NCBI GenBank assembly: GCA_000310025.1
Contig: FN649748.1
Location: 1,770,656-1,817,645 of the forward strand
Length of the DNA stretch: 46,990 nucleotides
Source: Ectocarpus siliculosus
Lineage: Eukaryota > Sar > Phaeophyceae > Ectocarpales > Ectocarpaceae
Direction of reading: 5' to 3'
Part shown: positions 1 to 46,990 of the stretch, one piece after another
Layout: every line of letters starts with the position of its first letter
Position numbering within the stretch: position 1 is the stretch's first letter
Program-made: the position numbers and the translations under genes
The notes under the pieces: model-generated
What the model was told of the DNA's origin: nothing
Databases searched by the model: none
Seen by the model: the letters and a program-made list of their open reading frames with translations, nothing else

Positions 1-178
1 AAGGTGGTTTATGGCGTTCAGAAAAGAAGGTGGTTTGAACCACCTTCTTCTGAACGCCATCGATTCGGGCCTCGGTCTGCCTGTAGGTCTCGAGGCCAGC
101 TGCCGGACTTGTCCCGGCCTCGTCCATCCGGTAGGCCAGGTTCGACAATAGCGCGGAGGTGTCCTCGCCACGGTAGGC
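1..178 (-). CDS. Partial exon of a sibling of the kinase gene, running off the left edge
   Basis: On the minus strand a C/T-rich tract ends in TGCAG at 181-179, followed by an open frame from 178 to the window edge. Its translation contains DEAGTSPAAGLE and TEAR. It closely resembles the start of the exon at 572 on the plus strand, which has NEAGTSPAAGLE and AEAR. The intron sequence in front of the acceptor also matches that gene, so this looks like the equivalent exon of a paralogous, divergently oriented copy. The last ~60 bases form a fold-back, so the reading there may not be real coding. No domain of known function is visible in the exon itself; the family assignment comes only from the paralogue. 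It could be a dead fragment. Confidence 0.5.
11..60. repeat. Near-perfect fold-back hairpin
   Basis: The stretch 11-35 and the stretch 38-60 are reverse complements except for two extra A's in the left arm, with a 2-base loop. Stem ends are ATGGCGTTCAGA on the left and TCTGAACGCCAT on the right. It lies in the minus-strand exon at 1-178. A hairpin with almost no loop is typical of a template-switch fold-back, either in the genome or in library construction. Confidence 0.85.
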
Positions 179-690
179 CTGCAGCATTGGGGGGAAGGGG
201 TAGGGGGCGGGTGGGACGAGGGGGCGTTCGCCGTTGCAAGTGAGTGATTGTCAGGGGACGAACGCGCTGAACTACACATGCAGCATCAAATTTAAGAATC
301 TGGATGTGTATCAAATACAAACCCCCCGCAAGTTACACTTTCCTTTACTTGGTGCATCGGTGAAATGTGTTCGTGTTACCACATGCTCTGCCAGCAATCA
401 AAAAGAATATTTGGTGGTGTTGTATCACAGGCACGAAGTAAAGAACAGTGCAAGATTTTGATTTTTTTCATTTGATACTGCATGTGTAGTCAAGTGTGTT
501 CGTCCCGTGACCATTACTCAGCTCTAAAGTGGTACCTCCCCGCCCTCCTCACCTTCCCCCCGTGATTGCAGGTCCACCGTTGCGGCGACCAAGACAGGGT
601 AGCGGACCTGGTCATCCGCCTGAACGAGGCCGGGACGAGTCCGGCAGCTGGCCTCGAGGCCTGCAGGCTGGCCGAGGCCCGATGCGCGGT
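60..690. repeat. Imperfect inverted repeat (arms about 60-305 and 468-690)
   Basis: The reverse complement of 60-305 aligns with 468-690 through three kinds of sequence: exon, the C-rich intron end with its TGCAG acceptor, and further upstream non-coding sequence. That upstream sequence shares CTGCATGTGTAGT and GTTCGTCCC. The unpaired centre is about 160 bp. The divergence between arms is that of an old duplication, unlike the fresh hairpin at 11-60. It places two kinase-family exons head to head. Confidence 0.8.
179..571. other. Non-coding spacer between the two head-to-head exons
   Basis: It contains the two intron 3' ends of the flanking exons and an AT-richer centre. I see no convincing first exon for either gene here, although both exons need one upstream. 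Either the first exons are tiny, or one copy has lost its 5' end through the inversion. Confidence 0.5.
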
Positions 691-3600
691 AATGCTGGAA
701 GTTGCTCGCCGAAACCTTCGCCGCAACGGAAATCTCGACCACTTCCTTGGCGAGGGTGGTGGAAAAGAAGAAGGTGGGGGGACGGAGGAGGTGACGACGG
801 GGATGAACGGTGCACGCTCGAGAGGGCCACCGGAAGGAGCCGGCCGTAGGCACGACGATCGTTTCTTGTCGACCATAGGCGACGGCGGCGGCGGCGGTGG
901 TGGCGACTACATGTATTCTGGTCGCCGCCGGGGGACCGGTACACCGGAAGGAAGCGGCGGCATCGGTCTCCTGTGCAAATCAGTTGCAAACGTATCACCA
1001 GCAGCATCAACATCGGCAACAGCAGCAGCAGCAGCAGCAGCAGCCGCCGCTGCGGCAACAACAGCTGCGGCAACAGCAGCAGCAGCAGCAGCAGCAGCGG
1101 GGTGTGGCCGTTGTGAAAACGCCAGCTGCGGCCCCGCTTCCCCAGTCCCGTCGACAAGTCCTGCCCAGCAGTGGGCTCACAACTTGGAAAGGGACATGCT
1201 GGTGAAGGCCGGCATGATGGCGGTGATCTCGCCACGGGCGATGGGAGCAGACGATGTAAGCGGCAGCGGCGGTGGCAGCGGCAGCGGCAGCGGGTTTGGG
1301 AACCCGCCTCCGGAAAAAAACGGACGGGGTGAGATGAGAAGACCTCCCGGGCTAGTGGCGCCAGGGGAAGGAGTGACTAACAACCATCCTCCTGGGCTGG
1401 TTGTGCCACGGCGGGGCGACGGCGTTGGCGACTGCAGGGAAAGCGGGTACCGAGGGCCGTTGATGAGCCCGCTCCGTGAAGCGGTGGAAGTGTCGTTGGG
1501 CGGCAGGCGGGTGAAGATGATGGTCTCCACGCAAACCCCGTCGACGAGGCCCGAGGACGTTGGCCACGGCCGCGGCACGGATTGGGGTTGCCCTCCGAAA
1601 CCGCAGCAGCGGCAGACCAGCCCGCCTCAGACCGGCACTAAGAGCACGGAGGCGGCAAGGGAAGCGGCAGCAAGAGAAGGGTGTGGCCGGGCCGTGGGTT
1701 GCCTGACGGCGGCGGCGGGAGCGGCGGCGGCGGGAGCGGCGGGCGGCGGCGGCCATGGCGGCAGCGGTTGCGGTGGTGGTGCCTTCTGTGCAGGCGGAGG
1801 CTTCAGCGACAACGGCGGCACCGGCTGCGGCAACGCTGGCCACGGCGACCGGAAACCGCCGACGATTCCGGTTCTTCAGCATACTGCAGACGCGATGCAG
1901 AAGCAAGAAGTACCGGTGCGCGCTGACAGACTGCTCTCCTTGCCGAGAGCCACAGTAGCAGCAGCAGCAGCAGCAACGGCGGCGTCAGGGGGCGACGCCG
2001 GTGTGGACTGCGTCCCCCCACTGCAAGCCGGCGAGCAGAGCGCGACTTCGATTCGGCGAAGGGTGGACGCGCTGCAGTCAAGGAAGCTGAGGGAGGAGAA
2101 GGTTCTCTGCGTGTTCATGCGCTACAGGTTGGAGATATCCGCCGATAATCTTCGCGGCTTAGACTGTGTTATTCTGGCGAGCGAGGTAAGACGCAAAATG
2201 CTGGGTATTTCAACAACTTGAAATCTGCAAGCTTGTTCTGTCTATGTACAGTCTGATGTTTGGCGTTTTTCGTTTGAGGCGGCACTTCTGACGGAGGTAC
2301 GTGGAACGTTCCCGCGGCGTTTGGTTTGAGCTGTCGAAGGTGAATCCTCTCCGTCTCCATTGTTGCTGCCGTTGTCGTTGTTGTCGTTGTTGTTGCATTG
2401 TTTCTTCTTCAAAGATGCCCTAGCAAACTGTATTCAATGAAAAAATAACGCGTGCCCCTGCAATGCTAACCTGAGCGCATGGTCTACGAGAGCTGTTTTA
2501 CAGTTCGACGCGAAACAAATACACCAAGGCTATGATTCACCCCCGCAAGGGACAAAGCCAACCCTCCGTCCCCTTCGTGCCCTCGATACAAGGGGACCGT
2601 TCAGGGTGTGCCGTTGTTGTTTCGGTGGCATTGGTTGGCACAAAGCGACCCCCCACCGTAGCCCTACACTACTCGCATCGATGTTGGCGGCACCATCCCA
2701 CCAGTCACGTCTGGCACAACAGCAGGGCTAAATATTGATTGTTCACCAACCTTTGAGGCTACCCCCCCTTCCTTCGAACGAAATGCTGTTGAAAAGACAA
2801 ACTCGGACTAAATAGTCGGAGCACTGCCACAGGTGTTGAGTATTGATGCGCTACATAACAAGATGAACCGGAAACGCTAAAACATCCACGTGCATTCACC
2901 CGCCCATCGAATCTCCGACCAGGCGAGACGAGCGGTCGTCAACGCAGAGGTGAAGGCCGCCACCGAGGTCTTCCGGCGGGACATGGCCGAGGCCAACCGA
3001 TTCAGGGTGAGAGGGGGGGAGTGAAGGTGTCACGGTTGTATATACATGCAAGTCATCATCACCTTGTATCCCTCGAGTGCGCAACCAACAGGATCGTCGT
3101 TTGCGCACCATTCCACACAAGAATGCTTGCCATAGCACTCACTTTCGACTCCCTCCCTCTCAGCCTGAGTCGGTTTCCTGCGGCCACCGTCGGCTGGAAT
3201 TCCTCGGTGGCGATTTTCTCCTGCTCGTTCAGGACATTTCGTCGAGCCTGGTCGAATTGTTGTCACGTGCCTCTTTTTCTCCCGGCCCTTGACAGTGTCT
3301 GATGGGCTGGACGTTCTTTAGGGTATGAAGCGCTTGTTGCGCCTGAACCTTTGTGGCACGAATCCGTAGTATCGTAATTTTTGAACTTCCCGGCCGCCAA
3401 AATCGAAGGGTGATGCATTGCAAACCAAATGGACACCAGCAGGCGCAACAATCTACACGTCCTGCCCTACAACTCCCGCCCCACCCCGTCAAGCCTGCTC
3501 GCACTATTCGTATGAATACTAATCCCGTCGCTTTTTTACGGAGTAGAGGCAGCGGCAATACGGGCAGCATCTGTAGCACGATGCTGGTACAGCTGGACTT

Positions 3601-6600
3601 GTCTTTTTCCGCCCTTTGTTTGGCTCTCTTCCTTGCCCCCCACCCTCCATCCCTACGCCCGGATCCTTGACTTGAACACCATTTCCTTCCTAGCTGGGGT
3701 ACTTGTGGGTCTTGCGCATGAAGCCTTTGATTCCCTTGTCAGCCGATCCCCCCCTCCCGGTAAAGACACAACACCTGTAGCGGCATATATCGCTATGTCG
3801 GCAATTAATCCGCCGTCCGGGTGGCAGGCTGTTAGTTTCGTAGGCTTGCCAGGAGTTCCAAAACGTTGAAGGGTTCTCCATCCCACCGACCGCTCGTTGT
3901 TTAATCTCTATATAATACCTGCCGCGTGAATCTGAACGAACAACCTCCGCCACCGATATCTCCCCTCGCTACAATCCAAATAGTTGGAAGCAGAGGCCTG
4001 CAAGGCAGCGCTGGCGGAAGTCGCCGTTATACCCTCCGTACCCGCCAACTCCATCGCCCGAGGAGTGTACGGAGACTGGTTCCATGGACGAGAGTTCAAG
4101 AGGTTCGTCGCCAAGACTCGGGAGCGCTACGGCGACGGGTCGGACGAGCTCTTCGTGGCCACCGACGTGGTTAGTCAGCAGCACCGGGCTCGGAACGGGG
4201 GCGAGGGCGGCAGCGTCTGGGCCGTGGGCGTGAAGGAACTCGGGCAGGGGACCTTCGGAATTGTGACCCGGCTCGACGTTCTCACCCTGGGCAAGAGCTA
4301 CGCCGCCAAGGAGTTCAAGGATGTGAGTGAGCCTTAGCCTCCGATGCGTATGAGTACGTAGCCTTGCTGATCATTTGTGTGTGTATTGCTCCGCGCTGTT
4401 ACTTTACATTCGGGAGAGCACCTCTCTCATGGCAGCATGTATCACGATACGTTCCCGATCCCTTCCTGGAAGTCAGTCGCTCGAGACGCGAAACCGAGGA
4501 AAAGATGAAACCTCGCATCCGTTGCACCGGTCGGAGCCAGCAGGGCAGGGTGATGCTGGTTTGCTGCATTTTTCAAGTATCTGAAAGGTTGTTCGATCAC
4601 TCCAAACCGACATAACCGACATAACCGACATAGAGAGCTACACGAGGCGTGCCAGCATTTTACTCCTAAACCAACACCGTTCAGCACCCTTCCGACACCG
4701 GCATCCTGCGGCGAGCAGACCACCTTGCCACCAAACGTACCCGCCCCCATTCCCCCTTTCGCACCCCTCCTCTTTCCCCCCTCCTCTCAACCTCCCTCAT
4801 TATCCCCCCCGCTTCCTCTCTCTCCCCTCCGCCTTTCCCACCTCTGCCCACTATCCTCTTGACGCCAAAATAACACCGGCATGCACGCCAACACGCTGTT
4901 CGATATCTATTTGACTCCACGTTGCCAACAACTAACTCCCGACGATACCACCAACCAACAACAGCAAGGAGAAGGCGGGGACAATGGTTCCTGGATGAGA
5001 GGTTGTGCTCAGGCGGGTCTCCTGACGGAGATGATCGTTCACAATAGGTGAGAGGCGGCGGGTGGGAAGGGCGGTACGTCCTTTTTTGAATGAACCTTTG
5101 AGGGACGGGGGCGGGGACGGGGGGATACACCCCATGTCGGGTGCTAGACGAAAAATGACAATGTCACCTGCATCGTCCGCGCTTGTTATTTCTTTAGTCA
5201 GAGTTTCACTGTGCCTACCCCAGTGAGAGCCAGTGTGCGAGAGAGGGACACTATTTTGCGTTGCAAAGGTGGAACGCCTGTGTTCGAATGCTGGGTTGTT
5301 GACATGTAGGACAAACAGAAGCACCATCTCGAGTTTGCCCCTAGGCCCGACGTACCATCTTAACCCAGAGAGAGACGCTGAGAATATGACCGACATTGCG
5401 AACGTCAAAAAGAAGAATCGCGCCAACCATACGAGGAGGGCGGTCACAACGTAGCCTCATCGCTTGACAGCCAGCATGTGCCGTACGACCTCACAAGTAG
5501 AACCTACTCTTGCGCTGGTCCAAGTTTGACCGAAAAGAGGTTCCTTCCTCATTTTGGCCAGATCAACCATGCAGCAGTGAGCCACATCTTGCTCTTCCAT
5601 TCTTCTTTTCTTTCCACAGCATGCCGCCGCATGCCAACATCGCCGGGCCGTCCGCCATGGATGACCGGGATAAGGACTCCCTGATCGTCTTCTATGACCT
5701 AGCCGTGGACGACTTCCATGGCTACGCCACGGGACAAGTCCTGGCTAGCCCCGGAGTGCTCATGCGGTGAGTCAGTGTTCGACCAAAAAGCAGTTCTCGG
5801 ACGCCACGTTCACCGGATTGGGTCCTATTTTTTGTCTTCAATGCCGACCATTTGCACGCATCTCATGGCGGTCCTAGCCGTCCAGGCACTTTTGGAATTG
5901 CAGCCCCAAATAATACCGCCTACGATGGAATATGATTCTCTGCGTCGAAAAAACAACGAAAACGAACATGAACTCTACTCGATCTAGAAACATTTTCTCC
6001 CAATGTCCTCTGCCCACCCAACCACCCGGGACAATACTAGGTCCAATCCCCCTTGGCAACATTCGATGAACCCAGGGTCCAGGCCCCCAAATCTAAGCCC
6101 TGACTCCAGCCTAGCCCTCAATCATCAACCAACCCGTTTTTCCAGGGCTATTGTCCGACATGGCTCGAGGGCCGGAGAACGTCGGCCGACATGGAAATTT
6201 TGCACACAATGGCGTAAAGCCTGGCAACATGTTGGTGTTCGAGGAAGGATGTAGGATGGGAACATGCTTCCTCGGCTACATGCTTCCTGAAAGACCAGCA
6301 TGTTGCCAGGCTTGACGTCATTCTGTGCAATTCCATGTCGGCCAAGGTGCCCCAGCCCTCGAGCCATGTCGGACTATAGCCTGGCAAAACGGGTTGGTTG
6401 ACGATTGGGGGCTAGGCTCGAGTCAGGGCTTGGGTTTGGGGGACTGGGCACAAGATTCTTTGAACGTTTCCAGCGAGTATCGTGCCTAGTTGCTGTTCCT
6501 GTCTACGTGCAGTGGTGGGGTCGTTGACGTCGAGTCGTCACTTTGAGACATTGGCTGTTGTGTTGTTCGTATCGTTTCTTTCGAGGCAGAGAATCGTCTC

Positions 6601-9600
6601 GGAGGGAAAGGGATCACCCGGCCGGGCGTGTAGTGGCATCATTTCCGGCTGCACGCTTCACCCAAACTAGAACTTCAAGGAGACAAGCACAGACAGATGA
6701 TCGGCAACTTAGAGATGGAGATGTCGACGAGGTAGGGGTGGCGGCATTGTCGGTGTGTATGTGTGTTTTGTATGCAGGGGGAGAGGGTTGGGGGGCGTTC
6801 CTAGGCAGAGAGGTCCCCTTCTGTAAAAAATGAAAGAACACACCCCACGGGGCAAATCCCGTCCAGCCCAAAAATGCTTACGCGGTGAGACAGTTCTCCA
6901 TGCCGTCTTCACGTCTTTGCAGAAGCAAGTCTCTCTACCTAGGAATACGGAGGAGGGTCGATACCTCCTCCCCCCCTTTCCTTCAGCCCATTACCTCCAC
7001 CATACACACCTACACACAGAAAATTCCTCCGCCCCCACATCGTCGAAATCTACACATCTACGTTTCCGGCACCTCTGTGTGTCTCATGAACTTCTTGCTT
7101 GGTTGATACCGTGCTGCCCGTAGCGATGCCGCTCCACGCCCGGGCTTCCCCTTCCCTGGCAACAGAGTATTCATTGTGAAATACGCAACACAAACGACAC
7201 AACAACATATAGTTCAATCTCAGCGTCGGGATTGACTCTATCTCCAACGCCATCAACGACGGTGCTCTGCGTCAAGGTAGATGCATCACTCGCCAAGGGC
7301 CCCGCCACTCCCGCTCCGTGGAACAACAACCAGGCACGCACGATCTCCCTTCCGCAACATTCGGGAAGACGTGCGTGAAAACCCCCCAAACCCAGGCCCT
7401 GACCCGAGCCTACCGTCAATTGCCAAACAACCCGTTTTACAGGCTGTTGTCCGACATGGCTCGAGGGCTTGAGCACCTTGGCCGACATGGCGTCAGCCAC
7501 AACGACGTGAAGCCCGGCAACATGCTGGTCTTTCAAGACTCGGGGGTGCTCGTTGCCAAGGTTACCGACCTCGGATGTGCTCTCGGTGGGTGGTCCCTTT
7601 TAGCGTGCGTTGCTTTCTAGCAGTTGTTGGGGCTTCTACAGTAGCTTTAGCTGTTTATCGTGGTCGTAGCCGTTGAGGGACAAAATCACATACTCCTACA
7701 CATAACGACTTCATGATGGATAATACGCCAACTCGAACAAACATAGCTACGTTGGTTCGCGTCAAACATGTGTGGTGTGCCGTTGTTGATATTGCCATGA
7801 CCGATCCTGAGAGGCATTCTGTAGAGGGGCACGGCATAGGCACAGGCAGCGGGGTGCTAAGAGACCTAGGCGCGCACGCGTGTCGCGGGGGGGGCGCGAT
7901 GCAAGTCGTCACGTACCATTAACATGACAAACTGGCAATAATCCAGTCGCACAAAATGCCGCAGTGGTCCCAAAACATCTCAGGAGCTTCCTACAACGAA
8001 CGGCCACATACTCAAGGTACCTCTACCTCTTGCCGACAAGTTCCATATATCTATGCGTACGGCTTGACTAGAGGCGCGAGTAACGTACGGAACAAGAAAA
8101 AATCGAAAAGCCGAGTGTAACGGCACCCTCGAAAGACGGGAATCAGCAGCATGAGGTTCTGAAGAGGTCTAAAGTGGTCCTACAAAATCAGGTTGTTGAG
8201 TAGCGTCTGCACGCACTGACACACCGGATCTTCCATGACACGCAATATAGAACCGATTGTGTCCTGAGACAAACACGACGGGAAGAAAAGGTTAGAGAGG
8301 GTACAACGTGGTGTTTGGAGTTACGGAGATAACTTGTTTCCACCCGTCGACGGAGGCACTAATCCAGGAAGGGCAGTGTGTGGTGGTGGGCGGTAGTTTT
8401 GGGGAAGGTGGCGGAAGGCCCATCGAGAACATGATGGCAACCAATCATTCCTTCCCCGCGCATCAAATGCAAGTTCATCGGCTCGCCGTACCAATCGCAA
8501 GACGGGAGACCAGCCATCAGGAACAGGATGGCAATGCCATGGTTTGTGACGCGCGTCCGCTTGTTTCTTGCGGCGTGCAGCTCACGGAGACATGAGGAGG
8601 GGGCAGGGCACGATCGGAGGCCAGGTGCCAGAAGGGATGATGAGCCGGGAGGTCGCGTGCGAGCCGTCTCAGGACGTGTTCGCTCTGGCGCACATGGTAT
8701 TGCTGACGCTAACGAAGAACGAGTGGAAGAGTAGCAATATGTGGTTCAGCCAGGTGGGTGCTGGTGATGCGCGCTGTAGTTGCTGTTGTTGCTGGTGGCG
8801 ATGGATATGTTGCCCTTCGATATTCTCGCGTGATAGAGGCGGTGACTTGGTACCACGGCAATCCACTTTGCAATATGCTCGATTTCAAGCTGATTTCCAT
8901 TTCCCTCGTCGATCCGCTGCTTCTAAACTTGTTGCGATTACATTTGTTTCCAACTACTGGCTAAGAGAGAAATGTATCGTCTTTGCGCTATCCGCAACAT
9001 ATATATATGTATTGTCTCAGGCGGTCCAGACGGATGGCGACAAGGAAATCATCAGCAAGATGGAAGGGAGAAATGCTTCTGTTGCTTCCAAGCACCATTT
9101 TATGGTGAGTCAAACCGAAGCAGCAGCAGGCAACATTTCACACCCCTCCCCCCCCTTGCCATGATGGGGGAAAACTTCCGTGTACGGCCAGTGGTATTCG
9201 CGTGAGGCAGCGAGGCAGGCAGCAACGGCGGGCTTAAGCACTACATGGTATGGCCGAGTTGGTGGTGTTGGTATCATCACTTACTTCTACGATGATGGAA
9301 CATACCATCTTCGTCGATTCTCGGCATCTATCTCCTTTTCGAGAGCAAGCAAGTACCACGGCTGGTCGTTTGGGCCATGTAGAGCAGTAGTATTTCAATA
9401 CGTGTGCGAGGGTGAGACGGATATGGCATAGTATGGCGTGGTGTTGGTGTGTTGGTGTTGGTGTTGTGAGAGGTGAGCGAGTGTGGTCAAGAATGAATGA
9501 GATACCCAATCGATGAGACTTTACCCCTAGTGGTGCCAGCCAAACTCTCACTCATTTTAAGACCGACCACCGATCAAGCTGAGAACGAGAACCAATCGAT

Positions 9601-12387
9601 GAGACTCTTCCCCTGCAGTAGTGGTGCCAGCCAAACTGCTTCCCAGGTCAAGGTCGTGTCCTTGTCGACCACCGTCAGGTTGGTTTCTATACCCCCGTCG
9701 GCGTAAACTCACCAATATGACCTATGCTCCCCCATCAAATCGATCCTGGATGGATGTAAAACCTGCACGTTTTTCAAGTCCTATACCCTTCGCCTGGCTG
9801 AGCGGTTCGTTCCTGTCATGCGGTTTGACGCTAGAAGTTGGCGGTCGTTTGGGCAAGGGAATAAAAAGAGCCGCCGTGCCCTCAACTCCTCACGCCCCCG
9901 TTTCCCCGTCCGTGCCACGCCATCGAATGCCCTGCTGTACCTGTCCGAAACAATATCTACATGTGCAGGACGAGGTGACGCTTCGCAACCAGATCGACCC
10001 TCGCGCCCGCGCAGCCCTGCTCAATCCGGAGCACCTGTATGACGGCCTCACCGACGGAGTCAAGGAGAAGGTGAGAGCACCGAACGACAGTATTTTCGGA
10101 GTATGGAACATTTGTGCAAACTATTGATCTCATGGATCAACGGCGAACCGCTAGACCAACGAAACAATACTGATACCGCTATTCATGATGAACATAGTCT
10201 ATCGTGCATACCTTGAACGTTTCGTTCTATGCACCACCTGTCACCGGTTTTGACCAAATCAAGAGTCTCCAACCGAAAGGACCATGGACCTTCGGAATCT
10301 AGCTTAGGAAGCGCGTGTAACTTCCAAGTTGTTTCACCCATCCATCCATGCCCTTGGTAGTGATTTCAGCCTGCACCCCGTTCACAATACATCCGCGAGG
10401 GTATATGACCAAGGCGTGTTGACTCTGCACCTGGTACTCCTTAAACCGCGTGGAAAGCCTGTCAGCCCGAGAAACCGAGACTGATCGCGTCCGAAACGAC
10501 AAACAAATGACTGAGCCGCTGATAGAAGACCTTATTTTCACACGCACGTTTATTTTCAGTCTCAGGCAACAAGCGATTTTATGACCCCGCCGAAAAGCCA
10601 TTTAGAGGTGAGATTGGAGTGAGTGTTGCGCCCCTTATTGCACGTTGCCTTCTCCAGCTTATCACTCTTCTTTTGACCATCTGTTCTCCTCCGTCCTCCC
10701 TCTTTCCGTTACCGCCTGTGCTTGTAAGGTAATCATCCTTCTCGCCAAGGCGCTCTCGCCAGACCCGACCAAGCGACCTCCCATGGCCGAGATGCTCGCC
10801 GAGTTGGACGACATGAACGAGTGCCTGCTCGAGATCGAGACCCGGGGCGTCATCTTGGCGGCGATGGCAGCGGTGGCTGGGGGGGGGGCGTCCCGAACGG
10901 TCAGCACAGGCGCCGGAAAGGGTGGCGTCGCCGACGACCACGGAGCGCCCCACCCGCCGCCGCCGCTGCCCGCTACCCTCGAGCCGGTGTCTGGAGCTTT
11001 CGAAGGACGCGGGAGCGCCGTTCCACAGCAGGTCGCGGCCGTTGCAGGGGTAAACGTCATCCCGTCGATCATCCCGGAGGTGGCGGTGGGCCCCGCCGTT
11101 TCGAGGGAAACAGCCGACGGTAGTGCTGCTGCTGAGGAGGAGGAGGGAGGAGGAGGCGGACGTTCAGCTCTTGCTCCACTGGCGACGCCAGCCACCGACG
11201 TACAGAGGTCGACCGTATCCCGACCCCTCCAGGAAGGTTCCGTGCCCGTGTTGGGAGTTGTTTCTGGAGGAATACCGTCCCATAACGGTCGCAGCGGGGG
11301 TAGTCACCATGTTGTGCCGGTCGCAAGCACAGCATCGGTTGTCCAGAGCGAAGTTGTTACCGGGGGGTCCGCGGCGGTGATGCCGGTGTCTGCTGGTGCG
11401 GGGGGAGGGGTGGCGGTGACGGCGGCGGTGGGAGGAGGAAGGAGAGTGGTGGACAGCCAAGCACGCCTCCTGCAGTATCCAGCGAGGCGAAGGTCACCAC
11501 GCACCGGCGATGTAGCGGCGGCACATGGAGTGGTAAAGGCAAAAGGAGGCCGAGGGACAGGGTTGGTGCCACGGGCGTTGGCGGTGAACGATGCCGCTCC
11601 CTATGTCGTTGGAGGAGGTGACGGAGGGGGGCTTCGCACGTCGCACCACAGCAACCGACTCCCTGCGGGTCCTGCGCCGAGGAGGTCCACCACCAGGAGG
11701 AACGCGGCCGGTGGTGCAAGAATGGACGCCGACCGTGTCACCAATTCCCACAGGGCCACCAACACTGCACGGGGGGGGGTCCCGCCGTTCGCCCACCGAC
11801 AACGCCGATTCAACCCCCGCGGTCCCCAAGGCCAGGGCAGGACGAATGCCTGCCACGGTGGGCACCACAGCGGCAGCAGGAGCCACGGATCTTCTTCTTC
11901 CCTCCGCCAGGGACACCGCCACCAACACCACACCGGCGTGCCGCTTGCATGGGGGCACCACCACCTCCCCGCCGCGGCGAACAACCTGGTGCTGCCGCGC
12001 CCGCACCCGCAGTTCCGGGTATACCCGCAGCACCAGCAGTCGTGGGGCGTGGGGGGAGTAGGTGTCGCACCCTCTCAGTACTTCCCTTCGGGGTCCTCGA
12101 CAAGGCAGACGCACCAGGGTGGATATGTCGGGGGAGGAAGAGCAGGCGTGTTCCGCCCGTCCCAAGCCCCGGTGCCGCTGCCACCGGTACCACAACCTTC
12201 GATTTACCACGACCCGAGGTACGCGGGAGGATGCGGCGGCGGCGGCTGCGGCGGGTGGGGTGTACCCCGTGCGCCAGGACACATGCCGTTTATCCCGGGT
12301 GGAGCGTTCTTGCCTGTCAACTACCCACTGGCGACAGGTGTCAACGGGTTCCCGCCCAGGTGGCAGAAAACGTGCGTTGTGCGGTGA
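572..12387 (+). CDS. Divergent protein kinase with long low-complexity flanks (5' partial, 10 exons seen)
   Basis: Exons: 572-2185, 2923-3006, 3984-4322, 4965-5047, 5620-5766, 7443-7585, 8581-8753, 9021-9104, 9969-10070, 10729-12387. They sum to 4428 nt in one frame (at least 1475 aa). The first ~540 residues are Ala/Gly/Ser-rich with a poly-Ala run. A charged helical stretch leads into the kinase domain. Visible motifs: Gly-rich loop LGQGTFGIV; VAIK-like AAKEFKD; helix C LLTEMIV; catalytic loop SHNDVKPGN; metal loop DLG; subdomain IX PSQDVFALAHMVL; and PDPTKRP near the end. Lys, catalytic Asp, the loop Lys and Asn are kept, but HRD is HND and DFG is DLG, so activity is likely but not certain. 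The C-terminal ~500 residues are Gly/Pro/His-rich and probably disordered. The acceptor of exon 4965 could instead be ~50 bases further in, in the same frame. The exon before 572 is not in the window or not recognised. The subfamily is not clear; tyrosine-kinase-like Ser/Thr kinases are the nearest guess. Confidence 0.88.
1018..1103 (+). repeat. Interrupted (CAG)n repeat in kinase exon
   Basis: Two CAG runs, at about 1018-1043 and 1074-1100, are separated by an imperfect stretch. In the gene frame they read GCA and give poly-alanine; in another frame they would give poly-glutamine. Length variation here would change the alanine tract without breaking the frame. Confidence 0.9.
6080..6250 (+). 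pseudogene. Decayed direct copy of the kinase catalytic-loop exon
   Basis: It matches 7383-7545 including the intron end, with TTTTTCCAG as former acceptor, and the exon start TTGTCCGACATGGCTCGAGG. Extra bases near 6206 break the frame and the catalytic Asp codon is altered, leaving only the VKPGN part readable. It shares changes with the inverted copy next to it (GGCTAT start, AATT..GCACA), so those two copies split after separating from the functional exon. Confidence 0.8.
6284..6446 (-). pseudogene. Inverted copy of the kinase catalytic-loop exon, still open
   Basis: Read on the minus strand it gives SDMARGLGHLGRHG and then QNDVKPGNMLVFQ. It therefore keeps the catalytic Asp, Lys and Asn in frame, with CCAG in front of it where the acceptor would be. 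It lies antisense inside a kinase intron, so it is not used by the plus-strand gene. No donor follows it and it reads into the neighbouring copy. Confidence 0.8.
9506..9640 (+). repeat. Short direct duplication in a kinase intron
   Basis: A block starting CCAATCGATGAGACT and ending GGTGCCAGCCAAACT occurs at 9506-9546 and again at 9592-9635, with a few differences. Confidence 0.85.
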
Positions 12388-13603
12388 TGTACACTGTACA
12401 TATTTTGATGAGACGAAGAGCGTCTCAACTGTCTCAACGGATGCGTGTTTTCTTGGGCGTGTGTGTGCCCCTGTATCACGGAGAGGCGCGGAGATCGCAT
12501 GTACAATATTATCGTGATTATGAGCAGCTATAGATACTATTCGGTTCCTGTGATTCAAAGGGAGGCGCTTTGGAACGGCACTTACTCTTTTGCTAGGGGG
12601 AGGGCCGGATGTAGATCTAACCGGGAGGGAGCTAGCTAGTGGTCTTTCGGTGGCGGGGGCTGCCCATGTAATTCGATCATGACGTTGTGAAGTGATGCGA
12701 GAAGTGCAGTGGGAGTAGTTTCTCGACCTCAACGGTACGCTGGTGTTCGACGAAACGGGGTAGCACAACGTTTCGAATATTGTACAAGAGGGGGTAAGAG
12801 AGGAAGAGAATAATCTGCTCCGAGATTGTGGCATCTATGCTGTTGGTTCGCCCGCTTGAAGCAAGTACAACTCGTCTGTGTGTTTGACGAAACGGGGTAG
12901 CACAACGTTTCGAATATTCTACAAGGGGGTAAGAGAGGAAGAGGATAATCTGCTCCGAGATTGTGGCGTCTATGCTGTTGGTTCGCCCGCTTGAAGCAGG
13001 TACAACTCGTCGGTGCACACGAAACAGAGGCCAACGTCTCGACTGTTGTACATAGCACGCCACGCCGGGCGGTCGCAGTTGCCAGCCACCAAAGGCTCAA
13101 TCAAGGCTGTGACCATCATGGGATCGCTCGCTCGAAGCTTCTTCTTGACGCCGTTGTTTGTTTTGTCGACTGAGTGACCGAGCCAAGTGTGCTGAAGTCC
13201 CGCGTCCCGCGACACACGCACCCGTTCATGATGAGAGATGTTCGCTGTTGTTTTCTTCCCCTCTTTCCATTCTCTGTCGCGCCGAATCCCGGCTGATTTT
13301 CTCCTCTGGGTCCACTACAGCAACCGAACGTGAAGCGAAAAGTCACCCTACACCCCAGCACACACGCTATGGGTGAAGCGAAAGGCCACCCCACACCTAC
13401 ATAACACCTATTTAACACACACGACAACAACGACATTGCCGCATTTCTTTTTTTTTGCATCTCCCGATCAGTCCCCGATCCCCCCTCTCAGGGTTTCGTA
13501 GTGTAAGAGCTGGCCTCACACACATGATTGCGCATGTGTGTGAGCACCACGCTGCTGGGGCATCTTCTGTACCGTAGTTAGACACCTGTGCGACTGGGGA
13601 GAT
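12388..13603. other. Intergenic region between kinase and oxidoreductase genes
   Basis: It should hold the kinase 3' untranslated region and the promoter of the next gene, which is transcribed in the same direction. Apart from the tandem duplication at 12744-13017 I see no gene. Short minus-strand open frames cross the duplication but only repeat its unit. Confidence 0.6.
12744..13017 (+). repeat. Tandem duplication, 137-bp unit, two copies
   Basis: Units 12744-12880 and 12881-13017 both run from TGTT(C/T)GACGAAACGGGG to GTACAACTCGTC. They differ by only a few substitutions and a 3-base indel near GTACAAG. High identity suggests a recent event. Confidence 0.92.
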
Positions 13604-16600
13604 ATGAAGTCTTCTCTCGCTCTCTCGCTGTGCTTCCTCGCCGGGGGGGCCCAAGCGTTCGTCGGCCATGTCCCCGTCTCGCAGCCTCGATCCCCGTGGG
13701 GGGGGTTTTCCTCCTCGTCCTCGGTAGCAACGAGAGCAGCAGCATCGGTGCCGGCGCCAAGAGCGGAGAGGAGGACCGCCGGGCGGGTTGTGGTGACGAA
13801 GATGGGGTGGGGAGACGACGTGGTCTTCAGTAAGGTGTGTACGCAACCACCAGAGCGGAGGGATGGTGAGAGGGTTTAAAGGCGCGGTTTAAGCAGTGTA
13901 GTTGGGCGGTAGGTTGATCAGGGCCGAAGTTTGAGGTATTGAGAACAGCAGTACCGCGGGTGCCTGCGGCGGCGGTTCGTGAGAGGAATGGAAACAAAAT
14001 GTCGCACGACATACAGCTTTTTGTACCGGGTACTTCGTAGGTGATAAGAAGAGAGGCGAGAGGGCTGGACGGTTGACCGTGTTCTCGACGGACATACTCG
14101 ATCGCCGTTTTGATTGTGTGGCCTTCCCACCTGGTGTGCTACACACAAGTCACGATTTCAACATTTGAACCGCCTCTCTCTCTCCGCTGGCAGCTGGCGG
14201 ACCTCAGAGCGATGGGAGCGATGACTCTTGGAAGAGGATGTACATATGCATATGCATACGACAGAACAACCAATTCAAAATTTGCCGTTTTGCTATCTAG
14301 TCTTACGCCGTACTTCCTAGCTGGGATACATACACCCCATTGCACAAGCGCATGATTTCAGCAACTGCTCTGGACCGCAGGCGTAGCGCTTTATCCCGTC
14401 GCTGCCATCACATCAACCGCTGCTGTTGTCATGTTCGGGTGATTCCCTTCCGCTGCCATTGGTGAATATTCCGCATACTGCATGTCGCGGCACGTTCGTG
14501 ATCATGAATTGCTGTCTGCAGTACCAACCCTTGCTATATACAGCAGTAGGCGGACGGACATGATCGTCGAAGCTGTATTTGTGCCCAAAGTGGTGCGTGC
14601 GCGTGGCCTTTAGCTCTTCCGGGTGCACAGCTTTACAACGCAGGTTGTGGTGCAAGAACAGACGAGTTGAGCCGCTGCCAAATATTTCAAACGCTGAAAA
14701 AGAAAAGTGCTGTTTCAACGTCGAGAATGCGCGTAAAAACTAAAAAGCAATACATGTAGGCGAGCGGGATCTGCTTTTCGATGATCAATCCTTATCCGTC
14801 GTCACGCCGTCTAAACCGTGGGTCCGTCCTGCTACGTATTTGCTTCCTGCCTTGATACTCTGGCTGAAGAGCTCCGATTCGGGGGTCAAGCTCTTCGTCT
14901 CCATCGAGCATGCATACAATTGTATACATGCCTTCGCTTTTCATCGTGAGGAAATAGGCACTATCCCACCGTTTGTCTCAATCCAACCCTATTTTCGCTC
15001 CCCCCTCCCGCTCTCTCCCCACCTCCGCCTCTTTCTGCTTTTCTCGTATTTTCTCTCCCGCGACTTTCGTCTCGGCACCCTCGTTCTGCCTAGGCCAAGG
15101 TAGTCGAGACGGGCAAGGTGAGCATCGCCGGTGTGTGCCGCAGCAAGAGGTTAGGGAGTCCCGAGTGTTGATGTGGTAAGCCGCAGCGGGCTATGGTGTG
15201 TAGCAGCACGGCGAGGTGCGGCGAAGTGTGTGAGTTTGTTGCAACCCCATCATCTGGGCAAGCGCTGGCATGTCTGTTTAACACGGCAGTTTGAGCTCTG
15301 TTCGACGTTGTTGTTGTTGTTGTTGTTGTTTTTGTTTGTTTTTTTCCCATCATTGGACTCTGTTGTCTGCCCCTCTGGCCCCCATCCTCCTCTGGCCCCC
15401 ATCCTCCACTTCTACTAGCAAGACGACCCAACCGGGATCACATAGGAGGGGGGGGTTGGACCCCCTCCTGCGGTTCCTGCCTGAGATATATTTTTATCGC
15501 GAGAAGGGTACAGCAATCCCTTCCCTCGCGACTTATGAAGTCGATCTAGTTTACTAACGACGAGCTCTGCAGCGCGTCGCTTCCAACCTAGACCAGGATT
15601 TATTTAGTGAGAAAAAGAACTCACTTTTGCCGGGACTCGAACCCATGACCTGACCCTTAGTAGGATGCGAGGGTACCCATTAGACCGCCGGGGCGACTTG
15701 TGTTTGTTGCTGGTGCTGCTGCCGCTCTTGTTGCCCGTCCTCAGATCGCAGAGTGCGTACCCCATTATCTGGACAAGCGCTGGCATGCCTGTACCGCATT
15801 GGTTCACCTTCTGGTCGGCGTTGTTTTGGTTGCTGCTGCTGCTGCTGCTGCTGCCGCTGCTGCCGCTGCTGTTTCCCTTGCTCAGATCGCAGCTGGCATG
15901 TCTGTGTATCAAAGTACTGCGTATGTTCTGGTCGGCGTTGTTGTTGTTGCTGCTGCTGCTGCTGCTGATTCTGCTGATGCTGCTATCGCTGCTGTTGCCT
16001 TTGCTCAGATCGCAGAGGGCCAGTACGCGCTGACGATCGACGCCGGGGACATCGCCAAGGAGTACACGGCACCGGGCCAGTACGTGCAGATCAAGGTGAC
16101 CTCCAGCGCTAAGCCGGGCTTCTTCGCGATCGCCTCTCCCCCGGATGCCAGGTACAGCAGCAGTACCACGCTTGTCCGACCTGATCTGATCGAGAATGCC
16201 GCACTCTTGCTGTAGAGCTTAACTTAACTCCCCTCGAAAACCCACCATCTCACCCCGCACTCGGGGGGGAATGATTGCACCTCACTCGCACTCGTGCTGT
16301 AGCTTGCAGTTTTTTCTTGTTCTTGTCCTATAATAGACTCCCATTGTTTCTTGCCTTGGCATGAGCACGCTGTGCACTTTCCAGCACCCCCGCTCACTCG
16401 CTCGCTTGCTCGCTCTCCATGCCTCTTCAGCTGCTGTATAGCATCACGGGCTTTCTTTCTTGTCCATATTTTCTGATCGCCAGCATATCCCTGTCGGTAT
16501 GTGTCTGCCGCAAGGTCAGTCCAAGTGGGAGCAAAAAACGTTCCGAAAAAGAAACTTTATCATCTCCAGCGCAGACCCGAGTGGCAGCGCGCAAACAAGT

Positions 16601-19600
16601 CGAGATGTAGACACAAGGAAGCACCCAAACGCTGAGGCTTGGAGGGTTGGTTGGTTGTGTACGATATTCCTAGCGAAGTATGCATACCACTTCCAACTAA
16701 TCGTTGCGGGATATTGTTCCTTCGCGCATCCCCTTCCGCGAAACCGTGGAGGGCTCATGTTGGACTTCTCCACCGACTACTCCAATAGGCCCATCCACCC
16801 CCCACCAGAGGTGTGGAAATGCTTTTCAAAGACAAATCAGCCACGCCTGTTGTTGAGACCAAAAAGTGTTCGCTCGTTGTTTGTACTCCCCCCCCCCCCT
16901 GCTTCTTCTTGTGCGCCCCCATTGTGCTCATCCCCATCCGCATCCTTACCCTCCTGATGGGGCGACGCATGTACTCCCCGCCCCTGCGTCTTCCTTTTTC
17001 CCACCTGCACTAAACCCTCATCCTTGTCCTTGTCCTTACGTTAACAGCAGCGGCTCCCTGGAGTTCCTGATCAAGGAGAACGACGCAACGAAGGCGTTGG
17101 TCGGGGTCAAGGCCGGGGGCTCCGTGGAGGTTTCTACCGTCATGGGCAAGGGGTTCCCCATCAAGGAGAACTTCACCGGATACAAGTATGACTTCCCCGT
17201 GCAGAACGTCGTGCTGTCGGCGTCGGGCACCGGGTAAGTGAGTGCGTGTTATCTGCTACTAAATAGGTAGAGCGCTGTTGAGGTCGAGGTGCGGCGTGTT
17301 TACGTCACAGACACTTGTGGCGGCTGTACTTTTTGAACCTCTACTTTCGGCGGAGGCTTGGGGGTTCTTGGCTCCTCTCGTGGGCTACCAATGGCGGCGA
17401 TAATTGAGGTTCTTGACCAGGCTCACAAATGATGGTCCACGTTCTCATTAGTTTTGATCTGTAGCGTTGAGGTTAACTGCCAATTGTTACCTATGGGTGC
17501 TATCTGTATCATGTGTTTTCGGGTGTCGCAAGGCTGGCAGTGGAAAGGACGCAGCCCAAATTTTGGTCGTTGCGTGTATGACATGCGTGTAACAGACATG
17601 CGTGTAACAATGAAATAGCCTGTGAAACGTGAATCCTCTGAGGGACCACCGGATATTGAAAAAGAGTTTTTTCCAGGATACAAAACTGCGTTCCGCGAGG
17701 AAGCTTGAACCAACCACCAAGACGGCCAGGTCGAAGAGACGCAGGCATTGCTTTGTGGTTGGCACAACAAATTTTCTGCGACGCGACAGATGATTCGGTT
17801 TCGTTTTTTTTTTCCGGGTCAACAGCTTCCGGGTTGCCTACCTGCATCGGTGACTCCCCTTTTGTGAAAATTTCTTATGCTGCGAAAAGGTCGTGCATGA
17901 ACCAATCCGGGTAGAACCCCCTCCCCCCCTCCCCCCTCCTTTTTTGGAGGTTTCCCTGCATTTGGCGGTGTGTAGCAGACGACAAATGCAAAGAACGACC
18001 GTATGCATAGACCCTCTCCCGCGGCAACAGCACGAATTGGCAGGAGGTTGTAGGACAAGGCAGTGCCGACGTCCCTTCCCTTTTCGTGATACGATGCCCC
18101 ACGGATAGGTGTTCCCGGTGGGAATCCCCCCCGTTGGCCTCGGGAAAAGAAACACTTATTTCCGTCTTGAGTTGGAACCGGCGTGTGAGATAGATGGTAC
18201 AAACTCCTGCCCGAATATTGAGCTTATGGCGTTGTGGCTGCCAGAAGCGCGATGGAGCGCTCCGTGAATCGCGCCCTAGCTGATGCACAGGACGGTTTCA
18301 TCCAACGGAGTAAACTTGTGGCAGTATACGGCCTCGGAGCTTGTCCTCCCTGGTGGGTGCCGCGGCCAAATTGTTGTACCGTGTTCTTCCCCTCGATGGT
18401 CGAGTTGGAGCGAGCCCTCCCTGCAGCTAACCTAATAGCTCATTTGTCCCCGTGTTGTTTTTTCCGCCATTTTTTGTTTTTGTGGGGGTCGGGGAAACAA
18501 CAGCATCGCTCCTTTCCGCGCGGCAATCGAGTCCGGGGCGCTGGAGCTGCCGGATGCCGATGATGACGGGGTGTTTGGTCGCTCGTGCAAGCTCTACTGG
18601 GGCTGCCGCGACGAGGAGAGCATGCCGTGGAAGGACCGGGTGGAGGCGTGGGACAAGCGGGGGGTCGAGGTGGTGGTCGTCCTCTCTCAGCCAAGTGAGT
18701 TGAGAGGGGAGGGAGGGGTCTTCTCGCTTGAGTGTACAGTAGAGGGGGGGGGGAGGGGGGTGTACTCATAGTCGTGCATGCCGTAGTCGTTCGACCATTG
18801 ACCTCGCATCCCTGCAAAGCCGGGACGGAGCACGCCGGGTTCTCACCGGATCAAGCTCTCACATCACCAAGCGCGGAAGCACCGTGAGGTATTCGGCGAG
18901 TCGCATCGAGGGTGCGCTGCATCCTGCTAAGGGTGGTCCGCATCTTGTGCTTACTTCCTTGCTTACGGATGACAGCTGCGTATGACTTAATTTATTTTCT
19001 GGTGCTTTCACTTCCGGAGATAGTTGGAAGCTCTGTGTAACTGCCTCGAGGGTGCTTGACCAATTTAACACAACGTGGTGCGATCATTCCCTTTGCGCGG
19101 AGTGAGGGTTCTCGACCCCGCACAACATGATCTACTCGACCACCATTATGGTTACCGCAAGAAAAAACCACGAGGCAACAGAAAAAATGGTAACCTGGTT
19201 GCCGAGCTCACGAAGTGATCGGCTTGTTTTACAACGTCGTTGCCAAGCGACGAAAACCCGACCCCGAAGGCAAACACCGAGGGGGGGGGGGTACAGTAGC
19301 GCGGGGGGGGCTCAATGACAACACGGTTGGCACCGGTGGCCTTGTATAGCGCCAGTGACAACGCTTGGCACAGACTGAATCACCAGGTCATTCTGTACAA
19401 TGAATAGCGCCGTTCACTCTAAATAACGCCGGTCGATTCGCCGGGCACATACCGGCGTTGTTGAAGCCCCCCCCNNNNNNNNNNNNNNNNNNNNNNNNNN
19501 NNNNNNNNNNNNNNNNNNNNNNNNNNNNNNNNNNNNNNNNNNNTCTCTTTCGGTTGGGTCCGGACTGCTCGGTCATGGGCGAGCCCGCCACCGAGCTTGA

Positions 19601-20242
19601 CGATGGCATCAATAAGCCCCCCCCCCCCCCCATCCCGACCTCACCGCACCCACGTCTCCCCCCCCCGTGCAAGTACAGCTGTAGAAACAGAAAACGTACC
19701 GCCGAATCGAAACCAAACCCCACCCACCCTCACCACGCAGAACGTACCCCACCGCGGCACCCCGATGACACCCTAGTTAGCCAACCGGTCCCACCACATG
19801 TTCTTTCTACCCCAACGGTGCCTCGCTCAACTCACCCCCACCAACCCCCCTCATCCAATGGTCGTGCCCCCTTCTATTTTGGACGCATGGGATTTACACT
19901 CTTGGGTACGCCTTTGGGCGTAATACCCCACCCGGGGTCACACAGATTGTCACACAGACTGGACTCCTTTTTTCAAGATCCCTTGCCCGCGATGTACTAG
20001 TACGTGTCCCCTCGTGTGACGTGTGCCCCCCCCCCCCACTCTTACCGTTATCCGCACCAACAACAGGCGAGTCCTGGACCGGCCGAACGGGTTTCGTGCA
20101 GCAGGCCATCAAGGAGGAAGGCATCCCCCTGCCGCGCAACAGCGCGGTGCTCGTATGCGGGCACAAGGAGATGGCGGAAGAAGTGAAGGAGATTGCCGAA
20201 AAGGCCGGCGTGCTGGATGGCCGAGTACTCTCCAACTTCTAG
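13604..20242 (+). CDS. Plastid-targeted FNR-like FAD/NAD(P)-binding oxidoreductase (pKIWI502 type), 6 exons
   Basis: Exons: 13604-13834, 15094-15117, 16009-16151, 17048-17233, 18504-18694, 20067-20242; 951 nt, 316 aa, about the length of the plant proteins. The N-terminus is a signal peptide ending AQA-FVG, the Phe at +1 matching the ASAFAP motif of complex-plastid proteins, followed by a Ser-rich transit region. Next comes a flavin-binding barrel with PGQYVQIKV and FAIASPP. The nucleotide-binding half has SASGTGIAPFRAAIESG, LYWGCRDEESM and WTGRTGFVQ, then VLVCGHKEMAEEV, and the protein ends in LSNF as pKIWI502 proteins end in KNF. It probably transfers electrons between NAD(P)H and a flavin in the stroma; the physiological substrate of this family is not settled. 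The second exon is only 24 nt, chosen because it keeps phase 0 on both sides. The 69-N gap lies in the last intron and does not affect coding. Confidence 0.92.
15625..15696 (-). tRNA. tRNA-like sequence, probably a pseudogene or tRNA-derived repeat
   Basis: The minus strand carries a good A box (GGTCTAATGGG) and B box (GGGTTCGAGTCCC) about 30 bases apart, with a stem-loop between them. ATCC pairs with GGGT around a 7-base loop TACTAAG, giving anticodon position CTA. The 5' end (GCCCCGG) does not pair with the 3' end (GGCAAAA), so there is no acceptor stem. It is therefore unlikely to be a working tRNA. It lies in an intron of the oxidoreductase gene, antisense to it. Confidence 0.5.
15742..16020 (+). 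repeat. Triplicated 3' splice site (CTG/TTG tract plus CAGATCGCAG)
   Basis: The sequence CTCAGATCGCAG occurs ending at 15752, 15893 and 16016. Before each is a pyrimidine-rich GCTGCTGTTG-type tract. The third copy is the acceptor I use for the exon at 16009. The other two would start exons at 15745 and 15886. The spacing to 16009 is 264 and 123 nt, both multiples of three, and the frame is open through all of it. The middle of the unit (TCTGGACAAGCGCTGGCATG) also occurs once more, slightly changed, at about 15252-15273. Confidence 0.88.
19475..19543. other. Assembly gap (69 N)
   Basis: A run of N interrupts the last intron of the oxidoreductase gene, directly after a poly-C run that probably stopped the sequencing. 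The true length is unknown. Confidence 0.99.
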
Positions 20243-22506
20243 TTTTGGAGTGTTGGTGTCGTTTTTGGTCTCGCTCGTCTGTTCGTGTTTTTTTGCGCGA
20301 GAAACGATGATAGCCTAAACCTCCGCGGAATTTTCCAGCCAGCTCACCTTGCATTGGGTTGGGTGAGGAGAGGGGATGGGGGGGGGAGCTGGGTAAACTT
20401 TTTAAATAGGACAAGATATATCATCCTCCTAGTTTTGTTGCCAATGGCTGATGTAGCAGTGCACGGCCTGCGAAGCGTGATCGTCATGATAGTGCGGAAT
20501 GGGCGGAAAATATGACGGGCACTCCTGCGTTGGGCGGCAAGGCGCTCTCTTGCGACCAGTACCGTTATGGTTCTCATGATTTTGTAGCTGATTTGCATCA
20601 AACCGAAGTGAAGGAGCTGATGGAGGGGCGGCCGTCGACCCTGAGGTTCGGGCTAAGGAGGAGCACCAATCAAACGCGCACTTGCTGTAGCGATGGACTA
20701 AAGAGTGGCGCGCTACGAAGTGTAACGAGCTTAGACAGAGTTACCTCGTACAGCGGTTTCTCCTCTTTCGTTTGTGTTGGAATTGCGAGGAGCGTTGTTT
20801 TTGACCGCGTGCCGTGCCCCGCAGTGGGGCTGAATGTAAGTCTTGTGGTTCTTCTCCTGTCGCAGGCTGTGTTCGCAAAGCCCAGAATTCTCTTGACGCC
20901 CGTTTGGCAAAGGCGGAGGAGGCGGGGGGTTGAGCGGAAGGGGTATGGCAAGCACGGGAAATAGAGGGAGACCTCCCGCCTCGAATTTTGCCTTTGCCTC
21001 ATAGTTCTGCGGAGCGATATATTGACAAGAGGCGTTTCGGCGCGGTAAATATGGGCTTTGCTGCCCCCCGACATCAGTTATTCAACTTTTTTTTTATCGG
21101 GTAAAGGCCACCATGCCTTGGATCTCGGCCCGCTCCCTGATTGTGCTTCTGCCTTGGAACAAGCAAAAAGCGCAAACGGGTAGGGCACGCTGCCGGCGTT
21201 TTACGTCGTCTGTAGCTCGCCATGTGTCTACGATTGTGCATGTTTGGTTGGGTTGACAGGGCAACAAGAAGACGGTCACGACGCGGGTTTGTCAACCACT
21301 TGTTCGTCCGCAACCCACTGGCGGAAGTGCTCTGGTTCTGCCAGCTGCTCTCTCGCGTCTCTCTTTGTTTGGCACACCTTGACAGCAGTCTTGAGGTGCT
21401 GCGAAGTTTCTCTGGGACATCGGAATCGTCATGTTGCATGGAAGAGGTCCTTCGTCTATCCTTCGATTTACTCCATCTCGATTCGGGCCGTGTGTCTAGG
21501 ACATTTCAAAATTGCGCATGTGAGGGAAAACAAGGGCACGCACATATCGTGAGAATATACGTTGTAAGCAGCGGGCGGGTCTCTCTCTTGCTTGCTTCTT
21601 CTAAGAAGAACGACCTACGAGAGTGGGAAAAAACGCGGACGCTTGTTAGGCCGTCTTCCTTCACCGTTCGACCGGGAAAAGTGGATATCCACAACTCCAT
21701 CTGGCGGCGGGTGGTTTTTTTCCATCAATCCTGTTTCTCAAGCAAAAAGATGCCGCCGCCGATGCCACGTATAGCTCCCCATTCACTCTCTTCCAGGTGA
21801 TCCGCGAACCATATCTGTGAGGGTGTGTCTGATTTCGAACACCATGGAACCCCCCCCCACACACACACACGCTGAAAAAAATATAGCTGTCACACGAGCT
21901 CGTCGTGCATTCTGAAACACACGCACCCATTTGGGCCACCCTAGTCAACCCCACCCCAACTCCCGCCCTCTGTGGCGCAAAACTCGTACGCAAGGGCCCA
22001 TGGCCGAGGGCAGCAACAGCCGTCGAGGAAACTTTAACGAGATCCGCAACCACCGTGCGCCTCTGATAAACTGGGAAGCATGGTCATTTGCATCCGGGAT
22101 AGATTGGGGAACGGGGCGGCTTAGCCTCTTTTATTTTCACTTGCGCTAACCGCTGACACACCACCACCACCACCACCACACCCACAACCATCGTGTCCAC
22201 CGGCAACGACGATCATTGCACAAGGCGACCCGGGCGTTCCGTTTAGTTCTGTCCCGACCCCCGAAGCCCCTGCCAACGCCATCCGCGATGTGCAGTTTTA
22301 CTCCAGACAGAGTGGACGCGCTTCATCGGCAGACCCGCCCGGATGTTCACGTCGACCCTTGAGACCCTTGAGAAGTCCATTAGCCGAGACATGATATTTC
22401 CTCACGTACGTTAGTGGTCACGGCCACCTCAACCAAGGAGATCCGGCGCACAGGGCGACTAGTCGATGCCTCGGTACGTCAGCACCAATGCAGGAGACGG
22501 GACCGA
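20243..22506. other. Intergenic region between two convergent genes
   Basis: It holds the 3' ends of the oxidoreductase (+) and the E3 ligase (-). Open frames of 150 aa (20512-20964, +) and 192 aa (21222-21800, +) both start with ATG. They show no domain, no exon-like codon bias and no splice structure, so I do not call them genes. A (CAC)n run lies at 22161-22179. Confidence 0.5.
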
Positions 22507-25500
22507 CTATGGTCTAACGGGTGAAACCGACAACGGCCGGGTCTCTAGTTCGCCATTCCCCGCACCCTCCTCCGCCGCTACTACCAGCAGCTCACGCGCT
22601 TTCTCGGATCTTTCATTCGGCAGGTCCTCCTTCTGACATAGTTTTGTGGAAAGCTTATCTTCCGGACAACTGTTGTTGATGTCGTCAACGCCACCGTCGT
22701 CGTGGCTGACTCCTCCTCGCCCTCTTCCGCCGTCGCCACCCTCCCGCCACCAGGAGGCTAGGTAGCTGGAAAGCATCACGGCCGGCGCGAACGCAAGAGT
22801 CCTGCAAGCTTTGGCCCCCTCCGTAGTCCGTCTCTTCTTCCTTGAAGCTGGAAAATTTTCCGGTTGCCTCAGCGCCGGCACATCGCTATCAAGTTGCCCG
22901 CCACTACCGCCACTATCACCATCTTCGTCGGCCTGCGGCCTTCCGAAAGCCGCCGCGGTCCACAGCCAGCGAGCGGCGGCAGCCACGAGACCAAGGGGGA
23001 GCCACGCGGCCATGAGAACCGCGGAGAGAGCGACGGCCAAAGGAAAGCAGAAGATACCCGGCACCGATCTTCGTTTTCTGTATTCCCGAACAGGTACGTC
23101 GGTGTAATGCCCGCGAGTTCGTCGTTCGTCGCCGATTATCCAATGTCCATTGCGGAGGGGAGGGCGGAGGAGGGGGGGGGCATACGGTGTTTGGTGTGTG
23201 TTTTGTCGCCGTTGAGTAAGGTCGAGGGAAAACCTTATGTACGAGAAGTGTGTCCCAACCTCCTTCAGGGGTTTCCACGGGCAGTCTTGAAGTGTTCAGA
23301 GCGAACGCAAGATCCATACCGTGCACCCCTGATCCGCACCTTAAACCTAAACGGTCCGAAATGGATCACCGAACCGATCTGCTCACCTGGACGCGCCGCC
23401 AAAGGCGCCGCAGCACAGGGGGGCGAGAAGGGTTTCGACAAGCAAGCACACGCCGCGTAGAAAGAAGAAGAGCGGTCCCACCAAGAACACTAGGATGGCC
23501 ACCAGCGCTCGGTAGAGGGTGATAAACTCCCCTTTCCATCCCTGCCCGAGGGGACGCAGGCCCGACCGGAGAGGACATCGCTTACCGCAAGCAAGAGGTT
23601 GTCGCAAGAGCAAGAGGGACTGGTGCGGCCAGACCGAACACCGGCCCGTCTGACAATGCTGCACTAGGCAGACTGGTACCTGAGACCCGGAAGGAACGAC
23701 TGTTGACTGCATAGCACCAAGCTATTGACTGCATATAGTCGGAAGTCTGGTTCTGGAAAGGCACACGTTTGCGCATCGCCTTAAGTCACTACCAACTTTT
23801 TTGTTGTTTGTCCACGCCGGACAAACACGCGACAATAACACACGACACAACCGCACCCACCATCGGGTCCGTGTAGCGGGCGCCCGGACACCCTGCGACG
23901 TTCCAGCGACTAAAGTGTCGCACATGTCCGCGAGGAACGACCCCGCCCGTCGATACTGCGTACCCAGTGCCTCGCTCCCTCTCCCCTTGTCCGTCGCACC
24001 CTCGACCCTCCTTCGGATCGGTTCTTGTCCTGCGGTAGCCGCCGCCGCCGCCGCCGCCGCGGCCACCGCCGCCGCTGGAAACCCCGTCAGCGGCGGTCTC
24101 AGCGGTGGAAACGGGACCCCCGCACAGCAGGCACCAAGCTTCACCGCAACCAAGACAAAGGACAAGGTTGTCGGTCATGTCCGAGCCCCGGCGCCGACGA
24201 GCTGTCGCCGTCTCCGACGCTGCTGCGGGCGTTGATGTCGGCATTGTTGCCGTTGTCATTTCCTCATCGTTGGGGTCGACCGGCGCCTTAACCCTGCTGC
24301 CGCGCGGACTCTGACGCCTGTGGGCACCGCACGTCGGGCATGTTCGGTGACGAAGACCAGCCGCATGTGTGCCCGCAGCGGAAGCAGCGCCCTCCGCTTC
24401 TTTGTCCCCCGCCCCCACCCCCGCCCCCGTTGCGCTTTTCTCGTCAACCTCAGGCGGATCCGCGGCCGACGCTGCGGCCGCCTCCGGCGATAGCCCCCCT
24501 CGCTTCTGCTGCTGTTCCTGCTGCTGCCGTTTGTCCGGCTGCTTGTTTCGCCGTTGCCCGCTTTCGTCGTCGCCACCGGTAGCGGTACGGTCGAGAGAGG
24601 GGGCGCGGCCGTGTGGCGACCACCTCGGGCTCCAAGCGAACCCTTTCCTCCCTTTCCGGCCGGCGCCCCCACCGGGCGCCGTTCTGGCGGCCCCGGCAGT
24701 AGCCGCGTCGCGAGGGACGGGGTGGCGTTTTTGACGATGGCTTTGGTGGTGGTGGTGGTGGTGGTGGTGGTGGCGCCTTCGCGTTGATCCGCATGACTGA
24801 CACGTGTTGTCTTCGTTGGCTCCAGCACCGGCATCTTCTTCGTGACTATCCGCTGCTGCTGCAGAAGCTCGTCGGGAGATAGCGGAGAGGAGGGGGGACG
24901 GAGGGGACGGCACGTGCGGGCTCGACGGGCTCGACGGGCGCCGTCCACGGCGGCCACATTCCTCGCAGGCTCCAGATAAGCCCTGTGTTGGAGGGTATCG
25001 GGGCGTTGGTGTTTGACTGAGCGATCAGGGTCTCCGCAGACAACGTAGGCCGCGAAGGACGTGGTACCCTGGTCTGCGTGGTCTACCTATCTATGATAGA
25101 GATGGTGTTTCGCACTGCTATTCCTCATAAAAGCAATGAACTTCTTGGGTTGTTTCAGCGTCCTCGTTACGTCGATGCGGCAATCAGGTGAGAATCGAAC
25201 GAAAATATTTTGGACGCGTCGCTAGCCGTTTCGATCTCCCTAAACCTCAGGATCCTCGTGAACAATTCGCCGTGCACCCTTAAGAGTCAAGTCTCCTACG
25301 GCTTCTCTCTGACCTCAAGCCTTCTGCGGTGCTCCTCGTACACCTCGGCTCGGACGATGCGCCGCACATCGTTCCTAGTGGCCGATGAGCGGCAGGATTC
25401 CTCCCCGAACTGCACGTGTGTGCCCCCGGCCGGCAACAACACGACCAACACAGGAGAGATGTTTAAGTAGGTATGAACAGGCCAGGACGAAGGGGAGGGG

Positions 25501-28476
25501 GTGAGGGGTGGGTTTAAAAAAGAAGGGAAGGGGTGAAGGGGGGGGGGGGGGGGCGCGGTGCGTTCCGAAGAACAAGAACAAGAAGCACGTCGATCCAGGA
25601 TGCCGCTTGTACAGAGCGAAAATTACATCAGGCACGAAGTATCGTCCTATGGATTCATGGCTGGTTTCATCGAACTGACGTCACGTCACGGGGACACGTA
25701 CCTTCGGGCAGGGGTGAAGAGAGTGGTGCCCGACCATGATGCGTTGAAAGAGGTAGTCTTCCAGACATGCCTGAGTTCACGAGGATGGAGCGGAAACACA
25801 AGACCAAAACATCATAGTTCAGCTTGCTTTGCACTCCTGGGATTCAGGCGGATGGGGCACCGTGAGGGAGGTAGGCGGCAGGGGCGGGGGGGATACGCTA
25901 CGGTCTTACGTCACATTCAAGAAGAGAGGAAAGGAAGGCCTCGGTTTGTGAACATATGTAACAACTCACAACATCCAGACACGAACAGTACTGAAACGCG
26001 CGAGAATAGACGCCAGCTAGAGGGTTTGATAGGTGTCTCAAGTCAAGACACGTCTACGTCTACGCCAGCAAAATGTTGTGGAGCTCGGCATCTCTCCGCC
26101 CATCGCGCTTCCACCCCTCCCGTCCCGATGCCACCTACCTTGCAAAACTCGTGGCTGCAACCTCCATTGCCCTCGAACCTGCGGCGGCTGGTCCCCGGCT
26201 GGTTTCTCATGCAATACGCGCAGTAGAAGCGCGCGACCTGAGGTTAGCGAGGAAAACATGGGTTAAGGCGGGCCTCAGCAAACTTTCGTCAAGGGCAGGA
26301 AAATTCGTCCTTTTCTGTGTGTAGAACAACGGATCGGAACTCCTCTGTTGGTACACAGTATATGCGAGAGCGACGAACAGTAAGTAGCGTGGTGGAGGGG
26401 AGGGAACGTGCATGTGGTTTTGGTGGCCATCCTTGAAACCAGGGTGAACTGAAAGCGTAACGCAGGCGGGACTGCTCGGATATGGCTAACCTTCAGGGAT
26501 TCCTTGAACATCACGTCTGTTCTTGATACTGGACGGTGAAACGTGGACATGACAAGTAGACACTGGTTCACGACGCTCGACACAAGGACGATGTAGAAGA
26601 GCCGCTGTTTTCTAGCGTTCAAGTGCTTCCAGTGCTTGAAGTTCATGCGGGTTCGCAAAAAGGGGGACTCAGGTGCCCTCATCCGTGTGACTTTATTGTT
26701 TTTTCGGGCTGCGGGACGGCGTGCATGACGTTTTTCTTTGTGGATACCGCCAAGTGCACGTTGAGAGCACAAAATTCCCCTCGCACGTCGCGATTTCTAG
26801 CGACCCGGATGTGCGAGCGTAGAGCCTTCATGTGTTCTGTGTTGCGAAGCAAGAGGACAGGGGGGCGTCGACAACCAAGCGCACACTCAACGTACGTAGC
26901 TTTGAAGCGCATGGGAAATCTTGTGTCGAGACCACATTTCGCTCGATGCAATCCTTACAAGAAGTTCATCGTGCCCGACCTCGAAAGACGCTGCTGCTAC
27001 TGTGTGGTACGAGAAGGTCTTGGATCTCGGGGGGGGCTACCTTGGGGCTGGGCATCCCTGTTCGGGTGTGGGTCTTGGGTCCTCGTCCTACAGACGACTC
27101 TGGAAGGACTTCCTCGTCGGGAGAGGCGTACTGGTCCACGGTGAAGTGGGTTAGGAGTGGCGGCGGCGAGGGGGTAGGGGTACGGGCCGTGAGATAAATA
27201 AACTTGGTCTTGACCATTTGTCTCCACAATGAGTGGCAGAGAATGAAGGCACCTATGTTACCTACCTTGTTGATGTTCTGGTAAACAATTTTAATTGCGG
27301 GTTGCGCATGGAGAGAAGGGCAACCACCACCACCACCACCACCACCAAGTGGATCGGTGTGAAATTTCGTGGAGTGTGTCTTCCCAGTGGGGTGGTACAG
27401 CGCGCAGCTCCGATAGAAAGAGAGTGAGTTGGAGAGGAAAATGTCCAAAGGAGGCTGGGTCGATTGAGTGTAAGCCGTAGTCGCTGTTCAAGAGTCTTCG
27501 GCACGGCTATCCTTGCAGAGACCGGAACCTCGCGAGAGCCTCTTGTGCTAAAGTAGCGGTTTGTTCTCCCCGTAAACCTACAACATTATTGAGTTGTTGA
27601 TTTCGCTTGATTTCACTGCTGTCGTAGTGAAGTGAACCTGCGGAGTCTCAGGCCTGTACAGCATACACCTAGCATACGGAATACACGGAGCGATACACTC
27701 AGACCCTTCCAATATTTCGGCGACCGGGGGCTGGTGACTCTGCACACATTCCATTTCTCTTGGCAGAGGCTCGATGCTTCCTGCTGGCATCGCTTGGTGA
27801 AGAAGGAAAACCCTACGTTGTAAGTCGGTACTTTAAGCTAGATCCGTCATGCAGGCACGAAGAAAAGTATATCATGAAATCCAGCAAGCGGTGCTCACGG
27901 CCCATACAGCACGGGGTGACGCGGAAGTTACCTGGTCTACCATGACAAATGCATGTACGTGTAGAAGGCCAACGATGTTTTGGCTTGTTCTTTCACACCT
28001 ACAGTAGTGGCACCTCGTCGAAGAAAGTTCGATGCCTCCTGCGACTGCCGCCGCACTGCTGCTGTGGTGAAGAAGCACCCCCGATACGGGGGTGACCAGG
28101 CTAGCGTCCAGGTACTCGGCCAAGTTCTCCGGCGGGAAGTATACGATCCCTCCTCCCTGCTTCTGCTCGAAGACGGCATATTGTTTGAGAGGGACGTCTA
28201 TCGCGTGAATCAATGTGTGTATGATGTTAATTACGGTCGTCGGCCCTTGATAGGACCAACCTACAGAGGGGTGACGACCCCTCTAGAGAGTAGACGCATT
28301 TTGTACTGCGGTTGTCGCTGAACCCTCGTTGCCTGGCTTCCCTTGTTCCCCTTTCGTTTCCAATGTCCCTGCCATATTGCGTAAGGAAGCCCAAACCTCG
28401 AGAAGAAGAACTGTCTTCTAGGCTCGCCTTATTCCGTTTGTGTGCTAACGGGTATCGCGCCCACGGTACCACCTTT

Positions 28477-28529
<53 letters not shown>

Positions 28530-29001
28530 GTCGCCTCTCTGACTCTCTGTCTTTGTTCTCTCTCACACACACATATTATACGAAGTACTACGTACACTCG
28601 CGCGTTTGATTCGATTCGATTCGATTCGTGTACATGTATGTACTGTAGGTCCACCACCCGCATTTCACCTTCCGTTCGAGAGTAGCGCTTGGAGATTCAA
28701 CATCCAATACGTGTGTGTCCATCGTAGCTCCCGACACCGCCGATGGCGAGTATACGCCTTCTGGTAGTTCGCGAGGAAGAAAGCGAATCCTGGTACATGC
28801 TGCCGTCGCTGAGCTGGAAGTCCCGATGGGACACTCGTCGCCATACACGGACGGAGGGAGGGGCGATAGCGCTCGTTGGAGTGGCAGATCATCTATTTGT
28901 TGTACAGGTGGTGTTGGTGATGGTGATGCTGCGCGTCCTCGTTCGGCACCAGATGCTACTGAGATGGAGTCGGCATTCTCATTCCTTGTATGTCCATCCA
29001 T
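22507..29001 (-). CDS. RBR/RING-type E3 ubiquitin ligase with C-terminal membrane helices
   Basis: Solid exons, in order of transcription: 26237-26139, 25770-25702, 25409-25314, 24982-23861, 23541-23387, 23077-22507 (stop TAG). Provisional 5' exons, all phase-compatible: 29001-28669 (ATG), 28282-28003, 27783-27669, 27221-27041, 26604-26491. The whole model gives 1044 aa. Three exons join into a RING1 pattern: CAYC, then CSHEFCKACLEDYL, then HPCPKFGEESC. A charged helix VRRIVRAEVYEEHRRRLE follows. The big exon has CEECG, a low-complexity Ala/Gly/Arg/His region, CPTCGAHRR, LCLGCGEAWCLLCGG and RWNVAGCPG, which resemble an IBR/RING2 cluster split by insertions. The last two exons carry hydrophobic segments (TLYRALVAILVFLVGPLFFF; FPLAVALSAVLMAAWLPLGL), so it is probably anchored in a membrane, like RNF19-type ligases. 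I cannot name the catalytic RING2 cysteine with confidence. The donor after 25314 (GTCAGA) is weak. Confidence 0.75.
24745..24773 (+). repeat. (GTG)n repeat encoding poly-His on the minus strand
   Basis: Nine CAC codons on the minus strand give nine histidines in the big exon of the E3 ligase, between an Arg run and a Ser/His stretch. It lies in the low-complexity insertion, not in a zinc-binding motif. Confidence 0.92.
28479..28526. repeat. (CT)n microsatellite
   Basis: About 24 CT units without interruption, in what the model makes the first intron of the minus-strand E3 ligase gene (GA on the transcribed strand). Confidence 0.95.
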
Positions 29002-31175
29002 CGTTCTTGCGAAACAGAGGGGCGACGCCGGCGGGGCCGATCCGTTCGTTCGTGACAGCCGCCGTCCCTTGCTAAATACCTGGTACCTGGTACAGGTGTG
29101 GAGACACACACGCGCACAGGTTTACGATTAATAGTGATGGATGATGTCCGGACCGTTCGTAATGTAGTCTAATGGTGGTGCGAAGCAACTGTTTCTTTCT
29201 ACAAAGATGCGCTGTTGCGTACAATCGCATGTGCACACGCGCACACGCGTACCATGCATATGCAACAGCTGTTGAACGAGCAAATCAATGAAACCGTACC
29301 CTGGGGTTCTAAAGAACAAGAACCGACGACTAAAGGTTAATCTCGAACGGGTAAATCTTGTAAGAACCGCGACGAACCTCACGGCGACCGCGTCACCTGG
29401 ATCGGTCTCTCTACATGTATATACATACAGTAGGGACGGAGGTCAGAAGAATGCGAACCGGTGAAAAACAGCAGAAAAACAGCAATGCGTGACAGGCATG
29501 ACGTGCACTTTGTGACGTTCTGTAGATATGTTTGACGTTTGATGACAAGAAGTCTCTTCTCTCGGAAACGGCGCTCGCTGATGTCGGTTCTTTTCGGTCG
29601 GGTGAAAATTTTTTGAAAGAGCCGTTACATTCGGCGGGGGATTTAAGCGTGTGTGGAAACCTGCCGTACGTACACCATCGGCATCTACATCCCCTTCGCG
29701 TGCCCCCCGTTTCCAGCAGGTGCGGTTTGTCGAGCAAACGCCGTATGCAATCGCTCCTCCGTCTCGTCTCTCGCGAAGGTGAGAGTTCAACAAGGGGCGA
29801 AAGGTGCCAATCGAAAGCGAAAATCTCCTGAGAGTGCGTGCAGCCTGTCGTGGCGCCGCTTGTTGCGTGTATTGGCACCCAGCAGCAATTATCGCCATGT
29901 GTGTGGGACGCCGCAAGCTGAGCACCGGACCAGACAGACACTTCACGCTTATTCGCTCGTCCTCCGAACAACTCTTTTGGTTTGCGCTCGGCTCCCGGGG
30001 GAGTGCCGAACGTAGTGTTCCTGTCCGCCTGGGGCGTGGGTCTCTTAGGAATGGGTGCCGGCTTGCCCTGCATCACAATGTCCCGCGACGATAGTAAATA
30101 TTTGTTGTTTGTGTGTGACGTGTGCCCCGCGGGACAAACATGTGCACCTCCCTGCGAAGCAAATGGACGGGCAAGGGCAACAAGGGCAACAACTATGTTT
30201 TGGTCGCTAAACGAGTGTGTCGTGTCAGTTCAATGTACTAGTAGGAGGACCGCGATGTCATCGTACAATTACGGCGATCTTACGCGTTACTGACTGTGTT
30301 ACTCCGCGACGGTGGCTTGGGTTTAACCAAGGGCGCCGTCAGTGGTCGTTGTTTTGCGTTTTGCACACTGTTCCGTTCTCGTGGAAAGCCTGAACAGGAG
30401 TCCCAAGACTCCCTTCCCTCTTTCTGTAGGCTACAGCAGTACCGCCGTACAGCAGTACGCATACGTAAGCAGTGTAGCAAGTTTCAACTCGTATCGTCTC
30501 GGGTCTGCCCTGTGCGAGCGTTAACGCTTAAATAATAATCAATGTATATAATAATCAATGTACGGCTCCCACAACAACTACAGCAGTGAGAGGCTACTTG
30601 TACGAATGTTTTGACATATGAGTGGAATACGGCGGTATGTTCATGGACGAACTGTCGGTTGCGTCAACGCCAACGAGCGAATTGCTTCCTTCCCAACCTT
30701 CAGAGAGAGAGAAGGCGGTGCGAATTTGTGAATTTGTGATCAATATGTGCTGCTGTTATTTCGCAGTTTTACTACTCCGCCAATTAACGCACCCATCCAA
30801 TGCTGAACTGCTGGGCCGGAGGGGAGGGCCAGGAATAGGACAAAGCGTGACTTCTCCGTCTGTTGCTTTCGGATCCATCTATGAGATGGCGGATGAGCGA
30901 GAAAGGCCACAGAAGAACAAAACCCAAGCGCTCGACTCACATCTTCTAGTGTACGATTCTTTTGCGTTGGTAGATTATCCTCGCCACCTCGTTGGTTCAC
31001 TCCCCCTCCCCCGCCTCGTGCCTACCGTCGTGGCAACTCTCCCGCGGGACTGTCAATCACTCAGGTTTTACGAACACCCTTCCCTGGAGCGCACTCGATC
31101 AAGTCGTGGTACACGGGAGTTCGCGGCTATTGGCGTTGTCCAGTGTTCGTTTGTCAAGCACCACCACACATCCAA
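29002..31175. other. Region between E3 ligase start and adenylosuccinate synthetase start
   Basis: Both flanking genes begin at its edges and point away from each other, so promoters for both should lie here. The only gene candidate is at 29745-30293. A 221-aa minus-strand open frame (29411-30076) and a plus-strand frame (30622-31188) lack domains and exon-like bias. A 13-base direct repeat AATAATCAATGTA occurs twice at about 30532-30562. Confidence 0.45.
29745..30293 (+). CDS. Possible small hydrophobic, perhaps mitochondrial, protein (two exons)
   Basis: A possible first exon 29745-29778 reads MQSLLRLVSRE and ends in a GTGAGA donor in phase 1. A second exon from 29923 in matching phase contains LFARPPNNSFGLRSAPGG, then VPNVVFLSAWGVGLLGMGAG, a likely membrane helix with GC-rich third codon positions. 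The Arg-rich start would suit a mitochondrial presequence. The acceptor (GCTGAG) has a poor pyrimidine tract, and the tail after MSRDD up to the stop at 30291 looks less like coding, so the true end may differ. I do not recognise the family. Confidence 0.28.
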
Positions 31176-34100
31176 ATGTCGGCGATGATGAGCGATAGCG
31201 AGTTAAGGGTCGAGAGGAGGTCGGGGGCCTCTTCCACCACCCCCGTGGATACGGATCGCATCTCGGACCTGCAGGACTCTGTGAAACGCATTGAGGTAAG
31301 GTCAACACATCGAGGGGGGGGGCTCGTGGTCGCTCGTTGCCGTACTCGTTCCGACGGTAGACCGACCTCGCATGCATACCACCCCCGTAAGACAGTGGGA
31401 CAGCTTGGTTATATTCTGTACTACTCTTCTAAATGGTGGGAAGAGACGGAGTTTCCCATGCCCACACGAAGCACATTGCCCCCAAAATGAGGGGCCGTTG
31501 GGGTCAGTGAACAAGAAGTGTGTGTTGTGTAGTTTTGTTTCGAATGGAAGGAATGTCTTGAGCGTCAGGGAGCGTTTTCCGTTGATTGCCGTGGCGATGC
31601 GAAGAGCGACGGTCATCAAGCCGCGTGGCTGTTCCCCAAGGAATTCTTATAAACGCACGTTGTTGGGGTGGGAAAAGGAGAGAGGTGCCGAGAGTGTGCG
31701 AGAGGTCAGCGCGTTTGGCCGCTGTTGCTATGTGATTGGTGGTACTAAAGTGGTGCTGATGATCTGGCACTATAATACCATTGACAGTTTTCTTTTCCTC
31801 CTTCCTGTGAAGCGTGTATTCCATGGTTGTTTACCATGGGATCTATGGGATGGTTTACGTCGCTGCCCTTGGTCGTCACGGGGAGACGCAAGAGGAACAA
31901 TCCAGTCGGGTGAAATCTGTTCGACTCGCGCCACAGCAGTACACGCCGCCGCCGCCGCCGTAGTTTCAGCCCTTCTGTTTGTCTTGTCAATGTGTTGCTT
32001 CCTCTGTACAGCAGTGGTGGTGGGCCCCTGTGTGAAGCCGCACAGTGGCAAGGGGTTTGACCCATGTCTTACACCGGGCACCATACGTGAGACACCTCGT
32101 GTCACGCGATTTCGCCGGCCTTGTACAAGGCGACTGATGCAGTCCTTTTTCCGGCGGCGTTGCGTACATGCGCAGGGACCGCTACTGCATCGCGCTCGCT
32201 TGAAAAATGTCCGCGTCCCGGCGGTATGTCAACCAACCTTGCTTGATGTACAACCATCATGGCGTCTTCACTGTCTCCTCCTCCTCCTCCTCCTCCTCCT
32301 CCCGCCCGTCATCATCGTGTGGCGCCGTCGTTGACAAGTGCCTTCTTTTCTGGCTGTTGGCTTCGCGTCGTTGGTTCCAATTTTTTTCGTTTGGTCGGTC
32401 TTGTGTGGCTGTCGTCATCGTTTTCGTCGTTATGCACCAACAGGATATGCTGGAGAAGCAGACGCTCTCCCCGAAGAAGCCTGGGCACGGGCACGAGGGG
32501 GTAGTCGACGTCGTCCTTGGGGCACAGTGGGGCGACGAAGGCAAGGGGAAGCTGGTAAGGGCGGAGCTTCTTTTTTTTTTTGCCAGTGTTTTGACCCCCG
32601 CCCCCCCCCCCCCGTCCCTTGAATATCATCGCTCCATACCCGGCGTTGTTGTAGGGGCACGAGGTCAATGGTCTTACGACTGTTGCGGCGTGCGTTTACA
32701 TTAGTACGCCACCACCCCTATTGGCACTGCGGCTTGATTTGCTACACATGAGCGCCAGAATTAGCCAGTCGGTGTACATCGACAACACCGGCGGGTATAA
32801 TAGAAAGGACGATGGTTGGTGCACCCTTCAATAAGACATGTCGTCACGCTGCTGTCAAGGGCGGTCAGTTGCCACATTCCATCATACCATTCCGCCCCAC
32901 CGCCCCCGCGCGCTTCCCCCGTTTTGATCACACAAGCGGGGTGTTGATGCCATGCCCTCTAGACCACTGACTTGGAAAATAATGGAACCGGTTTATTTGC
33001 GGAGAGCGTTTTTCTTCACTATCCTTCTGTATCCCCTCCGAACGGGGGGGGGGTGTTCATGATACTTCAGACCCATTTTTGTTCTGAACCGAATTCAGAC
33101 CATCTCTTTTTGTGTTAACCAAAAGGTGGACATCCTGTCGCAAAACTACAACATCTGCGCCCGAGTTGCCGGGGGTTCTAACGCGGGGCACACGATCGTG
33201 GTTGGGGACAAGACGTTCAAGTTCCACCTCCTGCCCTCCGGCATGCTGCACCCGGGCACCATGGGGGTGATCGGTAACGGCGTGGTGGTGCACATCCCCA
33301 CGCTCCTTAAGGAGATGAAGGTACGGCGCCGCGCCTGCCGTTGGCAGGGCTATTAGTGGTGGTAGTGGTGATGTTTGTATTTGATGGGGGGGGGGTGCAT
33401 TTGTGTTAGCGTTTGGTGGTTTTGGTGGTGGCGGTGGTGGTGGTGGTAAACTTGTGTTTGCGAGGCGTGGTCGATGCCCCGGTCGGTCCTCGTCCACATC
33501 GTTCCGCCGTGCATGAGCCATGAGCCTGCCTTGCTCGAAACGAAGACCTACGACCGAGGTGTGTTGCGTGTGTGCTTGTTGTTAGCATCGACCGGGCTAA
33601 CTGGCTGACCATTCAAAACTACGTCACTCTCAATGCGGCCAAGAACGACATCGCTTCTGAAGACCATGATCGATCTGGGACCGTGTGTTTGTGATCCGTT
33701 GGCCGCTACCCGGTTGAACGACGCGGAGACGTTCAGTCCAAGGCAGGGGAAAGCAGGATACAACTTGTGTTCACCTCTTGTCTTGGTTGGTGTCGACTAG
33801 ACTGCCTTCCGAATCGGTTGACCAAAAGTACTGAGTCGAGCTGCTCCAGCGTGGGACAATATGCTCAAGGACGTTTCTATTGAACCAACCGCGCGGTTCC
33901 CAACTGGGATCACGACGAAGTTGCTGTCATCGTGTGGGTTTGTGTGTTTTGTTTCATTTTCTCGAGTGTATATATATAGTGTATATATATCTGTGTGTCT
34001 CGCTCTCTCTTTTGTGGATCCTTATATATGTTTTTTTTCTTGTTGAACACGTTTGTCTTCGCGTTTGTTCGAACAGTCTCTCGAAGAAGCCGGCATCGAC

Positions 34101-35343
34101 TTTGAGGGCCGCCTCAAGATCTCCGATCGAGCGCACATCGTCTTCGACTTCCACCAGCAGGTGGACGGGGTTCAGGAGGGAAACTTAGGCCGCAACAAGA
34201 TCGGCACCACCAAGAAGGTTTGTTCCTCCAATGGCCGTCACCCCCGCCTTCAGCAAGCGTTTTCTAGCAATTTTTTGTGGTGGTGTAGTTGCAGATGCAG
34301 CTAAATAGCTGTTGCCAGGAGGTGTAGTTGCAGATGCAGCTCGCTGTTGCCGGGAAAGGCGTAAGACGATTCGAACGTGTAGTTAAAGAAAACGAGTGGT
34401 GGCGTTCATAACGCTGGATTTGAAAGGCCACAACTCTAAGCTAAACACTCGCTCTAACTTTCTCTTGTTTGTTTCCCTTTTCTGGACATGTTTTCGATAC
34501 AATGCACCATTAGGGGGCGCTTACAATAGCGTGTTTGCGTTTTTCTTGTGTTCCGTTGTTTTCTCGCTTTGTTGGTCTTGTGGGCACGCCTTCATGTCCA
34601 CTCTACCACTTTTTTTCCAGGAATAAAGCAAACCCACCCGCCAACTCAAGACGTGTCATTTTTCTCACAAGTGCCTCTCGACAGTGTTTGCTGCTCCATC
34701 TATGTATCTATCCATCACTCATGACCCTTTCGTCAATCATCCTTCTTGTCCTTTTTCTGTCTTGACCTTGGGAAAAACGACACGAAAAAACGAAAACAGG
34801 GTATCGGGCCGGCGTACTCGTCCAAGATCGTCCGCAACGGCGTCAGGATAGGAGACTTGCGGTTCTTCGACGACTTCAAGGAACGCTTCCGGGCCCTGGT
34901 GGAACACGCCGAGCGGGCGCACGGGAACTCCTTGCACGTGGACGTGGAGAAGGAGATCGGCTACTACGCGTCTGTCCGCGAGCTGGTGAGGAGGGGGGGG
35001 GTGAACGTCCCTCAAAAGCGCCGGGGGGGGGGGGATTTTTTGGTTTTCGTGTGCATGCTTTTTTCTTTTTTCTTGGGCGGGTTTCTTCCACACACATACA
35101 CACACACACACAACCCTTCATTGTCAGATTTTTTCTAATTAATTTTTTTTCTTTTTTTTCTTTTTTCAACAATAGTCGGAGCGGGGCCGCCCTGACGAAT
35201 CCCTCCCTAGTACCTGGCTAGTTTTCTCCTTCGTTTCGTTGTTCCGCCCTTTCCACGATCGTATGATCCTGTGCGTTTTTTTCTGCCCCCGTTTGCCGCC
35301 AACCCCGTGGCATTTGGCGTCGTGACTGAATGCGATCTTAACC

Positions 35344-35400
<57 letters not shown>

Positions 35401-35516
35401 CCTGTCTTTCTCTCTTTCTCTCTCTTTCTCTCTCTTTATCTGCCTCTCTATCTCTCTCTCTTTATCTCTCTGCGTCTGTCTCTCTCTCTCTGTGTCTGTC
35501 TGTCTCTCTCCCTCTG

Positions 35517-35565
<49 letters not shown>

Positions 35566-38500
35566 TCTCTCTCCCCCTGTCTCCCGTCGCCTCTCTTCTT
35601 TGTGCGATCCACAACCACCAACCCCAAACCCCAAACGCCAAACGCCAAAACCCCGAACGCCAACGCGAAAGATCGTGAACATGACGGCGGATACGATCGC
35701 CCTCACCAACACGGCCTTCGACTCGGGCAAGCGCATCCTCGTGGAGGGCGCCAACGCCACCATGCTCGACATCGACTTCGGGACCTACCCCTACGTGACT
35801 TCGTCCAACCCCAGCGTAGGCAGCGTGTGCACGGGGCTGGGGGTCCCGCCGAACAAGGTGGGGAGGGGGGCGGGGGGGCGTACTCTTATGTTTTGCGTAC
35901 CTTAGCGGTTAGACCGTTGATCACGCGTCCTAGAGAGGGCCAAGCGGGAGGGGAGGTGGAGGGGGTACTGATGGCCATGCGTTCCCGTTGGCTTTGTCTT
36001 GCTGCATATATTGTACCGGGGTTGGATAGGTTCTCTGCGGAAGAGAGTTGAGAGAATCATTCACCCGGCCGGTGCTTCCAGAGATCATGTTGTCACGAGT
36101 TGTGTAGCCTGCGGTGAGACGATGGGAGATCAAAAGCCCAGGCGTTCGACACTTGAGTGCGCGGAGGAGCTACTTCGTGTGTAGGGGACGGTGCAAAGCC
36201 GGGCGTTGCACAGCTGCGCTGCTCTAGAATGAGGGGAGAAGGGCATGGTGTAGAAGTGTGTAAAATGTTTGCCATTCATTCAATCAAGCAGGTGTCGTTC
36301 GGCCTCCTGCCATGCTGTCATCCTGCACGTTGGGAGCGGTTTGGAGTCATGCCATATTTTTTGTGTGCGGGACGACTTTGGCAGGGTAGGCTACCCCATG
36401 TGTTGGGCAATTCCGTTCTTTGACAATTAATTCGTTGTTATGTTTGGGATCGATTCTTTCATCATGGCATTTTTTGTTTTGGAAGAACGGCGGTTGTCTG
36501 TCGGTGGGTGGGTCGTCATTTTATTCCGTTCCGTCCGGCTGTTGATCCCGGATAATCACATGTGATGTAGTACAACGTCATGTCGTGCGATCAAATCTCC
36601 AACGTGTATGTATGACGTCATGTCATGTGATCAGATTTCCAACCTTGTACGTATGCCGTCATGTGATGGCGATGTAATGTGACCAGATCTCCAACATCTT
36701 CGGGACGGTAAAGTCGTACTGCACCCGTGTCGGAGAGGGACCCTTCCCCACGGAAACCTTGGGCGAGACCGGGGACACTCTCAGGTAAATATATAAGTAT
36801 GAACACCCCAGTAGTGTAGTAATTAAGAACACGACCCGTTATTCAAGCACGGTGAAGGAGTGGACCGCCCATTGCTCCCATTTACCATATGCCTTTTTTT
36901 TTCTTTTTTTTCTTTTGTCTGTTCCCCGAGTAGGGTTCTCTCGCGTATCAGACGACGGGGTTGTTGGTGGTGCTAGTTGGTGTAGTTGCTGTATGCTTCG
37001 AAACGCTGTTGTTTTTGCGGTGCTGGTGCTGTTGCCACCGTAGTGCGTGTTTTTAACATGCGTCTGTGTAAATCGTCCGCCTTTTATATCACACCCGTAC
37101 GTACAACCCCGGTACACTAGGAAAAACGGGGGGGAGTTCGGCACGACCACGGGGAGGCCGCGCCGCTGCGGGTGGCTGGACATCCCCCAGATGCGCTACT
37201 CCACCCTGGTGAACGGCTACTCCGTGCTCAACCTCACCAAGCTCGACGTGCTTACCGGTGAATGGGAGTGTCGATCGTCGCTGTTGGAGGGGGGGGGGGT
37301 TGGGCATGGCTGATGTCGGAGTAGTAGACAGCGGGGGTCCGGGGGTTGTAGTACTTGCCAACATTGGTGCAGGATAACCAGCGATTTGGGGTTGAGTGTG
37401 TTGAGCGCGGTATGAATTTTTTCTCCCCGTCTCACATATTAGCGGCACAGTGCTCTGCGTTACCCACCCGGCGTCTGGTTCTCTCTCTCTCTCGCCTTTT
37501 GCCGTATCCACGGTCGCTCTCTGGACCCCCCTCCGTCCCGAAGATGACATGATATTGCTCCGAGAGGAGGGACGGAGGGGCAAGAGACTTAGAAATGAGG
37601 TCGGCGTGTCCGTTCCCTTTCCCACACCCGTTGCCCCTGTTCGCCGGACGTTCTCTCTCTCTCACGCACACACCGATCCGCCTCCTCTCCATCTGATGAC
37701 GCTTCCTCAGTTGTATTTCAGGGTTGAGAGGGTAAGGGTGTGCAGGGGTAAAGACCAATGTATCCCCCCGGAAGCATTGTTTTTTGTGTGTTTTTATATT
37801 TTTTTGCATCGAAACAGCTCACCAATGGAGAGATGTCAGTCTCAGCGCGGCTGAGAACAGAAAATACTTGCCAAGGTCATGATCTGCGTGTGTGTAGGTT
37901 ATCTTTCTTAGCATCGACCGCGCTAACCGGCCCAATGCTGTGGGTGTCTTGTTGTTTTACAGGGATGGAGGAGGTGCAGATCGGCGTGGCGTACAAGTTC
38001 GAGGGGAAGTGCCTGGAATCCATGCCTTCCAGCCTCAATGTAAGCCGCGTGTGTGTCGGAGACGTGTGACGGACTATTGCAAGAGCGTGCCCTAGCCAAC
38101 AATGAATGGTTCCACGGTGCTGGATGTTGCCTTCCTCCTGCGGTGTGTGCGACCCCGGCTGATACATCAAACAGTGTTGTACTGAATGGTGTGAACTGGC
38201 GACCAGAATCACGGGTCGAATAAATAACACTTTCTATTTGCATACACACACACACCACACAGACTGTACCGCTGCACTCACACTATCCCGCTGCTTGGGT
38301 GGCCTGCAGCACCACAAGTGTCAACGCATTTTGTCGCTCGCTGTCTAATGTCGTCCAGCAGTGGGAGTATTGGCGCGTTGCAAACGGGTGGGCGCTCACG
38401 CATGTGTTCGCTTTCCCTCGCAACCACTCTCACTAAGTGGACGACGTTTGCGCACATGTACCCTTTCTTAACAGTTTGTGTGTTGTGTGTATCCTCCGAT

Positions 38501-39760
38501 TTAATATTGAGGGTTCCGAGTACCCTGTGTCTTGAACGAGGCTTACGTGTACACGTTTGAGCGAGATTTTTTGTGTACCTTTTTTGCATGAGGTTTGGGC
38601 ACCCGTTTGATGAGATGGGATGTTTCCATGTACGCTTTCGAACGACGACTGCATGTACCCTTTTTACTCCCAAGACGAGCAAGGTCAGCAAAGATTCGTG
38701 TTCGGTGTCGCCCACGCGCGATGTGTTTTTTTTTTTTTCGCGAGTCTTGTGACTGCCTACTCCTGAGTCTTGTCTTTCTTCTTCTCCAGTGTTTTGTGCC
38801 TTGTTTTGGGTATGAATCGTGTTGCTTGAGAAGGGAAAGAAGAGGTAAATTGGCTCATAACCCAGTGAAAAATATCTGTTTTCTTTTTGAAGACGCAACA
38901 ATGACAACAACAACAATTTGGTCTTTTCCCTGTGTGTGTGGTTTTTTCTTCATTCTTTTTTCGCATTTGTCGGGGAAAAAAAAAGGTGCTGAAGAACGTG
39001 CAGGTGGAGTACGAGGTTCTGGCGGGGTGGGAAGAGGACATCTCTGACTGCAAGGAGTGGGATGATCTGCCGACGAACGCGCAGGTTTACGTGCGGCGAG
39101 TAGAGGTGAGCCGAGAAGGGAAGGGAAGGGAAGACATCATTTTGTTGTCATGTCATCCTGTCTACCCTAGAGACCAGCTGGACTCCTTTCGGAAAGTTTG
39201 GGCGCAGTAGCGGGAGTCGCACAGGCGGGAAGGTGGGGGTCACACAGAAGGTACGGCCGGTGGTTAGGTACGGTAAGTTCTTGTCTATCTTTAGTGATTG
39301 CATCAAATCGCCACTTTACTTCTGCAGTCGGTGAGGGTATTTCGGGGGGGGGGGGGAGGGCGTTGTCGAGAAAATTCTGGAGGGTGGTTTTGATGGTTGG
39401 GGTTTACACGTGCCTGTGCACGAGTTTTGGCGAGAGCCAGGCACGATTCCGGGTACGTTTGGACAGGGGGCGAGGGCGGCTTTTTTCGGAGGCCCGCGTA
39501 GGGTTGATGTTGATGAGAGTTCGGGGGCCGCGTCGTCGTTCCCTCTCTGTTTGATGCCCTCCCTCGCCCGCTCGCTGTCCCTCTCCCTCGTGCCCAACAA
39601 AAAATCGACAAACAAAATATATATATATTATTTTTCTCGTGTGTTTTTGTTCCTTTGTTTTACGTAGGAGCTGCTGGGAGTGTACATCCGCTGGATAGGC
39701 GTAGGCCAAGACCGGCTGGCCGTGATCGACCGTTACGACCGTTACACGGGGAGCCCCTAA
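31176..39760 (+). CDS. ADSS: Adenylosuccinate synthetase, 11 exons
   Basis: Exons: 31176-31295, 32444-32554, 33126-33320, 34077-34217, 34800-34985, 35672-35857, 36687-36784, 37121-37257, 37963-38039, 38986-39105, 39668-39760; 1464 nt, 487 aa, normal for the eukaryotic enzyme plus a leader. It makes adenylosuccinate from IMP, aspartate and GTP, the first step from IMP to AMP. Motifs in order: [11 protein letters not shown] with the catalytic Asp; [10 protein letters not shown] with the catalytic His; [14 protein letters not shown] across the fourth and fifth exons; [41 protein letters not shown]; the C-terminal [10 protein letters not shown]. The first exon was found by phase: its helix [12 protein letters not shown] continues as DMLEKQ in the second exon. 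An alternative start at 32432 just upstream of exon two would skip it. No signal peptide is seen, so I expect a cytosolic enzyme. The acceptor at 38985 follows nine A's, which is unusual. Confidence 0.95.
34282..34355 (+). repeat. Short tandem duplication in an ADSS intron
   Basis: GGTGTAGTTGCAGATGCAGCT followed by GCTGTTGCC occurs twice, at 34282 and 34321, with a 5-base insertion in the first copy. Confidence 0.9.
35340..35598 (+). repeat. Long CT-rich microsatellite, then C/A-rich repeats, before an ADSS acceptor
   Basis: About 240 bases of CTCT, CTTT and CTGT units. A stretch of CCAAACC/GCCAAA units (about 35612-35660) lies between it and the acceptor at 35671. The pyrimidine tract is thus over 80 bases from the splice site it may serve, and is far longer than needed. 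Confidence 0.93.
36590..36695 (+). repeat. Tandem near-copies of the ADSS exon-7 acceptor
   Basis: GATCAAATCTCCAAC (36590), GATCAGATTTCCAAC (36630) and GACCAGATCTCCAAC (36682) repeat at 40 and 52 bases, with GTATGT(A)TGACGTCATG-like filler between. Only the last is the acceptor used for the exon at 36687. The middle copy keeps an AG but lies out of frame and meets a TGA; the first has AA instead of AG. Confidence 0.82.
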
Positions 39761-42700
39761 AGTTACTCCGCGTTGAGAGAAGACAAGAGAGAGGGTTGGT
39801 GGGTGAAACGCCCCCCGCGTCGATGACCACGGCGTGATGTTTCTGCATCCGTCCCAAATCCTATGACATCGCGGGTAAGGGTATCTATCCACGACGGCGC
39901 CTTGTTTTCGTTTCTCCTGTGTCTCTCTCCGAAGACGATCTTTTCGCGAAGTTTTGAACGGTTTTTTGTTATGCAGCAGCGGGTAAAATGGGTAGCTAGC
40001 TGTTCGAGTGAGGAAGCTCACGCGAACAGCTGTGCCGAAGGCGGGTGGACGGGTAGGGGGCGTGGGGGTGGGAGGGCACCGTGGGAGAGGGCTAGGGGGT
40101 AGGAGGCGAGAACCGTGTCAGGGGGGGGGGGAGGAGTGCCGACCAGATGTAGGGATGCCTTGTGGGAATTTGAGTTGGGGGGACGGAAATGGAATTAGCC
40201 GTAAGGTACGGTACTATCAGCGAGCACAGAGAAGAGGCTGGCTCTCCCTGGACGGGAAACACCGGAGGGTGGGACAATTAATTTTTGCCAATGGGTTGCG
40301 TGCGACCATGTGTGCGTATGTAGCGTGGTGTGTTTGTTCTTTCTCTCTCTCTCTCTCTCTCTCTCTTCGTCTGTGAGAGCTGCCAACTGCCACCACTCAG
40401 TAAGCATGCGGGCAGGTTTTGCTTTTCATTCCACTCGTCATGCACCCACCTGCACCCCTCACTTCTCATTTTTCAAGTACTGCAGGAAGTTGTCGGGAGC
40501 AAACGCATATTGATTTCCAGGGACATTTTGGCGGGGGGGGGGGGCGAGGGGTGCTGCAAATTCAAGTTTGTCTTGTGTGATGGTTTCATCGCTCCCGACA
40601 AGTTAAATTGCTTGATGTCGGCTTTGTCACCAACCATCTTCTGTCAAGGTATGCCGACATGCCTACAGTACGTTCGGGAGGTTGGTAAAAAAAAAAAATT
40701 GTGGCCCGCTGTTCTGCTGCTGCTGCTGCTGCGGCCGTTAGGGGTGGGGCAGGGGAGGTGGAGATGGTAGTAAGCCGTTTGAATTTACAGGGGGTGTCAG
40801 TATATAATCAAACCGTGTTGTGGTGGTATTTTTTTTGTGATTTTCGTCTTCTTTCCAATGTTATATCCCAGCAGGATTTTTTTTGGGGGGGGGGTAGTGG
40901 ACGAGAGAGAGAGGCGGAGGGAAGGCAGATTTTGAAGTGGCGGAGGGAAGGAGAGAGGGGGATGGTCGGTCACGCACTCCCCATGCGTGTGTCACAGCCG
41001 CTGTCGCCCGATGGCTTCTCCGTAGCCGATGAGGGTTGATTGGTAAAGCTAAAGCTTTCGGCGATCATCAGCCACAAAATAATTGTTTGCACAATTCCCT
41101 CTGCATGTGCTCGATATTCCGAGGACTGGTTGATGGGAAAGAGGAGCAGCAGGACCTACTGGTTTGCAGAGGGGCGCGCGCTAGTTTAGGGCATCATGTA
41201 GTACGCGTTTTGCTCTGCAGAAAGTCAAGTCTGGACTACTGCGCGTACAAAATACGAATAAAAACATCCGTGCATGCATGCATGAATGACTACAGCAAGA
41301 TTTTGGTGGAAAAGTTTGGTGTCATCATCCATCCTGTTTGTGGCCTTCTCCGTTGAGCGGTATGAAGTGGGATTGATTGTGCTGTGCCCCTGGCTGTTTT
41401 CGGTGGAGCAATGTGTACGTTTTCTCGTATGCTTAAGGTGCCTGTTTCCGTCAACTCGACGATTTGAGACTTGTTGTCAGCATGCGATGACGAGGAGGTT
41501 GTCAACAGGATGTGGCCCATCGGAACAATTAATGTTCGACTGCTGCGCTTGCTTGCCAAGCCGCTGTGGCGAAATGAATACGGCTTGAGTTGAGGCCGGG
41601 GCTACCCCTCCGGCAGCACTTTTTTTTTTTTTTTTTTGGTCTTCACTTCAAATCAGCGCTCACAGCACTAGTGCCGTTTACTCCAAACCCGTGGTCACAC
41701 AGAACAGCCCCTCTCTACCCTTCCCTCCTGCGGTACTTTGCCTTCGGTTTTTAATGCGAGAAGAGTTCAGCACTCTCAATGAATGGTGACGAGTTGTTGT
41801 GTGTTCCGACATGATGATGCCGTCGGTTCCTTCTTTCTTACAAATATCAAGCGGACAACGAACCCCATCCACACGGAGATGATAGAGATCCCCGGGATAG
41901 ATTGGGCAGTGAATTCAAGCGTCATATGGTGAACGAAGTACTGTGTTTCTACGATTCCCGGAGCTGCTCCTCCGCTCCTTTCTACACAGCAGTACATAAC
42001 GCCCCTGTCAGGGCCATTCTTTCTTCTTTCTTCCCAGCTTCAACTTCTCTCGGAAGAAGAGAACCCTCTACCATACCAGACCCGAGGATCTCCGTGATTT
42101 TCAATCTGAAGCGTTCTCGAGAGTATTTGACGAACAAAAGAAATGTTCCGGAAACGCGTTGTGTGTTCACGCTGTTGTTCGGTGGCAAGTGGCCAAGGAC
42201 GACAGCGCGAGCTATCAACATTGATATATACATACAGCAGTTGGAGTAACAACGTAACAACAGCAGTGGTTGACGCTGCGGGTGCTACCGTTGGTTACGG
42301 CGTACAGTCCCGCCATGTTGGAATTTGAATTGTTGCGCCGCTTGCGGCGTCATGACTCCCATCATGACCACAACAACCCCGCTCCCTCTTCCCCCTCCCC
42401 AACACACACAAACTCTTGCTCGCCCCCTACGCCACAGGAGCAGGACCTCGGGAGTTCAGAGGCGGACACAGACGCGCAGCTAGAAGATGTCGTCGTCATA
42501 CAGGTGTGGGAGGACAGCGTGTGAACATTATAACATTCCGTCGCACCCAACAGAGAATTCGCTCGGGGGGGGCAGGGAGGGAAACGAGAAGTCCATCGAC
42601 CTCTAGACAACGAATGCTGCATCTGAGCCAGCGCGAGGGTAGATTTTTCGGTGTACGACAGCTGCGGCGACGTGCGCCACGGGAGTTGTTTCGTTGGATT

Positions 42701-43217
42701 GTCTGAGGGAACCCATGCTGTGCCGCCTGGTGTGTGTGTGCATGCTGCTGCTGCTGCTCGACAGCGGGCAAACTTGTCGGTTCAACATGGGGGCGGGTAC
42801 ATTTCTGCTGTAGCACTCCCTGCCATAGCAGCAGCAACAACGCGAACCGCACCAGACAACATGAGAGTGGTTGGCGTGGTGTATGCAGGCCGCAGAGTGG
42901 GTGTGTTGAGAGCCGTTGTGGGCAGCGCTCTGAGGGTGGGCACTTGCTCCCTGGAGCACAGTTCACTATGCGCACTTCTTGTTTTTTGTTGGCCGAGGCG
43001 ACCGCTGTCCGAGCTCTTCGTTCGGAGAAGACACTTGCAGTAGCAGCTATTTTGTACCTAGGAAGCGGTTAGCAAATCCGCACCTTCTGGGGAATCCGAT
43101 GCCTTCCTACGGTGTGCAACAAAACCTTGTGCTCCACCCCGCCTCGTTTAGTGTTACATGTACGGTAAAAGAATGGTCCTCTTCTCGTCGTGTGCCGTCA
43201 TGAATAATTAACAACAG
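39761..43217. other. Region between ADSS and the lysine-rich gene
   Basis: Mostly non-coding, with a (TC)n run at about 40340-40367 and several poly-G and poly-T runs. Two exon-like pieces are worth noting. On the minus strand, 41925-41842 gives a 28-residue hydrophobic stretch starting MTLEFTAQSIPGISIISVWM and a GTAAGA donor; it faintly resembles the small complex I subunit MWFE, but no further exon was found. On the plus strand, 42438-42503 (AG before, GTGTGG after) gives EQDLGSSEADTDAQLEDVVV, acidic; it could belong to the next gene but its phase does not fit directly. Confidence 0.35.
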
Positions 43218-44566
43218 CGAGTACAAGAAACTCAAGGCGAAGATGAGGAAGGTGCAGAAGCTGAAGCGAGACCTGCAGAACCCGGGGCAGGCCATGAAGC
43301 GCAAGATGCAGCCTGACATCTACAAGAAGGCTAAGCGCACCGCCCATCAGGCTTCCAACCCAGGACAGGTACCGTCGTTGTTGTCTTGTTGCTGTGGCAT
43401 TCCTTCATGAAGCAAACCTTCCGTTGGTCATCCCTCGTGCCAGTAAGTACTCCTCGTCAGAATGCCAGCCCTTCCTACCCCTCCCTGCCTCCCACTCTCC
43501 TTGCGAGGAATTCCAACCACCTTCCACTACCGTTTTATTGCTTCACAAGTATCACCAGCGACCCCAGTAGTCAATTGGTTTTACAGTACATCAGTACAAA
43601 TCATTTCACCTGTCAACATCAGCACGCTTGCCTTAAGAAAGTCCAAAGTGGATTGAGTGATATTTCCCCAGAGACATGTTCTGAAGTAGTGGTTCGTCGT
43701 TTACCCGTCCATGCCACACCTCCTGTCACTCCCAATCTCCTGTTGCCATGTGAAGCATCACCTACCGCCCCCCGCTCCCCCTCATCCAAACGCTTGTACT
43801 TTGCTGCAAGACTTTGAAGCACAAGCTGCAGCCCGACGCGTACAAGAAGGCCAAGCGCAGGCTCAAGAAGCTGTCCAAGCTCAAGAAGATGATGAAGGGC
43901 GAGGTGGGTGGTGGGTGGTCGGCGCGGCGCGGCCCGGCGCGCGGCAAGAGCCCTTGAGCTCGTTTGTTCATGGTATACGCCCGTGTTCTGTACCATCATT
44001 CGTTCGTTTAATCGTTCCGCTCCATCCCGTGGCGGAATTTTATCCGTTCCATCCCATGGTGACGATAAATGCCTCAAAACGCAGCTATTCCGCAACGTGA
44101 AAAATACCGAAGCTCACGAAAGGACTGAGGTAGGTGCGGTGCGTACGCTACTTTTTATATTTGCTCTTTTGGATTCCAGGCAAAACGTCATATGCCGGTT
44201 TGTCGTGTCAGCGATAGAGAGAGCATGGAGAGCCGTTTTTTTTTTCTCAAGCGTTGCTCGAGCCGAATTCCGAATTCCGAAGGGGCCACACAGACTGCTG
44301 TACCTTAACCCCGTTCCTTCCCCCACCATGGAAATTTCGTGTAACGAACGATGGTGGCGGCCACGTTTCAGGTGCACTCCAAACCCAAGCCTCGCGGGAT
44401 GATGCCGCCTGAGGGGCACAGCGGGGCTCGGCACGGCGCGGCCCCCGATGACGGTTACTCGAGCTCAGACTGCTCCAGCGTAAGCTCGGGATCCTCGCTG
44501 GAGGGCGAGACCCTGTCCGATCTGTCCGACCTGTCCGATTCGGAGGACGGTTCCGGTTCCAGCTGA
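43218..44566 (+). CDS. Lysine-rich protein with acidic Ser/Asp tail (3' four exons, 5' unresolved)
   Basis: Exons: 43218-43368, 43811-43903, 44085-44129, 44372-44566 (stop TGA). All junctions between them are phase 0; the first starts with one base of a split codon. The first two exons are basic and probably helical. Each holds a version of the same unit: MKRKMQPDIYKKAKR and LKHKLQPDAYKKAKR, so one exon seems to be a duplicate of the other. The last exon has SKPKPRG, a Ser-rich part and LSDLSDLSDSEDG, then ends. A basic body and phospho-site-like acidic tail suggest a nucleic-acid or chromatin-associated protein, but I recognise no family. The upstream exon or exons needed to supply a start codon are not identified. 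Confidence 0.65.
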
Positions 44567-46990
44567 ACGATACGAGGAAACTCTTTTTGATGGATGATGT
44601 GTAATATATGTACATCCCAGAATGGTTGTTGACTGTCGTCTCCGCTGATTGAGTTGGGTTGGCATTTGGCTTAACTAAATTTTGTTTGCCCTTGTTTCTC
44701 GATTACCTTGTTTGCGTGATTCTTCTGTTCCTTCTCTCTTTCGTTCTGATATATATTTTGATGCTGACAATGCTACGCCTCTTTTACTTTTTGCGCGGGC
44801 AAAGAGCGAGGGGGGCGGAGTGGGTGAGGGATGGAGAGAGAGGAAACAGGCAGATAGAGAGTGCGAGGGGGAGAAAAATAACTGTTGGGATTTTGACCTT
44901 GTTTGGTAATTGACCAATGTCCATTCCATCAACACGGCGTAATGTCTTCCGTGCCTGAGAACTGTTTGTGTCGCTAGTCGAGAGGGAGCCCCCCCTCCCC
45001 TGTCGTGTGTACTCTATGCTCCAGGCAGGGTTTGAGTGTGCCGAGAGTGGAAAGAAGGCGACGAAGAACGCTTCACATCTTGCGTTTCCATGGCACCACG
45101 TTGCCTTTCCATGGCACCACGTTGTTGACCATGCTGTCTGTCGTGAACAGGTCTCGAACGGGGCATGTTTTTTTTTTTTTTGGCGTCGGTGTGGGGGCCC
45201 CGTCGGGAATCAATCTTGGCTGAAACAAGACAACAACAGAGTAAACAGAACACGGGGCACTTGTGCATGTTTTGTGTTTAGTGGATTTGAAAAAGATGCC
45301 GAAGGCCCCCCATGCTCTGCAGCGAAATGTAAGTATTACAGTAGTTAGGCAGAAGGTGCGCCGGCGGGCGGGGGTTGTGGTGATCATGGCAGTTAAGCCA
45401 TCGTGACCAAGCGGGAGAATAGGGGTGGAGGGGTGCGAGAGCAAGGCAGGGTGCATCGAGGGGGCGGGGTCTAAGGTCCTGACTGACCTCTGCAAATTGA
45501 GAATAATGTGTGCTCAGGCTACCGGATTTTTTGGCCTCCTGGATCTTTTTCTGTGTTCGTTCGTGTCGCTACGGTGGCACGTGGGCTTTTGCGCAGACGA
45601 GCCCAAGGCCACGTTCAGGATGAAAAATGCAAACGTGATGATAATTTTCCGAGGTGTCTTTCGTTAGAAAAATAATGGGGGATTCTACCACTCACTGTAG
45701 CTTCTTCGCGAAGGGATGCTGAGTCGTGTTCTTTGATTTTGGCCTACGTGATGATGATATTGTGAGGTTGGTCCGTTCACGCACTTCCCACGAGAAAACA
45801 AAAATGCAGCACCAAGGTACTGGTAGATGCACACGCCTTTCGCTCTCGAGGGTAGAGTTCCGAAAACTAACAACACCGGCCAGCGGCATTACTCCAGAGA
45901 TGTATAGTTGTTTTCTTTCTCTCTTTGTTCGGCGTTTCATGCGCGAAAGACCGATCGCCGTTCTCTCGAAAAAGGGGCGGTGGTAGTTGCCGACTCCGAC
46001 CGTAACCCCTGTTAGCGACATGCCCTGTGTTGCGACCATAGCATCGCGTGGTGCCACTGCACCCCGACCCACTAGCCGCTATTATATATGGGCGATAGCG
46101 ACTTAAGCCACCACTTTCCCTCCTGACACTTGTAGGCAGGTCTCGCTAAACCTTGCCCACCTCTGTACGTTCAACTGTTTTTGCCTTGCCCCCCCCCCCT
46201 CGGGGGGTATGTTTTACTCCCCTCGGCCAGCATCGGCATAGGGGGGGGGGGGGGTTGAGCTTGAAACAAGTAACCCCGGGGGGCGGGGAAAAGGAGAGGG
46301 TAAAACTAACGTGGTAGCACACAGAGGCTGACCGTATTTGATTGGTCAGCAGCCGGGTAGCACGGCCGATGCAAACTGAAGAAAAAAATAGCATACGTAC
46401 GTACACACGAGCGTTTTCTGCGTACTACAGGTTCCCTGTGCCACCGCATTCATTCATTGAGTAGATTTTCGCTGTTAATTTTGATTGTAAATTACCCTAC
46501 CTAGCGTGTCTGTCCTAGGACAACAACGAACGGCAACTAAACGATGATGATTTGACGATCTGAACGCTTCACCACGAGCGATGTAATGTGCTTCGATGGA
46601 ATCAACTTCCTCAACCCGAAAAAATAGCATCCATACCCACCCGGGGCTAACTCTTGGGGTTGTGTTTATATATATATTTTTTCGGAACATTTGTTGTACG
46701 CACTATGCCCCCCCGCCGGCTCGAAGTTTTGCGGTTACAACCGCAGGACCGGATTTTCGGAGGGGGAAGCCCGAAGCAGATTGCGGACAGATCATCAGCG
46801 ACCGACCGTGCGCTCACAGACAGAGAGAAAACACCCGTTCGAGGCAGACATCAATCAATAGGTAGAAAAGTCACCCTTTTTCGATGATGAGTGTTGATTT
46901 GTACCATTATTTTTTTCCCGTTAATCCTATCGGGCCCTGTTACTATTGATTCCTCTCGCCTCGCGCAACAATCCATCCGCACAGCCCCCC
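44567..46990. other. Right-edge region without a clear gene
   Basis: No gene is called. Two exon-like pieces on the plus strand are too short to trust. One is 45283-45329 (TTTAG before, GTAAGT after; DLKKMPKAPHALQRN). The other is from 45596 (GCGCAG before), giving DEPKATFRMKNANVMIIFR. They could be the start of a gene extending right. A 19-base direct repeat TTTCCATGGCACCACGTTG sits at 45085 and 45106. A G/C-run hairpin-prone stretch lies at 46189-46285. Confidence 0.4.

Follow-up and report, generated by a model that had tools for sequence, protein, structure and literature searches.

The predicted intron of a protein kinase gene of Ectocarpus siliculosus, together with the exon that follows it, carries three copies of one exon-intron segment in alternating orientation, here named A(+), B(-) and C(+). 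As judged from the layout and the decay of the copies, this array is most probably, with a probability of roughly three in four, an old scar left by an inverted triplication or by serial fold-back copying through template switching. A scar of repeated template switching was one of the readings proposed in an initial annotation of the locus, and it is supported by the alternating geometry and by the mirroring of exon and intron together.

The window, that is the whole stretch of 46,990 nucleotides analysed, corresponds to C23:1770656-1817645 of an assembly of 189 Mb in 492 contigs. The kinase gene is predicted on its plus strand, with a glycine-loop piece within 3984-4334, an exon at 5620-5766, an exon at 7443-7585 and later pieces. 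Joined by hand, the pieces (exon 5620-5766 included) match the Pfam domain Pkinase at 4.7e-13, and among solved structures their best match is TBK1 (3.1e-5). The exon preceding the array (5620-5766, plus strand) is an open frame ending in ...ASPGVLMR with a GT donor at 5767-5768. It is followed by the predicted intron of 1,676 bases (5767-7442, plus strand), which contains the whole of A and B and the intronic portion of C, and then by the catalytic-loop exon (7443-7585, plus strand, HNDVKPGN...TDLG), called functional here; the splice ends of both exons are predictions from sequence. Nine further loci with this kinase exon (L023-L031) were returned by a protein search. In six of the nine (L023-L028) an AG stands at the same place and in the same phase before the exon, which adds to the prediction of the exon's start and makes the host intron look older than the array, while in L029 and L031 the exon reads through without an AG and L030 is ambiguous.

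Copy A (5934-6254, plus strand) is a decayed direct copy of the intron end, the acceptor and the first part of the exon, with one extra G after the AG that shifts the frame. Copy B (6276-6834, minus strand) is an inverted copy of C, comprising intron and the first 96 exon bases, with a stop at its second complete codon. Copy C (6908-7538, plus strand) is that stretch of the living gene which B mirrors, namely 535 bases of intron and 96 bases of exon, and spans the acceptor and the kinase catalytic loop. The spacers at the two turns are short, of 21 bases (6255-6275) and 73 bases (6835-6907). In gapped local alignments, with identity counted over ungapped positions, A (5934-6254) and inverted B (6595-6276) are identical at 244 of 302 positions (81%, score 295), inverted B (6285-6834) and C (7538-6908) at 409 of 530 (77%, score 351), and A (5961-6239) and C (7255-7532), compared directly, at 198 of 269 (74%, score 183). 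Thirty shuffles per comparison reached at most 39 for A-B, 38 for B-C and 44 for A-C. A repeat finder and self-BLAST agree with these alignments on the three copies. The alternating fold-back copies described in the initial annotation are thereby confirmed, and its coordinates (6010-6250, 6284-6840, exon 7443-7585 and about 500 bp of intron) were right to within tens of bases; the direct copy that it placed at about 6010-6250 is present but begins earlier, at 5934.

The copies do not end alike. Similarity between B and C stops at 7538, 47 bases short of the predicted exon end, and bases past this point are common to A and B and absent from C. There is no counterpart in A of C 6908-7240, so that a triplication in a single event needs a later deletion. 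Within the core (C 7383-7538) the differences number 19/158 for A-B, 24/156 for B-C and 33/156 for A-C, which places B between A and C. Three sequences cannot be rooted, and the sharing of sites is thus compatible with both a stepwise and a single-event origin.

Since the copies include intron as well as exon, the copying took place at the DNA level, and the alternating orientation, the short spacers and the intron content together point to DNA template switching. The replicating strand would have switched template at least twice. One switch, a fold-back, would have produced B as a reverse copy of exon and intron, and another, back again, would have given the alternation of A, B and C. The array then decayed, perhaps with gene conversion between its arms and between the gene duplicates, and was copied together with the rest of the 13-kb gene region in the inverted duplication. 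Conversion between the arms is possible, the sites shared by A-B and by B-C being weakly clustered: over 7290-7538 they form 22 runs of 57 sites where 29.4 are expected (p 0.03), and over 7383-7538 they form 14 runs of 31 sites where 16.1 are expected (p 0.28). That the array arose by template switching, as a single event or as two, is what we infer from these patterns, as is any conversion; the geometry, the decay and the presence in both gene duplicates are observed.

The array occurs a second time in the genome. A search with 7383-7585 returned six places, these being A, B and C of the window and A, B and C inverted at C23:1.9007-1.9022 Mb, within a 13-kb inverted duplicate of the kinase gene that lies about 123 kb away and covers window positions about 44 to 13186. 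Searches with 5768-6100 and with 6440-7390 led to the same two loci only. All three cover the accessible part of the genome, score the best candidates only and skip simple repeats. A mobile fold-back element was considered and rejected, as none of the three query pieces had a match beyond the two gene duplicates among the best candidates scored in the 189-Mb assembly. Relatives were also sought in viral contigs, where none of 46 pattern matches was confirmed. The presence of the array in both duplicates makes it older than the 13-kb duplication. The divergence of B from C is 121 of 530 positions (22.8%), that between the gene duplicates outside the focal intron 144 of 4059 (3.5%); under a clock, and with conversion left aside, the array would be several times older than the gene duplication.

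Between the duplicates the focal intron has changed unusually little, with differences at 20 of about 1675 aligned positions compared to 144/4059 in the other introns (Fisher 2e-7), the latter being the stretches between the exons used, some of whose ends are approximate. No other 1.5 kb of the duplicated region has diverged as little as the array (15/1508), whose 15 differences lie below the count for each of 106 overlapping outside blocks (minimum 28). Resampling of 79 outside 100-base bins, treated as independent, gave 5e-5 for a divergence this low. The catalytic exon, counted over 7444-7587, has four synonymous and no non-synonymous changes. The two longest identical runs between the duplicates, of 291 and 260 bases (p 0.036 and 0.0035 against an even spread), are in the array, the 260-base run extending into the exon for 36 bases; the next two in length (233 and 230 bases), also in excess, lie outside the array. 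Neutral decay without conversion does not predict the low divergence of the array, which therefore counts against plain neutral decay. Gene conversion between the two loci is the preferred, tentative explanation, with selection on the intron as a possible alternative source.

The transcribed array is predicted to fold strongly. For 5934-6600 the energy is -395.5 compared to -221.4 for 40 shuffles (SD 7.7), about 23 SD below, and for 6276-7540 it is -663.1 compared to -437.7 for 15 shuffles (SD 9.5). In the best fold of 5768-7600 (-866 kcal/mol) the exon-like half of B pairs with A in a stem of 163 pairs (6077-6262 with 6268-6449) closed by a predicted 5-base loop, the other half of B pairs with the intron of C, and the acceptor sits in a small local stem. 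When A is kept apart, B pairs instead with 7383-7538 across the acceptor and the catalytic loop (139 pairs, -816 kcal/mol). These energies were computed without proteins or kinetics. The initial annotation envisaged a duplex that includes the acceptor and the catalytic loop; this duplex can form only if A is unpaired with B, but the best fold leaves the acceptor free. The duplex is thus a possible but second-best state in the model, about 50 kcal/mol worse, and one which A would oppose.

It is unlikely that the A:B stem in the intron is cut into small RNAs which silence the kinase and its duplicate, although several features suit this reading. Allen et al. reportedly described in 2004 an origin of microRNAs via inverted duplication of the target gene, and the array resembles this route in that its fold-back arms come from the target's own exon; it differs in lying inside the target gene's own intron and in offering a candidate hairpin only. 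The predicted fold-back is stable and lies on the strand of the host gene, as an intronic microRNA or siRNA hairpin would. A 21-base stretch of B (6354-6374, minus strand, C23:1777009-1777029) is the perfect antisense of exon bases 7449-7469, and 20 of these 21 bases are carried in sense by A. With up to three mismatches, this pattern has seven matches in the genome, six of them the copies A, B and C of the two loci and the seventh a place with three mismatches, while its reversed control has one. In Ectocarpus 75% of microRNA loci are reported to lie in protein genes, mostly in introns, with a mean fold-back of 170 nt, but the available part of the same account states that there is no evidence for Ectocarpus microRNAs derived from protein-coding genes (PMC4513859). 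Rfam applied to 5600-7700 gave hits to two microRNA models that fell far short of threshold, with 31.8 bits where 107 are needed and 30.1 where 80 are. Further evidence against the small-RNA reading comes from the duplicates. The nine changes at paired sites of the array comprise four that keep the pair and five that break it, no compensatory pair change was found between the two sequences, and the loss of energy in the A:B stem is ordinary, with 24 of 100 random substitution sets losing as little or less.

Another improbable reading, based on the modelled folds, is that of a self-regulating intron, in which B would act as an antisense of the catalytic exon able to cover the splice acceptor, and A, as a decoy transcribed first, would take up B, either protecting splicing or yielding 21-base products against the kinase and its duplicate. 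From the order of the copies, A would indeed be transcribed before B and C. If this were the case, selection and not conversion would explain why the intron is the least diverged.

Very unlikely is a role of the array as a splicing switch or guard, in which B either covers the acceptor and the catalytic loop or is captured by A, which would in this way preserve splicing of the exon, the balance setting whether the exon is included. The two folds are mutually exclusive, A would be made first and the intron is unusually little diverged between the duplicates, all of which would suit such a role, but paired positions show no significant shortfall of substitutions (9/1095 paired and 6/414 unpaired sites, p 0.26, in a comparison of two sequences). 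Constraint on RNA structure was also considered and dropped, as the tests of energy loss, of paired against unpaired sites and of kept against broken pairs give no support for it. The substitutions seen between the duplicates thus do not appear to support a function of the hairpin.

That the array is an artefact of assembly is scarcely credible. Palindromes are hard to assemble, but 19-26% of positions differ between the copies and the whole array recurs at the second place in a slightly different form (15 of 1508 positions), which makes misassembly unlikely.

The exon copies themselves look like neutral pseudo-exons in decay. Because the copied segment stops within the exon, at 7538, the donor site is missing from both extra copies, and the gene has retained a single working exon. 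Neither provides an in-phase exon with both splice sites, A being frame-shifted with no equivalent of the donor and B being inverted with a stop. B reads L*SDMARGLGHLGRHGIAQNDVKPGNMLVFQ; the motif NDVKPGN, which the initial annotation had pointed out as still legible in the inverted copy, is there, but downstream of the stop (L*SDMARGL). Changes between C and B affect 7 of the 71 non-synonymous sites and 8 of the 22 synonymous ones, compared to 9/71 and 12/22 between C and A, and 8/70 and 5/23 between B and A. The C-B non-synonymous value of 10% is about half of the overall B-C difference of 23%, as fits neutrality if only B drifts there. The intact motif was consequently dropped as a sign of use. 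As for A serving as an alternative exon in place of C, the copy is open over a long stretch in one phase and retains a T-rich tract and an AG, but this use is hardly conceivable and was ruled out by the frame-shift and the missing donor, the extra G giving, in the splice phase of exon 5620-5766, the wrong phase and a stop at 6252-6254, while the copy ends before the donor equivalent and has a G in place of the catalytic D.

The kinase gene looks rich in fold-backs, in what is a small survey sample. Two more inverted repeats lie over its probable exons (65-363 with 425-682, and 2916-3029 with 3140-3254). Inverted pairs were surveyed in 24 pieces totalling 214,583 bases, including 22,949 N. The window has seven (three of them the array), its duplicate (L007) four, L009 and L011 two each, and L012, L015, L028 and L029 one each; none was found in the other 16 pieces, which include all six distant from the locus (L036-L041; 60 kb, partly N). 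Among the nine kinase-exon loci, seven have no inverted pair within about 3.1 kb, and L028 and L029 have one palindrome each. The palindrome of L028 has no match in the window. By eye, the palindromes of L028 and L011 resemble one miniature-element family.

Among known rearrangements, the small inverted triplications (SITs) of yeast and human cancer are similar to the array, with medians of 148, 160 and 148 bp and a spacer of 30 bp; 407 of the 574 annotated overlap gene bodies, and they are described, in the part of the report available, as inherently unstable (PMC13334657). Like them, the array has an inverted copy between two direct copies (DUP/INV/DUP), spacers of tens of bases (21 and 73) and sizes within the reported range. 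Reverse-complementary micro-homologies of about 6 bp are reported at the turns of SITs; the turns of the array are by eye too decayed to read. SITs differ, as far as the available account extends, in having newly arisen in mutant yeast or tumours, whereas the array has decayed by 19-26%, is older than a segmental duplication and has flanking copies that are now unequal. An inverted centre copy between direct copies, with palindromic junctions, is also found in ODIRA and DUP-TRP/INV-DUP structures, but these are described in the available portions of the sources as spanning kilobases to megabases, in ODIRA with a replication origin inside, compared to under 1.7 kb here (PMC10766186; PMC4352052). 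Palindromic junctions are reported there to be unstable and rare in natural genomes (PMC10766186). An inversion of dystrophin exon 50, read as replication template switching, likewise flipped an exon with flanking intron inside a gene; according to the part of that report available the exon itself was inverted, with deletions, whereas in the array extra copies were added and the exon is intact (PMC4303224). In U2AF1, where long intronic inverted repeats also adjoin a duplicated exon, they are proposed to loop out or repress the duplicated exons, but, from the available part of the account, both exons are used and the splicing was tested with reporters, whereas the copies of the array are unusable as exons and known from sequence alone (PMC5224494). 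The available text of a paper on exon shuffling in brown-alga ROCO genes contains none of the words 'inverted', 'opposite' or 'antisense' and offers no parallel (PMC11378527). Keyword searches of the open-access literature found no title or opening of an abstract that describes an alternating array of inverted exon copies in introns, a result which applies to those titles and openings and does not imply absence elsewhere.

The array is old, lies in an intron of a multi-exon gene that has two further inverted repeats, and has survived in two duplicates of that gene. This suggests that, buffered by an intron, scars of this kind are able to last for long periods, and makes the array a clean place in which to test whether a hairpin is recruited into splicing control or small-RNA silencing.

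The kinase gene is carried on a 13-kb inverted segmental duplication, in which positions 44-13186 of the window correspond to about 1.8954-1.9082 Mb of the same contig (C23). The two duplicates are separated by about 123 kb and are 96-97% identical across 2421-12416, with lower identity toward the ends. Other relatives of the kinase, the loci L023-L027 found by protein search, are likewise present on C11 and C23 as multiple copies that lie on opposite strands, with tens of kilobases between them. A further locus from that search, L028, has an imperfect palindrome (1083-1310), as does L011 (3480-3720), a different piece of the inverted-repeat survey; both palindromes are about 230-240 bases long, are similar by eye and perhaps represent one family of miniature inverted-repeat elements.

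A tandem repeat with two copies of a 135-base unit (12743-13015) lies 3′ of the last long open frame of the kinase gene. What is probably another exon of this gene has an inverted copy of 74% identity close to its 3′ side (repeat arms 2916-3029 and 3140-3254), spanning its likely donor. A further inverted repeat (65-363 and 425-682, 76%) overlaps both the beginning of a long open frame (566-2218) and the stretch preceding it; this frame is probably one of the gene's upstream exons. At the corresponding place the duplicate has a triple with + - + orientation (1703-1955, 1991-2280 and 2419-2602 of L009, a sequence piece from this duplicate).
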